Shown: positions 1 to 64,000 of the stretch, in pieces
Numbering within the stretch: position 1 is the stretch's first letter
Layout of the letters: every line of letters starts with the position of its first letter
Assembly: GCF_002843425.1 (NCBI RefSeq)
Contig: NZ_NKXO01000004.1
Location: 1-64,000, forward strand
Length of the DNA stretch: 64,000 nucleotides
Reading direction: 5' to 3'
DNA from: Raineya orbicola
Lineage (GTDB): Bacteria; Bacteroidota; Bacteroidia; Cytophagales; Thermonemataceae
Made by a program: the position numbers and the translations under genes
The notes under the pieces: generated by a model
The model's input: the letters and a program-made list of their open reading frames with translations, nothing else
Database searches by the model: none
Told to the model about the DNA's origin: nothing

Positions 1-120
1 GTCAATTTGTGGTCTGGAATTATTGCCTACAAATTCCTAGATAAAAAGCCCACTATTAGAGATTTTCAAGAAAAAAATCTACTTACAAATTTTGAACTTT
101 TTCAAGATATTGCCGCTTAA
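1..120 (+). CDS. C-terminal fragment of an unidentified protein (window edge)
   Basis: An open frame enters from the left edge and ends at TAA 118-120, giving about 39 residues that begin VNLWSGIIAYKFLDKKP and end FELFQDIAA. The aromatic and basic tail with a KKP motif recalls the C-termini of some DDE transposases, but this is a weak impression and no catalytic motif is inside the window. No inverted repeat was recognised after it. Treat it as an unidentified partial gene. Confidence 0.45.
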   Translation, partial: VNLWSGIIAYKFLDKKPTIRDFQEKNLLTNFELFQDIAA

Positions 121-268
121 CTCACGTAAGAACATAGAAAAAATTACAAAACCTCTAAAATTTTATCCTAATTACTTTGACTTACTCAAAACTTACATAG
201 AATTTTCTAAAAAAATTTACTTTTTTTGGCAAATTCGTTTTTTTTATCTAACTTTTGTCAAAATTTTA

Positions 269-277
269 TAGTTTTGC
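269..277 (+). promoter_or_regulatory. Bacteroidota -7 element (TAGTTTTGC)
   Basis: TAGTTTTGC matches TAnnTTTGC exactly, 26 nt before the ATG of the YfiR-like gene. No TTG is found at the usual 19-23 nt upstream. An almost identical stretch (tttatagttttgcc) occurs at 61634, before the Wzz-like gene. Confidence 0.5.
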
Positions 278-303
278 CATAAATACCGAAAATTGATACC
301 GCA

Positions 304-819
304 ATGACACGCATTTTATCTTTGGGGCTTTTTTGTTTTTTTATGAGTTTTTTTCAAATGGCTTCGGGACAATCTAATGTACGAAATTATGCCCACCACC
401 CTGTTTATATCTACAATTTTTGCAAATTTACCCAGTGGCCTGCTGTAAAAACAGAACTTAAAATTGGTGTTTTAGGCAATAGTCCTCTCTACGAAGGTTT
501 GCGGCGTATGGCAGCAACCAAAAGCACTTACAATTTGAAATTTATTGTAGAAAGATACAATACCCCTAATGATATTAAAGATTGTGATGTGCTTTTTATA
601 CCCTTTACAAGTCCTTTTGATGTAAAAGATATTGCTCAAAAACTTATTGGCAGAAATGTAATGATTATCACCGAAGACGAAAAACATATCCGAGATGCTT
701 GCTTCAATTTTGTGGTGAAAGAAGGCAAGCTAATGTACCAAGTAAATAAACAGCAATGCGACAGAGCCAAACTCAGAGTTTCTACAAAACTTTTGAGCTT
801 GGGTATCATTGTAGATTGA
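304..819 (+). CDS. YfiR-like (DUF4154) exported protein
   Basis: A 171-residue protein with an N-terminal hydrophobic signal (about residues 1-22, ending MASGQ). It is followed by the YfiR/DUF4154 hallmark in which a tyrosine-rich strand leads into a YNFCKFTQWP motif (37-46). Later segments (KIGVLGNSPL, KDCDVLFIPF, NVMIITED) fit the alternating strands of that fold. YfiR proteins are small periplasmic regulators; in Pseudomonas YfiR restrains a membrane diguanylate cyclase. No cyclase or YfiB-like partner is next to this copy, so the partner is unknown here. It is a single gene with its own promoter element, and it ends in a strong hairpin that lies inside the 3' end of the convergent MATE gene. 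Confidence 0.8.
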   Translation: MTRILSLGLFCFFMSFFQMASGQSNVRNYAHHPVYIYNFCKFTQWPAVKTELKIGVLGNSPLYEGLRRMAATKSTYNLKFIVERYNTPNDIKDCDVLFIPFTSPFDVKDIAQKLIGRNVMIITEDEKHIRDACFNFVVKEGKLMYQVNKQQCDRAKLRVSTKLLSLGIIVD

Positions 820-841
820 AGCGAAATTTGGTAAAAATATT

Positions 842-2221
842 TCACAAAGCAGTTTTTGAAGGAAACTGCTTTTTTTGTTTTTGAATAAGTTGCCAAAAAC
901 GCCGAGTTAGTAAAAAAGCCGATGTGCTTAATCCTGCAAGTAAGCCTACCCAAATACCTACTGCTCCCCAACCTACCTGATGAGAAAGAATGGCAATCGG
1001 TAAAGCAATTAGCCAATAGGCTATGACTGCAATCATTGTGGGGATATTGACATCTTCCATTCCACGCAAAATGCCCAAACCCACCGCCTGCGTGCCATCA
1101 GAAATCTGAAAAATCCCACCGATAATTAGCAAACTAATCGCAATAGAGACTGCCTTGGGGTCATTTTCAATAAAATGAATCACGATGGTTTCAGGAAAAA
1201 GTAGAAATATTATGCAAAAAGTCCCCATTACTAAAATTGCCAAAGCAATCGCAGAAATACCTACTTTTTGCATCTTGTAAAAATTTCTTTCAGCAAAAGC
1301 CTGCCCCATACGAATAGCACTGCCAATTCCTATGCCTGATGTAATCATATAAGTAGTGGAAATCAAGGAAATCACAACCCTATGAGCGGCTTGTGAATAG
1401 TGGTCTAAATTGCCAATGAGCAGTCCTGCTACTGAAAAAGCCGCTACTTCCAAAAAATACGTAATTCCCACAGGCAAACCCAAACGAAATACCTTTCCGA
1501 CTTCTCGCCAAGTTAAATCAGGAATGGGAGTGAGCAAAATTTTTCGTGTTTTGGGGTGAGCAAAAAGAAATAGCACTATAAGCAAAAGCATCAGCAAGCG
1601 AGCTCCAACGGTAGCCAGTGCCGCTCCTTCCAAGCCCATAGCAGGGAAACCCCAATTTCCGTGTATCAGCAACCAATTAAAAAATACATTCGCTAAAAGT
1701 CCTATCCACGTGATAGTCATTGCGACTTTAGTAAGCGAAAGTCCATCAGTAAACTGCTTGCAGACCAGAAAAAATAAAACTGGCATAACTGAATAATTCA
1801 GCACTGCTAAGAATTTTTTAGCTTCTTGCGTTACCTCAGGGGTTTGGCGTAGCCATTCAAAATTATCCGTTATAATTTTCAAAACTATCATTGTCAGACT
1901 GCCCAAAATGCCCGCTAATACCAATCCGCTCAAAAACACTCTTCGGCTTTCTGCCGCATCTTGCTTTTGGTAGCCTTGCGAAATCAAAGGGGCAATGATA
2001 TTCATACTCCCAATACTAAGCATACAAATCAAGAAAAAAGTGTCATTGGTTGCTCCTGCGGCGGCAGTAGCTACTACCCCTAAATCTTTAATCATCACCA
2101 CATCAATTACCCCCATTAAAATGACCCCTAATTGAGCGAAAATGATAGGCAAACTGAAAAAGAAAGTTTTTTTTGCCTCAAGGCGATAAAAACGATATAG
2201 TTTATAAAAAGCAAGCATCAT
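842..2221 (-). CDS. MATE family multidrug/Na+ exporter
   Basis: A 459-residue polytopic membrane protein, the usual length for the MATE family. It begins with a cytoplasmic stretch (FYRLEAKKTFFFSLPIIFAQLG) typical of MATE proteins before helix 1, and hydrophobic segments recur along its whole length in two similar halves. The second half starts near GKVFRLGLPVGITYFLEVAAFS, the pseudo-repeat of the first. MATE transporters export cationic drugs or metabolites using H+ or Na+ gradients; the substrate cannot be told here. The gene lies 6 nt after the class V aminotransferase gene on the same strand and is probably co-transcribed with it. Its last codons contain the terminator of the convergent YfiR-like gene. 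Confidence 0.9.
   Translation of the reverse strand: MMLAFYKLYRFYRLEAKKTFFFSLPIIFAQLGVILMGVIDVVMIKDLGVVATAAAGATNDTFFLICMLSIGSMNIIAPLISQGYQKQDAAESRRVFLSGLVLAGILGSLTMIVLKIITDNFEWLRQTPEVTQEAKKFLAVLNYSVMPVLFFLVCKQFTDGLSLTKVAMTITWIGLLANVFFNWLLIHGNWGFPAMGLEGAALATVGARLLMLLLIVLFLFAHPKTRKILLTPIPDLTWREVGKVFRLGLPVGITYFLEVAAFSVAGLLIGNLDHYSQAAHRVVISLISTTYMITSGIGIGSAIRMGQAFAERNFYKMQKVGISAIALAILVMGTFCIIFLLFPETIVIHFIENDPKAVSIAISLLIIGGIFQISDGTQAVGLGILRGMEDVNIPTMIAVIAYWLIALPIAILSHQVGWGAVGIWVGLLAGLSTSAFLLTRRFWQLIQKQKKQFPSKTAL
846..877 (+). terminator. Rho-independent terminator of the YfiR-like gene
   Basis: A 10-bp perfect stem, AAAGCAGTTT (846-855) with AAACTGCTTT (863-872), has a 7-nt loop and a run of T. 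It lies wholly inside the last codons of the convergent MATE gene. Confidence 0.8.
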
Positions 2222-2227
2222 AGATTT

Positions 2228-3328
2228 TCATAGTTCTATTTTCAGGAAAAAATCCTGTAATTGTTGAATTTCTGTTTCGCTAATAGCAGGAAAATTTGCA
2301 ATTCGGAAAGTATTTTCTTTCCATTTATCATAACCATTTCCTAAACGGAAACCTGCCTGTTTGGCTTTCTCTTTGATAGTGCCAATCTGTTCAGGTTTGC
2401 CTTGCAAGGCAATCACGGTACTTGAACGCACTTTTTCATTGTGAATGAGAGGGCGGAAGTAGGGATTTTTTTCAAAAAAACGATACCAACTCACTGCTCT
2501 TGCTTGCGTTTTTTTATCAATTTCTTTGATGTTCTCAGAAGTTTCCATCACACGCATCAGCAGGTAAATACCCAACACATTAGGCGTGTGTGTAGTCTGA
2601 AATTTTTGCATTTGCTCACAGGTTTTTAACAAGCTGTTGTAGTGTTTATGCTCCCCTATTTCGTGAATACGAGCAATTGCCTTTTCAGAAAGTATCATCA
2701 GAGCAAGCCCTGCGGGCAAACCAAAGCACTTCTGCACCGAAGCATACCAAATATCGGCACTTCGCCAAGCAAACTCAATGCCTGCCATAGAAGAGGTTGC
2801 ATCAACGGCAATGAGCTGTTTGGGGAAATTCTCCTGTACTTTCCTGATAACTTCTATTGGAACTTGTGTGCCATTAGAAGTTTCATTTTGAGTAAAACAA
2901 ATAAGAGCTTTATCCTCTAACTCTGCTTTACCACTACGCCTTTCGGCAAAAGTAAAGAAAGTTTGTATGCGTTCAGTATCTAAACTCTCATTGATTTCAA
3001 AAAGATATTTTTCCGACTTACGATGTAAATAGTGTGTGTATTGATACCACTTTTCGCCAAAAGCTCCATTCAAGATATGATAGCTTTTACTTGTTACCAA
3101 AGATTGTGCTATCATTTCCCAACATTCGGTAGCCGAAGAGGCAAATACAATTGTATATTGAGGGGGAATTTGCAGTTTTTGTTTCAGCAAAAAAATAGTT
3201 TTTTTCACCATATCCATAAACTCTTGGCTACGATGTGGCAACCCTAAAATTCCTTTATCGTAAGATTCTTGCAAAAAATCTTTTATAGCAGGATAAACCT
3301 TAGAAGGACCTACATTAAAATTTATCAT
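2228..3328 (-). CDS. Class V PLP-dependent aminotransferase (SerC-like)
   Basis: A 366-residue fold-type I PLP enzyme. It opens with FNVGPSKVYP, as phosphoserine aminotransferase does (N-F-x-G-P-x). It keeps the PLP-contacting aspartate in AVDATSS (about D176) and the Schiff-base lysine in ASVQKCFGLPAG (about K200). A serine-rich SSATECWE (64-71) fits the phosphate cup. The most likely reaction is phosphoserine:2-oxoglutarate transamination in serine synthesis. However, the sequence departs from classical SerC in several blocks, and no serA or serB is adjacent, so another small amino acid or keto acid is possible. It is the first gene of a two-gene unit with the MATE exporter. Confidence 0.8.
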   Translation of the reverse strand: MINFNVGPSKVYPAIKDFLQESYDKGILGLPHRSQEFMDMVKKTIFLLKQKLQIPPQYTIVFASSATECWEMIAQSLVTSKSYHILNGAFGEKWYQYTHYLHRKSEKYLFEINESLDTERIQTFFTFAERRSGKAELEDKALICFTQNETSNGTQVPIEVIRKVQENFPKQLIAVDATSSMAGIEFAWRSADIWYASVQKCFGLPAGLALMILSEKAIARIHEIGEHKHYNSLLKTCEQMQKFQTTHTPNVLGIYLLMRVMETSENIKEIDKKTQARAVSWYRFFEKNPYFRPLIHNEKVRSSTVIALQGKPEQIGTIKEKAKQAGFRLGNGYDKWKENTFRIANFPAISETEIQQLQDFFLKIEL

Positions 3329-3347
3329 AGTGTTAGCAGTTTGCTCA

Positions 3348-3355
3348 CAAAGATA
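3348..3355 (-). promoter_or_regulatory. Bacteroidota -7 element for the aminotransferase/MATE unit
   Basis: On the minus strand TATCTTTG matches TAnnTTTG, 19 nt upstream of the ATG at 3328. No TTG lies at the expected spacing, so this is a -7-only match in AT-rich DNA. Confidence 0.4.
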
Positions 3356-3618
3356 GTGAAATAAGTCAAAAGAATGAGAATTTTCTTGGTAACTAAATTT
3401 TAGGCATTTAGATACTTATAGAAGCAAAGCTATAACAAAAAGACTTTGGACTATTAAGCCCAAACCCTTACCCACTATTTTTGGCTTTTTACTCCGCAAG
3501 TTCTTAAAACCTACTTTTAAGCATAAACAGCTTCCCAAGGTCTCTCATAAATCCACTTATCAGCATAGGAAATAGCAAAATACTTCCTCGCCCTTATGCA
3601 ATACAATCAAAAATTACT

Positions 3619-3627
3619 TATATTTGC
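3619..3627 (+). promoter_or_regulatory. Bacteroidota -7 element for ftsK
   Basis: TATATTTGC is an exact TAnnTTTGC match, 16 nt before the ATG at 3644. Because it lies downstream of an in-frame ATG at 3596, it argues for translation starting at 3644. Confidence 0.5.
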
Positions 3628-3643
3628 AAGTAAATCTCTTGCA

Positions 3644-6391
3644 ATGGCTCAAAATACTTACATTCATCAAGAAATTACTGCTACTACTCCCCCAAAAAAG
3701 AAAAAACTTGTTTTCAAGCCACTGAAAGATAGACGTTTTCAGATAGCTTGGGGCTTTTTTTTGTTGTTTTGGGCTTTATATCTACTATTTGCTTTTGTCT
3801 CGTATCTTTTTACCGCCCAAGCCGACCAAAGTCTTGTAGAAGCCTATAACGAAACAGGCATACGCGAAGCAGGTGAGGAGGTTGAAAACTGGTTGGGGAT
3901 TTATGGGGCAATTTTTTCTTACTATTTTATTTATCGTTGGTTTGGTTTGGGGGCATTTTTTCTGATACCCTTACTTGCCAATTGGGGTTTCCAGTGGATT
4001 TTCAAGATGTCTATTCTTCCAACCAAAAAAATTTTGGCTCTGCTCTTTTTTGTTGCCCTGTGGCTTTCTACCCTATTAGGATATTTAGCTATTTTTTTGC
4101 CTCAAAATTCCTTTGTACATAGTATTGCAGGAGTTACGGGGTTTGCTATTGCCGAACTGCTTTCTAACCTAATAGGCATTGGTACTGTTTTTTTACTGAT
4201 TGTTGTTTTTTTGGTCTTTGTAGTGTATTTTTTTAATCTGACTACCCTAAAGAAAGCCAATAACAATGCTGATTTACCTCAATCTTCCAAGAAAAAGGAA
4301 AAAAATGAAGAAAAAATAATCAGAAAGCCTATCCCCAAAGAAGAGCAAGAAGAATTTGATGATGTGCCTTTACAAGAAAACTTACAAAACAAATTCAGCG
4401 AGAATGAAGAAACTGATGATGAATTGGAAAAATTAGGTATTGTGCTTATCAACAAAGCTACAGGGGAAATTATCAAAGAAAACAAAAAAGTTAGTAAGAA
4501 CACTCCAATTCAAGAAAACAATATCAAAACAGAAAGCAAACTGCAAGGCTCACTCATAGAAAATCGCCAAGAAAATATCCAAGATGTTCTTGAAATCGCC
4601 CAGAATGAAAGAAAGCAAGTTTGGGACGCTCCTCATTTAGAATTAGAGCGAGAACAAAAAAATGAATATCCTGAAAAGCAGTTAGTAATGGAAAGCAAAA
4701 AACGTAGAAATGATGATGAAATTATTTTAGAAATTCAACCCAATACACCCATAAATACTATTTCACACTTGCAGGAAACTGATTTTGAAGAAAAAAGTTT
4801 TGATGAGGAAGAATATGACGAAGATACCATTCCTGAACCTGAAAATAACAATGAACAAGAAGCCGATTGGAATATTGAGAAATTAGGAACTTATGACCCA
4901 CGCCAAGATTTAAGTCGCTATCAATTTCCAACATTACAACTATTAAATGAAATTCATTCTCGTTTTGAAGTAAGCAAAGAGGAACTGGAAGCCAATAAAA
5001 ACCGAATTGTAACTACCCTTGCCAACTATGGCATTGGCATTACCTCTATCAAAGCTACTATCGGACCTACAGTAACCCTCTACGAAATTGTGCCTGATGC
5101 AGGCGTAAGGATTTCTAAAATCAAAAATTTAGAGGACGATATTGCTCTTTCACTTTCTGCTTTGGGCATACGTATTATTGCCCCTATTCCGGGCAAAGGA
5201 ACTATCGGTATTGAAGTACCTAACCAAAAACGTGAAGTAGTAGGTATGCGAAACCTACTGGCAAGCGAAAAGTTCCAAAATAGTACAATGGATTTACCTA
5301 TTGTCTTTGGTAAGACTGTTACCAACGAAATTTTTATGGTAGATTTGACCAAAATGCCTCACTTGCTTATTGCAGGAGCAACAGGGCAAGGTAAATCCGT
5401 AGGTCTGAATGTTATTTTGACTTCTCTGCTTTACAAAAAGCACCCTGCTGAACTCAAACTCGTTCTCATAGACCCCAAAAAAGTAGAACTCACGCTTTTC
5501 AACAGAGTAGAAAGACATTTTCTTGCCAAATTGCCCAATGAGGAAGAAGCTATCATTACCGATACGTCCAAAGTTATCAACACGCTCAATTCGCTTTGTA
5601 TTGAAATGGACAACCGCTATTCTTTGCTCAAAGAGGCTTCTTGCCGAAATATCAAAGAATACAACCAAAAATTCAAAGAACGCAAACTTAATCCTAAAAA
5701 AGGGCATAGATTTTTACCCTACATTGTCCTGATTATTGATGAGCTTGCTGACCTGATGATTACAGCAGGTAAAGAAGTAGAGCAACCCATTGCACGACTG
5801 GCACAACTTGCCCGAGCCATTGGTATTCATTTGGTAGTAGCTACCCAACGCCCTTCTGTAAATGTAATCACAGGAGTTATTAAGGCTAATTTCCCTGCAA
5901 GACTATCGTTTAGAGTTACATCCAAAATAGATTCCCGTACCATTTTAGACGCTGGCGGTGCCGAGCAACTGATTGGAATGGGTGATATGCTCTATTCTAC
6001 GGGTTCGGATTTAGTGCGAGTACAATGTGCCTTTATTGATACTCCCGAAGTGGAAAACATTTGCGAATTTATTGGCTCACAACAAGGATATGCCTCCGCT
6101 TACCTCTTACCTGAATATGTAGGCGAAGCAGGTGAAGGTAATCAAGAAGATTTTGATTTTGATGATAGAGATGAACTTTTTGAAGAAGCGGCTCGTATCG
6201 TGGTAATGCACCAACAAGGCAGTACCTCACTTTTGCAACGCAGACTCAAATTAGGCTACAACCGAGCAGGCAGAATTATTGACCAACTGGAAAAAGCAGG
6301 CATCGTAGGAGCTTTTGAAGGTAGCAAAGCCCGCGAAGTGCTTATCCCCGATGAAGTAAGTCTTGAAAAACATCTGAAAAGCCTGAAATAG
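3644..6391 (+). CDS. ftsK: DNA translocase FtsK/SpoIIIE
   Basis: A septum-associated DNA pump that clears and aligns chromosome termini during division. From ATG 3644 it is 915 residues. There are four or five N-terminal membrane segments (about residues 35-205), then an acidic and lysine-rich linker (about 205-440). The motor follows, with Walker A GATGQGKS near residues 578-585 and a Walker B-like IVLIIDELADLM. The C-terminal winged-helix gamma domain (from about DELFEEAARIV) normally reads KOPS-type sequences. An in-frame ATG at 3596 would add 16 residues, but the -7 element sits between it and 3644. The gene begins a plus-strand run with the DUF2851 gene and the propeller gene. Confidence 0.95.
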   Translation: MAQNTYIHQEITATTPPKKKKLVFKPLKDRRFQIAWGFFLLFWALYLLFAFVSYLFTAQADQSLVEAYNETGIREAGEEVENWLGIYGAIFSYYFIYRWFGLGAFFLIPLLANWGFQWIFKMSILPTKKILALLFFVALWLSTLLGYLAIFLPQNSFVHSIAGVTGFAIAELLSNLIGIGTVFLLIVVFLVFVVYFFNLTTLKKANNNADLPQSSKKKEKNEEKIIRKPIPKEEQEEFDDVPLQENLQNKFSENEETDDELEKLGIVLINKATGEIIKENKKVSKNTPIQENNIKTESKLQGSLIENRQENIQDVLEIAQNERKQVWDAPHLELEREQKNEYPEKQLVMESKKRRNDDEIILEIQPNTPINTISHLQETDFEEKSFDEEEYDEDTIPEPENNNEQEADWNIEKLGTYDPRQDLSRYQFPTLQLLNEIHSRFEVSKEELEANKNRIVTTLANYGIGITSIKATIGPTVTLYEIVPDAGVRISKIKNLEDDIALSLSALGIRIIAPIPGKGTIGIEVPNQKREVVGMRNLLASEKFQNSTMDLPIVFGKTVTNEIFMVDLTKMPHLLIAGATGQGKSVGLNVILTSLLYKKHPAELKLVLIDPKKVELTLFNRVERHFLAKLPNEEEAIITDTSKVINTLNSLCIEMDNRYSLLKEASCRNIKEYNQKFKERKLNPKKGHRFLPYIVLIIDELADLMITAGKEVEQPIARLAQLARAIGIHLVVATQRPSVNVITGVIKANFPARLSFRVTSKIDSRTILDAGGAEQLIGMGDMLYSTGSDLVRVQCAFIDTPEVENICEFIGSQQGYASAYLLPEYVGEAGEGNQEDFDFDDRDELFEEAARIVVMHQQGSTSLLQRRLKLGYNRAGRIIDQLEKAGIVGAFEGSKAREVLIPDEVSLEKHLKSLK

Positions 6392-6417
6392 TTACAAAAG
6401 CTGATTTTCAATAATTT

Positions 6418-7698
6418 ATGCGTGAGGACTTTCTCCATTTCATTTGGCAACATCTTTATTTTTCGCAAGAAAATTTACAGACTCTTGCAGGAGAAAGCCT
6501 CAAAATTTTAGACACAGGCAAGTACAACCCCAACGAAGGAGCAGATTTTGAAAATGCTATCGTAGCCTTCAATGGAAAGCACCGAAAAGGCTATGTAGAA
6601 ATGCATCTCAAAACCTCTGACTGGCTCAAACACGGGCATAACCAAAATGCCAAATATGAAAACGTTATCCTTCACATAGTTTGGGAAAATGATTTGAAAG
6701 AATTACAACAAGTACCTTTGCCCACTTTGGAACTCAAAAACAGAGTAAATCCTACCCTTCTGCATAATTACCGACAACTTTTAGCAAATAAAAACTTTAT
6801 CCCTTGCGAAAACTTATTTGCCGAAGTAGAAAATATCTTTGTTTTAAGCACTTGGGATAAAATGCTGGTGCAAAGACTTGAACGCAAAAGCGAAAAAGTA
6901 AAACAAATTTGGCAAGAAACCCGTCAGGATTGGGAAGAAACTACGTACCGATTACTGACAGAAAGTTTTGGCTTCAAAATCAATGCAGAACCTTGTGCTA
7001 AACTTGCTCGGCAAACGCCGCTTAAAATCTTTTTGAAACATCAAAATAGTCTTTTGCAAATAGAGGCTTTGCTTTTCGGACAGGCAGGCTTTTTGAGCGA
7101 AAATTTAGAAAACGAATATGCCCAAAATTTACAGCGGGAATATCAATTCTTACAGCACAAATATAATTTAGTGCCTTTACAAGTAAGCGAATGGAATTTT
7201 TTACGCTTACGTCCTGCGAATTTTCCTACCATTCGGCTGGCACAATTGGCTCAAATTTTGTTTCAAAATGTCAATTTGTTTTCTGTGCTTTTGTATGCAG
7301 AAAAGTTTGAAACTTTACAGAAAATTTTTTCTGTTAATGTTTCTGATTATTGGCAAAAGCATTATCATTTTGGAAAAACTACCGAAAAAACCGCTTCGAA
7401 ATTAGGCAAAAGCAGTTTTCAGAGTTTGCTTATCAATGCGATTGTTCCGCTTTTAGTTTTTTACAGCAAATCTTACCAAAAGCCCGAATATTTAGATAAA
7501 GCCATTTCTTTTTTAGAACAACTGCCTGCCGAAAGCAATCACATCATTGAAAAATGGCAAAAAATCGGAGCTGAACCACAATCGGCAGCCGATACGCAAG
7601 CTTTGTTGGAACTTTTTCATACTCATTGCCAACTCAAAAAATGCTTGCAATGCGGTATAGGTATTGAGCTCTTACGGAAAAATTACACGAAAAGCTAA
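6418..7698 (+). CDS. DUF2851 family protein
   Basis: A 426-residue soluble protein of the DUF2851 family, nearly confined to Bacteroidota. Family signatures visible here are the start REDFLHFIWQHLYF, the block KYNPNEGADFENA, and YVEMHLKTSDWLKHGH followed by NVILHIVWEND. It ends with a cysteine pair in CLQCGIGIELL, which may bind metal. The biochemical role is unknown; the conserved E, H and D pattern near residues 60-90 has a nuclease-like look, which is only an inference. It starts 26 nt after ftsK stops and its tail runs close to the next gene. Confidence 0.85.
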   Translation: MREDFLHFIWQHLYFSQENLQTLAGESLKILDTGKYNPNEGADFENAIVAFNGKHRKGYVEMHLKTSDWLKHGHNQNAKYENVILHIVWENDLKELQQVPLPTLELKNRVNPTLLHNYRQLLANKNFIPCENLFAEVENIFVLSTWDKMLVQRLERKSEKVKQIWQETRQDWEETTYRLLTESFGFKINAEPCAKLARQTPLKIFLKHQNSLLQIEALLFGQAGFLSENLENEYAQNLQREYQFLQHKYNLVPLQVSEWNFLRLRPANFPTIRLAQLAQILFQNVNLFSVLLYAEKFETLQKIFSVNVSDYWQKHYHFGKTTEKTASKLGKSSFQSLLINAIVPLLVFYSKSYQKPEYLDKAISFLEQLPAESNHIIEKWQKIGAEPQSAADTQALLELFHTHCQLKKCLQCGIGIELLRKNYTKS

Positions 7699-7777
7699 TA
7701 AAAATCATAACAAACTCACTGAAAATTCCGTTATTTGCGTGCTATTTCAAAATGCACCCACTTCAAAATCCTTTGCT

Positions 7778-8833
7778 ATGTGTAAAAATCTTTTCTGTTC
7801 TTTACTTTTACTTTGCTGTTTTTCATTTTCTTTTGCTCAAATTCATTATCCACAAGAAAAACACTTCAAGAATGTTCGGCAACTAACTTTCGGGGGCAAT
7901 AATGCCGAAGCCTATTTCAGCCCCAATGGAAAAAAAATAGTTTTTCAGTCAGATTATCAGGCTTGGGGCGTTTCTTGCGACCAAATTTTTATAGCAGACC
8001 TCAAAAAAGATGATTTGAAAAAGAAAAAACCTAAAATGATTAGCACTGCCAAGGGTAGAACGACCTGCTCCTACTTTATGCCCGATGGCAAACATATTCT
8101 ATACGCTTCTACCCACAAAGCAGATGCCGCTTGCCCTCACGTACCCAAAAGTCCTTCGGGTAAGTACGTATGGGCTATTTACGATAGCTACGATATTTTT
8201 ATTGCTGATTTGAACGGCAATATCATCAAACAGCTCACCGATACTCATGGGTATGATGCCGAAGCCACTGTTTCACCCAAAGGCGATAAAATTGTTTTTA
8301 CTTCTATGCGTTCAGGCGATTTAGATTTATGGGTTATGAACATAGACGGCACAGGACTAAAACAAATCACCCGCGATTTAGGCTACGACGGCGGAGCATT
8401 TTTTTCTCCCGATGGTTCTATGATTGTATTCCGAGCCTCTCGCCCCAAAACCGAAGACGAAATCCGTGAGTACAAAGAACTTTTAGCACAAGGTCTTGTA
8501 CAACCTACCAATATGGAAATTTTTGTTTGCAATGCTGATGGCTCTAATCTGCGACAAATTACGAATTTAGGAAAAGCCAACTGGGCTCCTTTTTTTCACC
8601 CTTCGGGCAAAAAAATTATTTTCAGTTCCAATCATTTTTCAAAGCGTGGCTATCAGTTTAATTTGTTTATGATAGATTTAGATGGAAAAAATTTAGAGCA
8701 AATCTCTTTTGATAACGTTTTTGACGCATTCCCAATGTTTTCGCCTGATGGTAAGAAAATCATTTTCAGTTCTAACCGCAACAATGGTGGCACAAGAGAT
8801 ACTAATCTTTTTATAGCCGATTGGGTTGATTAG
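7778..8833 (+). CDS. Exported TolB-like PD40 beta-propeller protein
   Basis: A protein of 351 residues from the ATG at 7778, chosen because it starts directly with a signal peptide (MCKNLFCSLLLLCCFSFSFAQ). An in-frame ATG at 7664 would place 38 polar residues before the signal. The mature part has repeated PD40 blades: YFSPNGKKIVFQSD, TVSPKGDKIVFTSM, FFSPDGSMIVFRAS, FHPSGKKIIFSSN and FSPDGKKIIFSSN. Such TolB-like propellers sit in the periplasm and bind partners; no enzymatic motif was recognised. The gene ends at a bidirectional terminator shared with sucC. Confidence 0.85.
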   Translation: MCKNLFCSLLLLCCFSFSFAQIHYPQEKHFKNVRQLTFGGNNAEAYFSPNGKKIVFQSDYQAWGVSCDQIFIADLKKDDLKKKKPKMISTAKGRTTCSYFMPDGKHILYASTHKADAACPHVPKSPSGKYVWAIYDSYDIFIADLNGNIIKQLTDTHGYDAEATVSPKGDKIVFTSMRSGDLDLWVMNIDGTGLKQITRDLGYDGGAFFSPDGSMIVFRASRPKTEDEIREYKELLAQGLVQPTNMEIFVCNADGSNLRQITNLGKANWAPFFHPSGKKIIFSSNHFSKRGYQFNLFMIDLDGKNLEQISFDNVFDAFPMFSPDGKKIIFSSNRNNGGTRDTNLFIADWVD

Positions 8834-8841
8834 CAAACAAA

Positions 8842-8866
8842 AAAGCCCTCTTTGATGGAGGGCTTT
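8842..8866. terminator. Bidirectional terminator between the propeller gene and sucC
   Basis: A 9-bp stem, AAAGCCCTC (8842-8850) with GAGGGCTTT (8858-8866), has a 7-nt loop. An A run on the left gives T's for minus-strand transcripts, and a GTATTTTT tail serves plus-strand transcripts. It lies within 40 nt of both stop codons. Confidence 0.85.
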
Positions 8867-8872
8867 GTATTT

Positions 8873-10063
8873 TTACGCCAAAACTTGTTGTACTTTTTGG
8901 GCGGCTTCTTGAAGCGTAATCGCCGAATACACTTTCAAACCTGACTCATCAATAATTTTCGCTCCTTCTTGGGCATTTGTACCTTGCAAGCGTACAATAA
9001 TAGGCACATTGATGTTACCAATTTTTTTGTAAGCCTCCACTACCCCATTAGCAACCCTATCACAACGTACAATTCCTCCGAAAATGTTGATGAGAATAGC
9101 TTTTACGTTGGGGTCTTTGAGAATGATACGGAAACCAGCCTCCACGGTTTTTGCATTAGCTCCACCGCCTACATCAAGGAAATTAGCAGGTTCGCCACCC
9201 GAAAGTTTGATAATATCCATAGTCGCCATAGCAAGCCCTGCCCCATTTACCATACAACCTACATTTCCGTCCAGTTTTACGTAATTTAGGTCATTTTCGC
9301 CTGCTTCTACTTCCAGAGGATCTTCTTCCAAAATATCACGCATTTCGGCAAGGTCAGGGTGGCGGAAAAGGGAATTATCATCAAGATTTACTTTGCAATC
9401 TACGGCTAAAATTTTATTGTCAGAAGTTTTAAGTACTGGATTTACTTCAAACAAAGAGGCATCACTTTCCAAATAAGCCTTGTAAAGCGATTTAATGAAG
9501 GCAACCATTTCTTTATGAGCATTGCCCTCTAATCCCAAAGCAAAAGCAATTTTGCGAGCCTGAAAATCACGCAAACCTACACGCGTATCAATGTATTCTT
9601 TGATAATTTTTTCAGGGTGCTTTTCGGCTACTTCCTCAATATCCATACCCCCTTCGGTACTGGCAATAATCACATTCCGAGCAGTAGCTCTATCCAAAAG
9701 AATACTCATATAATACTCTTTGGGCTGGCTTTCGCCGGGATAATATACATCTTGGGCAATAAGTACCTTATGTACTTTTTTCCCTTCGGGACCTGTCTGA
9801 GGGGTTACAAGTTGCATTCCCAAGATTTTTTCAGAAATTTCGCGTACTTCGTCATAGTTTTTAGCCAGTTTCACACCGCCCCCTTTACCTCTACCCCCTG
9901 CGTGAATTTGTGCTTTTACTACAAACCAATTCGTACCTGTTTGGGCATTGAGTTGGCGGGCTACTTCTACGGCTTTGGAAGGTGTATCGGCTACAAAACC
10001 TTCTTGAATACGCACCCCATAGCGTTTTAATAATTCTTTGGCTTGATATTCGTGAATGTTCAT
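8873..10063 (-). CDS. sucC: Succinyl-CoA synthetase beta subunit (ADP-forming)
   Basis: The beta subunit of the TCA-cycle enzyme that interconverts succinyl-CoA and succinate with nucleotide phosphorylation. At 396 residues it matches the family length. It starts with the classic [17 protein letters not shown], then the ATP-grasp region [14 protein letters not shown] (50-63), the Mg-binding block FEVNPV (205-210), and the C-terminal [11 protein letters not shown] (326-336). The alpha subunit sucD is not in the window, so the two subunits are encoded apart. The gene is monocistronic here, with the dcd group starting about 70 nt away and a strong terminator downstream. Confidence 0.96.
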
Positions 10064-10134
10064 AAAAAAGACTTTTCGGTTTCAGGGAAAAAGATTCTGC
10101 ACGAAATTACAAGATTTTTTTGCAAAAAATCAAA

Positions 10135-10656
10135 TTATATCTCAAAATCTTTGTAAAGCAAGCTCGGCTGTACGCTCTGATTGTTCTGATACTTACCACT
10201 ATTGTATTTTTCAAATTCACCTTCCAAAGTATGATAGTAAATTTGACAAATTTCTACGCCTGCATATATGCGTATGGGCTGTACGCAAAAAATTTCCAAT
10301 GTCCAATAGCCTGCAAAACCAACATCTCCAAAACCCGCCGTAACGTGTATGAAAAGCCCCAAACGCCCCACCGAGCTTCGCCCCTCCAACATCGGAACAC
10401 AATTTTCGGTACGAGTGTATTCAATAGTTCTGCCCAAATACAATTTACCTGTTTCTAACACCAAACCCTCTTCGGGAATAGTGATAGAATGAAAACGATT
10501 AGGCTTTTTCATATCTAAAACAGGCTCATCATACACCAGCAGTTCGTTATGCAAACGCAAATTATAGCTATTGGGATTGAGCTGTTTAGGGTTGAAAGGT
10601 TCAATAAGAATCTCCTTACCCAATCTTTGTAAAATTTCTTTACCTGATAAAATCAT
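10135..10656 (-). CDS. dcd: dCTP deaminase
   Basis: A 173-residue trimeric dUTPase-fold enzyme that deaminates dCTP to dUTP for dTMP synthesis. The signature EGRSSVGRLG (91-100) and HVTAGFGDVGFAGYWTLE (104-121) are intact, including the catalytic glutamate (about E121). The C-terminal tail that closes over the nucleotide (SGKYQNNQSVQPS) is present. Whether it is monofunctional or a DCD-DUT bifunctional enzyme cannot be settled by eye. It is the last gene of a minus-strand run dinB, crotonase, FabH-like, dcd with gaps of about 12-80 nt. Confidence 0.93.
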   Translation of the reverse strand: MILSGKEILQRLGKEILIEPFNPKQLNPNSYNLRLHNELLVYDEPVLDMKKPNRFHSITIPEEGLVLETGKLYLGRTIEYTRTENCVPMLEGRSSVGRLGLFIHVTAGFGDVGFAGYWTLEIFCVQPIRIYAGVEICQIYYHTLEGEFEKYNSGKYQNNQSVQPSLLYKDFEI

Positions 10657-10668
10657 AGCTCCAAAAGT

Positions 10669-11625
10669 TTAATTATTCCAAAATTGAAGCAAAGCCGCTC
10701 CATACGAATATCCACCGCCAAATACACTCATTGCAATCAAATCATTCTGTTGAAATTTATGCTGATTTTCCCACAAGGCGATAGCACAGCCCGCACAACC
10801 CGTATTTCCCAAATATTCTACATTAGAAAGTAATTTTTCCAAAGGCAATTGTAAATTTTCAGCAACATTTAGGGAAATACGTTTATTAGCTTGGTGCGGT
10901 GCAAAATAAGCAATATCAGCAATATTTTTCTGATTACGCTCTAAAACTTTAAGCACTGCTTTACTCATATATTCGCAGGCGTGTAAAAATACATCTCTGC
11001 CATTATTCATCAAAAAACCTTCATTGACAGGTTTGAGAAAAACACTTTCATCAGCTTTACCCAAATTTCCTCCTCCTGCCGTAAAAATATCCAGAACTTC
11101 CATATAAGGCTGACTCAAGGGCTTTTCCTTGCTTACAAGCATCGCAACCGCTCCATCACCCCACAAATGCCCGCTGTTTTTATCGGTTTCGTCGCTGTAT
11201 GCCGTATTGTGGTCGGCGGCAATGAGCAGAGCTTTTGAGGATTTTTGCATAGCAAAATAGCCTTGCACCACTTCCAAAGCGTTCAAGAAAGAAGAGCAAG
11301 CCGTAGAAAGTGAAAGTACGGGAATATCACCAACTTGCAAGTAACGCTGTGCGGCGTGAGCTAACGTATGAATGGTATCATAAGGCGTGTAAGTAGCTCC
11401 TACTATCAAATCTATGTCTGTAAGTTTAATATGAGGAGTTTGTTCTAAATTCTTAATAGCCTTGATAGCCAAAATATTGGTATTTTCACTTTCAGATGCT
11501 TTTTTACGCGTATGTATGCCTGTGCGTGTGAGAAACCAGTCCTCACCTAATCCCATAATCTCACTGAAATAGCTATTATCAATAATTTTTTCAGGCAAAT
11601 AAGCACCTAAGCCTATAATATACAC
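10669..11625 (-). CDS. FabH-type 3-oxoacyl-ACP synthase III (GTG start)
   Basis: A thiolase-fold condensing enzyme that would prime fatty-acid or related acyl chains from an acyl-CoA and malonyl-ACP. Starting at GTG 11625 gives 318 residues, with the triad at about C110 (LSTACSSF), H244 (APHQANKR) and N274 (GNTGCAG). His and Asn fall at the same positions as in E. coli FabH (317 residues; C112, H244, N274). An in-frame ATG at 11691 would add 22 unlike residues. A weak -7 element lies between the two starts at about 11651. Clustering with a crotonase suggests a role outside the main fab operon, and a BioZ- or polyketide-like primer role is possible. Confidence 0.85.
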   Translation of the reverse strand: MYIIGLGAYLPEKIIDNSYFSEIMGLGEDWFLTRTGIHTRKKASESENTNILAIKAIKNLEQTPHIKLTDIDLIVGATYTPYDTIHTLAHAAQRYLQVGDIPVLSLSTACSSFLNALEVVQGYFAMQKSSKALLIAADHNTAYSDETDKNSGHLWGDGAVAMLVSKEKPLSQPYMEVLDIFTAGGGNLGKADESVFLKPVNEGFLMNNGRDVFLHACEYMSKAVLKVLERNQKNIADIAYFAPHQANKRISLNVAENLQLPLEKLLSNVEYLGNTGCAGCAIALWENQHKFQQNDLIAMSVFGGGYSYGAALLQFWNN

Positions 11626-11650
11626 TTCAAAATAAGTTTTTGATTGCGTT

Positions 11651-11659
11651 GCAAAAATT
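11651..11659 (-). promoter_or_regulatory. Possible -7 element before the GTG start of the FabH-like gene
   Basis: On the minus strand AATTTTTGC matches TAnnTTTGC at 8 of 9 positions, 26 nt upstream of GTG 11625 and downstream of the ATG at 11691. It is weak alone but agrees with the GTG start. Confidence 0.3.
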
Positions 11660-11702
11660 AAATTTAAAGGGTTTAGGGGTTCTAATACCACTAATTTTTT
11701 AA

Positions 11703-12485
11703 TTATTTTCCTGTAAATTTGGCTTCCCTTTTTTCTAAAAATGCTGAAGTTCCTTCTTTGAAATCTTCTGTACGAGTAGCTTTTTGGAAAGCATTTGCTT
11801 CTGCCTGATAGCCCACTTCGTTGTAAGTACCAGCATTGGTTGCGGTAATGATAAGTTCTATTGCCGAAGGGCTATTTTTGAGCATTTTTTGGAGTAACTC
11901 TTTGGCTTTTTGTAAAAGGGCATTTTTATCAGGTAAAACATAATTTACCAAATGCCAATGCAGAGCTTCTTGTGCCGAAATCATTTCGCCTGTAAGCATC
12001 ATTTCAAGAGCTTTGGCTTTCCCCACAATTTGTGGCATACGTTGCGTACCCCCATAACCGGGCAAGATGCCTAACTTTACTTCGGGTAAGCCAAACTTGG
12101 CATTTTCGCTTGCCAAGCGAATATGGCAAGCCATAGCAATTTCACAACCTCCTCCCAAAGCAAAACCATTTACCGCCGCAATCACAGGCTTGGGGCAATT
12201 TTCTATCGCCAAAAAGATTTCTTGACCTGCTTCGGCAAATTTGCGGCTATTTACTTCGGTGAGTTGAGCTATTTCGCTTATATCAGCACCCGCCACAAAA
12301 GCTTTCTCGCCTGCTCCCGTCAGAATTACCCCTTTGATGTCCTCATCATCATAAATCGCCTGAAAAGCCTCTTTGAGTTCATTCAAGGTTTCAGTATTGA
12401 GTGCATTGAGCTTGCTTTCTCGGTTAATGGTAAGCGTAAGAATACCATTTTCCAATACCCAAAGTAAATTGTTAAAAACTTTCAT
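11703..12485 (-). CDS. Enoyl-CoA hydratase/isomerase (crotonase family)
   Basis: A 260-residue crotonase, the standard length. The oxyanion-hole segment AFVAGADISE (62-71), the second oxyanion glycine in ALGGGCEIAMA, and both catalytic glutamates (E115 in GGGCEIA and E135 in FGLPEVKLGI) are all present. This pattern supports true hydration of 2-enoyl-CoA rather than a decarboxylase or dehalogenase. It probably acts in fatty-acid or branched-chain acyl-CoA breakdown in the cytoplasm. It lies between the FabH-like gene and a DinB gene in one run. Chain-length preference cannot be read from the sequence. Confidence 0.92.
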   Translation of the reverse strand: MKVFNNLLWVLENGILTLTINRESKLNALNTETLNELKEAFQAIYDDEDIKGVILTGAGEKAFVAGADISEIAQLTEVNSRKFAEAGQEIFLAIENCPKPVIAAVNGFALGGGCEIAMACHIRLASENAKFGLPEVKLGILPGYGGTQRMPQIVGKAKALEMMLTGEMISAQEALHWHLVNYVLPDKNALLQKAKELLQKMLKNSPSAIELIITATNAGTYNEVGYQAEANAFQKATRTEDFKEGTSAFLEKREAKFTGK

Positions 12486-12503
12486 TGCTTTTGTTTTTTT
12501 GAA

Positions 12504-13022
12504 CTACAAATATTTTGTTTGAATTTGATGTGTATGGTGAATTTCGTGTCCTGCTATCATTGCCGCCAGAGCCCTTACCGAAACAGGGAAGTTATTGGCA
12601 TTGCCCACTATGGCAAGTGTTTCAGAAGGCAAATGGGCAAAAAGTGAAATAGTAGATTTTCTAACTGCCTCAAACTCCTCTAAAATACTTTGTAGAGAAC
12701 GCTTCTGTGCTTGCGAATTACGAACATAAGCATCTTGGTCAAACCCAGGTAGAGCTTGCAGTTCTCCACGAGCAAAAGCCATCGCCCTGTACGAAAGCAC
12801 CCTTTCGGAATCAACTATGTGCAATAGTACCTCTTTGATAGTCCATTTATCAGGTGCATACGAAAAATTGGCTTTTTCTTCGCTAATCTGGCTGTAAAAT
12901 TGCTTACAAAATTCTAAACGCTCTTGTAAGGCGAAAAGAATATCATCACTTTTCAAGTGTTTCAGATATGTTTCGGCATAAGGTGGGTATTCACTGATAG
13001 ATAGTTGTGCTGTAAAATTCAT
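12504..13022 (-). CDS. DinB-family four-helix protein (putative metalloenzyme)
   Basis: A 172-residue protein from the ATG at 13022; an in-frame ATG at 13061 would add a basic 13-residue leader unlike the family. The DinB fold is indicated by the helix containing DKWTIKEVLLHIVDSERV and the closing GHEIHHTHQI, which supply the three histidines that normally bind a divalent metal. Members include bacillithiol- or mycothiol-dependent transferases and uncharacterised stress proteins. The substrate is unknown. It is the first gene of the run leading to crotonase, FabH-like and dcd, and a second DinB-type gene occurs at 32762. Confidence 0.8.
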   Translation of the reverse strand: MNFTAQLSISEYPPYAETYLKHLKSDDILFALQERLEFCKQFYSQISEEKANFSYAPDKWTIKEVLLHIVDSERVLSYRAMAFARGELQALPGFDQDAYVRNSQAQKRSLQSILEEFEAVRKSTISLFAHLPSETLAIVGNANNFPVSVRALAAMIAGHEIHHTHQIQTKYL

Positions 13023-13145
13023 AAATAAACCGAATTTGGTGCGAAATACAAATTTTTTCAATGAAAAAAATTATTTTTGAGGCAAAGTTAGAACTTTCAG
13101 ACAAATTTCCTACATTTCAAGGGTAAAAACAATATCTCCAATTTT

Positions 13146-15119
13146 ATGAAATTTATTTTTTCTTTTGTGGGTTTTTGGTGGTGTTTGGTGGCTTATTCAC
13201 AAAATATTCAATGGGCGAGCAAAATAATTGCTGTATCTTCGGAAAAAAAATCCACTTCGGGAAAGCAGTACAAAGCTGAACAAGCACTCGGCAAACCCAA
13301 TGTTTTGCCAGCCTTTCAGAATAGCCCCTGTGCTTGGTCGCCACAAGAAGCCAACAACAGCAAAAAAGATGAGTTCATTCACGTTGGTTTTGCTAACCCT
13401 ATGAGTATCAAACAGGTTTTAGTAGCAGAAAGTTTTAATGCAGGAGCTATTTCACAAATTTTTGCTTATGATGACACGGGGAAAGAGTATCTGATTTACA
13501 AAAATCCACAAGTAGCTCCCGCAGGCAAAGGCAGATTGTTCAGTTTGGCTGTTCCTCAAACACCTTACTCGGTAGTTTCTTTGAAAATTACCTTGCAAAC
13601 GGGAAAAGTAACTGGGGAAAATCAAATTGACGCTATAGGCATTTCGGATAGTGATGCACCTATAGAAATCAAACCCAATTTAGGAAAAAATGAAGTGCAG
13701 TTCAATTCAGAGCCTTTAAGTGGTATCAATTCGCAATATTTAGAAGCCAATCCCGTAGTCTTGCCAAGTGGTAAAGGTATTTATTTCACTCGTCTCAATC
13801 ACCCTGAAAATATTAAAGACACCATAGACGGCAAAATGGTCTATAAGCAAGATATCTGGTATGCCGAACTTGATGACAAAGGCAATGCCTATAATCCTAT
13901 AAATATTGGTGAGCCACTCAACAACCGACAACACAATGCCGCTTTTACCATTGCTCTCGACGAAAGCTATATGCTTCTGAACAACAAGTACTTACCCGAT
14001 GGCAGACTTGAAAAAGGGCTTTCTATTACATACAAAACACCCGAAGGTAAGTGGGGAAAGCCCGAAATTTTAGAAATTGAAGGCTTTGAAAGTAAAAGTG
14101 AATTCAACGAATACACTTTAAACTCTGATGGCAAAGTGCTTATTATTTCCACAGAAGCCTCTAATACTTTGGGAGGCAATGATTTATATGTAGCTTTTCG
14201 CAAAGATAACAAAAGTTTTGGCAAACCTATTCATTTAGGCAATATCATCAACTCGGTGGCAGATGAAGCTACCCCTTATCTGGACAATGACGGCAAAACG
14301 CTGTATTTTTCTTCCAATGGATTTTCGGGCTATGGTAGTTTTGATATTTTCCTAACTAAACGCCTTGACGATACTTGGCTAAACTGGAGCGAACCCGAAA
14401 ATCTGGGAAACAAAATCAATACCGAAGGAATGGACATCTATTTCGCCAAACAAGGCAATTTTGGCTATCATAGCTCACGCGGCGATATTTACAGAACCCG
14501 AATGGTAGAGCCAATGCTTGTACTAAAAGGTAGAACCCTCAATGAAAAAACACAAGAACTTATTCCTGCTCACCTCATTATACAAGAAATCAACGATAAC
14601 CCCAAATCACTGGAAAACCCCAATGGTAAGTTCAATACAAGTCTGAAAATTGGCAAAAAATATAAAATCAGTGCCGAATTGCAAGGGTTTTTCCCACAAG
14701 AAATCACCATTGATGCCACTACCATTAGCGAATATACCGAAATGGAAAAAGATATTTTACTCAAACCTATGGAAAAAGATGCTACCTTACGCCTGAATAA
14801 CATATTTTTTGCCCAAGGTGAAGCGGTACTTATGCCCGAATCCTATCCTGAATTAGATGAGCTTGCCAAAGTAATGAAGAAAAATCCAAAAATGCGAATA
14901 CAATTAGAGGGACATACTGAAATTTATGGCAATAAGAAGTCTTTGAAAAAACTTTCTTTGGAGCGAACCTTGGCTATCAGAGATTATCTTGTAAAAAAAG
15001 GAATTTCTAAAAGTCGTATTCAATGCATCGGTTATGGGGCAGAACGCCCTCTTACTTCCGAAGATACCGAACAAGCTCGCCGCCTCAACAGACGAGTAGA
15101 ACTCAAAATTTTGCAATAA
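13146..15119 (+). CDS. Exported PD40 propeller-OmpA fusion protein
   Basis: A 657-residue envelope protein. It has a signal peptide (about 1-18), an N-terminal region like a discoidin-type beta-sandwich (about 30-175), PD40-type propeller repeats (about 190-440, for example ATPYLDNDGKTLYFSSNGF), and a carboxypeptidase-regulatory-like strand domain (about 455-540). The C-terminal OmpA domain (about 545-655) shows the peptidoglycan-binding pattern QLEGHTEIYG, LSLERTLAIRDYL and ARRLNRRVEL. The order resembles PorE of the type IX secretion system, but the TPR part of PorE is absent. It probably anchors an outer-membrane assembly to peptidoglycan. It is transcribed alone, divergently from the DinB gene. 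Confidence 0.85.
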   Translation: MKFIFSFVGFWWCLVAYSQNIQWASKIIAVSSEKKSTSGKQYKAEQALGKPNVLPAFQNSPCAWSPQEANNSKKDEFIHVGFANPMSIKQVLVAESFNAGAISQIFAYDDTGKEYLIYKNPQVAPAGKGRLFSLAVPQTPYSVVSLKITLQTGKVTGENQIDAIGISDSDAPIEIKPNLGKNEVQFNSEPLSGINSQYLEANPVVLPSGKGIYFTRLNHPENIKDTIDGKMVYKQDIWYAELDDKGNAYNPINIGEPLNNRQHNAAFTIALDESYMLLNNKYLPDGRLEKGLSITYKTPEGKWGKPEILEIEGFESKSEFNEYTLNSDGKVLIISTEASNTLGGNDLYVAFRKDNKSFGKPIHLGNIINSVADEATPYLDNDGKTLYFSSNGFSGYGSFDIFLTKRLDDTWLNWSEPENLGNKINTEGMDIYFAKQGNFGYHSSRGDIYRTRMVEPMLVLKGRTLNEKTQELIPAHLIIQEINDNPKSLENPNGKFNTSLKIGKKYKISAELQGFFPQEITIDATTISEYTEMEKDILLKPMEKDATLRLNNIFFAQGEAVLMPESYPELDELAKVMKKNPKMRIQLEGHTEIYGNKKSLKKLSLERTLAIRDYLVKKGISKSRIQCIGYGAERPLTSEDTEQARRLNRRVELKILQ

Positions 15120-15244
15120 CTAAGCCCCAAATAAATATCTTAATTCCAATCTAGATAACCTTACACCACTAATAAAAAACAAGCGACAACATCATTCTAT
15201 CTTAAAATGATATTGCCGCTATTATGCTATTTGAAGGAATTGAT

Positions 15245-15577
15245 TTACTTTTTTTCAGCTTTGGGTTTATTGCCATCTTGTTGGGCAGGTGTTTTGGCTG
15301 TATCAGCAGGGGCGGGCGTGCCGTCTTGCAGATTAGAGCCATTGGATACACTAAAAAACTTTTCACGAATAGCTTTGGTGCGTTTAGCGGCGTTGGGGTC
15401 ATCGGGGTATTGCTGACGCAACTGACGAGCCGAATCGCCTTTTGCACCATATACATAAATATCGCCTTCGCGTACATCTCTTATTTTTTTCAAGTCCGAA
15501 TTGTTGTATTGGTCTAAATTACAAGCACTCAAAGCCAGCACAGCCAAAAGAGCAAATTTTTGTATCAAGAATTTCAT
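15245..15577 (-). CDS. Small hypothetical lipoprotein
   Basis: A 110-residue protein with a lipoprotein signal (lipobox LSAC, cysteine about residue 19). A short charged domain follows, containing DIYVYGAKGDSARQLRQQYP, and then a low-complexity tail rich in Pro, Ala, Lys and Asp. No known domain was recognised. The tail looks like a spacer that could reach through the periplasm. It lies 44 nt upstream of the GT2 gene's stop on the same strand and may be read as part of that unit. Confidence 0.7.
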   Translation of the reverse strand: MKFLIQKFALLAVLALSACNLDQYNNSDLKKIRDVREGDIYVYGAKGDSARQLRQQYPDDPNAAKRTKAIREKFFSVSNGSNLQDGTPAPADTAKTPAQQDGNKPKAEKK

Positions 15578-15621
15578 AAGGCAAAATTTTAGTTTTTTCG
15601 CAAGGCAAAACTATGCTTTTT

Positions 15622-16623
15622 TTAATTTTGTTGCAAAAAAAATCTATTTTTTTCACGCAACTTTCGCCCAAATTCCTGTAAAAAACCTATTCCATAACTG
15701 ATAAGTTGAATAAATACCGCCCAAACACTCATTAAAGCTATTTTGAAACTTTTATTTTTCTGCAAGGCATCAAAAAATATAAGCAATTTGTAAAAACCTA
15801 ACACTATCAGCGAAAGCCAAGCCAACGGCTGAAAAACAAGCATTTGCAAAGGAATAGAAAATAAAAACAACACAAAAGCCGCAGGAAAAAAATGCACCAA
15901 CTTGATTTCTTCGGGGTGAAAGCGGCTGATATTGATACGCCCTCTGCCAAAAAAATGTAATTGTTTGAAAAATTGTTTGAAAGTAGTTCGGCGTTTATGA
16001 TACACAAAAGCATCAGGAATAAGCCCCACTCGGAAACCATTTTTTTCAATACGAATGCTAAACTCAATATCTTCGCCCATACGCGTAATAATGTAGCCTC
16101 CTGTTTTTTCAAAAACCTCTCTTGAAATCCCCATATTAAAACTGCGAGGGCGAAACCTTTCTGCCGATTTTTTATTGCCACGTATGCCTCCTGTGGAAAA
16201 AAGCGAAGTCATTGCATAACTGATGGCTTTTTGCGTGTCTGTAAAACTTTCGTGAGCGGTATCGGGTCCGCCGTAAGCATCTAAATAGTTTTTTTGCAAA
16301 AAATCATAAACATTTTGCAAATAATTCGGTGGCACTATGCAATCTGAATCAAATACGATAAAATACTCGCCTCGGGCTTGTTGATAGCCAAAATTTCTCG
16401 TAAAACCTTGCCCCACGTTTTCTGCCCTATCAAAATAACGAATAGGCAGTTTTTCCTTGAAACTATCAACTATTTTATCCGATTTTTGCTTTGAACCATC
16501 GTCTATTACAATGATTTCCCAAGAAATTTTTTCTTTATCAAAAACTTGTTCTGTAAGCGACTGCAAAAGCTCGCCTAACTCATCAGGGCGATTATAGACA
16601 GGTATAATTATGGAAAAAAACAC
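15622..16623 (-). CDS. Glycosyltransferase family 2
   Basis: A 333-residue GT-A fold glycosyltransferase. The N-terminal SIIIPVYNRPDEL, the nucleotide-sugar-binding IDDGS and the metal-binding DSD in VFDSDCIVPP are clear. RMGEDIEFSIRI fits the acceptor-site ED motif. The C-terminal third has two or three hydrophobic segments (from about HFFPAAFVLFLF), so the enzyme should sit on the inner membrane and build cell-surface glycans. Donor and acceptor are not predictable. It follows the M28 peptidase gene by 19 nt and is probably co-transcribed with it. Confidence 0.9.
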   Translation of the reverse strand: MFFSIIIPVYNRPDELGELLQSLTEQVFDKEKISWEIIVIDDGSKQKSDKIVDSFKEKLPIRYFDRAENVGQGFTRNFGYQQARGEYFIVFDSDCIVPPNYLQNVYDFLQKNYLDAYGGPDTAHESFTDTQKAISYAMTSLFSTGGIRGNKKSAERFRPRSFNMGISREVFEKTGGYIITRMGEDIEFSIRIEKNGFRVGLIPDAFVYHKRRTTFKQFFKQLHFFGRGRINISRFHPEEIKLVHFFPAAFVLFLFSIPLQMLVFQPLAWLSLIVLGFYKLLIFFDALQKNKSFKIALMSVWAVFIQLISYGIGFLQEFGRKLREKNRFFLQQN

Positions 16624-16642
16624 GTTACAACTTGTTTGAACT

Positions 16643-17725
16643 TTAATTTCTATCGGTTTTATCTATACGTAGGCGTTGCTCTTTGTTGGCAAGTTCCCAA
16701 GCCGTAAGGAATATGAGCTGCCCAATTTTTGACATTTTGGCATAACGGATTTTTTCGGGCGTATCGGTAGGTTGATGATAGTCGGCGTGTAAGCCACTGA
16801 AATAGAAAATGATAGGAATATTCTTTTTGGCAAAGTTGTAGTGGTCGGAGCGATAGTAGAGCATTTCGGGGTGAGAGGGGTCGTTGTATGTGTAATCCAA
16901 GATGATTTTCGTATATTTATCATTCACAGCCTTTTGTAAGCTATCTAGTTCCGTTGAAACTTTATCAGAACCAATGAGATAAACATAGTTTTCGTTCTTT
17001 TTTTTCTCGTAAGTTTTATCAATTCTGCCAATCATATCTATATTCAAATCTACAATAGTTTTTTCCAAAGGGAACAAAGGCTCAAAATCTGCATAATATC
17101 TTGACCCTAAAAGCCCAACTTCTTCAGCGGAAACAAGTAAAAATACAATACTTCGGCGAGGTGAAAAACCCGCTTTCTGTGCAAGCATAAAGGCTTCTGC
17201 TATTTCTAAAATAGTGGAAGTTCCCGAACCATTATCGTCTGCTCCAAAATAAATTTTCCCCCCTTGTACGCCTTCGTGGTCGTAATGCCCCGAAATGATG
17301 ATATATTCATCTTTTTTATCTGTTCCTTCAATCCAACCTACAACGTTTTCTGTTTCAGCGATAGGTAGTTTTTCACGATTATTTTCGGTAACGCCTCCGT
17401 GCAAGCTATAAAACCAACCTGAAATCACCACTTTGAAGGGTTGCAAATACGGATTTTTTTTATTTTTCGGATTGGCAGGTTTCAAACCTATTCGCTTCAT
17501 TTCATTAGTAAGATATAAAGCGGCTTTTTTCTGCCCTTTGGTTGCTGTTTTTCTACCTTCCATTTCCGCTGATGCTAATTTGAAAAGGTGTTTTTGCAAA
17601 TCTTTTTCGGTAATGGTTTTAGAAAAATACGCTGCCGCAGTATCAGATACAACTGCCTGACCGCTATTCTGAGAGAAAACCAGTGCTGGCAAAAACAAAA
17701 ACCAAAAGCAATAAAAAAATTTCAT
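16643..17725 (-). CDS. Exported M28-family zinc metallopeptidase
   Basis: A protein of 360 residues from the ATG at 17725, which begins with a signal peptide (MKFFYCFWFLFLPALVFSQ). An in-frame upstream start at 17764 would overlap the likely promoter. Zinc ligands and catalytic residues follow the M28 order: H147 (SGHYDHEG), D163 (GADDNGSG), E201-E202 (SAEEVGLLGS), D230 (NIDMIG) and a final His in YRSDHYNF. M28 enzymes are mostly aminopeptidases or carboxypeptidases acting outside the cytoplasm. It heads a minus-strand unit with the GT2 and small lipoprotein genes, divergent from sdhC. Confidence 0.9.
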   Translation of the reverse strand: MKFFYCFWFLFLPALVFSQNSGQAVVSDTAAAYFSKTITEKDLQKHLFKLASAEMEGRKTATKGQKKAALYLTNEMKRIGLKPANPKNKKNPYLQPFKVVISGWFYSLHGGVTENNREKLPIAETENVVGWIEGTDKKDEYIIISGHYDHEGVQGGKIYFGADDNGSGTSTILEIAEAFMLAQKAGFSPRRSIVFLLVSAEEVGLLGSRYYADFEPLFPLEKTIVDLNIDMIGRIDKTYEKKKNENYVYLIGSDKVSTELDSLQKAVNDKYTKIILDYTYNDPSHPEMLYYRSDHYNFAKKNIPIIFYFSGLHADYHQPTDTPEKIRYAKMSKIGQLIFLTAWELANKEQRLRIDKTDRN

Positions 17726-17752
17726 AGAAAAGCGGAAAATGTTAATTTTGTG

Positions 17753-17761
17753 GCAAATTAA
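17753..17761 (-). promoter_or_regulatory. Possible -7 element for the M28 peptidase gene
   Basis: On the minus strand TTAATTTGC matches TAnnTTTGC at 8 of 9 positions, 27 nt upstream of the ATG at 17725. No well-spaced TTG was found. Confidence 0.3.
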
Positions 17762-17799
17762 CAAAAACTTTACAAAAATTGAAAAAAAACTTGTCTGTA

Positions 17800-17830
17800 T
17801 TGGTTTCTTTTCAGATATTCGCTAACTTTG
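17800..17830 (+). promoter_or_regulatory. Promoter of the sdhC-mntA-hepT-sdhA unit
   Basis: TTG (17800-17802), a 20-nt spacer, then TAACTTTG (17823-17830) exactly match the Bacteroidota housekeeping promoter. The sdhC ATG is 68 nt downstream. Confidence 0.7.
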
Positions 17831-17898
17831 AACTTGCATTTATAGAAACATTTTTTATGCACAAATAGTAATTAAACCAAAACAAAAACCTAAATCTT

Positions 17899-18711
17899 AT
17901 GGCAACCGCTACCACACAAAAAACAAATTGGCTTGTAGATATGCTTACAAGCTCTTTGGGCAGAAAGCTCATTATGGCTCTTACAGGGCTTTTTCTGATT
18001 TTATTTTTGGTGGTTCATTTATTAGGCAACTTACAACTGCTCAAAGATGATAACGGCGTTTCATTTAATCGTTATGCCGATTTTATGGGGCATAACCCGC
18101 TTATTCAAACTATCTCCATTGGTAATTTCTTTTTCATTGCCTTGCATATTGTAACAAGCATCATTCTTACGCTTCGCAACCGAGCCGCAAGACCCGTGCA
18201 GTATGCCTATGTAAATATGGGTAAAAGCAGTTCTTGGGCTTCTCGGAATATGATGCTCTTGGGAACAATCATTTTGATTTTCTTGGTAGTGCATTTACAG
18301 GCTTTTTGGGCTAAATCAAAATTTGGCGGTTTGAGCGAAACCACCCTTGATGGCAAAAGCGTACATAACCTTTATGAAGCTACGCAAATAGCTTTCAGTG
18401 AGCTTTGGATTGTGATTTTGTATGTAGTTTCTATGGTAGGTTTGGCTTTTCATTTGGTACACGGCTTTAAGAGTGCCTTTCAGACACTCGGTCTGAACCA
18501 CAAAAAATATAATGCCCTTATTCATCACGTAGGGGTGGCTTTTGCAGTATTTGTGCCTGCGGCGTATGCGTGCATTCCTGTGCTTATGCACACTAAACAA
18601 GAAAGTCTTTCGCTGGTGGCATTGGGAAGTTGTTTGGTTGTAGCAGGCATAGTCTCTGCTATTGTAAAGCCTCGTGAAGAAAGAAAAATGAGCGAAGGAG
18701 GAGCGGGATAA
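17899..18711 (+). CDS. sdhC: Succinate dehydrogenase/fumarate reductase cytochrome b subunit
   Basis: A 270-residue membrane anchor of complex II, the single-subunit di-heme type (SdhC/FrdC b558) usual in Bacteroidota. It has five long hydrophobic segments. Haem-ligand candidates are the histidines in FLVVHLLGN, FIALHIVTS, LVVHLQAFW and LAFHLVHGF, and the SxxGRKLIMALTG start is characteristic. It carries electrons between the flavoprotein/iron-sulfur part and menaquinone. The stop codon is only 1 nt before the ATG of mntA, so the toxin-antitoxin pair is translated from the same message. Confidence 0.93.
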   Translation: MATATTQKTNWLVDMLTSSLGRKLIMALTGLFLILFLVVHLLGNLQLLKDDNGVSFNRYADFMGHNPLIQTISIGNFFFIALHIVTSIILTLRNRAARPVQYAYVNMGKSSSWASRNMMLLGTIILIFLVVHLQAFWAKSKFGGLSETTLDGKSVHNLYEATQIAFSELWIVILYVVSMVGLAFHLVHGFKSAFQTLGLNHKKYNALIHHVGVAFAVFVPAAYACIPVLMHTKQESLSLVALGSCLVVAGIVSAIVKPREERKMSEGGAG

Positions 18712-18712
18712 A

Positions 18713-19009
18713 ATGACTGGCGAATTAGAAAATATACGGCAACGGCTGCTACCTTTTTTTCAAAGAAAACCTATCATAAAGGCTTATTTATTTGGTTCTT
18801 ATGCAAGAGAGGAAGCTAATGAAGAAAGCGATATAGATATTTTGGTTGAATTGGATTACTCACAGATTATTGGTTGGGAGTTTTTGAGTTGGAAAAACGA
18901 AATAGAAGAGCTACTTCAAAAAAAAGTAGATTTGGTTTCGGTCAGAGGTATTTCCAAGCACTTGCAACCATTAATTGAAAAGGAAAGACAAATACTGTAT
19001 GCAAGATAA
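18713..19009 (+). CDS. mntA: MNT-type minimal nucleotidyltransferase antitoxin
   Basis: A 98-residue minimal nucleotidyltransferase with the defining GSYAREE...SDIDILVELD motif (G28-S29, D40, D42) and a third acidic residue about D73 (KKVDLVS). In characterised HEPN/MNT systems this enzyme inactivates the HepT RNase by adding AMP groups to a tyrosine. All catalytic residues appear intact, so it should be active. It starts 1 nt after sdhC stops and overlaps hepT by 11 nt, the usual coupled arrangement of the pair. Its position inside a succinate dehydrogenase operon is unusual. Confidence 0.88.
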   Translation: MTGELENIRQRLLPFFQRKPIIKAYLFGSYAREEANEESDIDILVELDYSQIIGWEFLSWKNEIEELLQKKVDLVSVRGISKHLQPLIEKERQILYAR

Positions 19010-19307
19010 CTTGGGCGATAAAGTTCGTTTGCTTCATATTTTAGAAGCAGTAGAAAGCATTTTAGAGTACACCGCACAAGTTGATTTTGAAATTTTTACA
19101 AGAGAAAAAATGAGGTATGATGCCGTATTGCGTCAGATAGAAATTATTGGAGAAGCCGCAAGTAGAGTATCTAATGAATTAAAATCAAATACAAGTAATG
19201 TTGAGTGGCGAAATATTGTTGGACTACGAAACATTGTTATTCATCAGTACTTTGGAGTAGATGACTTACTTATTTGGAACATCATTCAAAAAATATCCCC
19301 GAATTGA
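18999..19307 (+). CDS. hepT: HEPN-family RNase toxin HepT, C-terminus frameshifted
   Basis: A 102-residue HEPN protein from the ATG at 18999. The RX4HXY RNase motif is complete (RNIVIHQY), including the tyrosine that MNT enzymes modify. The present frame ends abruptly at QKISPN (stop 19305-19307). Reading the next frame from the A6 tract at 19288-19293 restores a family-like ending, NIPELKEQIKNILTTFFP, with a stop at 19346-19348. One missing A would explain this: a real deletion, an assembly error in a homopolymer, or slippage. The catalytic part is upstream of the shift, so toxicity may be kept. Confidence 0.82.
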   Translation: MQDNLGDKVRLLHILEAVESILEYTAQVDFEIFTREKMRYDAVLRQIEIIGEAASRVSNELKSNTSNVEWRNIVGLRNIVIHQYFGVDDLLIWNIIQKISPN

Positions 19308-19348
19308 AAGAACAAATTAAAAATATCTTGACAACATTTTTTCCATAA
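19288..19348 (+). pseudogene. Out-of-frame 3' end of hepT
   Basis: In the frame shifted relative to hepT, the 19 codons after the A6 run read as a plausible HepT C-terminus (PELKEQIKNIL...) and stop at 19346-19348, 21 nt before the sdhA ATG. This segment is untranslated unless slippage occurs or the sequence should have seven A's. Confidence 0.65.
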
Positions 19349-19369
19349 AAACATAAACGCATAGCTCAT

Positions 19370-21304
19370 ATGAAATTAGACGCCAAAATTCCCGAAGGAC
19401 CGCTTGCCGAAAAATGGGACAGACACAAGTTCAACCTAAAACTTGTCAATCCTGCCAATAAACGCAAATATGAAATCATTGTTGTAGGAACAGGTTTGGC
19501 AGGAGCTTCTGCCGCCGCCACCCTTGCCGAATTGGGCTACAATGTAAAGGCTTTTTGTTTCCAAGATAGCCCACGTAGGGCTCACTCTATTGCCGCACAA
19601 GGCGGTATCAATGCTGCCAAAAATTACAAAAATGACGGCGATAGCGTTTTCCGTCTGTTTTACGATACCATCAAAGGAGGCGATTACAGAGCCCGCGAGG
19701 CAAACGTATATCGTTTGGCACAAGTTTCTGTAAATATCATTGACCAATGCGTAGCACAAGGCGTGCCTTTTGCCCGCGAATACGGCGGACTTTTAGATAA
19801 TCGCTCTTTCGGGGGAGCTCAAGTTTCACGTACTTTTTATGCCAAAGGACAAACAGGGCAACAGCTTCTTTTAGGAGCTTATCAGGCATTGAGCCGTCAG
19901 ATTGCCGCAGGCAAAGTGCAAATGTTCCCTCGTACTGAACTAATGGACGTGGTAGTAGTAGATGGCAAATGTCGTGGCATTATCACCCGAAACCTCGTAA
20001 CAGGCGAAATTGAAGCTCATTCGGCTCACGCCGTTTTGCTCTGTACAGGTGGTTATGGAAATGTTTTTTACCTTTCTACCAACGCAATGGGTTCTAACGG
20101 CTCGGCGGCGTGGCGAGCTCATAAACGTGGGGCTTTGTTTGCCAATCCTTGCTTTACGCAGATTCACCCTACGTGTATTCCTGTATCAGGTGACTACCAA
20201 TCTAAGCTAACTTTGATGTCGGAATCTTTGCGTAATGATGGACGCGTGTGGGTGCCTAAAAAAATTGAGGACGCCGAAGCCATTCGTAAAGGTCTCAAAT
20301 CGCCCAAAGATATTAAAGAAGAAGACCGCGACTACTTTTTGGAAAGGAAATATCCCTCTTTTGGTAACCTTGTGCCTCGTGATGTGGCTTCTCGCAATGC
20401 CAAATACGTGTGTGATGAAGGTAGAGGAGTGAGTCAGACAGGTTTAGCAGTGTATCTGGACTTTGCCGATGCCATCAAACGCGATGGCAAAGCCGTAATT
20501 GAAGCCAAATACGGCAACCTTTTTGATATGTACAAGCAAATCACCGACCAAGACCCTTACGAAGTACCTATGATGATTTACCCTGCGGTGCATTACACGA
20601 TGGGCGGCTTGTGGGTAGATTACAACCTGATGACTACCATTCAGGGTTTGTATGCTCTCGGTGAATGTAATTTCTCTGACCACGGGGCTAATCGTTTAGG
20701 AGCTTCTGCCCTTATGCAAGGATTAGCCGATGGATACTTCGTAATTCCTTATACCATCGGTGATTATTTAGCAACGATTGGTCCTGCGGATAAAGTACCT
20801 GCCTCTCACCCTGCTTTTGAGGAAGCTAAAAAGGAAGTGAAAGACCGCATTCAGAAACTACTTTCTATCAAAGGTAATAAAACCGTTGATGAAATTCATA
20901 GAGAGTTAGGTAAAATTATGTGGGATTACTGCGGTATGTCTCGCAATGCGGAAGGTTTGAAATACGCCAAGGGCAAAATCCAAGAGTTACGTGAAGAGTT
21001 CTGGAAAAATGTAAAGGTTACAGGTACTAATGAAGAATTTAACCAAACTTTGGAAAAAGCCTACCGAGTAGCTGACTTTTTAGAGCTTGGCGAACTAATG
21101 GTTGATGATGCTCTGCACAGAAACGAATCCTGTGGAGGACACTTCCGAGAAGAGTACCAAATAGATGGTGAGGCAAAACGTGATGATGAAAACTTCGCCT
21201 ATGTAGCCGCTTGGGAATACAAAGGTGATAATCAGCCCGAAGTACTGCACAAAGAAGAGCTAATCTTTGAAAATGTTAAGCTCACGCAAAGGAGCTACAA
21301 GTAA
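19370..21304 (+). CDS. sdhA: Succinate dehydrogenase/fumarate reductase flavoprotein subunit
   Basis: A 644-residue FAD-binding catalytic subunit oxidising succinate to fumarate. It shows the dinucleotide-binding [10 protein letters not shown], the covalent-FAD histidine block [15 protein letters not shown], and the substrate site HPTCIP. Further family blocks are [10 protein letters not shown] and a C-terminal [14 protein letters not shown]. Length and start fit the Bacteroidota b558 group, where sdhA usually follows sdhC and precedes sdhB. Here mntA-hepT separates it from sdhC, and a strong terminator with Uma2 genes follows instead of sdhB. The iron-sulfur subunit must be encoded elsewhere if complex II is functional. 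Confidence 0.96.
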
Positions 21305-21308
21305 AATC

Positions 21309-21345
21309 AAAAAATCCCGAAATTTTGCAGTTTCGGGATTTTTTT
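21309..21345 (+). terminator. Rho-independent terminator after sdhA
   Basis: Arms 21309-21322 and 21331-21344 (core ATCCCGAAA/TTTCGGGAT) pair over 14 bp around an 8-nt loop and end in a T run. It closes the sdh unit directly after the sdhA stop and separates it from the Uma2 pair. Confidence 0.88.
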
Positions 21346-21371
21346 ATACATTTAGCATAAAGTTTTAGCTT

Positions 21372-21935
21372 ATGGAAACCCTTGTAAAAATCAGTGTAGA
21401 GGAATACTTGGAGCAAGAAGCCCGAAACCAACATAAAAGCGAATACCACGCAGGTGAGGTGATTGCTATGGCAGGTGCTTCTATCAATCACAATGTAGTG
21501 GTTAGAAATTTGTTCAAAAATCTTATATTTTGCATAGATGAGAATAATTGTGAGATTTTTACAAGTGATATGCTTGTAAAAATTCCTGCTTGCGAAAAAT
21601 TTGTCTATCCTGACTTAATAATTTTATGTAAAGATAGACAACTTGAAAAACACAAAGGCATAGATGTTTTACTTAACCCCACTATTGTCATTGAAGTTTT
21701 ATCCGAAAGCACCGCCCATTACGACGCCCACGAGAAAATGGAATGTTATTTCGCACTGGAAAGTCTGAAAGAATATTGGCTTGTAGATAGTGAAAAAGTT
21801 TCTATCAAAGGCTATAAGCGACAGAATGAAAGTGATTGGAATTTACACCTTACCAAAAACCCCGAAGAAAAAATTTTCATCGGAGAGTGCGAAATTCTTG
21901 TGAAAGACATTTATCTGAAAACCAACTTACTCTAA
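21372..21935 (+). CDS. Uma2-family putative PD-(D/E)XK endonuclease (copy 1)
   Basis: A 187-residue member of the Uma2/DUF820 family, predicted restriction-endonuclease-like proteins of unknown substrate. The nuclease-like core is visible as VYPDLIILC (Asp), IVIEVLSEST (Glu) and the following YDAHEKMECYFAL (Lys), then EYWLVD. It is followed after 3 nt by a second copy. The first 37 and last 86 residues are nearly identical to that copy (4 differences in the last 86). Residues 38-101 match at only about half of positions. There is no sign of an IS around the pair. Function is unknown. Confidence 0.85.
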   Translation: METLVKISVEEYLEQEARNQHKSEYHAGEVIAMAGASINHNVVVRNLFKNLIFCIDENNCEIFTSDMLVKIPACEKFVYPDLIILCKDRQLEKHKGIDVLLNPTIVIEVLSESTAHYDAHEKMECYFALESLKEYWLVDSEKVSIKGYKRQNESDWNLHLTKNPEEKIFIGECEILVKDIYLKTNLL

Positions 21936-21938
21936 ACT

Positions 21939-22502
21939 ATGGAAACCCTCGTAAAAATCAGTGTAGAGGAATACTTGGAGCAAGAAGCCCGAAACCAACA
22001 TAAAAGCGAATATCACGCAGGTGAGGTTATCGCTATGGCAGGTGCATCTCTGAAACACAATGTTATAGTAGCAAATGTAATTACTATTTTGAGTAATTGT
22101 ACCAAAGAAAAAAACTGCATTGTGCTACCCAGCGATATACTCGTAAAACTATCTACTTGTGAAAGATATGTTTATCCTGATGTAGTATTGGTTTGTGGTG
22201 AGCAACATCTTGAAATATACAAAGGTATAGAAGTTTTGCTCAATCCCACTATTATCATTGAAGTTTTATCCGAAAGCACTGCCCATTACGACGCCCACGA
22301 AAAAATGGAATGTTATTTCGCACTGGAAAGTCTGAAAGAATATTGGCTCGTAGATAGTGAAAAAGTTGCTATCAGAGGCTACAAAAGGCAAAACGAAAAC
22401 GACTGGAACTTACACCTTACCAAAAACCCCGAAGAAAAAATTTTCATCGGAGAGTGCGAAATCCTTGTGAAAGATATTTATCTGAAAACCAATTTACTAT
22501 AA
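21939..22502 (+). CDS. Uma2-family putative PD-(D/E)XK endonuclease (copy 2)
   Basis: A 187-residue paralogue of the preceding gene, in the same frame register and translationally coupled (3-nt gap). It keeps the same putative active-site blocks: VYPDVVLVC, IIIEVLSEST and the lysine in AHEKMECYF. Over the first 111 bases the two genes differ at only five positions, all silent, while the central part has diverged strongly. This is a recent tandem duplication combined with divergence or replacement of the centre, or ongoing conversion of the ends. No terminator was recognised after it, and the YebC promoter lies about 50 nt downstream. Confidence 0.85.
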   Translation: METLVKISVEEYLEQEARNQHKSEYHAGEVIAMAGASLKHNVIVANVITILSNCTKEKNCIVLPSDILVKLSTCERYVYPDVVLVCGEQHLEIYKGIEVLLNPTIIIEVLSESTAHYDAHEKMECYFALESLKEYWLVDSEKVAIRGYKRQNENDWNLHLTKNPEEKIFIGECEILVKDIYLKTNLL

Positions 22503-22552
22503 ATCCATAAAAAGTTCAAACAACAGCTCTATTACGGAAATTTTTTGCTATT

Positions 22553-22603
22553 TTGCAGAAATTTTTGCAAGTTTCTGTACTTTTGTAAAAATTTCTAACT
22601 TTG
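22553..22603 (+). promoter_or_regulatory. Overlapping promoters of the yebC gene
   Basis: TTG (22553-22555), a 22-nt spacer and TACTTTTG (22578-22585) form one full match. A second exact -7 element TAACTTTG follows at 22596-22603 without a well-placed TTG. The ATG is at 22663. Confidence 0.55.
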
Positions 22604-22662
22604 GCTTTGTAATTCTATTTTCGTAAATCAGTTAATCATTACCTAAATCCAAAATAAAAGCT

Positions 22663-23373
22663 ATGGGAAGAGCCTTTGAATTTAGAAAAGAAAGAAAGTT
22701 CAAACGCTGGGGGCAAATGGCTAAAACTTTTACCAAATATGCCCGTGAAATTGCTATGGCTGTAAAAGCAGGCGGTGCCGACCCCCAATACAATGCACGC
22801 CTTCGTACTATCTTACAAAATGCCAAACACGATAATGTTCCCAAAGAAAATATTGAAAGAGCTATCAAAAAAGCAAGTTCCAAAGACCAAGAAGAGTATA
22901 AAGAAGTAGTATATGAAGGATATGCTCCACACGGTATTGCAGTAATCATTGAAACTGCCACAGACAACCCTACACGCACCGTAGCAAATATTCGGAGTTA
23001 TTTTAATAAATGTGGGGGAAGTTTGGGTGTTTCGGGTTCAGTAGATTTTCTCTTTGAAAGACAAGCTGTGTTTCAAGTTACTATGAAAGAAAATGTTAAT
23101 TTAGAAGAAATGGAGCTTGAACTGATTGATTTCGGCTTAAACGAAATGGTAGTTGATGAAGGCGAAATTTTCATCTATGCGGGTTTTGAAGGTTTCGGTA
23201 AAATTCAAAAATATTTAGAGGACAAAGGTTTTGAAATCAAAAGTGCTAAATTAGAGCGTATTCCTTTGGATACTAAACAATTAACCCCCGAGCAAGAAGC
23301 AGATGTAGAAAAACTGCTCGAAAAGCTCAACGAAGATGATGATGTTCAACAAGTATTTCATAATATGAAGTAA
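22663..23373 (+). CDS. YebC/PmpR (TACO1-like) protein
   Basis: A 236-residue protein of the YebC/PmpR family. Diagnostic blocks are the start MGRAFEFRKERKFKRWGQMAKTF, the variant of the usual AGHSKW opening found in Bacteroidota, then AREIAMAVKAGGADP and NVPKENIERAIKKA. Domain III contains GGSLGVSGSVDFLFERQ. Members have been described as transcription regulators and, more recently, as ribosome-associated factors aiding translation of proline-rich stretches. Which role applies here is not decidable. It is probably monocistronic, with its own promoter; the next gene starts 27 nt later and may be read through. Confidence 0.92.
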   Translation: MGRAFEFRKERKFKRWGQMAKTFTKYAREIAMAVKAGGADPQYNARLRTILQNAKHDNVPKENIERAIKKASSKDQEEYKEVVYEGYAPHGIAVIIETATDNPTRTVANIRSYFNKCGGSLGVSGSVDFLFERQAVFQVTMKENVNLEEMELELIDFGLNEMVVDEGEIFIYAGFEGFGKIQKYLEDKGFEIKSAKLERIPLDTKQLTPEQEADVEKLLEKLNEDDDVQQVFHNMK

Positions 23374-23400
23374 TTTTCACAACTCAAAACTAATTTTTTT

Positions 23401-23796
23401 ATGCAAAAAACAACTTTTATTTTTGTTATTTTGGCGTGGTTCTTTTCGGCTAATCAATGCAAAAAAACTGGAGACTGGGACAAAGTTTTTGATAAAACTT
23501 GGGTACGCTCCTCCGAAGAAGAAAAAGGCGATGGAGTAGAAGTGTATCGCACCGAAGGCTATAACTTTCCTATTTCTCGCGGTCCTCGTGAGGCTTTCCG
23601 TATGAGTAAAAATGGCGGTTTTATGCTCCGCATCGCCCCTGCTGATGCCCCTGTGGAAATCAAAGGCTCTTGGAAAGCCAACGGCAAAAAACAAGCAAAC
23701 ATAAACCTTGAAAAGAATAGCTACATAGGAAAAACTGATTTTGTATATGAGTTGGTAGATGTTCAAAATGATGTGCTTAAAATCAAAAGACAATGA
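23401..23796 (+). CDS. Small hypothetical lipoprotein upstream of corA
   Basis: A 131-residue protein with a hydrophobic N-terminus ending SANQC, a plausible lipobox with the cysteine about residue 20. The rest is strand-rich (VEVYRTEGYNFP, KNGGFMLRIAPAD, VEIKGSWKANGKK, DFVYELVDVQNDVLKIKR), much like small lipocalin-type lipoproteins of Bacteroidota. No function can be assigned. Its stop overlaps the corA start codon in ATGA, so the two are translationally coupled. Confidence 0.75.
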   Translation: MQKTTFIFVILAWFFSANQCKKTGDWDKVFDKTWVRSSEEEKGDGVEVYRTEGYNFPISRGPREAFRMSKNGGFMLRIAPADAPVEIKGSWKANGKKQANINLEKNSYIGKTDFVYELVDVQNDVLKIKRQ

Positions 23797-24929
23797 GTTC
23801 CTCTGACCGCAGAAGCCAAGAATTAGACATCATACCTGAAACTTTTTCAGGCTACAAAAGAGTACAAGGTGCATATCCGGGTTATTACGATGTGCAGAGC
23901 GATGTTATTCCTGAAATTCGTGTCTTTTCTTACAACGCAGAGGTCTGCTTTGAACACAAATTTAATGGACTTTCTGAACTATTTGCCTACTTAGATAAAC
24001 AGCCTGATACCCTTAAACATTGGATTGATACCGAAGGCATCGGAAATACCGCTTTCTTTGATAGTCTTAAAAATTATTTCAAGCTACATAACCTTGCCAT
24101 TGAAGATGCTGTGAGCGGCGACCAACGACCCAAAGTAGAAACCTACGATGAGCATATTTTTATTATTTCACGAATGTTGTATCATTTACCTGAAAATAAT
24201 AAACTCATCAATGAACAAGTCGCCTTTTTTGTTCTCCCAAATATTTTGCTAACTATTCAAGATGAATACGAGGACTGCCTAGAACCTGTACGCGAACGCC
24301 TACGCAAAGGCAAAGGCACAATGCGTGCTTCTAGCATATTCTACCTCACCTACGCCCTGATTGATGCCATTGTGGATAACTATTTCCCTATGGCTGAAAA
24401 TATCGCCCAAAGGCTCAACGAGTTAGAAGACAAAATCATTACAAACGTAAATAATGTAAGCATTCACGATATTTTGCAAATCAAGCGTGAAATTTTGCAA
24501 ATTCGTAAAGCCGCCCTTGCCGAAAGAGATAAGATTAGCGAGCTTCTGCGTTGCGAACACCCTCTCAAAGACCCCAAAGTAGAAGTATATCTTCGGGATA
24601 CTTACGACCATTGCTTACAAATTTTAGAAGTACTTGATGACGAAAAAGAAATTGCTTACAGCCTTGCCGAAGCCTATAACTCAACCCTTACTCATAAAAC
24701 TAATGAAGTAATGAAAGTGCTGACTATTATTTCAGCCATTTTCATTCCACTCACCTTTATTGTAGGAGTGTATGGTATGAACTTTGCCCCCGAAGGATTA
24801 GAAAAAGAGGCTTTACCGCTCAATATGCCCGAATTGTATCACCCTTACGGCTATATTGGTGTTTGGATTGTAATGATTGCCATTGCCATTGGTGCATTTA
24901 TTTTCTTTAAGCGAAAAAGGTGGATATAA
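23793..24929 (+). CDS. corA: CorA-type Mg2+/Co2+ channel
   Basis: A 378-residue divalent-cation channel. It has a large cytoplasmic N-terminal domain with long helices, then two C-terminal membrane helices. The first ends in the defining GMN motif (VGVYGMNFAPEG), and the second (YIGVWIVMIAIAIGAFIFF) precedes a basic tail (KRKRWI), as in other CorA pentamers. The main role is Mg2+ uptake. The coupling to a small lipoprotein gene (4-nt overlap) is notable because CorA itself needs no partner. The protoporphyrinogen oxidase gene follows after 34 nt. Confidence 0.93.
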   Translation: MSSSDRRSQELDIIPETFSGYKRVQGAYPGYYDVQSDVIPEIRVFSYNAEVCFEHKFNGLSELFAYLDKQPDTLKHWIDTEGIGNTAFFDSLKNYFKLHNLAIEDAVSGDQRPKVETYDEHIFIISRMLYHLPENNKLINEQVAFFVLPNILLTIQDEYEDCLEPVRERLRKGKGTMRASSIFYLTYALIDAIVDNYFPMAENIAQRLNELEDKIITNVNNVSIHDILQIKREILQIRKAALAERDKISELLRCEHPLKDPKVEVYLRDTYDHCLQILEVLDDEKEIAYSLAEAYNSTLTHKTNEVMKVLTIISAIFIPLTFIVGVYGMNFAPEGLEKEALPLNMPELYHPYGYIGVWIVMIAIAIGAFIFFKRKRWI

Positions 24930-24963
24930 ACTTTTTATTCATTGTGCCTAATTGGTGCAAAAT

Positions 24964-26268
24964 ATGATTGCTATCATTGGAGCTGGTATCTCTGGGTTAA
25001 GTCTGGCTTATTTCTTGCAAAAGCAAAATGTTCCTTATTTGCTTTTGGAAAAAAAGGAAAATGAACACTCACCCGGTGGTTTTATTCAATCAGTTAGAGA
25101 AAAAGAATATTTATACGAACTCGGTCCTAATTCTTTGCTCTGTGATGATTTCTTGCTCCAATGGCTCAATGAACTGGAACTTACCTCGCAAATCGTAGAG
25201 GCTAACACCGTGAGTAAAAGTCGTTTTGTTTTCAAAAATGGCAAATATCAAAAACTGCCTTCTTCACCCCTTTCGCTATTTTGGAATAGTTTTTTTTCTT
25301 GGAAATCTAAGAAACAAATTTTCCGAGAACCTAAAATTAAATCCAAAACCCACCCACAAGAAACCCTCACCGAATTTTTTGAACGCCGTTTTGGTAGAGA
25401 AGTAGTGGATTACGCATTAGACCCCTTCGTTTCGGGTATTTATGCAGGAAATCCCGATGAACTGCTCTTGCAATATACTTTTCCCTTTTTAGCCGAATTA
25501 GAGAAAAAATATGGTTCTGTCATCAAAGGACTAAAAAAAAACAAATTAGAACGTAAAAAAAGCATTTCTTTCAAAAATGGAATGCAAACCCTTCCTAAAA
25601 CTCTGGCTCAAAAAGTAGGCGTTACTTATTGTGAAGGTGGTGTGCAAAGTGTTTTCAAAAACCTTCATTCTTGGGAAATCTTAACCGAAAAACAAAGCTT
25701 CAAAGCGGAAAAAGTAGTTATTACTACACCTGCCTATGTTGCAGGCAATATTCTGCAAAAAATAGATTTCTCTTTGGCAGAAAATTTGCAGAAAATTGCT
25801 TATGCCCCAATGGTGGTAGTGCATACCATTTACTACAAAGACCTCTTCAAAAAACCTTTGAATGGCTTTGGAGCTTTGCACCCACACAAAGAAAAACTTT
25901 TTACATTAGGACATATCTGGAGCAGTTCGGTATTTGAAGGGCGATGCAAAGAAAACGAAGTGCTTTTCACAAGTTTTATAGGAGGAATGCGAGGGATTGA
26001 AAAAACTTTTCTGGACGATAATACCCTTATGAGCAAAGTACAAAAGGAAATTCGCGAAATTTATCGCATAGATGCTCTACCTGTTTTACAAAAAGTTACG
26101 CGTTGGCAAAAAGCCATTCCACAATACGATAAATTTATTTTACCCGTTTATGAAAGATTAAATGATTTAGAAACAGAAAACCTGTATATTTGTGCCAACT
26201 GGAAAGATGGTGTTTCTATCGCCGATTGCATCAAAAAAGCCTATAAACTTGCTGAAAAACTGAAATAA
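24964..26268 (+). CDS. hemY: Protoporphyrinogen oxidase (FAD, oxygen-dependent type)
   Basis: A flavoprotein of 434 residues from the ATG at 24964; a TTG at 24952 would add only four residues before the Rossmann strand. It starts MIAIIGAGISGLSLAYFL, the FAD-binding GxGxxG, and continues with LLLEKKENEHSPGGFIQSV. It ends with the C-terminal FAD-contacting block LYICANWKDGVSIADCI, typical of HemY-type enzymes. It oxidises protoporphyrinogen IX in haem synthesis, consistent with aerobic growth and the cytochrome b of SdhC. Another amine-oxidase-fold function is possible but less likely. It is followed after 6 nt by the DUF4199 gene. Confidence 0.85.
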   Translation: MIAIIGAGISGLSLAYFLQKQNVPYLLLEKKENEHSPGGFIQSVREKEYLYELGPNSLLCDDFLLQWLNELELTSQIVEANTVSKSRFVFKNGKYQKLPSSPLSLFWNSFFSWKSKKQIFREPKIKSKTHPQETLTEFFERRFGREVVDYALDPFVSGIYAGNPDELLLQYTFPFLAELEKKYGSVIKGLKKNKLERKKSISFKNGMQTLPKTLAQKVGVTYCEGGVQSVFKNLHSWEILTEKQSFKAEKVVITTPAYVAGNILQKIDFSLAENLQKIAYAPMVVVHTIYYKDLFKKPLNGFGALHPHKEKLFTLGHIWSSSVFEGRCKENEVLFTSFIGGMRGIEKTFLDDNTLMSKVQKEIREIYRIDALPVLQKVTRWQKAIPQYDKFILPVYERLNDLETENLYICANWKDGVSIADCIKKAYKLAEKLK

Positions 26269-26274
26269 AACTAT

Positions 26275-26775
26275 ATGGAACAGAAAATCACCACAACCCA
26301 AGTAGGGTTTCGCTACGGAATCATTTATGGATTAACTTCCATCGCTATTTCTCTTATCACCATAATAGCTGATTTACAGCAAAATTTTGCGATTACACTG
26401 CTAAATATCTTTGTACTTGTCGCTTTTCTTGTTATCCCAATGCGATATTTCAAAAGCCAAAACGAAGGTTTTATGAGTTTTGGACAAGGAATGGGAATAG
26501 GTAGCATTGTTTCAGCTTTGAGCAATTTCATATTAGGACTTTTTATATTAGTTTATTATCGGTTCATTGCTAAACATAAATTTGAAGAAATTCTTGAAAA
26601 AGCCCGTGAAAGTTGGGAAAAAGCAGGTATGAAAGAAGAGCAAATGCAAATGGCAGAAAAGTTCACTACTCCCGAAGTAATGTTCGTTAGTACGCTGATT
26701 GGCGGTACTATTTTCGGTATTCTGATTTCCCTGATTGTATCTGCCGTTCTGCAAAAAAAGAAACCTGAATTTTAA
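26275..26775 (+). CDS. DUF4199 membrane protein
   Basis: A 166-residue integral membrane protein with four hydrophobic segments (about 14-32, 38-55, 70-95 and 132-160). Between the third and fourth is a charged helix (AKHKFEEILEKARESWEKAGM). This layout, and a second helix pair preceded by FKSQNEGFMSFGQG, is the DUF4199 pattern found throughout Bacteroidota. The function is unknown. It is 6 nt downstream of hemY and likely co-transcribed. Confidence 0.8.
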   Translation: MEQKITTTQVGFRYGIIYGLTSIAISLITIIADLQQNFAITLLNIFVLVAFLVIPMRYFKSQNEGFMSFGQGMGIGSIVSALSNFILGLFILVYYRFIAKHKFEEILEKARESWEKAGMKEEQMQMAEKFTTPEVMFVSTLIGGTIFGILISLIVSAVLQKKKPEF

Positions 26776-26828
26776 CTGAACATCTGCACCACAAACCTTA
26801 ATTCCTTAAAACTTAAAATCAACTCATT

Positions 26829-28664
26829 ATGAAAAAAATACTTGTTCTTATTATTTGGTTAGTTGTACAAACTTCTGTACTACTTGCTCAATCCTTGGAA
26901 AAAAGGCTTTCCGCAAGCAAAACTTCTGTAATTGTTTCGCTCAATGCTCATAACTACAAGCCCAAAGGCAAATTTCAGACCCTTTTGGTTTTAGATTTTT
27001 TCAGAAATCTGGATAAAAATTTCAAAGAACGTTATAGCAAAGATTACAAGGTAGTTTCGGCAATTTACCGCAACCCCGAAGAAATTGGCATCAATGCTTT
27101 CCCACGTTCATACATTTTCGTAAACTCCTTGGATAGCAATGCTACAATGGTAGGGGTTGTGTTTGGACTTGCTAATTCCAAAAAATTTGAAAATTGGGCA
27201 AATACATTTTGGAAAGAAGCCGATGTGAATAAGATTAAAAATGGTGAAAATGCTATTTACTTGCAAGGCGACCAAGTAGTAGCTTGGAACAATACCTGTG
27301 GCGTAATAGCCTTTGTAGCTTTGAATGAAAGAAGTTTCTACGAAGGTATCAATTACGATGACCCCGAGTATGACAAAAAAATGGAAGAAAGAGAACGTAA
27401 AAACAAACAACGAAAAATAGATTTACTTAAAAATGAAGCCACTGCCATTTTACAAGGCAATGCAAACGAACCCTTGGAAAGTAACGCCAACTTCCAAACA
27501 TTTCTCCAAAAACCTCACGATTTAGGTATTTGGCTCAATTACGAACAATTTACACAATCTTTCGGTAATTTGCTTAAAGAAGTTCCCGAGTTGCGTTTTG
27601 GCTATGCAGAGCGTCTTGCCAGTCGTGTAAAATCTTTTTACAAAAACTACTACGACCATATTCTTTTCAATACAACCAAAGGAAGCACCACAGTTACTTA
27701 CGAAACTTATTTAAGTGAAAAAATGTATCAGCTGATTGGCAATGCTTTCAATAAGCGTATCAACCCTGAATTTTACAAATACGTAGAGGGAGAAAACTTG
27801 TTAGGAATGTATGCTGTATCAGGAGATTTGAAGGTTTTAGGAAACGCTTTGGTAGAGCTTTATAAGAATTTTGGTGAAGATTTAAGCAAGGAAGGCAAAA
27901 TTATTGCCGCCACAACAGATGTTTTGAGTGTAATGCTTGATGAAGATGCCATTTTGGGTATGCTGAAAGGCGATGCAATGGTAGCCTTTACTGGTGTAAA
28001 AGAAATGGAAACCGAATACACCGACTATGAGTATGAAGGTGAAACCTACTTGGGAGCTGTCAAGAAAAAACGTAAAGAAAAAGTTGCTGTATATGTAGCT
28101 ACACTTTCCATAGGCAATGAAGAAAGTCTGAAAAAAATTATTTATCTTCTTAATGTTCTGGAAGGTTTTGAACTTCAGCCACAAGGCAATTTTTACCGCA
28201 TCAAAGAAGCAGGTAAAGTTCAGAATTACCTTGCCATAGATAATGGCGTGCTTGTAATCACCAACGATTTAGATTTAATTTCAAATCTTAAAAACTTCAA
28301 GGTAAAGAAAAGTGTTGAAAGTCGCATTCAGAAACTTACGCAAGAGAATCCTATGCTTGTTTATGTAAATACCCAAGCCGTTGCAGATGCTATTTTGAAC
28401 CACAAACCCGACCTGCAAGCTGGTGAAAGAAAAGATTTACTTGAACTTAAAAATGAAGTTGGTGAATTTCAGATGGTTGGACCTCTACTCAAAGGCAAAA
28501 CATTTTACTCCGAAGGAGCTTTACAAGTCCTTGACAAGAAAAACAATAGCCTTGCCTCTATGGTGCGTTTCTTTAACCGCTTTTTCAAAGATAGAAGTGG
28601 TATGAGCGAACCCGAAGATATTACTGGCAAAAAGAACAAAAAACGTAAAAAGAAAGAACACTAA
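26829..28664 (+). CDS. Large exported protein of unknown function (DUF4836-like?)
   Basis: A 611-residue protein with a signal peptide (MKKILVLIIWLVVQTSVLLAQ). The body shows paired segments such as KTSVIVSLNAHNYKPKG and NVGVVF/NEESLKKIIYLLNVLEG, which recall large exported DUF4836-type proteins of Bacteroidota; this resemblance is weak. There is an acidic coil at about 180-205 (EYDKKMEERERKNKQRK) and a lysine-rich C-terminus (KKNKKRKKKEH). No catalytic motif was recognised. It probably resides in the periplasm or outer membrane. It is the last plus-strand gene before a convergent hairpin. Confidence 0.65.
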   Translation: MKKILVLIIWLVVQTSVLLAQSLEKRLSASKTSVIVSLNAHNYKPKGKFQTLLVLDFFRNLDKNFKERYSKDYKVVSAIYRNPEEIGINAFPRSYIFVNSLDSNATMVGVVFGLANSKKFENWANTFWKEADVNKIKNGENAIYLQGDQVVAWNNTCGVIAFVALNERSFYEGINYDDPEYDKKMEERERKNKQRKIDLLKNEATAILQGNANEPLESNANFQTFLQKPHDLGIWLNYEQFTQSFGNLLKEVPELRFGYAERLASRVKSFYKNYYDHILFNTTKGSTTVTYETYLSEKMYQLIGNAFNKRINPEFYKYVEGENLLGMYAVSGDLKVLGNALVELYKNFGEDLSKEGKIIAATTDVLSVMLDEDAILGMLKGDAMVAFTGVKEMETEYTDYEYEGETYLGAVKKKRKEKVAVYVATLSIGNEESLKKIIYLLNVLEGFELQPQGNFYRIKEAGKVQNYLAIDNGVLVITNDLDLISNLKNFKVKKSVESRIQKLTQENPMLVYVNTQAVADAILNHKPDLQAGERKDLLELKNEVGEFQMVGPLLKGKTFYSEGALQVLDKKNNSLASMVRFFNRFFKDRSGMSEPEDITGKKNKKRKKKEH

Positions 28665-28670
28665 AAGCAC

Positions 28671-28713
28671 TGCCACGAATACAGCCAAAAAAGTTTTTCC
28701 TGTGTTCGTGGCA
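28671..28713. terminator. Long hairpin between convergent genes
   Basis: Arms 28671-28684 and 28700-28713 (TGCCACGAAxACAG with its complement) form 14 pairs including one G-T. The 15-nt loop is itself A-rich then T-rich. It lacks a clean T tail but sits exactly between two convergent stops, so a bidirectional terminator is the likely role. Confidence 0.55.
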
Positions 28714-28720
28714 AATAGCT

Positions 28721-30433
28721 TTATGCTACTACCCAAGCAAGCATTTTCTCTACTTCTTGCACAGAAAGCGGTTTTTGAAAAGAAAGAGCTGAACTTTGTA
28801 ATTTCTGCAACAAATACTCAAAAGCAGGCTTTACCCATTCGCCGTTTTCTGCATCTTTGTAAAACTTCAAAAGAGCAAGCTCATAAAGCAAAGCCAAACG
28901 CTCAAAAAGCGGTTTAGCAGTAGCTTCGGTGGTATCTTTATCCATTTGAGGCAATTGTAAAAAAATTTCTTGTATGGTTTGTAGCTCCCGAAGCAAGAAT
29001 TCGTATTCGGCAAGTTGTTTTTGCATAAATGGAAACATTATTTTCAGCCCTTCTGATTTAGCCGAAGCCCGAAGCATATCCAAAACCATAATATTTCCCG
29101 CCCCTTCCCAAATCGGTAGTACCAAAGTATCTCGGAAAAGTTTAGGCATTACACCATCTTCAATATAACCTATTCCTCCCATAAGTTCCATACATTCGCG
29201 TATTACATACACGCCTGCCTCTGCGGCGGTTTTTTTGAGCATAGGCGTAAGCAAACGCAAAAGTTCGGCATCTTCACTGCTACCATTATCAGCTTTATCA
29301 AGGGTATGAATAGCGTGCCAAGTCAGATAAAAAGTGGCTGTGTAAATACTTGCAAGTTCGGTAAGTTTGGTGCGAATAAGTGGGTGTTCAAGAGCCGATA
29401 CGCCAAAAGAAATGCGATATTTCAGGAATTGATAAGCCTCAATCAACGCTCTCCGCATCTGCGAAAGCGAACCTACCGCATTATAGAGCCTTGAAAGATT
29501 TATCATTTCTGTCATTATCTTGAAGCCCTCCCCTTCTTTACCTATGAGTTTGCCAAGTGTATCCGTGAAAATACATTCAGCACTTGCCATAGAACGCACC
29601 CCCAGTTTATCTTTCAGACGTACTATTTCCATTGTATTGGGCGAGCCATCGGACTTCTTTTTTTCAATCAAAAAGATAGAAAGCCCCTTTGTACCTTTGA
29701 TTTCAGGATTTGTGCGAGCCAAAGCAAAAATAATTTCTGCATTCGCATTACTACAAAACCATTTTTCACCATTGAGCAAATAGTAATTGTCTTTCCATTG
29801 AGTAGCACTCACCAAATTAGCTCCTACATCAGAACCGCCTGCTTTTTCAGTCAGAAACATTGCCCCCGTATAAAGCTCCTCTAAATTGGTGGAATAGATG
29901 TGTGGCAAAAGCCTTTTTTTGTCCTCCTCTTGAGCAAATTTATCAATAAGACGAGCTACTCCGTCTGTCATACACAAAGGGCAAGGCAAACCGCCCTCGC
30001 TCATTCCGAATAGAAAAAACGAGGCAAAACCTAATTTATGCAGTTCTTTCTGAAAAGCACTACGCAAATCGGGTTGCCATTTTACGCGAAACATTTCCGA
30101 GTCTATGGCAATTTGCGTAAGGGTGTGATAAGCAGGGTGAAAGCGAATTTCATTGATAGTTTCACCGAAGAAATTACGTTTAATGAGTTCAGGCGGATTT
30201 TTATCGGCAAGTTGCGAAAGTAAATCCATATCACAAGCGGCTTGCTTGCCAAGTTTTTGCCATTTGGGAGCCATATATTGCCAAGCTGTATCAGAAATAA
30301 ACTTTTTCAGAAAGTGCTTCAATATCTTATCACTTTCAAAAAAATTTTGGCTTGACTTATATTCCGCACTCACCACACGATTTTGCGGGTGCTTTTCAGT
30401 AGTTTTAGGGAAAGAAAATGCAATATTGTTCAT
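28721..30433 (-). CDS. Acyl-CoA dehydrogenase (AidB-like subgroup)
   Basis: A 570-residue flavoenzyme, longer than the roughly 380 residues of classical acyl-CoA dehydrogenases and close to AidB-type members. It contains the FAD/substrate blocks FLTEKAGGSDVGA and NGEKWFCSNANAE, then IEKKKSDG and LGVRSMASAECIF. ELMGGIGYIEDG and LPIWEGAGNIMVLD lie near the C-terminus, where the catalytic base region falls. It probably oxidises acyl-CoA thioesters in fatty-acid or amino-acid breakdown; a stress role as for AidB is also possible. It lies alone between the convergent hairpin and a 79-nt gap. Confidence 0.88.
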   Translation of the reverse strand: MNNIAFSFPKTTEKHPQNRVVSAEYKSSQNFFESDKILKHFLKKFISDTAWQYMAPKWQKLGKQAACDMDLLSQLADKNPPELIKRNFFGETINEIRFHPAYHTLTQIAIDSEMFRVKWQPDLRSAFQKELHKLGFASFFLFGMSEGGLPCPLCMTDGVARLIDKFAQEEDKKRLLPHIYSTNLEELYTGAMFLTEKAGGSDVGANLVSATQWKDNYYLLNGEKWFCSNANAEIIFALARTNPEIKGTKGLSIFLIEKKKSDGSPNTMEIVRLKDKLGVRSMASAECIFTDTLGKLIGKEGEGFKIMTEMINLSRLYNAVGSLSQMRRALIEAYQFLKYRISFGVSALEHPLIRTKLTELASIYTATFYLTWHAIHTLDKADNGSSEDAELLRLLTPMLKKTAAEAGVYVIRECMELMGGIGYIEDGVMPKLFRDTLVLPIWEGAGNIMVLDMLRASAKSEGLKIMFPFMQKQLAEYEFLLRELQTIQEIFLQLPQMDKDTTEATAKPLFERLALLYELALLKFYKDAENGEWVKPAFEYLLQKLQSSALSFQKPLSVQEVEKMLAWVVA

Positions 30434-30512
30434 AATACGTCAGACATAAAATTAAAGAACATTGAAAACTTTACATTTCAAACTATTGAATCTTTTGAAC
30501 CTTAACTCCGAA

Positions 30513-31355
30513 CTAAGCAGTAAGCGTATGTTTTTGCAGTTTTTTTTCCCTTCTCATCACAGAAGTAACCATATACTCTACACTTACATCAAGGCAAGTT
30601 ACATATTTAAGCCAATGTACTTCTCTGATTTTCAGTTCTTTCATAATTTCTTTACTGCTCAATCCTTGCTGATAGTACATTTTTACGGCTTCGTAGAAAT
30701 CTTCAAAATATTGTAGTTTTTGTTTGAAAAGTTCTTTGCCCTTGCTTTTTTGTGGATAATGACCGCAGAAAATCGTATCAAAGTCGTATTGCAAGATTTT
30801 TTTGATAGAAAGTATTTGCTCACCTAAATCTTCACCTTTTCGGAAATACTTAATTCTCGGACTAACAAACAAATCTCCTGAAAAAAGCCAACCTTGCTTC
30901 GGTTCTAAAAATACTGTGTGGTCAGGCGAATGCCCAGGTGTGTGTATAGGTAAAAATTCGTAATGTTCGGTGCAAATTTTTTCAGGAAACGCTTGCGTAG
31001 GAATAGGGTAAGCATCAATTTTTCCGAACATAAATTGCTCATAAAAAAGCACCTTGAAACCTGTATACAATTTTTGAGCTGTAAAAGGATGGCAAAAAAT
31101 AATAGGTTTGTAAGTTTGGTAAAAGTAAGCTGTATTTCCAATGTGGTCTTCGTGCCAATGTGTGAGAGCAATTTGCTCAATATGTTTATTTTGAAAAGTT
31201 TTAGCTACCAATTTTTGGGCATTTCGCTGAGCTGTGTCTATCATTAAGCCTTCCACCCAAAAATTACAGACGGTCATTAAAGGCTTGCTAATAGGCGAGT
31301 AACCAAATTCAAAAATTTCAACATCAAACCATTTATTTTTTTTGAGCGTTTGCAT
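30513..31355 (-). CDS. MBL-fold metallohydrolase
   Basis: A 280-residue metallo-beta-lactamase-fold hydrolase. The dinuclear-metal site is complete: HWHEDH in LTHWHEDHIGN, HTPGHSPDH, then the bridging aspartate in FSGDLFV and the last histidine in IFCGHYP. The N-terminal half is the MBL fold. The C-terminal helical part (SSKEIMKELKIRE) resembles the LACTB2 group, so an RNA or thioester substrate is possible but unproven. It is the last gene of a long minus-strand unit that starts at nuoJ, 42 nt after the acyltransferase gene. Confidence 0.88.
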   Translation of the reverse strand: MQTLKKNKWFDVEIFEFGYSPISKPLMTVCNFWVEGLMIDTAQRNAQKLVAKTFQNKHIEQIALTHWHEDHIGNTAYFYQTYKPIIFCHPFTAQKLYTGFKVLFYEQFMFGKIDAYPIPTQAFPEKICTEHYEFLPIHTPGHSPDHTVFLEPKQGWLFSGDLFVSPRIKYFRKGEDLGEQILSIKKILQYDFDTIFCGHYPQKSKGKELFKQKLQYFEDFYEAVKMYYQQGLSSKEIMKELKIREVHWLKYVTCLDVSVEYMVTSVMRREKKLQKHTLTA

Positions 31356-31397
31356 TGGAAAGTTGGAAATTTTACAAATTTACAAAAAATACGCCAT

Positions 31398-32750
31398 TCA
31401 CCTGCTTTGTATGTACTCTTTTTGAGCTTTTTTGAGAGAAACAAAAATTGCATTCCGTTGTTCTAAAAGGCTATGCATAAGCGAAGTTTTCCGAAAAAAA
31501 AGCTGAATGGCTTGAAGTTCGGCTGAAAATTTTTTCCACCAAGCCACAAAAATAAGAACAAAAAAGCCCGAAAGTGGCATAAATACAAGAGCTATCAATA
31601 GCCAAAGAAAATTTTGTGTAAAATAGTAAATCAGCCCTAAACTTATACTATATGCTATCAAAAAGGTAAAAATACCACTAATCATCATCAAAGGGGCTTT
31701 GAACGCAACATCTTTGCTGATAAAACGAGCAATTTGCGAAGGCAAAATGTAAGGAATATAATTAAAAACCAAACCAATCACGTACAAAGGAAATCCCCAT
31801 AGCAAAAACAAAAAGCTTTTCAGCAAAAACCAAAGCAATGAGGGCTTTTTTTCTGCCCTGAAAACGCTATCTTTCAAACCCAGAGTTTTCAAATTTTCCA
31901 AATAGTTTTCCATTTGCACCCGCAAACGTGTGAAATAATCGTTATCCTTGCTTTCCAAAAACTTTACCCCCCTGATAATTTCCTTGATAATTGCAAACTC
32001 TTCACTTTTATTTCTTTTCAAGTGAAATTCACGAAACAACTCATTTTTGTATAGAGTTTCAATATTTCTGATAAACTGGTCTTGCTCTTGATTTTCAGTA
32101 ATAATGATAAGTTCGCTCAAAGCAGTTTCAATATCGTGGGTTAATTTTTCCACTACCGCAAAGTTTTCGGGATTATAGCCTTCTTGATAATCTGCAACCC
32201 GAATAGGCTTACCAACTTTCACAAAAACCTCACTCCGAAATTTATCGGCATCGTCATAGTTCAAGCCAATAGGTACAATGTGCAAATTCAACGAAAAGTT
32301 ATGCTCAAACTCTGCTCCCAAAGCAATACGTGCCGTTCCTGTCTTAATCTCTCGCAAACGTCTTTCAATAACACTTGTACCCTCGGGAAACACCAGCAAA
32401 GTGCCTTTTTTTGCTAAATGCTCATAACATTTGGCAAAACTCATTTTATTGAGTTCGGCTTGCGAAAGAGGATTATCAGGCTTATCAACTTTTCGGTAAA
32501 TCGGTAGCATTTGAAAGAGCCTGAAAATGGAACGTGTAAAGCGATTAAAAATGCTTCCATTTGCCAAAAAATAGACCCGCTTATTGCTCAATGAGGCTAT
32601 CAGAAGCGGGTCCATAAAAGTATTGGGGTGATTGGCTACATAAATCAGCGGAGTATCTAAATGGAGATTTTCTTTGCCTTCCACCTCCAAACGCCTGAAA
32701 AACACTCGCAAAGCTATCCGAACCACAAGGCGTAAAAATAAGTATAGCAT
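31398..32750 (-). CDS. PlsC-type glycerolipid acyltransferase with membrane tail
   Basis: A 450-residue protein with an N-terminal acyltransferase domain and a C-terminal membrane part. The catalytic His and Asp lie in VANHPNTFMDPLL; the FPEGTS motif that binds glycerol phosphate follows in LLVFPEGTSVIERR. The second half has several hydrophobic segments (about 308-330, 350-400). Such proteins transfer acyl chains to glycerol-3-phosphate or lysophosphatidate in the inner membrane. Which of these two, or an ornithine-lipid role, cannot be decided. It lies 11 nt after the DinB-like gene. Confidence 0.85.
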   Translation of the reverse strand: MLYLFLRLVVRIALRVFFRRLEVEGKENLHLDTPLIYVANHPNTFMDPLLIASLSNKRVYFLANGSIFNRFTRSIFRLFQMLPIYRKVDKPDNPLSQAELNKMSFAKCYEHLAKKGTLLVFPEGTSVIERRLREIKTGTARIALGAEFEHNFSLNLHIVPIGLNYDDADKFRSEVFVKVGKPIRVADYQEGYNPENFAVVEKLTHDIETALSELIIITENQEQDQFIRNIETLYKNELFREFHLKRNKSEEFAIIKEIIRGVKFLESKDNDYFTRLRVQMENYLENLKTLGLKDSVFRAEKKPSLLWFLLKSFLFLLWGFPLYVIGLVFNYIPYILPSQIARFISKDVAFKAPLMMISGIFTFLIAYSISLGLIYYFTQNFLWLLIALVFMPLSGFFVLIFVAWWKKFSAELQAIQLFFRKTSLMHSLLEQRNAIFVSLKKAQKEYIQSR

Positions 32751-32761
32751 AGCTATCTGTT

Positions 32762-33292
32762 TTATTGCAAAGCCAGTTTTTCTAACTTTTCTTGCTGTCT
32801 GAAATGATGACGCAAATGAGCCTCAATACACCAGAGCCACTCGGAAGCGGTTATCATTCCAAAAATAGCGTGAAAGCGTTTGTAGGTAGTAGGTTTAGCT
32901 TCTATTTCCTTTTGCAGAACAGGTAAAATTTGAATAAACTCTCCAAATCGTTCCTGATAAACACTTTTAGGTTGAGCTATAGGCTCACCTGCAGACTGAT
33001 ACTTTTCAGGAACTTTGATTTCAATAGGTGGAAAACTGCCTGATGCTATAATTTGCTCGCCAATAGGTGTTTTTTCTCCCTCAAAACTGCCTTTTTCTTC
33101 TCTCAAACAACCTTTCACCTGTGCAATAAAAAACTCCGTAGAGGTGAGTAAATGCTCGTACATTTGCCCCAAAGACCAAATTTTCTCTTCTGCCTTAAAA
33201 GCAAAAGCCTCATCGGAATAGGTATTGAGGCTATTGCTGTATTTTTGGAGGTGTTGTATAGCTTTTTCAGTAATTTCAGAAAGATTTTTCAT
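32762..33292 (-). CDS. DinB-like (DUF1569-type) four-helix protein
   Basis: A 176-residue helical protein in which EKIWSLGQMYEHLLTST and IEAHLRHHFRQQE supply histidines that may bind a metal as in DinB-like enzymes. It is more divergent than the copy at 12504. The role is unknown. It starts 6 nt after nuoM ends and 11 nt before the acyltransferase gene, so it is very likely expressed with complex I genes, though no functional link is evident. Confidence 0.65.
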   Translation of the reverse strand: MKNLSEITEKAIQHLQKYSNSLNTYSDEAFAFKAEEKIWSLGQMYEHLLTSTEFFIAQVKGCLREEKGSFEGEKTPIGEQIIASGSFPPIEIKVPEKYQSAGEPIAQPKSVYQERFGEFIQILPVLQKEIEAKPTTYKRFHAIFGMITASEWLWCIEAHLRHHFRQQEKLEKLALQ

Positions 33293-33298
33293 ACAATT

Positions 33299-34777
33299 TT
33301 ACCGAATTCTTTGAAATGCAAAATCTAATAAATCCCTGACTGCTGGCTCGCTCATTTTCAAAAATAAATTTGGATAAACTCCCATTAAAATCACCATAGC
33401 ACACAGAGGTACAAGCACAAGAGCCTCCGAAAAAGTAACATCTTTCATTTGAATAGCATTAGCGTTAGGCTCTCCGAACATCACCCCTTGAAACATTCGT
33501 ATCATATACACCGCCCCGAATATGAGCGTAAGCCCTGCAATAGCTCCAAAAATCAAAGCAAAAGCGGGGTCAGCCCAGTAGGCTCTGACAAGTGCAGAAA
33601 TCAATAAAAATTCACCAACAAAACCATTTGTAAGCGGTAAGCCAACACTTCCTAAAAGCAAAATAGCAAAAAAGACCGTCAGTACGGGAGCATTTTGGGT
33701 TAGTCCTGCTAAATCACTCAAATTTCTAAAACCAGTGCGACGTTGAATAATATCTACCACAAAAAACAATCCCACAATATTGATACCGTGAGCAAGCATT
33801 TGTATCAAACTGCCTTGCATTCCTAAAAATTGAAACGTAAAAAGCCCCACAGACATCAAACCCACGTGAGAAAAAGATGAATACGCCAAAATTCGCTTCA
33901 TATCATCTTGCTTGATAGCAATAATTGCCCCATACACTATGCCAATAACACCAAGCATTGTTACAAAAAAAGCGTTGCTAAAAGTGGCGGCAGGCAATAA
34001 AGGCAAAAGCCAACGATATAGGCTGTAAATAGCCATTTTCAGCATTATACCCGAAAGTAACATTGTTGCAGGAGCAGGTGATTCGCTGTACGTATCAGGT
34101 TGCCAAGTATGGAAAGGAAATATCGGCATTTTGATTGCAAAAGCAATAAAAAGCCCCCAAAATAGCACATTTTGAGTGGTTTTATCAAAAGCCAAAAGAT
34201 ACAAAACACTTGCCTCGTCAGAGTGATTGGCAGGCGTTTGCATATACATATACACAAAAGCTATGAGCATTAGCAAACTGCCAAAAACGGTGTAAATAAA
34301 GAATTTGAAAGTAATATTTATTCGGTTTGCCCCCCCCCAAAGTGCCGCAATGAAATAAACAGGTATCAACGCTCCTTCCCAAAACAAGTAATAAGCAAAA
34401 GCACTTTGAGCTGTAAAAACTCCTATCAAAGAGGCTTGCATCAGCAAAATCAACCCATAGAATACATTAGGCTTTTCGTACTCATTACCAAATGCAGAAA
34501 GAATAATAAAAGGCACTAAAAAAGTAGTAAGAATGATAGGAATAATGCTCAAACCATCAATGCCTAAATGAAAAGCAATGCCCGCCGAAGGTATCCACAT
34601 CAGTTTATTTTCAAATTGCATTCCTGCAAAGGCATTGAACCGATACGCTACAAGCAAGCCCAAAGCTAACTCAATGAAACTAAATAGTAAAGCTACTTTT
34701 TTTGCTTGCTCATTACGAATGAAAAAAACTACTAAACTCGCTATTAAAGGAACTAAAATAAGCCAAAGTGCTGTCAT
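33299..34777 (-). CDS. nuoM: NADH-quinone oxidoreductase subunit M
   Basis: An antiporter-like proton-pumping membrane subunit of complex I, 492 residues from ATG 34777. A start at 34822 would add 15 polar residues and overlap nuoL. About 14 hydrophobic helices are seen. The lysine and glutamate positions of the family occur in LFWEGALIPVYFI (helix 5 glutamate), KMPIFPFHTWQPD and IAIKQDDMKRILAYSSFSHVG. It follows nuoL with a 26-nt gap. No nuoN follows; a DinB-like gene comes instead. Confidence 0.95.
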   Translation of the reverse strand: MTALWLILVPLIASLVVFFIRNEQAKKVALLFSFIELALGLLVAYRFNAFAGMQFENKLMWIPSAGIAFHLGIDGLSIIPIILTTFLVPFIILSAFGNEYEKPNVFYGLILLMQASLIGVFTAQSAFAYYLFWEGALIPVYFIAALWGGANRINITFKFFIYTVFGSLLMLIAFVYMYMQTPANHSDEASVLYLLAFDKTTQNVLFWGLFIAFAIKMPIFPFHTWQPDTYSESPAPATMLLSGIMLKMAIYSLYRWLLPLLPAATFSNAFFVTMLGVIGIVYGAIIAIKQDDMKRILAYSSFSHVGLMSVGLFTFQFLGMQGSLIQMLAHGINIVGLFFVVDIIQRRTGFRNLSDLAGLTQNAPVLTVFFAILLLGSVGLPLTNGFVGEFLLISALVRAYWADPAFALIFGAIAGLTLIFGAVYMIRMFQGVMFGEPNANAIQMKDVTFSEALVLVPLCAMVILMGVYPNLFLKMSEPAVRDLLDFAFQRIR

Positions 34778-34803
34778 AAACCTACTAATTGTGAAATGTT
34801 TGT

Positions 34804-36744
34804 TTATTTTCTTAGAAACCAATTAAATGCAATCCAGATAACTGCCCCTAATACAATGGCAAAAACATAAATATTCACCGTTCCTGTTTGCAATCTACGG
34901 AATAGCCCCGCTAAAAACTTGACTAATTGCCCTGTACCCTCTACAAAAAAATCAATAGCAATTTCAAAAGTATTACCCAAAAACTTGGAAAAACTTTGAA
35001 TAGGCTTTACAATGATAGCCTCATACGCCTCATCAACGTAATATTTATTCGCCAAAAGTTTAGCAAGCCCCTTCTGCTCAGTTTCAGGCTTGGGAACAGA
35101 TTTTTTCGCAACAAAAATCACATAAGCTAACACAATTGAAAGGAGAGCCACTGCTACTGAAACTCCCATCAGCATATATTCGGTGCTATGCGAAATTTTG
35201 TGAGGTTTGAACAAATCTGGATTTAGTTTTTGAGCCGTTTCATAAATGGGTGCAAGAAATTGCGTGAGCTTATCTCCCCCTTTGGCAAAAATCTCGGGAA
35301 TATTCAGCAAACCGCCCCCAATAGAAAGCACTGCGAGTATCATCAAAGGCAGGGTCATAGTGATAGGCGACTCGTGTAAATGATGTTTTTGTTCCTCTGT
35401 TCCTCTGAAATCACCCAAGAAGGTAAGGAAAAATAATCGGAACATATAAAATGCCGTCATTGCAGAACCCAGCAGTGCCAACCCCCACAAAACAGGACTT
35501 TTAGCGTATAGGTGCATTAAGATTTCATCTTTGGAAAAGAAACCCGCAAAAGGCGGAATACCTGAAATGGCAAGCGTTGCAATGGCAAAAGTAATGAAAG
35601 TAACAGGCATATATTTTCGCAAACCTCCCATATTGCGAATATCTTGCTCGTGGTGTAAAGCGTGAATTACGCTACCCGCTCCCAAAAAGAGTAGGGCTTT
35701 GAAAAAGGCGTGCGTAACCACGTGAAACATTCCCGAAGTATAAGCCGCAACCCCCAAAGCCATAAACATATACCCCAACTGACTAACCGTAGAGTATGCC
35801 AAAACTTTCTTAATATCATTTTGGAAAATACCAATAGAAGCGGCAAGTAAGGCAGTTGCAAGAGCAATTATCAAGACTATGGTAAGTGCCGTAGGAGCAA
35901 GACTGAAAAGGAAATTAGAACGCACTACCATATAAATGCCTGCTGTTACCATCGTAGCGGCGTGAATGAGTGCAGAAACAGGCGTAGGACCTGCCATTGC
36001 ATCAGGAAGCCACGTGTAAAGCGGTATTTGTGCCGATTTCCCCATAGCTCCAATAAACAGAAGTAAAGCTACCGTGATAAGTTGCCAAGAATCAATTTTG
36101 TAAGTATTTTTGGATAAATCAACGGCAAGTGGCAAATCTTTATATTCAGCGGTATTCCAAAGAATAAAAATCATTATCACCCCCAAAATCAACCCTAAAT
36201 CGCCAATTCTGTTCATCACAAAGGCTTTTTGAGCGGCGGCATTGTAAGAACGATTTTTATTCCAAAAGCCTATCAACAAAAATGAACACAAACCTACCCC
36301 TTCCCAACCAATAAACATCATCAAATAATTTCCGCCCATTACAAGCGTTAGCATCGCAAACATAAAAAGATTGAGATAAGCCATAAATTTGCCGTACCCC
36401 TCATCTTCTTTCATATACCCCACCGAATACAAATGAATAAGCGTACCCACCCCTGTAACAAAGGAAAGCATTAACAAGGCAAGTTGGTCAAGATACAAGG
36501 AAAAAGTTACCAAAATACCCGGAGCGGCTATCCAATCGTAATAAACGAAACTTAAAGGTTTTAGCTCTTTTTGAGCATTAAAATCACCAAAAAGCAAAAG
36601 CGTACCTACAAATGATGCCAAAGGCATTAGCACAGCTACCACACTGATAAGCAACTTTGGTAATTTTCTACTCCCTAAACCATTGATAACAAAACCTATC
36701 AGCGGAAAAAGTAAGGTCAATAACGCTAAAGTTTTAGTATCCAT
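34804..36744 (-). CDS. nuoL: NADH-quinone oxidoreductase subunit L
   Basis: A 646-residue complex I antiporter-like subunit, with about 15-16 hydrophobic segments plus the long C-terminal lateral-helix region. Family blocks include FIGWEGVGLCSFLLIGFW, AMGKSAQIPLYTWLPDAMAGPTPVSALIHAATMVTAG and FQNDIKKVLAYSTVSQLGYMF, which carry the conserved Lys, Glu and His of the proton channel. It translocates protons at the distal end of the membrane arm. It begins 3 nt after the inserted Uma2 gene stops, closer than to nuoK. Confidence 0.96.
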   Translation of the reverse strand: MDTKTLALLTLLFPLIGFVINGLGSRKLPKLLISVVAVLMPLASFVGTLLLFGDFNAQKELKPLSFVYYDWIAAPGILVTFSLYLDQLALLMLSFVTGVGTLIHLYSVGYMKEDEGYGKFMAYLNLFMFAMLTLVMGGNYLMMFIGWEGVGLCSFLLIGFWNKNRSYNAAAQKAFVMNRIGDLGLILGVIMIFILWNTAEYKDLPLAVDLSKNTYKIDSWQLITVALLLFIGAMGKSAQIPLYTWLPDAMAGPTPVSALIHAATMVTAGIYMVVRSNFLFSLAPTALTIVLIIALATALLAASIGIFQNDIKKVLAYSTVSQLGYMFMALGVAAYTSGMFHVVTHAFFKALLFLGAGSVIHALHHEQDIRNMGGLRKYMPVTFITFAIATLAISGIPPFAGFFSKDEILMHLYAKSPVLWGLALLGSAMTAFYMFRLFFLTFLGDFRGTEEQKHHLHESPITMTLPLMILAVLSIGGGLLNIPEIFAKGGDKLTQFLAPIYETAQKLNPDLFKPHKISHSTEYMLMGVSVAVALLSIVLAYVIFVAKKSVPKPETEQKGLAKLLANKYYVDEAYEAIIVKPIQSFSKFLGNTFEIAIDFFVEGTGQLVKFLAGLFRRLQTGTVNIYVFAIVLGAVIWIAFNWFLRK

Positions 36745-36747
36745 CGC

Positions 36748-37314
36748 TTAAAATTTTACTTTTTGATAAATCTCTTTGAGTGGTACAAAAAATTTTTCAA
36801 GTAAGGTGATTGTATCATTTTCATTATCAAAATCTCGTATTTCCCAATGCTTGGGGGCTAATTTTCTAAAAATGCGGACTTTGAGTTTATCTTGCCAAAC
36901 TAAAACATATTCTTGCAAAGTCGGAAGTTCTTGATATACATCAAACTTTTTTTCTTTATCATAGCTTTCTGTGCCTTTGGAAAGCACCTCGCAAATAAGC
37001 ACAGGATTTGTAATAGTATCAAATTTATCATCAACAAAAGCAGGTTCGCCTTGTATCACAAGCAAATCAGGATAACAAAAACTATTATTCGGCATATCGG
37101 CTACCCGCATATCCCCCTGCAATATGATATAATTTTGAGCTAAAAGCTGTTGCCTAATAAGAAAATGCAAATTACTTACAATCAGATTATGATAAAAACT
37201 CGCTCCTGCCATCAGATAAATTTCATTTCCAATAAGTTCGTGTTTGAGCGGTTCGTTTCGCTCAAAGTTCAAATACTCTTCTTTGGTCCATATTTTTTCT
37301 AAAAGTTCAGGCAT
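36748..37314 (-). CDS. Uma2-family protein inside the nuo operon
   Basis: A 188-residue Uma2/DUF820 protein, a third copy in the window but clearly divergent from the tandem pair. The nuclease-like residues are present in FCYPDLLVIQG (Asp), VLICEVLSKGT (Glu) and DKEKKFDVY (Lys), followed by EYVLVWQDKLKVRIF. It lies between nuoK (gap 2 nt) and nuoL (gap 3 nt), a spot normally without a gene. The tight spacing implies co-translation with complex I subunits. Base composition looks like the neighbours. Function is unknown. Confidence 0.85.
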   Translation of the reverse strand: MPELLEKIWTKEEYLNFERNEPLKHELIGNEIYLMAGASFYHNLIVSNLHFLIRQQLLAQNYIILQGDMRVADMPNNSFCYPDLLVIQGEPAFVDDKFDTITNPVLICEVLSKGTESYDKEKKFDVYQELPTLQEYVLVWQDKLKVRIFRKLAPKHWEIRDFDNENDTITLLEKFFVPLKEIYQKVKF

Positions 37315-37316
37315 TG

Positions 37317-37637
37317 TTAGTAGCGAAGTTTATTAAGTTCGCCGACATCAACAGAACGAGTATTGCGGTAAATCATCACAATAATAGCAAGCCCCACAGC
37401 CACTTCTGCCGCCGCCACCGCCATTATGAAAAATACAAATACTTGTCCCGAAGCATCACCCCGATATGCCGAAAATGCTATAAAAAGCATATTCACGGCA
37501 TTGAGCATAAGTTCTACACACATAAAAATAATCAAGGCATTTCGGCGAATAAGAACACCTATTACCCCTATGCAAAATAACACTGAAGCCAGAATAATGT
37601 AATACTCCAAAGGTATTTTTGTAATGATTTCTACCAT
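37317..37637 (-). CDS. nuoK: NADH-quinone oxidoreductase subunit K
   Basis: A 106-residue complex I membrane subunit with three hydrophobic helices. The conserved glutamates lie in FMCVELMLNAVN (helix 2) and AAAEVAVGLAIIV (helix 3), both essential for proton coupling. Length and pattern fit NuoK closely. It is 33 nt downstream of nuoJ and 2 nt upstream of the Uma2 gene. Confidence 0.95.
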   Translation of the reverse strand: MVEIITKIPLEYYIILASVLFCIGVIGVLIRRNALIIFMCVELMLNAVNMLFIAFSAYRGDASGQVFVFFIMAVAAAEVAVGLAIIVMIYRNTRSVDVGELNKLRY

Positions 37638-37670
37638 ATACTACTGATTTCGTCTGTTTGATATGTTGTT

Positions 37671-38189
37671 TTAGAAATTTCTTTCTCCGCTCTCTCTTTT
37701 ACCAAGCATTACAGCCCCCACCATTGCCGCAAGGAACAAAATAGAAGCAAGCTCAAAAGGCAAAAGAAAATCATTGTAAAGCACTTTACCTAAATTTTCT
37801 ACTAAACCAATATCGGTTTTAATATCCGCTTTTAACTGATAAGGCTCAAGCGATTTGAGTGAAGCAATCATCACAAGCAAAAGCAAGCCCCCTGAAACTA
37901 CCCCTGCAACTTTCACAAAAACTGATTTTGCAGAAATATCACCTTCCTTTTTAAGATTGAGAAACATTATCACAAACAGGAAAAGCACCATAATCGCCCC
38001 TGCATACACAATAATATTCACAATGGCAAGAAATTGAGCATTCAGTAAAATGTAATGCCCCGTAAGTGCAAAAAATACTAAAATCAAGTACAAAACGCTA
38101 TGGATAGGATTTTTAGCAAATACTACCATCAAAGCTGAAAAAATGGCAAGAAAACTCAAGAAATAAAACAAATTTTCTGAAAGGGACAT
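37671..38189 (-). CDS. nuoJ: NADH-quinone oxidoreductase subunit J
   Basis: A 172-residue complex I membrane subunit with five hydrophobic segments. The conserved blocks are NPIHSVLYLILVFF and IVNIIVYAGAIMVLFLFVIMFLNL, the latter with the pi-bulge helix 3 of NuoJ. It is the first gene after a terminator that follows nuoI, and it has a full Bacteroidota promoter upstream, so nuoJ-K-(Uma2)-L-M can be transcribed independently of nuoI. Confidence 0.94.
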   Translation of the reverse strand: MSLSENLFYFLSFLAIFSALMVVFAKNPIHSVLYLILVFFALTGHYILLNAQFLAIVNIIVYAGAIMVLFLFVIMFLNLKKEGDISAKSVFVKVAGVVSGGLLLLVMIASLKSLEPYQLKADIKTDIGLVENLGKVLYNDFLLPFELASILFLAAMVGAVMLGKRESGERNF

Positions 38190-38211
38190 AGTTCTGTCTG
38201 TTTTTTATTGC

Positions 38212-38243
38212 CAAAAATAAGAAAAAACAAAAACTCTTTGCAA
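38212..38243 (-). promoter_or_regulatory. Promoter of the nuoJ-M unit
   Basis: On the minus strand, TTG (38243-38241), a 21-nt spacer and TATTTTTG (38219-38212) form a full consensus match, 23 nt upstream of the nuoJ ATG. Confidence 0.6.
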
Positions 38244-38284
38244 AGAAAAGAATTTTTTATTTAGCTTAAAAATCTTTGCAACCG

Positions 38285-38306
38285 AAAAGCCCCTTTCGGG
38301 GCTGTT
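38285..38306 (-). terminator. Hairpin between nuoI and nuoJ
   Basis: AGCCCC (38288-38293) pairs with GGGGCT (38298-38303) around a TTTC loop. T-rich tails lie on both sides, and the hairpin sits within 25 nt of the nuoI stop. Read on the minus strand, the tail TTTTC is short, so termination may be partial. Confidence 0.6.
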
Positions 38307-38309
38307 TTT

Positions 38310-38807
38310 TTAGGATTTTTTCAAGGGTTCAACCAGTTTATCTTTCCCAAAAATCACCTCGCTACGGCTATGAAACGCAGGAGCAATGACATCATTTTGC
38401 AAAAAAATCGCTTCTTTGGGACAAGCCTCTTCGCAAAGACCGCAAAAGATACAACGCAACATATTGATTTCGTACACCGCCGCATACTTTTCCTCGCGAT
38501 ACAGATGCTCTTCACCTGGTTTGCGTTCGGCGGCTACCATTGTGATAGCTTCCGCAGGGCAAGCCAAAGCACACAAACCACAAGCCGTACAACGCTCTCT
38601 ACCCTCTTCATCACGCTTCAAGATATGCAAACCTCTGAATACAGGCGACATAGGGCGTTGCTGTTCGGGGTACTGAATGGTTGCTTTTTTCTTGAAAAAA
38701 TGCTTTATGGTGATGCCCAACCCTGTGGCAATAGCAGGCAAATATATTTTTTCAGCGAAAGTCATTTTTTTATTGCTGACTTGCTTGGCTCGGTTCGTGA
38801 GTCGCAT
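38310..38807 (-). CDS. nuoI: NADH-quinone oxidoreductase subunit I (2x4Fe-4S)
   Basis: A 165-residue complex I subunit that carries two 4Fe-4S clusters (N6a, N6b) in the peripheral arm. Both ferredoxin motifs are complete: CTACGLCALACPAEAI and CIFCGLCEEACPKEAI. The N-terminus MRLTNRAKQVSNKKMTFAEKIYLP fits Bacteroidota NuoI, so the ATG at 38807 is kept. The usual neighbour nuoH is not upstream; SufE is divergent there. Two hairpin arms separate the gene from nuoJ. Confidence 0.95.
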   Translation of the reverse strand: MRLTNRAKQVSNKKMTFAEKIYLPAIATGLGITIKHFFKKKATIQYPEQQRPMSPVFRGLHILKRDEEGRERCTACGLCALACPAEAITMVAAERKPGEEHLYREEKYAAVYEINMLRCIFCGLCEEACPKEAIFLQNDVIAPAFHSRSEVIFGKDKLVEPLKKS

Positions 38808-38936
38808 AAAATATAGTTTTAGGTGAAAACTAAAAAATTGATAGAACCTTTACAAAAAAAGGCATTTTATTCCAAATAGACAAACATTTTTCACGTACTT
38901 TTTGTTTATTTATACAAATTCTAAATAATCACCTGC

Positions 38937-38967
38937 TTGTATTACAAAATATAATCCACTAAATTTG
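38937..38967 (+). promoter_or_regulatory. Promoter of the sufE gene
   Basis: TTG (38937-38939), a 20-nt spacer and TAAATTTG (38960-38967) match the consensus. A TTG at 38965 that could extend the reading frame overlaps the -7 element, which supports ATG 38983 as the start. Confidence 0.6.
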
Positions 38968-38982
38968 AGCAAACAATTTGTT

Positions 38983-39399
38983 ATGACCATTCAGGATATT
39001 CAAGACGAAATTATCAGCGAATTTGAGCTTTTTGATAACTGGGACGATAAATACGCTTACATCATTGAATTAGGCAAAAAATTGCCTCCTCTTGCCGAAC
39101 AATATAAAACCGAAGAAAATTTGGTGAAAGGTTGCCAGTCCAAAGTGTGGCTACACGGCTATAAAAAAGATGATAAAGTTTTTTTTGAAGCCGATAGCGA
39201 CGCTCTGATTGTCAAGGGTTTAGTAAGTTTGCTTTTGCGAGTATATTCAGGACAGCCCGCTGATGCTATTGCCCAAACTGAACCCTATTTTATTCAGAAA
39301 ATTGGCTTACAGCAACATCTTTCTATGACCCGAGCCAATGGACTTGCCTCAATGATTAAACAAATCAGAACCTACGGCGTAGCTTTACTCAGTACTTAA
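38983..39399 (+). CDS. sufE: SufE-family cysteine desulfurase sulfur acceptor
   Basis: A 138-residue protein of the SufE family, from ATG 38983. The acceptor cysteine lies in LVKGCQSKVWL, and RANGLASMIKQIRTY near the C-terminus is the second family block. It accepts persulfide sulfur from SufS and passes it on for iron-sulfur cluster assembly. No other suf gene is adjacent. A membrane protein gene follows after 11 nt and is likely co-transcribed. Confidence 0.93.
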   Translation: MTIQDIQDEIISEFELFDNWDDKYAYIIELGKKLPPLAEQYKTEENLVKGCQSKVWLHGYKKDDKVFFEADSDALIVKGLVSLLLRVYSGQPADAIAQTEPYFIQKIGLQQHLSMTRANGLASMIKQIRTYGVALLST

Positions 39400-39410
39400 C
39401 TCAAAAAATT

Positions 39411-40133
39411 ATGACCGAAAACACTGAAAAATCCTTTTCTGCCCCTTCTTGGAATGAAAAAATGAGCCTTGCAGGGCAAGCGTGGAAAATGGTTACAGGC
39501 ATAGCTTGGCGTTATATAAGCCGACTAATACTCATTTGCTTGATTGGAACTGCACTAAATATTAGCCTTTTTGTATTGCTTCATAGTAAAATTGATTTCG
39601 TGTTGGGGCGTTCTACTACCGAAATGTTTTTAGGAATAGGGGCTATTGTTTTCTTTTTTGTGCTTGCCCCCGCCGCATACATTTGGATAGCTAATAAGCA
39701 CGCTTTGCAATCTGTTCTATATTTTGTAGGTAATCATTTGAAAGAAACTATCTTTGAATATTTTGTTCATAAAGCCTTTGAATACGCTTTCAAACAACCT
39801 GCCATTAAATCTCAATTAGAAAATGGGAAAATTGATGACTTTATCAATATCACTTTACCCGAATACCTGCAAAAATTGCAAGGAATGAATGGCGTACTAC
39901 GTAAAATATTCAAGAAATTTTCAGGCAATATTGATTTAGTGAGTGCCTTCAAAGAAGCCAAAGAAAATTTGGGTGGAGAAATAAATTTAAAAAATTTAGA
40001 ACATTACGTAGCCCAAAAAGCCTCTAATCAAATTCCTGTTCCTTTACTTTCTGCTCCGAATTGGTGGTGGGTACTTGCTATTATTTTATTGAATGTTGGT
40101 GTTTTTGCAGGATTTTGGTTTCTGATGAGCTAA
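39411..40133 (+). CDS. Hypothetical membrane protein
   Basis: A 240-residue protein with two membrane helices in the first 100 residues (RLILICLIGTALNISLFVLL and FLGIGAIVFFFVLAPAAYIWIA). A roughly 110-residue cytoplasmic or periplasmic helical region follows (KETIFEYFVHKAFEYAFKQ...YLQKLQGMNGVLRKIFKK), and a last helix at the C-terminus (WWWVLAIILLNVGVFAGFWFL). No family was recognised. It follows sufE by 11 nt. Its stop codon overlaps the stop of the convergent ldcA gene. Confidence 0.7.
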   Translation: MTENTEKSFSAPSWNEKMSLAGQAWKMVTGIAWRYISRLILICLIGTALNISLFVLLHSKIDFVLGRSTTEMFLGIGAIVFFFVLAPAAYIWIANKHALQSVLYFVGNHLKETIFEYFVHKAFEYAFKQPAIKSQLENGKIDDFINITLPEYLQKLQGMNGVLRKIFKKFSGNIDLVSAFKEAKENLGGEINLKNLEHYVAQKASNQIPVPLLSAPNWWWVLAIILLNVGVFAGFWFLMS

Positions 40134-41005
40134 CTCCACTTTTGCTCCAACTTCACACCACTCAAAGAAACCTCTAAAATAGCCTCCGCTCCACATAGCA
40201 TCGGGTAGTTTTCACTTTCGTGACCGATCGGAAAGTCATAACAAACAGGAAAGTTGTAAGCCTCAATAAGTTCTGCAATAATTTCATACATATTTTTATC
40301 AAAAGGAGGTTCTTCGGGTTTGATGCGTGAAATATTCCCAACAATTAAACCCTGTAATTTTTCAAATTTTCCTGCTCTTTGCAGATGCCTCAGCATTCTA
40401 TCTAAATTGTAAAGCGGTTCATTGACATCTTCCAAAAACAAAATTGTATTTTCCGTATCAAAATCAGTATTTGTGCCAATTTGATTGTGCAAAAGAGCAA
40501 TATTCCCGCCTATCAGTTTCCCCTTTGCCTTTCCTAACCTATCAAAAGGCGAGTTTTCAACTTTGTATTCTATTTGAGTGTTTTGCAAAATATATTGCAG
40601 GTATTTCAATGTTTCTTTGGAAAGATTTTCCCAACCTTTCAGCATTGGGGCGTGCAGACTTTTTAGACCTTTTTTTTGTAAAGCACAATGTAAAACCGTT
40701 ACATCACTAAAACCCACGACCCACTTAAATTTTTTCAGCAGAGGGCTAAAATCAACGCTATCAATCCATTGCACAACCCCATATCCACCTCTACTGCACC
40801 AAATTATATCTATGGTATCATCATTTAATAGCTCTTGAAAAGCACTTAAACGCTCTTGGATAGTTCCTGCAAATTGTGCATTTTGAGCGAAAGTTTGCGG
40901 GTGAATAAATACTTCATAGCTCCATTTTTCAAGGGTTTGTACGGCTTTTTCTATTTGCTCGTAGCTTACCGCAGAGGCAGGACTGAAAACACCTATTTTT
41001 TTCAT
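40130..41005 (-). CDS. ldcA: Muramoyltetrapeptide LD-carboxypeptidase (peptidase S66)
   Basis: A 291-residue serine peptidase of family S66 that trims the terminal D-Ala from murein tetrapeptides during peptidoglycan recycling. The nucleophile serine is in IIWCSRGGYGVVQWID, which begins like the family (C-S-R-G-G-Y-G). The later acidic block NTILFLEDVNEPLYNLDRML and the C-terminal DFPIGHESENYP supply the Glu and His of the Ser-Glu-His triad. There is no signal peptide, which fits a cytoplasmic recycling enzyme. It is 16 nt downstream of rsmH and shares its stop with the convergent membrane-protein gene. Confidence 0.92.
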   Translation of the reverse strand: MKKIGVFSPASAVSYEQIEKAVQTLEKWSYEVFIHPQTFAQNAQFAGTIQERLSAFQELLNDDTIDIIWCSRGGYGVVQWIDSVDFSPLLKKFKWVVGFSDVTVLHCALQKKGLKSLHAPMLKGWENLSKETLKYLQYILQNTQIEYKVENSPFDRLGKAKGKLIGGNIALLHNQIGTNTDFDTENTILFLEDVNEPLYNLDRMLRHLQRAGKFEKLQGLIVGNISRIKPEEPPFDKNMYEIIAELIEAYNFPVCYDFPIGHESENYPMLCGAEAILEVSLSGVKLEQKWS

Positions 41006-41021
41006 AAAAAAGTATTTTGTG

Positions 41022-41936
41022 TTACAATTTTTCAGCTACTCTCATTTTAGCACTTCTGGCACGCGGATTTTGTTGCACTTCTTGTTCTGTGGGTAAAATT
41101 GCTTTCCCAAGCATCTGCAAAGGTTTCAAAGGGTTTCCATAAAAATCTTTTTCTACTTCGCCCCAAAATTTGCCTTTTTGGATAAAATTTTTCACCAGTC
41201 TATCTTCCAAAGAATGATACGAAAGCACTACCAAGCGTCCTTTGGGGGCAAGTATTTGAGCGGTTTGAACAAGCATTTCTTGGAGTGCTTGTAATTCGTC
41301 ATTTACTTCTATTCGCAAAGCCTGAAAAACTTGTGCCAAATATTTGTTTCTTTCTTGAAAAGGTAGGCATTTTTCAATGGCTTTCAGCAAGTCTGCTGTA
41401 TTTTGAATTTTCTGTTTTTTACGAAAAGTTACAATACTATTAGCGAGTGTCTTGGCATTACGAATTTCACCATACATACCCAAAATACGATGGAGTTCTT
41501 TTTCGCTGTACTCCTGCAATACGCTTTGAGCAGTAAGCGACTGATTTTTATTCATTCGCATATCCAAAGGAGCATCAAAACGAAAAGAAAAGCCTCTTTC
41601 GGCAGTATCAAACTGATGTGAGGAAACTCCCAAATCCGCTAAAATACCTGTAACCTGCGTTATACCCCTCTTTTGTAATTCTTGTTTCAAGTAGCGAAAA
41701 TTGTTTGGGATAAAGGTGAAATTTTCATATTTTCTTTGTAATCTTTGGACATTTGGCAAGGTGTCGGGGTCTTGGTCAAAAGCAAAGAGTCTGCCTTGCA
41801 AATGCAAATTTTGCAGAATAGCTTCCGAGTGTCCGCCTCCGCCGAAAGTTACATCAATATAAATGCCGCTTTTATCCGTAATAAGCCATTGAGTAGCCTC
41901 TTGAAGCAAAACAGGAATATGATAATCTGTGTTCAT
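41022..41936 (-). CDS. rsmH: 16S rRNA (cytosine1402-N4)-methyltransferase
   Basis: A 304-residue SAM-dependent methyltransferase that modifies C1402 of 16S rRNA (also called MraW). It starts DYHIPVLLQEATQWL. The SAM-binding motif is YIDVTFGGGGHSEAIL with FAFDQDPDTL after it, and GILADLGVSSHQFDTAERGFSFR follows. The C-terminal LSYHSLEDRLVKNFI block is typical. In many bacteria rsmH opens the dcw cluster next to mraZ, ftsL and mur genes; here it stands next to ldcA instead. Confidence 0.95.
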   Translation of the reverse strand: MNTDYHIPVLLQEATQWLITDKSGIYIDVTFGGGGHSEAILQNLHLQGRLFAFDQDPDTLPNVQRLQRKYENFTFIPNNFRYLKQELQKRGITQVTGILADLGVSSHQFDTAERGFSFRFDAPLDMRMNKNQSLTAQSVLQEYSEKELHRILGMYGEIRNAKTLANSIVTFRKKQKIQNTADLLKAIEKCLPFQERNKYLAQVFQALRIEVNDELQALQEMLVQTAQILAPKGRLVVLSYHSLEDRLVKNFIQKGKFWGEVEKDFYGNPLKPLQMLGKAILPTEQEVQQNPRARSAKMRVAEKL

Positions 41937-41967
41937 AGTTTTTTAGAAAGCAACAAAAATACAAAAA

Positions 41968-41986
41968 CCCGATAATATGTATCGGG
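41968..41986 (-). terminator. Terminator of the susC-susD-FAS1 unit
   Basis: CCCGATA (41968-41974) and TATCGGG (41980-41986) form a 7-bp stem with a 5-nt loop. On the minus strand a T run (GTTTTTGTATTTTTG) follows. It lies 28 nt past the stop of the FAS1 gene. Confidence 0.75.
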
Positions 41987-42013
41987 CTTTTGCATCATTT
42001 TATGTTTAACTTA

Positions 42014-43492
42014 TCAAGGAACTTGTTTTAACTTTACTTCCTTGGGTACCATCACCTTACGGATACACTGAATATTGCCGTTGCTCATTTTTACATCTAT
42101 CCTACCTGCAGGATCTGCGTAGAAGTAAGGAGCGGCAACATAGTTAGCAGTAGTAGGAGTTAATGTTTGTATCTGTTCTCCTTGTAGAGTATTCATCTTG
42201 ACACCGAAATCATTGAAGAAAGCTCTACGCGTAATCACGTGGAACTTCATAATTTCGGTAAGTTTATCCAAGGGAATATCATAAATGCTATTAAAGTTAT
42301 TCAGTGCAAGGAAAGCATTAAATGCTGCATCTGTTGGCAAAAGCACCGTAATTCTATCTAATCTATCCAAGTCATCAATCACACCAGTAATAGAGAGTGC
42401 CTGACGAGCAAGTGCATAAGAATCATTAGGATTTGAAGGAAGCTCGGGCATTTGATTGATTTTTTGCTTTACGTTTTGGTTTGCAGGAAGCAAAGGGTAA
42501 TCTACATAATGTATTACACCATTCTTGGCATATTGGGCATTACCAGTTGCAACCTCCACCCAATCAGCATAACGACCATTGATAATACCCCCAAAATCCA
42601 ACTGCATATCTTGGTCTAATTGCGTTTTATAAGGCTTTTCTGTACAAACACTCAACTGATATACTTTTCTACCTTTAATGATATGGTATCTCATTACGCT
42701 ATCCAAGAAAGCAAGTTCTTCAGGTGTGTCAAAATTAGCCGGATTTAAATCAACAGGATAGCCTGCCAGTGAGTTAGACAATAGCAAATTGACATTAGAG
42801 GGAGCAAAGATAGTAAAGCTTTCATTAACATCTGTGAACTGATTGGCAAGCCCTACCTTCTGCAAAAGTTGATGGAATACAGAAAGATTAGGGTCAGAAT
42901 TTAAAATTTCTGCCAAGGTTTTCGTAGGAGGAGTGAGTGCATCTTCAACAGCTACCACAAAGCCATTTTTTGCTACTCTTTGGAAAGCCACCACTACTCT
43001 ACCATTGATATAAGGCACGCCATTGCAGTCAAAGTTAATATCCACATTTACCCCTTGCTTTAAGGTAGGATATGTACCCTCATTCATTTTTTCCAAGTTA
43101 TCTATCTTCCCCGCATCAGCAGGAAACTCATATATGTGCCCCAAGAGCAATTCGCGAAGCGAAGTAGGGTCTGCCTGTCCGATAGAAGGTACGCCCAAAG
43201 CAAGCAAGGCAGGTCCCCAACCTTTATTAGTAGGGGCAAATAAAATATAACGTTTATCAGGATTTCTACCCGCTTCTACCATTAGTGTTTGCTCCAAGCC
43301 TGAAACTTTGAGAGCTTCCAAAAGGATAGTAAAATCTCCTTTGGTTTCTCGTTGAAGTACTTCTACGATATCACGCTCATTGCGAGGTTGTAAAAGCACC
43401 TCGCCTTTATCTCTCTTACAAGACTGCACAAAAAAGCCCGCAGTCAAGAGGAACAAAATATTTAAGAGTATGCTATTTCTTTTCATATCCAA
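42014..43492 (-). CDS. Lipoprotein with three fasciclin (FAS1) domains
   Basis: A 492-residue lipoprotein (lipobox VQSC, cysteine about residue 25). Three FAS1 repeats follow at about 38-190, 190-335 and 355-490. The conserved H1-type motif appears once in each: YILFAPTNKGW, FTIFAPSNVNL and ITVLLPTDAAFNAF, and the H2-type histidine stretch is RYHIIKGR and KFHVITRR. FAS1 domains mediate adhesion or bind ligands in the extracellular space. It is the last gene of the SusC/SusD unit, so it should be surface-exposed and help bind the imported substrate. Confidence 0.88.
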   Translation of the reverse strand: MDMKRNSILLNILFLLTAGFFVQSCKRDKGEVLLQPRNERDIVEVLQRETKGDFTILLEALKVSGLEQTLMVEAGRNPDKRYILFAPTNKGWGPALLALGVPSIGQADPTSLRELLLGHIYEFPADAGKIDNLEKMNEGTYPTLKQGVNVDINFDCNGVPYINGRVVVAFQRVAKNGFVVAVEDALTPPTKTLAEILNSDPNLSVFHQLLQKVGLANQFTDVNESFTIFAPSNVNLLLSNSLAGYPVDLNPANFDTPEELAFLDSVMRYHIIKGRKVYQLSVCTEKPYKTQLDQDMQLDFGGIINGRYADWVEVATGNAQYAKNGVIHYVDYPLLPANQNVKQKINQMPELPSNPNDSYALARQALSITGVIDDLDRLDRITVLLPTDAAFNAFLALNNFNSIYDIPLDKLTEIMKFHVITRRAFFNDFGVKMNTLQGEQIQTLTPTTANYVAAPYFYADPAGRIDVKMSNGNIQCIRKVMVPKEVKLKQVP

Positions 43493-43506
43493 TCAGGTTT
43501 TACTAA

Positions 43507-44463
43507 TTAAGGTTTTGATACGGTACTATATACAAAGTCAAAAGGTCCTGATGCACTTGGGTTTCGTACATAGTAATTCAAAGTAAATAACTTCTGGCAA
43601 GTGTTAAACTTATTAGGTACAGCTGGGTCAGGATATACAACCCTTGGATTAGTTGTAGCAGGACACCCCCCTGACCTGTAATAGGCTGTTTGTGTAGTAG
43701 GACTAAATATTACATCTTTGGTGGCAGTGTTAAATACCAGTACCACAGGAGCAGGACAAGGAGTGGGAGAAGGATAGCGAGTAACAGGGTCAAACAACCC
43801 CAAAATAGATATACTATTGGGGCTTACTTGGGTTGATGTAACTAAGTAAGAATGTTCTAACGGAGTAGAAACAATAGCAACATCTTCTACCTTTAACGTA
43901 CCCACAAAATCGTTAATATCCAAAGGACAGTCATCATCTTCTATGTACAATACCATAGATTTGGCTTTTTTATCAGGTCCAGGGTAGCCTATGGTAAAAG
44001 ACGCATCAGAAGTAGATTCTATTGTAAAAGTTAGTTTTTTGTTACCATCGGTTTGGTCATTATCTACTACTGTTACGGTGATAAAGGCAAAACCCTCTCC
44101 TGCTTTAATGGTAACTGCTCCAGGGCTTGAAAGATAGAAATTTCCTTCGGGTACATCACCTAATATCACTTCATTACCAAGAGTATCAGTAGTTACATAT
44201 TTAGCCTTTACACTATAACTTACTACTAAATCTTTGCTAATATCTCCGCTACCACGATTGATGCGGATAGTGGCTATTGAAGGAATAGCTTGCGTTTCGC
44301 CATTCGCATCTTCTTTGGCACTACTTTCAGGAATACTAAGCAAGGTGTCTTCAAAAGCAACAAAATTTTCACCTGTATAAACCACAGGACGCGATTTTTC
44401 GCAGGAGGCGAATATAATGCCTCCTACAAAAGCCAAACTCATATATTTGAGAATATTTTTCAT
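43507..44463 (-). CDS. Calx-beta-like lipoprotein of the SusC/D locus
   Basis: A 318-residue lipoprotein from ATG 44463 (lipobox FASC, cysteine about residue 21). An in-frame ATG four codons upstream is possible. The centre has a Calx-beta-like pattern: FVAFEDTLLSIPESS at the start of a strand, then TIKAGEGFAFITVTVVDNDQTDGNKKLTFTIES and ending YIEDDDCPL. The C-terminal half (from DINDFVGTLKV) is a second strand-rich domain. It probably forms part of the surface complex with SusD. No enzymatic motif is seen. Confidence 0.75.
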   Translation of the reverse strand: MKNILKYMSLAFVGGIIFASCEKSRPVVYTGENFVAFEDTLLSIPESSAKEDANGETQAIPSIATIRINRGSGDISKDLVVSYSVKAKYVTTDTLGNEVILGDVPEGNFYLSSPGAVTIKAGEGFAFITVTVVDNDQTDGNKKLTFTIESTSDASFTIGYPGPDKKAKSMVLYIEDDDCPLDINDFVGTLKVEDVAIVSTPLEHSYLVTSTQVSPNSISILGLFDPVTRYPSPTPCPAPVVLVFNTATKDVIFSPTTQTAYYRSGGCPATTNPRVVYPDPAVPNKFNTCQKLFTLNYYVRNPSASGPFDFVYSTVSKP

Positions 44464-44493
44464 AATGCTAAACATTTTTACTTGTGAAACATC

Positions 44494-45990
44494 TTACCAA
44501 CCAGGATTTTGTTGATCTTTCATAGCAGGGTTCGCCTGAATTTCTCCTTGCGGGATAGGGAAAACAAAACGCTTATCCCCTGCGGGCAATTCACAATCAG
44601 GTGCAGTAGAAGGGCAGTCTCCACTACCAGGTGAGGCTCCGCGATTAAATCCTAATCCATAACGTTTGGCATCAAACCATCTATGTCCCTCGCCTACAAG
44701 CTCTTTTCTACGCTCAACCTGAATAGCTTCCAATACATCAGGTATCACATCAGAAACAGGATTGTAACCTGTAATTCTATTCTGACGAATTAGGCGAATA
44801 TCAGCTCTTGCAGTATTAGCATTACCCAATCTGAAATTAGCTTCTGCTCTGATAAGATACATCTCAGCTATTCTGAAAACTTTTACATCTACGTTTCCAT
44901 CACGAGGCAGAGCCGTACCTGTAAATCTGCCAGTAAATTTCAGGTAAGAAGCCGTAGCAGGTGATGCCGAAGGGTTGTAAGTTACATTGTAACGTACATC
45001 GTTAGTAGGGCTTGTTCCAAATAAACTTCTCCAGTCTTGGGAAACCGTAAAAGCATTCATACCATCGCTGGGGAAAAATCCGGGGGAGCCTTGTCCCACA
45101 TTCACTGCTACTGCAAAAATTGTTTCTGCAATAGAGTTCAAATCATTAAACCAAACACTTTGGAAAGTAGTAGTGTTGTTGATAGCAGTAGAAGTAACCG
45201 CTACCCCTGATGCGATAGAACCCAAGTTTATACCGCTTTGTGTAATTACTTTATCTGCGTAATCTCTTGCGTCTTCCCATTGCTGGGTATAGAGCGATAC
45301 ACGAGCACGCAAAGCCCTTACAGCGTGTACATCCATACGAATACGACGGCTACCTGTATTCACGGCTACATCTGTCTCTTGTAATAATTGTTCGGCTTCA
45401 GTCAAGTCTTGATAAATTTGGTCAAAGCATTCTTTCACGGTATTACGGGGAGGGAAAGATACTTCACTTTTAAGTTTCAGGGCTACTCCGAAGCCTGTGC
45501 CGTTTCTGTCATAATTTACAGCAAAAAATCTCATCAAATCAAAATGCCCCAAAGCACGAATAGCAAGAGCTTGCCCCTTGATACGATTTTTCTGTCCTGC
45601 AACTTTTTCTTGCAAATTACCTAAATTATCAAGTACGGCATTGGCTTGGTTAATGGCTTGATAAGGAGCGTTCCATACACGTTCTACTACTCCACTACCA
45701 ATAGTATAGTACCACTGCGAAAGAGGTCGGTTATTGCCCAAAGAAGCGGTAGTTTCCAGCATATTATCGGTATTGATGTCTGCTCCATTAGAATAACCAA
45801 AGCCATAATAGCCCGTGCTACGCATATAGGCATAAGCTCCGTTCAAAACTCTTTCAAAGTCTTCAATTGTTTTCAGACGGCTGGACTCAATAGCATATTC
45901 CAGTTCAGGCTCAAGGACTTTCTTACAAGCCCCTGTTCCCATTGCTATTGCTCCTGAAAGCACTAATATTTTTATAGTTCTGAATTTCAT
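44494..45990 (-). CDS. SusD/RagB-family surface lipoprotein
   Basis: A 498-residue nutrient-binding lipoprotein that acts as the lid of the SusC pore. It has a lipobox (GTGAC, cysteine about 22). TPR-like helices follow, with the typical AYQAINQANAVLDNL and AIRALGHFDLMRFFA segments. The C-terminal RagB block is EAIQVERRKELVGEGHRWFDAKRYG with FPIPQGEIQANP close to the end. The substrate cannot be told from sequence. It is 20 nt downstream of susC and in the same unit as two more lipoproteins. Confidence 0.94.
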   Translation of the reverse strand: MKFRTIKILVLSGAIAMGTGACKKVLEPELEYAIESSRLKTIEDFERVLNGAYAYMRSTGYYGFGYSNGADINTDNMLETTASLGNNRPLSQWYYTIGSGVVERVWNAPYQAINQANAVLDNLGNLQEKVAGQKNRIKGQALAIRALGHFDLMRFFAVNYDRNGTGFGVALKLKSEVSFPPRNTVKECFDQIYQDLTEAEQLLQETDVAVNTGSRRIRMDVHAVRALRARVSLYTQQWEDARDYADKVITQSGINLGSIASGVAVTSTAINNTTTFQSVWFNDLNSIAETIFAVAVNVGQGSPGFFPSDGMNAFTVSQDWRSLFGTSPTNDVRYNVTYNPSASPATASYLKFTGRFTGTALPRDGNVDVKVFRIAEMYLIRAEANFRLGNANTARADIRLIRQNRITGYNPVSDVIPDVLEAIQVERRKELVGEGHRWFDAKRYGLGFNRGASPGSGDCPSTAPDCELPAGDKRFVFPIPQGEIQANPAMKDQQNPGW

Positions 45991-46010
45991 ATCTTTTCAA
46001 AAATTTTAGT

Positions 46011-49000
46011 TTAGAACATTATGTTTGCACCAAAAGTATACTGACGAAGTGCAGGATAAATCGCACCATTTGCAACGCCATTACCTCTTTCAGGGTCTGT
46101 ACCTCTCCAACGAGTAAAAGTAAGCAAGTTCTGACCAATGAAGAACAAACGTACATCTTTCAATTTTGCTTTCTCATACCACTTTTTAGGCATATTGTAA
46201 GAAAGCGTTACGTTACGAAGGCGAATGTAACCAATGTCCTCTAAATAGCGAGTAGTGGCGGCACCTTCTTCGGTATATTGGAAAGCGGTAAGTCTGCCGT
46301 CGGCACTTTGGAAACGAGGCCAGTCGGTTACATCGCCGGGTTCTTGCCATCTGCGAAGCACTTCGCGAGAGAAACCATCTTGCAAGTAACCGGGGTTATC
46401 AATGTTGGTTCTTTCGTTGTTATACATCTGATGCCCTGTGGCATAGGTAAAGAATGCCGAAAGCGAGAAGTTCTTGTATTTGAAGTCTGAATTAAAGCCT
46501 CCAAATATCGTGGGGAAACGAGGCTTAAAGAAGTGACGGGCATTAGGGTCTATCCAAGGAGTAATGTTGCCGTTTTTATCGTAAAATAAGCCATCTCCAT
46601 TGGCAGGATTTACACCTGCATATTTCACAAGATACAAGGTGTAAAGCGGGTAACCTACCTTAATAATATCAATGCCTCCTACAATTTCATCTTGGTCGGG
46701 TAGTACCTTCAAAACCTTGTTTTCGTTGTAAGTAATATTACCACCTACACTCCAAGTAAAATCATCAATACGTAAAACATCAGTATTTACTTCAAATTCT
46801 ATACCTCTATTGCGTAGCTCACCCACATTCACAAGCAAACTTGTAAAACCTGATGTTCTAGATAGCTGACGAGGGAAGAACAAATCTTTGGTAACATCAT
46901 TATACAAATTCAATGAACCTCTAATTCTATCTTCAAAGAGACCAAAATCTACTCCGAAGTTTGCTTTCAGACGGCGTTCCCATTTTAAGTCTGGAACTGG
47001 TACATTGCTTTGAATAAAAGCTAACCCATCGGCATATACACCTTGCGAGTACAAACCAAATGCAGGAAAATCATCTGCAATAGTACCTCTTCCTGAAATT
47101 AACTCCTGATTTGCCGTAGTAGCATAACTTGCTCTGACACGCAAACTGCTGATAGTTTTTGAGTTTTTGAGGAAATCTTCTTCAGATACTTGCCAATTTG
47201 CACCTACTGAGAAAGTATTGATGAAACGATTTTCTTTCAAAAGTTTTGAAGTTCCATCTCTACGGATATTGGCACTCAAAGAATAACGCTTTCTGAAAGT
47301 ATAGCTTCCATCTAAAAACACCGAAAATAAACCATTCACGGTTTTAAGACCTGTTACAGTAGGAATGTAATTATTGGCAGGGTCATTAGGAGCGGCACTA
47401 CCGGGCGTGATACCTGCCTCATTGAGTAAAAGCACATTTTGCAAGCCAAAACCTGTAAAGCCGAAAGTACGAAGCTCTCTACCTACCACTTCTTGGAATA
47501 AAGAAAGACGCAAGTTGTGGTCGCCAAAATCTCTGATGTAGTTCAAAGAGGTAGTTCCGTTGTAAGCTATTCTCCTACGACTACTACGAGAGAAAGCTCC
47601 TTTGCGTTGGCTGGTACTAATTCCCCCCAATTCACGAGGCAAATATACTATGCGATAAGGGTGGTCTAAGAATTCATTTTCACGGGCATTCAAATCTACT
47701 CCCCAGTTAGTGCGAACAGAAAGTCCTTTTACCCAAGGCAATTGGTATTCCAGACGAATCGTAGTAAAGGCTTTGATATCATCTGTCTTATCTTTGTTGA
47801 GCATTTGCTCTTCCAAAGCATTAGGCTGATTGGAGGGAGAAGTATTCAGCACATTGTAACCTGAAATATGAGTAGGGTCATAAACAGTTTCAAAAGGATT
47901 AGACCAATACACTGCATTCAGAGGAGAAGAGATTGCCGTGTTGTTCTCGTCAGTAAAATTACGGGTAGTGAATGAAACCGTATTTTTGAAAGAGAATGAG
48001 AAGTTATCTCCTAAATAATCTAAGTTCAAACGACCTGCATAACGTTTGAAATCAGTATTTACTACTGTTCCCTGTTGCTCATAGTAGTTTAATGAGCCAT
48101 AATAACGCAATTTATCACTACCGCCGCTGGCTGTTACTTCGTGTTGCACGGTTTTAGCATTGCGGAATAAAACTTTTCTCCAATCTGTAAAAGTATTACG
48201 CAATACTTCAAGCTCTGCATCAGAAGGTTTGCCTAATCCGTTTCTATCGTAAGAATATCCAAAACCTACTTCATTTTCTACTTGAATTTTTTCAAGAGAG
48301 TTAAGCGTAGGCAAAAATCTATCGTAATCGGGAGTAGCTATACCATATTGAAAATTATAAGAAAAGATATTTCTATCTTTTATACCCTTTTTAGTTGTAA
48401 CAACAATTACGCCATTAGCACCGCGAGAACCATAAATAGCTACCGCAGGACCATCTTTGAGAACATTCACGCTCTCAAAATCATTAGGGTTGAGCGTACC
48501 AAAAAAAGCAGGGTCTACGGGAATACCATCAACAATGTAGAGCGGATCGGTGCTACTATTTACAGAACCTATACCACGAATAAGCACCGTAGCACGCGAA
48601 CCGGGCATACCTGTTGAGCTTTGTATCAAAGCACCGGGCGTACGTCCTTGTAAGATTTGGTCAAAACTTTGAATAGGTACGTTTTCAATTTTGGTATTAT
48701 CCACTTTACCCGCCGAACCTGTAAATGAACGGCTTTCTACTTCACCATAACCCGTAGAAACTACTTCAATTGCCTGTATTACATCAGGCTCTACGGTGAT
48801 ACTGAGCACAGATTGGTTGCCCACGGGCACCTCTTTGGTTTTGTAATCAAGGGCTTGTATTACGAGTACTGCCCCATCAGGTACTTCATTGATGACAAAT
48901 TTTCCATCGGCATCTGTTACCGAACCGAGTTTGGTATTTCCTTTCACAAACACGGTGGCACCGACTACCGCCTCGCCTTTGTCATCTCGTACCGTTCCTG

Positions 49001-49076
49001 AAACTGTCTTTTGTGCGAAACTTTGCATTATCAGAGCCAGCACAAAGACAAAACTAAACAGTAGTTTTTTCTTCAT
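46011..49076 (-). CDS. SusC/RagA-family TonB-dependent outer-membrane transporter
   Basis: A protein of 1021 residues from the ATG at 49076, starting with a signal peptide (MKKKLLFSFVFVLALIMQSFAQ). An upstream in-frame ATG at 49118 precedes the signal by 14 polar residues and lies at the predicted transcript start. Domain order: a carboxypeptidase-regulatory-like N-terminal extension (about 22-105), a TonB plug (PIQSFDQILQGRTPGALIQ to SRGANGVIVVTTKKG, about 135-235), then the 22-strand barrel. The final TFGANIMF ends on an aromatic residue, as barrel proteins do. With SusD it imports a bulky substrate across the outer membrane. Confidence 0.95.
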   Translation of the reverse strand: MKKKLLFSFVFVLALIMQSFAQKTVSGTVRDDKGEAVVGATVFVKGNTKLGSVTDADGKFVINEVPDGAVLVIQALDYKTKEVPVGNQSVLSITVEPDVIQAIEVVSTGYGEVESRSFTGSAGKVDNTKIENVPIQSFDQILQGRTPGALIQSSTGMPGSRATVLIRGIGSVNSSTDPLYIVDGIPVDPAFFGTLNPNDFESVNVLKDGPAVAIYGSRGANGVIVVTTKKGIKDRNIFSYNFQYGIATPDYDRFLPTLNSLEKIQVENEVGFGYSYDRNGLGKPSDAELEVLRNTFTDWRKVLFRNAKTVQHEVTASGGSDKLRYYGSLNYYEQQGTVVNTDFKRYAGRLNLDYLGDNFSFSFKNTVSFTTRNFTDENNTAISSPLNAVYWSNPFETVYDPTHISGYNVLNTSPSNQPNALEEQMLNKDKTDDIKAFTTIRLEYQLPWVKGLSVRTNWGVDLNARENEFLDHPYRIVYLPRELGGISTSQRKGAFSRSSRRRIAYNGTTSLNYIRDFGDHNLRLSLFQEVVGRELRTFGFTGFGLQNVLLLNEAGITPGSAAPNDPANNYIPTVTGLKTVNGLFSVFLDGSYTFRKRYSLSANIRRDGTSKLLKENRFINTFSVGANWQVSEEDFLKNSKTISSLRVRASYATTANQELISGRGTIADDFPAFGLYSQGVYADGLAFIQSNVPVPDLKWERRLKANFGVDFGLFEDRIRGSLNLYNDVTKDLFFPRQLSRTSGFTSLLVNVGELRNRGIEFEVNTDVLRIDDFTWSVGGNITYNENKVLKVLPDQDEIVGGIDIIKVGYPLYTLYLVKYAGVNPANGDGLFYDKNGNITPWIDPNARHFFKPRFPTIFGGFNSDFKYKNFSLSAFFTYATGHQMYNNERTNIDNPGYLQDGFSREVLRRWQEPGDVTDWPRFQSADGRLTAFQYTEEGAATTRYLEDIGYIRLRNVTLSYNMPKKWYEKAKLKDVRLFFIGQNLLTFTRWRGTDPERGNGVANGAIYPALRQYTFGANIMF

Positions 49077-49115
49077 AACTTTTCCATTTAGGGTTTTACT
49101 TGTAGATAGTTCCTC

Positions 49116-49123
49116 CAAAAATA
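49116..49123 (-). promoter_or_regulatory. -7 element upstream of susC
   Basis: On the minus strand TATTTTTG matches TAnnTTTG, 39 nt before the ATG at 49076. No TTG is at the right distance; the region is very AT-rich. Confidence 0.35.
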
Positions 49124-49292
49124 GTAAGTCCTACTGAAAAATAAAAAAAATACAGAATATTTTTTTGAAAAAAATGTAAAATCCTTCAAAAATCTTGCTA
49201 AAATATTAAGTTAAGTGTTTGTTTTTCAAAATTTTAATTTATACAAAAGATTTCATCTGCCTTTAATAAATTCCTAACAATAAATTTTGGCT

Positions 49293-49323
49293 TTGGGCGT
49301 TTGAAAAAATAGTTGTAACTTTG
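49293..49323 (+). promoter_or_regulatory. Promoter of the DUF1573 gene
   Basis: TTG (49293-49295), a 20-nt spacer and TAACTTTG (49316-49323) match the Bacteroidota promoter exactly. The element overlaps a TTG at 49321 that could open the frame earlier, supporting ATG 49354. Confidence 0.7.
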
Positions 49324-49353
49324 TATTGTGTTTTATCAAAACCTTATGAACTT

Positions 49354-50094
49354 ATGAAAAAGCTATTTTTGTTGGCAATGATGTGGGCAGTAGTACATTT
49401 GCTCCACGGACAAAGCGTTATAGAATTTGAAAAAGAAAGCCACGACTTTGGCACCATTCAGGAAGGGCAAATTGCTACCTATGATTTCATATTCAAAAAT
49501 AAAGGTAAATCACCTTTAATTTTGCAGTCTGTAGAGCCTTCCTGTGGTTGTACAACCCCTAATTATACACGCGAGCCTATTCCTCCTGGGGGCAAAGGTA
49601 AAATCACGGTTTCCTACAATAGCCAAGGACGTCCTAATGCCTTCACAAAAACCATAACGGTTCGTACCAATAGCACTGAACCTGTAAAAATGCTTTACAT
49701 CAAAGGTTTTGTCAATCCCAAAGCCCCTACCCCTGCTTCACAAGCCGAACTTGCTATTGAAAAAACTGAATTCAATTTAGGTAATTTACAGCCTGGGCAA
49801 ACCGCCATTCAGAAAGTAACACTCAAAAGCATAGGTAAAGAAGAATTACGGATTTCTGCTATTCGTAGCGACTGCAATTGCGTTACATACAATATTATAA
49901 ATGCCCTTCAACCCGGTGAAAGTGCTGTACTGGAACTCAAATATACGCCTCGTCAGAAAGGTAACGTAACCGAAAGTGTAATGATTTATTCTAATGATGG
50001 GAAAACTCCTATGCACCTTATCAAGCTGAAAGCCTTTGTTTCCGAAGGTTCGCCACTGAAAGAAAATGCACAAAAAAATCCATTCGGCTTCTAA
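49354..50094 (+). CDS. Exported protein with two DUF1573 domains
   Basis: A protein of 246 residues from ATG 49354, with a signal peptide (MKKLFLLAMMWAVVHLLHGQ). Two DUF1573 immunoglobulin-like domains follow (about 23-123 and 134-235). Each has the family pattern of F-G-x-I-x-E-G leading to a cysteine pair: VEPSCGCTTPNY in the first, RSDCNCVTYNI in the second. DUF1573 proteins are common exported proteins in Bacteroidota and are thought to serve as structural or binding domains. It is a single gene with a full promoter and a terminator. Confidence 0.88.
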   Translation: MKKLFLLAMMWAVVHLLHGQSVIEFEKESHDFGTIQEGQIATYDFIFKNKGKSPLILQSVEPSCGCTTPNYTREPIPPGGKGKITVSYNSQGRPNAFTKTITVRTNSTEPVKMLYIKGFVNPKAPTPASQAELAIEKTEFNLGNLQPGQTAIQKVTLKSIGKEELRISAIRSDCNCVTYNIINALQPGESAVLELKYTPRQKGNVTESVMIYSNDGKTPMHLIKLKAFVSEGSPLKENAQKNPFGF

Positions 50095-50113
50095 AAATTT
50101 ATGTCCCAAATAC

Positions 50114-50145
50114 TCCCCTCCTGTAAAAAAAGAGGGGATTTTTAT
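50114..50145 (+). terminator. Terminator after the DUF1573 gene
   Basis: TCCCCTC (50114-50120) with GAGGGGA (50132-50138) forms a 7-bp stem with an 11-nt A-rich loop, then TTTTTATT. The A run in the loop could also help terminate minus-strand transcripts from the convergent SDR gene. Confidence 0.75.
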
Positions 50146-50951
50146 TGAAAAGGAGAATTAGGTTCTTTTTTCAAGGCATTAAAAACAAGTTTATCTATCC
50201 AATTTTTGGGCAACCATTTATTGAGCCAAATCGTTAGTTTGCCTTGCGAAGTGAGTATTAGTTCTTTTTTCCGTTTCCTGACCGCCTTCAAGATATGCTC
50301 GGCAACTTCCTCTGCCGACATCATTTTTTCTTCTTCTCTGGGCGATTCGCCTTGCTGTGAGCCATCTTTGGCAAGGGCTGTTTTACGAATATTAGAGGCA
50401 GTAAAACCCGGTGCGGCAATAAGTACGTGAACATTTTTGGGTAAAAGTTCGGTTCGCAATGCCTCCAAAAAGCCATTCATTGCAAACTTAGACGCCGAAT
50501 AACCTGTACGAGCAGGCAAGCCCCTATAACCTGCAATAGATGAAATCCCCACCACTGAACCTTGCGACTGAATAATATGAGGTAAAGCAGATTTAGTCAT
50601 ATACACCATTCCAAAAAAATTCGTTTCCATTACCTTACGAATTACAGAAAGCTCGCACTCCTCAAACAAAGCCCGCATAGAAATCCCTGCATTGTTGATA
50701 AGTACATCTATTTTGCCGAAATGATGTATAGTATCCGAAATTACATTTGCACAATCATTTTCATTAGCCACATCTGCTATAATAGGCAAGCAACTTATTC
50801 CCAGCTGATTGAGTTGTAAGGTTACTTCCTGCAAATTTTGCTCATTTCTGCCTGTAATTACAATTTTAGCCCCTGCTTTTCCAAAAATTTCGGCACAAGC
50901 ACGCCCTATACCCGAAGAACCTCCCGTGATAACAACAACTTTATTCTGCAT
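50142..50951 (-). CDS. Short-chain dehydrogenase/reductase
   Basis: A 269-residue classical SDR. The NAD(P)-binding GGSSGIGRA (10-18), the NNAGIS motif and the catalytic pair YSASK (TGYSASKFAM), with the Ser in VVGISSIAGY, are all present. The Arg/Asn after the second strand (TGRNEQNL) favours NADPH. C-terminal residues WLNKWLPKNWIDKLVF look membrane-associated, as in DHRS7-like SDRs. The substrate is unknown. It is the last gene of a unit with the GMC oxidoreductase and fumC, 14 nt after the former. Confidence 0.9.
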   Translation of the reverse strand: MQNKVVVITGGSSGIGRACAEIFGKAGAKIVITGRNEQNLQEVTLQLNQLGISCLPIIADVANENDCANVISDTIHHFGKIDVLINNAGISMRALFEECELSVIRKVMETNFFGMVYMTKSALPHIIQSQGSVVGISSIAGYRGLPARTGYSASKFAMNGFLEALRTELLPKNVHVLIAAPGFTASNIRKTALAKDGSQQGESPREEEKMMSAEEVAEHILKAVRKRKKELILTSQGKLTIWLNKWLPKNWIDKLVFNALKKEPNSPFQ

Positions 50952-50965
50952 TCGTATTTGAGTTT

Positions 50966-52576
50966 TTAGTTATTTTTCAAAATTATATCTGCGGCTTTTT
51001 CTGCTATCATAATAGTTGGAGCATTCGTATTACCACTGATGATTTCAGGCATTACAGAGGCATCAACTACTCGCAGTTTTTCGATGCCTTTTACCTGTAA
51101 AAGATTATTCACTACACTGGTTTCATCATTCTCTTTGCCCATTTTACAAGTCCCCACAGGGTGATACACACATTCCAAAGTTTTGCGAATGTGCTCGGCA
51201 ATCGCTTCTTTGTCATTGATATTTTTGGGGAAATAAAATTCTTTTCGGCATTTATCAAAGGCTTTTGCTTGCATTACTTCGTAAGCCTTTTGTACGCCTT
51301 TGATGAGTTGTTCTACATCTGCCTGCTCTGCAAGATAATTCGGTTGGATAATAGGAGCATCGAAAGGATTTGCCGAACGCAAACTTACATAACCCCTGCT
51401 TTTAGGTTTGAGCAATGTTGGTAAAATAGAATAGCCACTATCACGAGGATATTTGTCCAAATTATACAAATCTACACCATAACCGCCCAAATGAGCAGGC
51501 ACAAAGTGAAATTGCATATCGGGGCGGTCGCTTTCAGAATTTAATCGTAAAAAGGCATTTGCTTCAAGCGGCGAGGCAGTAGCAAAACCTTTTTTGAAAA
51601 GAAAATAATTTAGCAGACCTTTGATTTGATTATGCAATTTCAGGTCGTTGTTAGCAGTGGGAACTTTGGCAGAGCTACTCACAATAGCAAAGCAATGGTC
51701 TTGCAAGTTTTTGCCTACCGCAGGCAAATCTTTTACAACTTCAATACCTAATTTTTGCAAAAGTTCTTTTTCTCCAATACCCGAAAGCATTAGTATTTGA
51801 GGCGAGCCGAAAGAACCCGCCGAAAGGATAATTTCTTTATTTGCAGTAAAAATTTCCCTTTGAGCGACTCCAAAAGCAACTTCTACGCCTTGTGCTACAT
51901 CATTTTTGACTATAAGCCTGCTTACAATGCCTTTTGTAATAACTTTCAGATTAGGGCGAGCCAAAGCAGGTTTCAAAAAGGCTTGAGCTGTACTATGGCG
52001 ACGATAATTTTTGATAGTAAATTGAAAAAAATTAGTGCCTTCTTGGGTTTTACCATTAAAATCAGCATTGTACGGAATACCACACTCCATACAAGCCTCA
52101 ATAAAAGCCTCCGAAACGCTGTAATGTGAGTATGGAAAACGTACATTCAAAAGCCCGCCTGTGCCGTGAAAATCTTTATCTACTTTGTCGTAATTTTCGT
52201 TATTTTCCGACTTAATGAAATACGGCAAAACTTCTTGATAGCTCCACCCTTCGCAACCTATCTTTGCCCAATCATCATAATCTTTCGCATTACCTCTAAC
52301 ATATGCCATTGCGTTGGTAGAACTACTTCCTCCCAAAACCTTGCCGCGAGGCTGAAATAATCTTCGCCCATTCACCGCTTTTTGAGGTTCAGTATAAAAA
52401 GCCCAATCTACTTCTGTACGATTGAGCTTGGTGTAAGCGGCAGGAACGTGTATTTCCAACTTACTATCTTTTCCACCTGCCTCAATCAGTAAAACCTTAT
52501 TTTGAGGATTTTCAGAAAGACGATAAGCCAGCACACATCCCGCCGAACCTGCCCCTACAATGATGTAGTCATACAT
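50966..52576 (-). CDS. GMC-family FAD oxidoreductase (choline dehydrogenase-like)
   Basis: A 536-residue glucose-methanol-choline flavoenzyme. It begins YDYIIVGAGSAGCVLAYRLSE with the FAD-binding GxGxxG. GMC signature 1 is in RGKVLGGSSSTNAMAYVRGN, and signature 2 in AGSFGSPQILMLSGIG. The C-terminal CVYHPVGTCKMG holds the catalytic histidine, with a second active-site Asn in ISGNTNAPTIMIAE. It most resembles choline or alcohol dehydrogenases, but the alcohol oxidised is not determinable. It is 11 nt downstream of fumC. Confidence 0.92.
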   Translation of the reverse strand: MYDYIIVGAGSAGCVLAYRLSENPQNKVLLIEAGGKDSKLEIHVPAAYTKLNRTEVDWAFYTEPQKAVNGRRLFQPRGKVLGGSSSTNAMAYVRGNAKDYDDWAKIGCEGWSYQEVLPYFIKSENNENYDKVDKDFHGTGGLLNVRFPYSHYSVSEAFIEACMECGIPYNADFNGKTQEGTNFFQFTIKNYRRHSTAQAFLKPALARPNLKVITKGIVSRLIVKNDVAQGVEVAFGVAQREIFTANKEIILSAGSFGSPQILMLSGIGEKELLQKLGIEVVKDLPAVGKNLQDHCFAIVSSSAKVPTANNDLKLHNQIKGLLNYFLFKKGFATASPLEANAFLRLNSESDRPDMQFHFVPAHLGGYGVDLYNLDKYPRDSGYSILPTLLKPKSRGYVSLRSANPFDAPIIQPNYLAEQADVEQLIKGVQKAYEVMQAKAFDKCRKEFYFPKNINDKEAIAEHIRKTLECVYHPVGTCKMGKENDETSVVNNLLQVKGIEKLRVVDASVMPEIISGNTNAPTIMIAEKAADIILKNN

Positions 52577-52587
52577 TTTTGAGAAAA

Positions 52588-53982
52588 TTATAAATTTCCT
52601 ACCATTTTTTCAGGTCTTACCCACTCATCAAATTGTTCATTGGTGAGCAAACCAAGCTCCAAAGCCGCCTGACGCAAAGTTTTATTTTCTTTGTGTGCTT
52701 TTTTGGCAATTTTAGCGGCGTTTTCATAACCTATATGCGGATTAAGAGCTGTAACGAGCATCAGCGAATTTTCCAAATGCTTCTGAATCACCTCATAGTT
52801 GGGTTCAATACCCACAGCACATTTATTATTGAACGAAACACAAGCATCACCGAGCAAACGAGCCGATTGCAAAACATTGTAGGCTATCAGCGGTTTGAAA
52901 ACATTGAGTTCAAAATGCCCGTTAGAGCCACCCATACTTACAGCTACATCATTGCCAATTACCTGACAGCAAACCATCGTCAGGGCTTCGGGCTGTGTAG
53001 GATTAACCTTGCCCGGCATAATTGATGAACCCGGTTCATTATCAGGAATAAGAATTTCACCAATACCGCAACGAGGACCCGAAGAAAGCATACGAATATC
53101 ATTGGCTATTTTCATCAGGGCTACGGCACTGCGTTTCAAAGCTCCTGAAAGTTCTACCATTGCATCGTGAGCGGCAAGGGCTTCAAACTTATTAGGAGCA
53201 GTAACAAAAGGATAACCCGTAAGCTCCGCAATTTTTTTAGCCACAAGCACATCATACCCTTTGGGAGCATTCAGTCCTGTACCTACGGCAGTTCCACCCA
53301 GAGCCAGCTCACGCACCATTTCCAAAGCATTCTTAATAGCTCTTATGCTGTTACGAATTTGTTGTACATAACCCGAAAACTCTTGCCCCAAAGTGAGCGG
53401 CGTGGCGTCCATAAAATGCGTTCTGCCTGTTTTGACAATATCTTTGAAGGCTTTTGCTTTTTCGTCAAGCGTCTTTGCCAAGAGTTCCATACCGGGCAAA
53501 GTAACTTCTACCACCATTTTATAGGCGGCAATGTGCATAGCCGTAGGGTAGGTATCGTTAGAGGATTGAGATTTATTAACATCATCGTTGGGGTGAAGAA
53601 TTTTCTTTTCGTCAGTAAGTTTGCCTCCTGCCTGCACATGTGCGTAGTAGGCAATTACTTCATTGACATTCATATTAGATTGCGTTCCTGAACCTGTTTG
53701 CCAAATCACGAGGGGAAATTGGTCGTCTAATTTTCCTGCTAAAATAGCATCACAGGCATCAGCAATCATTTTAGCTTTTTCGGCAGAAAGCACACCTAAC
53801 TCGTGATTAGCAAGGGCGGCGGCTTTTTTCAAGTAAGCAAAAGCGTAAATAATTTCTTTGGGCATAGAACCTTCTGCACCGATACGGAAGTTATTACGAC
53901 TTCTTTCAGTTTGGGCACCCCAATATACGTGAGCAGGTACTTGTACTTCGCCCATAGTATCGCGTTCTATTCTATATTCCAT
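52588..53982 (-). CDS. fumC: Fumarate hydratase class II
   Basis: A 464-residue homotetrameric fumarase, interconverting fumarate and malate. It starts [40 protein letters not shown] forms the first active-site block, [20 protein letters not shown] the histidine-containing block, and [17 protein letters not shown] the signature loop with the catalytic Ser. All are intact. It links with sdhC/sdhA and sucC elsewhere in the window to cover several TCA steps. It heads a minus-strand unit with the GMC and SDR genes. Confidence 0.96.
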
Positions 53983-54075
53983 AAATGCTTGGGTTTTAGT
54001 TTTGCTCGCAATTTAAGAAAAATCCAAAATTGTACTTGTTTTTTATATGCTTTTCTAAACCATTTGCAAGAGATT

Positions 54076-54107
54076 TTGTTTTTGCAGGGAATTTTATTTA
54101 GTTTTGC
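54076..54107 (+). promoter_or_regulatory. Promoter of the HD-domain gene
   Basis: TTG (54076-54078), a 20-nt spacer and TAGTTTTGC (54099-54107) match the full consensus including the final GC. The TTG initiation codon at 54123 is 15 nt downstream. Confidence 0.7.
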
Positions 54108-54122
54108 TTAAAAATCACACTC

Positions 54123-55358
54123 TTGAAAGCTCACAAGCCCAAAATTCTCAATGACCCCGTTCACGGATTTATTCAAATCCCCGATGGCATTATCTTGGAA
54201 CTTATAGAACACCCTTATTTTCAACGTTTAAGACGCATTAGGCAATTAGGCTTAACTGATTTTGTGTATCCGGGTGCTTTGCATACGCGTTTTCATCACG
54301 CTATCGGAGCAATGCACCTGATGGGAGTGGCTCTAGATACCCTTGAAAGCAAAAGACACCATATCACCAAAGAAGAACGCCAAGCGGCACAAATTGCGGC
54401 ATTACTTCACGATATAGGGCATAGCCCTCTTTCACACGCTTTGGAAAGCACTATTCTGCAAAATGTGCCTCACGAAAAAATGTCTTTGCTTTTGATGCAA
54501 AAACTAAATGAATACTTCAAAGGCAAATTAGAGCTTGCAATTCAAATTTTTACCAATCAGTATCACCGCCCTTTTTTTCATCAACTTGTTAGCAGTCAGC
54601 TTGATGTGGATAGGCTGGACTACTTGCAAAGAGATTGTTTTTTCACAGGAGTTTCGGAAGGGGCTATTGGCGGAGATAGAATTCTGAAAATGCTGGATAT
54701 TCACAACGAACAACTTGTCGTTGAGGAGAAAGGTATTTACAGCATTGAAAATTTCCTTACAGCTCGGCGGTTGATGTATTGGCAAGTGTATTTGCATAAA
54801 ACTACTATCAGTACCGAGCAAATGATTATTCAGATTATTCGTAGAGCAAAGTTTTTGGCTCAAAGTGGAAAAAATATTTTTGCTAGCCCTGCTCTGCAAT
54901 GCTTTATGGAAAACGAAGTGCAGTTTTCAGATTTTCAGAAAAATCCTGCATATTTAGAAAATTATGCACAATTAGATGATTACGACATTTGGGGGGCGGT
55001 AAAAATTTGGCAACATCATTCAGATAAAGTGCTTTCTACGCTTTGCCGAATGATACTTGCTCGCAAACTATTCAAAATACAACTTACAACCGAAAAAACT
55101 CCTGCCGAGCTTATCCAAGAACGTAAAAAAGAAGTACAATTAGCGTGGCATTTAAGTAAAGATGAAGTTGAATATTTTGTAGTAAGCGGTACTACGCATA
55201 ATATGGCTTATCAAGAAAAGAGCAATCCTATTCTTGTACTAACGAAAAAAAAGGAGGTCTTGGATATTTCCCAAGCCTCCGATTTGCCCAATATCAAGGC
55301 ACTGACTAAAATTGTAAGGAAAAACTATTTAGCTACTGCCCAAACAACTATTTTTTAG
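54123..55358 (+). CDS. HD-domain phosphohydrolase (dNTPase-like), TTG start
   Basis: A 411-residue protein starting at TTG 54123; no ATG precedes the conserved KILNDPVHGFIQIPDG opening, and the promoter is only 15 nt upstream. The HD metal site is complete: RFHHAIGAMHLMGVAL supplies the first His, and AALLHDIGHSPLSHALE the HD pair and the next His. The downstream Asp is in LDVDRLDYLQRD. Such proteins are dGTPase/SAMHD1-like dNTP triphosphohydrolases; the exact nucleotide is unknown. Its 3' end overlaps the convergent S8 protease gene by 11 nt. Confidence 0.88.
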   Translation: MKAHKPKILNDPVHGFIQIPDGIILELIEHPYFQRLRRIRQLGLTDFVYPGALHTRFHHAIGAMHLMGVALDTLESKRHHITKEERQAAQIAALLHDIGHSPLSHALESTILQNVPHEKMSLLLMQKLNEYFKGKLELAIQIFTNQYHRPFFHQLVSSQLDVDRLDYLQRDCFFTGVSEGAIGGDRILKMLDIHNEQLVVEEKGIYSIENFLTARRLMYWQVYLHKTTISTEQMIIQIIRRAKFLAQSGKNIFASPALQCFMENEVQFSDFQKNPAYLENYAQLDDYDIWGAVKIWQHHSDKVLSTLCRMILARKLFKIQLTTEKTPAELIQERKKEVQLAWHLSKDEVEYFVVSGTTHNMAYQEKSNPILVLTKKKEVLDISQASDLPNIKALTKIVRKNYLATAQTTIF

Positions 55359-56910
55359 TCATCTCTTCTGCTAAACGCACTGCTTCGTAAGCATTTATGA
55401 TAGCTCCTGTTACGCAGAGGTCAGAAAGTTTTACTTTTTCGCCTTTTGCACCCGGTTTGTTGATATCCTGTGTGTAACGAATAGCAGACTTCAAGAGTAT
55501 TTCCTTCACTTGTACCGCAGTGAGTTCGGGATAATAAGACATCAGAATAGCGGCTACTCCTGAAGTAGCAGGAGCCGCCATACTTGTTCCACTTGCATTT
55601 TTATATGCATTTTTATCGGGTACAGTAGAATAAATATCCACTCCTGGGGCAAATACATCTACTTTGGTTTTACCATAATTAGAAAAATTAGCTACAAATT
55701 TTGAGTCTTTATCGTGCCAACTGGAAGCCCCAATTTCTAACCAATTTTTAGCTTCGCCACCGTCAGCATAATAACGATTGGGGAAATTAGCTTCTACTTC
55801 TAAATTTTTGGCATCGTTACCTGCGGCGTGAATAAGCAAGACCCCTTTGCTTTCAGCGTATTTCACTGCTTCATCAACAAATTTTTTATCAGGCGAGTAT
55901 GCCTTCCCAAAACTCATATTGATAATATGAGCTCCATTATCTACGGCATAAAAAATAGCATTCGCAATATCTTTATCTCTTTCATCTCCGTCAGGAACAG
56001 CACGAATAGGCATAATTAAAACATTATTCGCTACACCTTTGATACCCAAGCTATTATCGCGATTAGCGGCGATAATACCAGCTACGTGAGTTCCGTGAAA
56101 AGCATCAGGACCTTTTACGTCATTATTGCCATAACCTTTTTCGCGAAGTTTTTTGGTATTATCACCAACAATTTTACGAGGATTAAATTCAGGATTCAAG
56201 CCATATTCCAAAGCATTTTTTAAGCCTTTGTCGTAGTATTCTTCCAACTCTTCGGGAGTAGCTCCTATCATAAAAGCAAATAACGTTTTACTTTTAGCTT
56301 CTTTGAGTTTGAGGTCTGTATCAGGGAGTTCAAGGATATTTTCTTTGGTCATTGGTTTGCCTGCAAGGGCTTTTTTTACGACTTGTATAGATTCGTAAAA
56401 AGGTTTCAATTGTTCCATTTCAGTTTTTTTCTCTTCTCTCTTTCCCTCCAACTCCTTTTTTACTTTTTCAAAGTACTCATATTCAGGGTCTTTTGGATTA
56501 GGCTTTTTGAATTTTTTAGAAAGACGAGCATATTCGCGAGCTACTTCGTAAGAATCTTGATGAATATTTTTGCCATTTTTACCACCAATAAAATTCCAAC
56601 CATTTACATCATCAACAAAGCCATTGCCGTCATCATCTTTGCCGTTTCCTGCAATTTCTTTGGGGTTTGTCCAAATCTTACCTTGTAAGTCTTCGTGTTC
56701 AATATCTACTCCTGAATCAATTACGGCAACAATTACGGTACGTCCTTTTTTGTTCTTGAGCAATTCTTCATAAGTTCTTTCGGTACTTATCCCTCGCACA
56801 TTGTCTTTTTTGGGGTCAAGGTTGAACCAATTTTCAGGGGCTTTTTCTTGGGCTTTTGTTGCGATGCCTAACAAAGAAAACATCACAGCAGGTATAAAAA
56901 CTTTTTTCAT
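55348..56910 (-). CDS. Exported subtilisin-like serine protease (S8) with a large insert
   Basis: A 520-residue secreted subtilase with a signal peptide (about 1-20). The triad is D65 (VIDSGVDIEHEDL), H272 (FHGTHVAGII) and S443 (GTSMAAP), with the oxyanion Asn N365 (HAAGNDAKN). About 200 residues separate Asp from His, far more than in subtilisin. The insert is helical and highly charged (YARLSKKFKKPNPKDPEYEYFEKVKKELE...). There is no C-terminal sorting domain, so secretion by T9SS is unlikely. It ends with a helical tail (INAYEAVRLAEEMTKK) and overlaps the HD gene tail-to-tail. Confidence 0.92.
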   Translation of the reverse strand: MKKVFIPAVMFSLLGIATKAQEKAPENWFNLDPKKDNVRGISTERTYEELLKNKKGRTVIVAVIDSGVDIEHEDLQGKIWTNPKEIAGNGKDDDGNGFVDDVNGWNFIGGKNGKNIHQDSYEVAREYARLSKKFKKPNPKDPEYEYFEKVKKELEGKREEKKTEMEQLKPFYESIQVVKKALAGKPMTKENILELPDTDLKLKEAKSKTLFAFMIGATPEELEEYYDKGLKNALEYGLNPEFNPRKIVGDNTKKLREKGYGNNDVKGPDAFHGTHVAGIIAANRDNSLGIKGVANNVLIMPIRAVPDGDERDKDIANAIFYAVDNGAHIINMSFGKAYSPDKKFVDEAVKYAESKGVLLIHAAGNDAKNLEVEANFPNRYYADGGEAKNWLEIGASSWHDKDSKFVANFSNYGKTKVDVFAPGVDIYSTVPDKNAYKNASGTSMAAPATSGVAAILMSYYPELTAVQVKEILLKSAIRYTQDINKPGAKGEKVKLSDLCVTGAIINAYEAVRLAEEMTKK

Positions 56911-56957
56911 TTCGTTGGATTTTGAAAGTTCTAAATATAACGGAATACAGGAGTAAA

Positions 56958-57761
56958 TTATTTTCTGCCACCAAAAAACATACTCAAATATAAAGCGGCA
57001 AAAGTAGAATAGTTTTTAACAGGGTCAGCAGTAAAGTTTGCATTCAAAATAGGCATTTTTTGAGTAAATATGTCTATCACAAAGCCTGTTTCTATGCCTG
57101 TAAGGCTGGTTTTGAAGGCACTTGTTTCAAAAGCAAGTCCTATTTTGGCATTGATGCCGGGTACTATTTTCATTTGCTCAAAACCCGCAAAGAAATCACC
57201 TCTGCCTTCTATACGTTCTTCGGTAAAGGGCACCCCATATTTATTTTGAAAGAGGGCATCATCACCAAAATTATATTGATAAAAAGGTATATTAAGTGTG
57301 TTACCTGAAAGCCCACTACCCGTTCCTGATGTATTATAACGTATCATATAAGGTTTAAGGAAACCTACACTTAAACCACCTGCCAAAACAGCATTCACTT
57401 GCACGCCTTCTTGGGGAGCTTTACGGAAAAGCACCAAATCTTTACCAAACTGCAAACGCAAATTGTAAAGATAATTTTGTTTTCCTCTCACAAAAGCCTG
57501 ACCACCACTTACACTTGAAACTGAAAAGCGATATTCTTGCGGATGACGAATGCCCACGAATTCAATGGTATAAGTAGTATTTACACGTGCATTATCTGTT
57601 ACTTTTCCATACTTGAAGCTAATGCCTCCGGGAAAATTAGCATTTGTATTGATATTTATGCCAAAAGTAAATTCTTTGGTCAGTTCATCTTCTAAAATGC
57701 TTTGAGCTTGCAGATGAACCGATAATAAAAGAAAAAGTAAAATTTTGGTAATTTTTGACAT
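56958..57761 (-). CDS. Outer-membrane beta-barrel-like exported protein
   Basis: A 267-residue protein with a signal peptide (MSKITKILLFLLLSVHLQAQ). Alternating hydrophobic strands follow, including FTFGININTNANFPGGISFKYG, TYTIEFVGIRHPQEYRFS and VQVNAVLAGGLSVGFLKPYMI. It ends TFAALYLSMFFGGRK, with aromatic residues in the last strand as in barrel proteins. The function is unknown, and a conserved family of such Bacteroidota barrels exists. It lies 48 nt after the S8 protease start, in the same orientation upstream of it. Confidence 0.7.
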   Translation of the reverse strand: MSKITKILLFLLLSVHLQAQSILEDELTKEFTFGININTNANFPGGISFKYGKVTDNARVNTTYTIEFVGIRHPQEYRFSVSSVSGGQAFVRGKQNYLYNLRLQFGKDLVLFRKAPQEGVQVNAVLAGGLSVGFLKPYMIRYNTSGTGSGLSGNTLNIPFYQYNFGDDALFQNKYGVPFTEERIEGRGDFFAGFEQMKIVPGINAKIGLAFETSAFKTSLTGIETGFVIDIFTQKMPILNANFTADPVKNYSTFAALYLSMFFGGRK

Positions 57762-57778
57762 AAAATTAATGAGAAAAA

Positions 57779-57805
57779 ACCTACAAGCCTGAATAACTTG
57801 TAGGT
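57779..57805 (-). terminator. Terminator of the DUF2147 gene
   Basis: ACCTACAAG (57779-57787) and CTTGTAGGT (57797-57805) form a perfect 9-bp stem with a 9-nt loop. On the minus strand TTTTTT follows. It is 15 nt past the DUF2147 stop and may insulate the barrel-like gene downstream. Confidence 0.85.
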
Positions 57806-57820
57806 ATAGGTGCTATCAAT

Positions 57821-58276
57821 TTATTTTTTCACTTGCTTTGTCCAGGTCGCTGTTCTGCCAATTCCTGTTCCGGGTATTTTTCCTTTAAGCTCAAGGGTAC
57901 TTTCGTTTGTCATTGTTGCGTCGCAGGTATACGTATTTCCTGATTTAGGGTCATAAATACGAGCATCATCACCGCCCCATTTTTTAGAGCCTTTGTATTC
58001 AAGGTTAATCAGATTTACCAATCCCTTCACTGGCTTATTTCTCATAGCCTCATTAGGGTTTTTCTTATCTAATTTGGGCTGACCTGTTTCGGGATCATTG
58101 GGTTCTTTGAGCCAAACAATTCTACCATTATATTTGCCCTCTTTGGTTTTGTAAATTTGAACGCGAGCCGTACCCTCGTCATTCATCCAGATACCTATAA
58201 TAGCATCTCCTTCACTTTGAGCAAAAACATTGATGGCTAAAAATGTAAAAACAGCTAGTAAGCTAACTTTTTTCAT
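57821..58276 (-). CDS. DUF2147 exported protein
   Basis: A protein of 151 residues from ATG 58276, which starts directly with a signal peptide (MKKVSLLAVFTFLAINVFAQ). An upstream in-frame start at 58333 would put 19 polar residues before it. The mature part is DUF2147: GIWMNDEGTARVQIYK, YNGRIVWLKEPND and GDDARIYDPKSGNTYTC, and it ends GIGRTATWTKQ. DUF2147 proteins are small periplasmic beta-barrel proteins of unknown function. The gene is monocistronic with its own terminator. Confidence 0.88.
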   Translation of the reverse strand: MKKVSLLAVFTFLAINVFAQSEGDAIIGIWMNDEGTARVQIYKTKEGKYNGRIVWLKEPNDPETGQPKLDKKNPNEAMRNKPVKGLVNLINLEYKGSKKWGGDDARIYDPKSGNTYTCDATMTNESTLELKGKIPGTGIGRTATWTKQVKK

Positions 58277-58390
58277 ACGCTTTTTAGAGTTTAGGTGAAA
58301 AATTGATTTTAACAAACACAAACGTGGCAACAATTATACCAAATTTTTTTAGAATTTGTTACAAAAATTGAAAGTTTTTTTTGGGGGAAT

Positions 58391-60217
58391 TTAAGTTATC
58401 TCATAAGTGGCATATTCCATTTGCATACGCACCAACCCTGCATAAATGCCATTTTCATTCTGCAAAAGTTTCTGATGTGTGCCAATTTCAGCGATTTTGC
58501 CTTCGTCAAGCACATAAATTACATCAGCATTGCGAATTGTAGCAAGTCTATGTGCAATAATGATAGTAGTTCGGTTTTTCATAAGTTCATTGAGGGCATC
58601 TTGCACGATTTTTTCCGATTCAGCATCCAAAGAACTTGTAGCTTCGTCCAAAATCAGAATACTCGGATTTTTCAGAATGGCTCTTGCAATCGCAATTCGC
58701 TGACGTTGCCCCCCTGAAAGTTTTATCCCCCTTTCGCCTACAATGGTATTTAATTTTTCGGGAAAACGCTCAATAAATTCCCAAGCATTGGCTTTTTTTG
58801 CCGCCTCAATGATTTCCTCATCAGAGGCATTGGGCTTGCCATAGGCGATATTTTCACGAATAGTTCCGCCAAAAAGTATAAGTTCCTGCGGCACAAGAGC
58901 CATATTTGCCCGCAAAGTGTGTGTATCCCATTGCTCCAAAGGTTTTTCGTCTATCCATATTGTTTGGGCAGGAACTTCATAAAGTTTCATAAGTAATTGA
59001 ATAATAGTAGATTTACCTGCTCCACTATACCCTACAAGAGCTACTTTCTGCCCTTGATGAATTTTTAGTGATACACCCTTCAAAACCTCTAAATCAGCTC
59101 TTGTCGGGTAGCTAAAATGCAAATTTTCAATCTGAATTTTACCTTTAATTTTTTCTAAATTTTCCAAATCTGCAAAACGATTGATTTCGGATTTTTCCCC
59201 TAAAATCTCCAAAATTCTTTCCGAAGCCCCAATGGTTTTTTGGAGTTGAGCGTACAAATCACCCATACCCGCCACCGAAGCACCAATAAATATCGTGTAA
59301 AGAATAAACTCTATCAGTTCGCCTGTTTTGAGCGAACCTTCGGCAATCAGATTTGCCCCATACCAAAGTACGAGCACAATTCCACCAAAAAGAGCAAATA
59401 TCAGAAACGATACAAAAATACCCCGAAATACAGAGGTTTTAAGAGCAATTTTTACCAAATTATTTAATTTATTGCGATAACGCCTTTGTTCCCAAAGTTC
59501 ATTTGTGAAAATTTTAACTACTTGAATAGCCTGAAAAGTTTCTTCTACAATGGTACTCGCTTGGGCGAGTTCATCTTGGGCTTTTTTGGAAAGTTTTCGG
59601 ATAAATCTACCAAAAAGAATTGCCGCAATTATCATCACGGGAAAAGTAGCAAGCATTACCAAAGCAAGTTCAGTGTAGCGAATAAGCAAAATACTTACGC
59701 CTATGGTCAGAACGGCAACTTGCCTGAAAATTTCAGCCAAGCCAAAAGAAAGCATACTTTCCAGCTGACTAATATCTGTATTGATGCGGCTAATAAGGTC
59801 GCCCACACGATTTTTCTCAAAAAAACTTATCGGTAGCGTGATAATTTTGTTGTAAAGGCTAGCTCGCAAGTCTGCCATTGTTCGCTCGCTTACATTGGCA
59901 AAAAGATACACACGAAAAAAGGAAGCCAAAGCCTGCAAAAGTAGTATCCCCAAAAATACCCAAGCTACCTGATTGACACTTTTAAGTATCCAAGAGGTAT
60001 CTCCCGAAGCTACATCAGCAATTTTGCCCGAAAGTGTAGGAAAAGTAAGCGTGGTAAGGGTAGAAATCACCAAAAAGAACATTCCTACCCAAAAATAGAC
60101 CCGATAAGGACGTGTATAAGCCAATAGTTTTCTGATTTTGGCAAAACCTTCTTTGGTAAGTTTGCGTTTTTTGTCAGGATTTTCGCCGTTTTCTGCGAAA
60201 CGATTGCGTGGAGGCAT
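58391..60217 (-). CDS. ABC exporter, fused permease and ATPase (MsbA-like)
   Basis: A 608-residue half-transporter with an N-terminal membrane domain of six helices (about 40-330) and a C-terminal ATPase. Walker A is GYSGAGKST, Q-loop ALVPQELILF, signature LSGGQRQRIAIARA, Walker B ILILDEATSSLD, and the H-loop histidine in IIIAHRLATIRNAD. Such homodimers export lipids, peptides or drugs from the inner membrane. Given lpxB, Wzz and murF nearby, a lipid or envelope precursor is a reasonable guess, but not shown by sequence. Confidence 0.93.
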   Translation of the reverse strand: MPPRNRFAENGENPDKKRKLTKEGFAKIRKLLAYTRPYRVYFWVGMFFLVISTLTTLTFPTLSGKIADVASGDTSWILKSVNQVAWVFLGILLLQALASFFRVYLFANVSERTMADLRASLYNKIITLPISFFEKNRVGDLISRINTDISQLESMLSFGLAEIFRQVAVLTIGVSILLIRYTELALVMLATFPVMIIAAILFGRFIRKLSKKAQDELAQASTIVEETFQAIQVVKIFTNELWEQRRYRNKLNNLVKIALKTSVFRGIFVSFLIFALFGGIVLVLWYGANLIAEGSLKTGELIEFILYTIFIGASVAGMGDLYAQLQKTIGASERILEILGEKSEINRFADLENLEKIKGKIQIENLHFSYPTRADLEVLKGVSLKIHQGQKVALVGYSGAGKSTIIQLLMKLYEVPAQTIWIDEKPLEQWDTHTLRANMALVPQELILFGGTIRENIAYGKPNASDEEIIEAAKKANAWEFIERFPEKLNTIVGERGIKLSGGQRQRIAIARAILKNPSILILDEATSSLDAESEKIVQDALNELMKNRTTIIIAHRLATIRNADVIYVLDEGKIAEIGTHQKLLQNENGIYAGLVRMQMEYATYEIT

Positions 60218-60278
60218 AGTAATTTTTTTGCAAAATTAGCAAAAATAAAACTCGTAAATAGCATAAAAAGTTGCAGAA

Positions 60279-61577
60279 CTACAAAAAATCTAAAACCGAC
60301 TCCATTTGCACTCCTCGCGAACCCTTTACAAGAATGAACCAATCTTGCAAGTTTTTATCTTTGAGCCAATTATGTAAAGAAAATTTATCAGTAAAAAAAT
60401 AGGCTTTCGGTAAAAATTCCAAAGCAGGTTGCATTTCATCACCATACAAAACAACTAGATCAAAGTTTTTTTCAGCAATGAGCTTACCCAACTTTTGATG
60501 TTCGGCATAACTATAAGAACCAAGTTCATTCATTTGTCCCAAAATAACTGCTTTACTCTGTGAAGTTTGAATTTGAGCGAAATTTTCTATGGCTTCTTTC
60601 ATTGAACTTGGGTTGGCATTGTATGCGTCTAAAATGACAATATTAGTATTTTGATGTAAAATCTGCGAACGATTGTTACGAGGTTTGTAGCTCAAAATGG
60701 CTTCGTCCATTTTTTCGGGGGCTACTCCAAAATATTTACCAATGCACAAAGCCGTAGCAATATTTGCAAAATTATATTTGCCTATCAGTTGTGTTTGAAT
60801 AAAATTGCCTTGCTCATTTTCGTAAGAAACAAAAAAATCTGAACTGCCTAATTTACAATGTAAGTAATCTTTTTCGTTGGGATAAGTAAAAGTACGTTTT
60901 TTAGGAAATTTGAGTTTTTCAAGAACTGAAAGCAATTCTTTTTCATTAGTATTGAGAAAAATTACGCCTTTGTTTTTTTGCAAATACTTATAAAGTTCGC
61001 TATTAGCCTTTGCTACTCCTTCCAAACTCCCAAAACCCTCTAGATGGTCTAAACCGATATTGGTAACTACTCCGCAAGTGGGTTGTGCGATTTGACAAAG
61101 AAAAACTGTTTCGCCGATGTGATTCGCCCCAAGCTCAATAACTGCAATTTCTGTATCTTTCGGAATAGAAAGAATAGTAAGTGGTACTCCAATGTGATTA
61201 TTCAGATTGCCTTGTGTGGCGAAAGTTTTGTATTTCTGAGCTAACACAAGAGCTGTGAGTTCTTTGGTGGTTGTTTTACCATTAGAACCCGCAATAGCGA
61301 TAAAAGGAATATCTAAATTTTTTCGGTGTAAGGTAGCAAGTTGCTGTAAGGTTTTTAATACATTTTTCACCAAAATACACTTTTCGCTATTTTGGTATTT
61401 TTTTTCATCAATTACGGCATAAATAGCTCCTTTATCAAGAGCTTCTTGGGCGAAGGCATTTCCATTGAAATTCGCTCCTTTGAGAGCAAAAAAGATACTT
61501 CCTGCCTCAATTTTGCGAGTATCGGTAGAAATACGAGGATTTGCTAAATAAACCTTATAAAGCTCTGCCAATTGCAT
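60279..61577 (-). CDS. murF: UDP-MurNAc-tripeptide-D-Ala-D-Ala ligase
   Basis: A protein of 432 residues from ATG 61577; an in-frame start at 61616 adds 13 residues before the conserved MQLAELYKVYLANPRISTDTRKI. It adds D-Ala-D-Ala to the UDP-MurNAc tripeptide, the last cytoplasmic step of peptidoglycan precursor synthesis. ATP binding is by GSNGKTTTKEL, and the middle domain has AVIELGANHIGE and VVTNIGLDHLEGFG. DAYNANPSSMKEAIENFA begins the C-terminal domain. It stands alone between the ABC exporter and the divergent Wzz gene, not in a mur/fts cluster. Confidence 0.95.
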   Translation of the reverse strand: MQLAELYKVYLANPRISTDTRKIEAGSIFFALKGANFNGNAFAQEALDKGAIYAVIDEKKYQNSEKCILVKNVLKTLQQLATLHRKNLDIPFIAIAGSNGKTTTKELTALVLAQKYKTFATQGNLNNHIGVPLTILSIPKDTEIAVIELGANHIGETVFLCQIAQPTCGVVTNIGLDHLEGFGSLEGVAKANSELYKYLQKNKGVIFLNTNEKELLSVLEKLKFPKKRTFTYPNEKDYLHCKLGSSDFFVSYENEQGNFIQTQLIGKYNFANIATALCIGKYFGVAPEKMDEAILSYKPRNNRSQILHQNTNIVILDAYNANPSSMKEAIENFAQIQTSQSKAVILGQMNELGSYSYAEHQKLGKLIAEKNFDLVVLYGDEMQPALEFLPKAYFFTDKFSLHNWLKDKNLQDWFILVKGSRGVQMESVLDFL

Positions 61578-61637
61578 AAAACCAAATTTTGAAAATAAAA
61601 ACCTTTCATAAAACACACAAAGAAAGTAAAAAATTTA

Positions 61638-61646
61638 TAGTTTTGC
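61638..61646 (+). promoter_or_regulatory. -7 element of the wzz-lpxB unit
   Basis: TAGTTTTGC matches the consensus exactly, 18 nt before the ATG of the Wzz-like gene. No TTG is at the expected distance. Confidence 0.5.
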
Positions 61647-61664
61647 CCGATAAATATAGAAATT

Positions 61665-62528
61665 ATGAACACAACCAATTCGCAAAGCCAATCTTACGAA
61701 GAAATTGATTTATTAGAACTGATTATCAAGATTTACAAGTTTTTCAAAAAGCGATTTTTGCTTATTTTAGCAGTAATGATTGCTTGTATTGGGTTAGGGG
61801 TATTAAGTAGCTTTTTAGTTTTTCAGCCTCGCTATCAATCCACTATGATTTTTCAGTCGCGTTCAATGACAGCTTCCGAAGTAGTAGAGATAACAAATAC
61901 GCTTAACAACTTGGTAAGAGAAGAAAATTACAATGAAATTGAAAAACTTACAGGTTTGCCAAAAGATATTGCCAAGAACCTTGAAAAATTAGAAGCCGCT
62001 CCCAATCGTGAGATTCAAAAAAATATTGATAAAGATATACGCAAAGATTCTACAATTGCCCTTACCATAGAAACCACCAATAACGAAAATTTAGAGAAAA
62101 TCCAACAAGGGATAGTCAGTTATTTTGAAAATCTGCCTTATGTACAAAAACGCAAGCAACTTTTCAAAGAAAATAAAGAAAGATTGCTTGCTCAAATTCA
62201 AAAAGATATAAAACACACTGATAGCATCAAAAGAATTGTAGAAGCAAGTTTATTTGCTAAAAATCCCATTATTTTAAACTCCAATAGCGGATTTTCAAAA
62301 GACTTACTACTGCTATACGAAGCCGAGGGTAAAGTGAAAGAAGAATTGGCTTTTATTGATGATATAAAGGTCATCAAAGGTTTCACTCACTACCAAAAGC
62401 CTCGCAAATTTTCTATTCGTGACACTTTGGGAATTTCGGCACTGATAGGCTTTATTGTAGGCATTTTGTGGAGTTTGGTAATTGAATTCAACAAAATTAT
62501 TCGTCAAAGAGAACAAAACACAATCTAA
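61665..62528 (+). CDS. Wzz-like polysaccharide chain-length/co-polymerase protein
   Basis: A 287-residue inner-membrane protein with the polysaccharide co-polymerase layout. It has a cytoplasmic N-terminus (SYEEIDLLELIIKIYKFFKKR) and TM1 at about 31-53. A helical periplasmic domain of about 190 residues follows (coils such as EEKLTGLPKD and KIQQGIVSYFE), then TM2 at about 253-276 (GISALIGFIVGILWSLVI) with a basic end. Wzz-type proteins set the length of O-antigen or other surface polysaccharide. There is no kinase domain. No polymerase is adjacent; instead it is 10 nt upstream of lpxB. Confidence 0.8.
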   Translation: MNTTNSQSQSYEEIDLLELIIKIYKFFKKRFLLILAVMIACIGLGVLSSFLVFQPRYQSTMIFQSRSMTASEVVEITNTLNNLVREENYNEIEKLTGLPKDIAKNLEKLEAAPNREIQKNIDKDIRKDSTIALTIETTNNENLEKIQQGIVSYFENLPYVQKRKQLFKENKERLLAQIQKDIKHTDSIKRIVEASLFAKNPIILNSNSGFSKDLLLLYEAEGKVKEELAFIDDIKVIKGFTHYQKPRKFSIRDTLGISALIGFIVGILWSLVIEFNKIIRQREQNTI

Positions 62529-62538
62529 AATTTTCTCT

Positions 62539-63645
62539 GTGAAATACTACTTGGTAGTTGGTGAGCGTTCAGGCGATTTACACGCTTCTAACCTGATGAA
62601 AGCTATCAAAAATCTTGATAGCCAAGCTGATTTTCGCTTTTTAGGTGGTGAGCAAATGCAAGCAGTAGGTGGCACAATGTTTCAGCATTACAAGGAAATT
62701 GCTGTAATGGGCTTTTTGGAAGTGCTTTCCAAAATTTCCAAAATTTTTAAGTTTCTTTCACTTTGCAAAAAAGATATTCTCAACTACCAACCCGATGTAG
62801 TCATTTTAGTAGATTTTGCAGGATTTAATATGCGAATAGCTCGTTTCTGCAAAAAGCACAACATTCGCACCTTTTATTACATTTCCCCCAAAATATGGGC
62901 TTGGAATACAAAACGAGCGTACAAAATCAAAAAATACGTAGATAGAATGTTTGTAATCTTACCTTTTGAAAAAGATTTTTACAAAAAATTCCACTACGAA
63001 GTAGATTACGTAGGCAACCCCCTTTTAGATGCCATCAATAGTTACAAAGGAGATGAAAATTTTTTCAAGAAAAATAATCTTTCTCCCCAAAAGCCTATTT
63101 TAGCGGTTTTGCCCGGTAGCCGAAGAAGCGAACTTCATTACATTTTGCCTATTATGCTTTCTTGCAAGCCTTATTTTGCAGATTTTCAATGGGTTGTTGC
63201 AGGCGTTGATAATGTACCCACCGAAATGTATGATATTTGTAAAAAATACGAAGTCCCTGTTTTGTATAATCAAACCTATGATTTATTAGCTCACGCTCAC
63301 ACAGCCATTGTAACCTCAGGCACCGCTACGCTGGAAACGGCTCTTTTCAGCGTTCCACAAGTGGTTTGCTACAAGGGAAATGCCCTTTCATATCAAATTG
63401 CTAAACGATTAGTACAAGTACGTTACATTTCGCTTGTTAATCTCATAATGAACCAACAAGTAGTTTGTGAGCTTATCCAAAATAACCTAACCACTGAAAA
63501 CCTACGACAAGAATTAGAAAAAATCGTTTCGGGAGAAGGACGTGAAAAAATGCTTCAAAATTATCTCACCCTCAAACACATAATGGGCAGTGTAGGTGCT
63601 TCACAAACAGCGGCTCATAAAATGATTGACTATTTGAGTAAGTAA
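62539..63645 (+). CDS. lpxB: Lipid-A-disaccharide synthase (GTG start)
   Basis: A GT19 glycosyltransferase joining UDP-2,3-diacylglucosamine and lipid X into the lipid A disaccharide. From GTG 62539 it is 368 residues, and starts KYYLVVGERSGDLHASNLM, the canonical N-terminus. A TTG at 62482 would add 19 residues and overlap Wzz. Other blocks are VILVDFAGFNMRIAR, FYYISPKIWAWNTKRAYKIKKYVDRMF, YVGNPLLDAI and LPGSRRSELHYILPIM, with VTSGTATLETALF near the C-terminus. It is coupled to the Wzz gene (10-nt gap), linking lipid A and surface polysaccharide. Confidence 0.93.
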   Translation: MKYYLVVGERSGDLHASNLMKAIKNLDSQADFRFLGGEQMQAVGGTMFQHYKEIAVMGFLEVLSKISKIFKFLSLCKKDILNYQPDVVILVDFAGFNMRIARFCKKHNIRTFYYISPKIWAWNTKRAYKIKKYVDRMFVILPFEKDFYKKFHYEVDYVGNPLLDAINSYKGDENFFKKNNLSPQKPILAVLPGSRRSELHYILPIMLSCKPYFADFQWVVAGVDNVPTEMYDICKKYEVPVLYNQTYDLLAHAHTAIVTSGTATLETALFSVPQVVCYKGNALSYQIAKRLVQVRYISLVNLIMNQQVVCELIQNNLTTENLRQELEKIVSGEGREKMLQNYLTLKHIMGSVGASQTAAHKMIDYLSK

Positions 63646-63706
63646 CCCCTGATAAAAGTCAGTTTTTCTACTCCTTAAACTCATACCCTCCTCCATTTTT
63701 CCATAC

Positions 63707-63714
63707 TACTTTTG
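63707..63714 (+). promoter_or_regulatory. -7 element before the last gene
   Basis: TACTTTTG matches TAnnTTTG, 25 nt before the ATG at 63739; no well-spaced TTG is present. Confidence 0.35.
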
Positions 63715-63738
63715 GAAACAGAAATAGTATGGATTTTT

Positions 63739-64000
63739 ATGACCATCAAGGAGTTAATTAGTCGGAAAGTAGAGCCCAAAACACTTACCAAGCTCATTGT
63801 TCTGTTTTTTTACTCAAACAGAGATGAGCAAAAAATTGCCTTGCATACAGAAAATCTGCTTTATTCTTATACACAAGCAGGCAAAATGCACTTTTTCAGC
63901 ATTGATGCAAATCTCCACCCCGAACTTACCAAAAGTTTCAATGTCAAGCGTTTTCCAAAGCTAATTCTCATTTTTGAAGATAAAGAAATTGGCAGATTTG
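63739..64000 (+). CDS. Thioredoxin-fold protein lacking the CXXC motif (partial)
   Basis: A gene starting at ATG 63739 and open to the window edge (87 codons visible). The protein begins MTIKELISRKVEPKTL. A thioredoxin-like strand KLIVLFFYSNRDEQKI follows, then a helix, the second strand KMHFFSIDANLHPEL and the block FNVKRFPKLILIFEDKEIGRF, which fits the cis-proline region and last strands. The position of CXXC is occupied by SNRD, so it cannot act as a disulfide reductase in the usual way. It may be a binding or chaperone-like domain. Confidence 0.6.
   Translation, partial: MTIKELISRKVEPKTLTKLIVLFFYSNRDEQKIALHTENLLYSYTQAGKMHFFSIDANLHPELTKSFNVKRFPKLILIFEDKEIGRF

What the first reader, a model, noticed from the sequence alone, without database searches (positions are those of the whole stretch)
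19288..19348. hepT appears frameshifted at an A6 tract, with a family-like C-terminus in the next frame
The current frame ends in QKISPN and stop. Adding one A to the A6 run at 19288-19293 gives QKNIPELKEQIKNILTTFFP, which fits the usual HepT ending. The change leaves the RNase motif intact. It may be a real one-base deletion, an assembly error, or a slippage site that yields two forms of the toxin.
Basis: seen in the sequence. Interest (0 to 1): 0.6.

Follow-up and report, generated by a model that had tools for sequence, protein, structure and literature searches.

The report
Decaying HepT toxin gene in sdh operon
A bacterial toxin gene of a known toxin-antitoxin pair has lost its reading frame near its end, most likely ordinary gene decay of the toxin while its antitoxin gene stays whole, as happens often in its relatives.

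Summary
The hepT ORF (18999-19307) ends in QKISPN* after an A6 tract at 19288-19293. The -1 frame then reads NIPELKEQIKNILTTFFP* to 19348. That tail matches the HepT C-terminus (profile E 2.4e-6 over six frames; next best 1.1), which all 27 aligned intact relatives carry. The short form lacks about 17 residues of the last helix. RX4HXY, and GSX10DXD of the neighbouring MntA, are intact.

Best reading: a real loss-of-frame lesion in a decaying type VII MntA-HepT pair inserted between sdhC and sdhA. (1) A congener (G003) keeps only a broken mntA relic there. (2) A second hepT in this genome is also broken beside an intact mntA. (3) Beside mntA, 11 of 24 related hepT copies are broken, against 2 of 29 mntA beside related hepT (p 0.0014). 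(4) No frame break was found in 30.7 kb of conserved genes holding about 143 A/T runs of 6 or more, so an assembly error is unlikely but not excluded. (5) Nothing supports programmed slippage: no tandem slippery heptamer, downstream structure or conserved A-run. This is ordinary toxin decay.

The parts
17899..18711 (+). sdhC, succinate dehydrogenase cytochrome b558 subunit (upstream flank)
   Evidence: NCBIfam TIGR02046, 159.6 bits against a cut-off of 96
18713..19009 (+). mntA, intact antitoxin, 98 aa, with GSX10DXD (GSYAREEANEESDID); starts 1 nt after the sdhC stop
   Evidence: Pfam Polbeta/NTP_transf_2; NCBIfam MntA_antitoxin 59.6 bits, cut-off 60
18999..19307 (+). hepT 0-frame ORF, 102 aa, RX4HXY intact (RNIVIHQY), ends QKISPN*; overlaps mntA by 11 nt as in relatives
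   Evidence: Pfam HepT-like 91.3 bits, profile 1-109 of 120; alignment A1
19288..19293 (+). A6 tract at or near the frame break
   Evidence: sequence
19292..19348 (+). remainder of hepT in the -1 frame (NIPELKEQIKNILTTFFP*), the family C-terminal helix
   Evidence: tail-profile E = 2.4e-6, next best 1.1
19370..21304 (+). sdhA, succinate dehydrogenase/fumarate reductase flavoprotein (downstream flank)
   Evidence: NCBIfam NF005749, 1203 bits

Best explanation
This is a type VII MntA-HepT toxin-antitoxin pair inserted between sdhC and sdhA and now decaying. The toxin gene suffered a loss of frame of the one-base kind at or near the A6 tract, recently enough that the tail in the other frame is still open and family-like. 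The product would be a 102-residue HepT that keeps the RNase motif and the AMPylated tyrosine but lacks most of the last helix of the HEPN bundle, so it is probably unstable or inactive (inferred). The antitoxin MntA stays intact, because losing the antitoxin first would free the toxin, while losing the toxin is free or advantageous (general toxin-antitoxin logic, inferred). Shown: the frame break, the homology of the tail, decay of the same locus in a congener, and toxin-biased lesions across relatives. Not shown: absence of activity of the short form, and read support for six A's.
For: The -1 frame tail is homologous to the family C-terminus (E 2.4e-6) and all 27 aligned intact relatives have it. 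The predicted last helix spans residues 89-115 in an intact relative and 89-98 in the short form. In congener G003 the roughly 170 bp between sdhC and sdhA hold an mntA start region that changes frame and is then deleted, plus a match to the last bases of the hepT tail. Congener G002 and family members G004, G006 and G007 have short sdhC-sdhA junctions with no room for the pair. In the same genome C16 has an intact mntA and a hepT missing its N-terminal half, and only C22 has an intact pair. Beside mntA, 11 of 24 hepT are broken; beside related hepT, 2 of 29 mntA are interrupted (Fisher p = 0.0014). Frame breaks in the same C-terminal zone recur in L051, L069 and L097. Assembly accuracy: none of about 26 orthologues from congener G001 shows a frame break in the window, over 30.7 kb and about 143 A/T runs of 6 or more.
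Against: No reads are available, so a local assembly or basecalling error cannot be excluded. Only one genome of this species is held. The HepT core outside the break shows no other damage, so the lesion is either very recent or not real. The hits used for the lesion counts are related sequences, not independent events, and the two searches sampled different taxonomic ranges.
Confidence: 0.78

Rival explanations
1. Assembly or basecalling error: the organism has an intact hepT and the draft miscounts the homopolymer.
For: The break sits at a homopolymer, the tail shows no other damage, and the genome is a 104-contig draft. The two contigs of congener G001 end exactly at the sdhC stop and at the sdhA start, which hints that this spot is hard to assemble or varies between strains.
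Against: No frame break was found in 30.7 kb of genes conserved with congeners, which hold about 143 A/T runs of 6 or more (upper bound about 2 percent per run by the rule of three). Decay of the same locus in G003 and toxin-biased lesions in relatives make a real lesion more likely beforehand.
Confidence: 0.15
2. Translational or transcriptional slippage at A6 makes two forms of HepT, a short one and a full-length one.
For: The tail frame is open and family-like, and A6 is present.
Against: The 0-frame codons are CAA AAA ATA, so a tandem -1 shift would break the pairing; it is not an X XXY YYZ site (sequence). No stable structure follows (MFE -1.1 kcal/mol, z 0.85). Only 3 of 27 intact relatives have a 6-base A/T run in these 13 codons, and they read through in one frame. 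A6 runs are common in intact genes of this window (53 in the aligned coding part).
Confidence: 0.05
3. The short form is a genuine, functional HepT variant with a shorter C-terminus.
For: The catalytic motif is intact. L081 also ends early with no tail in any frame.
Against: No group of relatives shares a conserved short end, and the out-of-frame tail still matches the family, which would be unexpected for an old functional truncation.
Confidence: 0.02

Closest known systems
Type VII MntA-HepT (HEPN-MNT) toxin-antitoxin pairs, e.g. Shewanella oneidensis SO_3166/SO_3165 (PMC7641770; PDB 5yep, 6m6u)
   Same: RX4HXY toxin and GSX10DXD antitoxin, antitoxin gene first with overlapping genes; an intact relative is predicted to have the HEPN fold (best PDB fold matches are 5yep and 6m6u, probability 1.00, E 0.012)
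   Different: The toxin frame is broken before the last 18 residues; the antitoxin is shorter (98 aa), nearer in length to the Legionella MNT without helix alpha4 (PMC11586414)
Orphan antitoxins and decaying toxin-antitoxin pairs, e.g. the Klebsiella survey PMC7192599
   Same: An antitoxin kept next to a lost or damaged toxin; that paper names degrading pairs as one source of orphans
   Different: Seen here for the type VII pair, with an explicit count of toxin against antitoxin lesions

Membership tests
Type VII MntA-HepT pair | HepT-like HEPN domain (PF01934) | tested here: met
   91.3 bits, cut-off 23.5; NCBIfam NF047751 only 41.1 of 60
Type VII MntA-HepT pair | RX4HXY motif in the toxin | tested here: met
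   RNIVIHQY, residues 77-84
Type VII MntA-HepT pair | Adjacent upstream MNT antitoxin with GSX10DXD | tested here: met
   GSYAREEANEESDID in 18713-19009; NF047752 59.6 of 60 bits
Type VII MntA-HepT pair | Complete HEPN bundle with its C-terminal helix in one frame | tested here: not met
   0-frame stops before the last 18 residues; the helix is cut from 89-115 to 89-98. So: a damaged member, not a complete one
Type VII MntA-HepT pair | RNase toxicity neutralised by AMPylation | not testable with these tools
   needs expression
Programmed -1 frameshift site | X XXY YYZ heptamer in the 0-frame plus a downstream structure | tested here: not met
   codons CAA AAA ATA; MFE -1.1 kcal/mol, z 0.85
Programmed -1 frameshift site | Conserved break position and slippery run in relatives | tested here: not met
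   3 of 27 intact relatives have a 6-base run there, all in one frame

The most novel reading that the evidence does not exclude
The A6 tract is a phase-variable or slippery site that lets the population or the cell switch HepT between a full and a short form, tied to expression of the sdh operon.
Probability: 0.05. Interest if true: 0.6.

Novelty: new member of a known kind. Interest (0 to 1): 0.2.

Why it matters
It shows a type VII toxin-antitoxin pair being lost in the order theory predicts, toxin first, at a defined chromosomal site, with a congener one step further on. Genome surveys that predict pairs by motif alone would count this locus as an active toxin, because its catalytic motif is intact.

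Tried and rejected
A close relative of this exact HepT, to see the A-run in a second strain, was sought in the public genome collection, viral contigs and plasmids; the best relatives are only about 50 percent identical. L058 (NKISPL*) was considered as a natural short form and rejected because it is an in-frame stop with its own tail behind it. Three mntA genes flagged broken by an automatic rule (L052, L063, L071) are open, divergent genes, so the mntA lesion count is 2, not 5; with 5 the contrast weakens to p 0.036. A statistical test for preference of energy operons was not made.

Full report
Observation. The sequence is as described. The hepT ORF starts at ATG 18999, overlaps the mntA stop by 11 nt, and stops at TGA 19305-19307 with QKISPN. 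A6 lies at 19288-19293. The -1 frame after it reads NIPELKEQIKNILTTFFP and stops at 19346-19348, 21 nt before the sdhA start. The 0-frame product matches Pfam HepT-like over profile positions 1-109 of 120.

Is the tail real? A profile of the last 18 family positions, built from 29 open relatives and without the window sequence, was run against every open stretch of all six frames of the window. The -1 frame tail scored E = 2.4e-6; the next best was 1.1. In an alignment of 27 intact relatives all continue with a pattern like 'II..DLP.LK...', and residue spacing from the invariant region to 'P.LK' is the same in the window if the tail is read in its own frame. Nearly all intact relatives have 36-48 residues from the motif arginine to the end, against 26 in the 0-frame. 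The intact relative is modelled with a last helix of residues 89-115 (mean pLDDT 91.3); the short form has 89-98 only (mean pLDDT 86.9, last residues 56). The model of the intact relative has the HepT fold of the solved S. oneidensis toxin (by profile).

Where it sits. The pair lies between sdhC (TIGR02046) and sdhA. Congener G002 and family members G004, G006 and G007 have short junctions there without the pair. In congener G003 the junction is about 170 bp and holds a recognisable mntA start (LEYIREKIL and, in another frame, FFGSKPVLKAYF) and then a match of the last bases before sdhA. So the pair was present in the common ancestor of the window genome and G003, or entered twice, and has been nearly erased in G003. 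In G001 both contigs end exactly at this junction.

Is the loss of frame biased to the toxin? Loci found with mntA were scored for hepT, and loci found with hepT for mntA. Of 24 hepT beside an mntA found by search (hepT traces present, not at a contig edge), 11 are broken; in 4 further loci hepT is absent. Of 29 mntA beside a hepT found by search, 2 are interrupted (Fisher p = 0.0014). Three other mntA flagged by an automatic rule are open and only divergent. In the window's own genome there are three pairs: C22 intact; the window with hepT out of frame; and C16 with hepT lacking its N-terminal half. mntA is open in all three. Breaks in the same C-terminal zone are seen in L051, L069 and L097 (frame) and L058 (stop).

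Is it an assembly error? Orthologues from G001 and G003 cover 30.7 kb of the window's coding sequence. No frame break was found, although these genes hold about 143 A/T runs of 6 or more. That argues against frequent homopolymer errors but cannot exclude one.

Is it slippage? The 0-frame codons at the run are CAA AAA ATA, which do not allow paired tandem slippage. The 83 nt from the run onward fold weakly (-1.1 kcal/mol, z 0.85). The run is not conserved: 3 of 27 intact relatives have a 6-base run there and stay in frame.

Known biology. HepT is an RNase silenced by MntA, which attaches three AMPs to the tyrosine of RX4HXY (PMC7641770). Both motifs are intact here. In the Legionella HEPN the dimer cleft and the Y-loop that holds RX4HXY are formed by the helical bundle (PMC11586414), so loss of most of the helix that follows the motif should impair it; this is inference. 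Abundant orphan antitoxins, with decay of pairs as one proposed source, are known in Klebsiella (PMC7192599).

Verdict. A real frame lesion in a decaying type VII toxin gene is the best explanation (0.78), an assembly error is next (0.15), and slippage (0.05) and a functional short form (0.02) are unlikely.

Noticed in passing
window 18713-19348; L002 1486-2119; L056; L100; L101: MntA-HepT pairs sit inside operons of energy complexes: sdhC|sdhA here, just upstream of atpB (after an atpI-like gene) on C22 of the same genome, nuoD-like|nuoE-like in L056, and transhydrogenase-subunit-like genes in L100 and L101 (the last three named by eye). About 23 of 77 loci lie between close same-strand genes. 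No enrichment test was made.
   Followed up: partly
L003 1166-1641 (G000 C16): Second decayed pair in the same genome: intact mntA followed by a hepT remnant of only 52 residues that keeps the C-terminal part.
   Followed up: yes
L042 / L043 (G001 C5 end, C7 start): Two contigs of a congener end exactly at the sdhA start and the sdhC stop, as if the junction varies between strains or could not be assembled.
   Followed up: partly
window 18713-19009: The antitoxin matches PADLOC candidate defence family PDC-S09 (E 3.6e-21) and weakly HalB of the Hailong anti-phage system.
   Followed up: no
L047, L049, L053, L059, L060, L061, L063, L078, L080, L088, L099, L005: Many related hepT genes carry in-frame stops or frame breaks at scattered positions; L053 and L060 have mntA interrupted as well.
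   Followed up: yes
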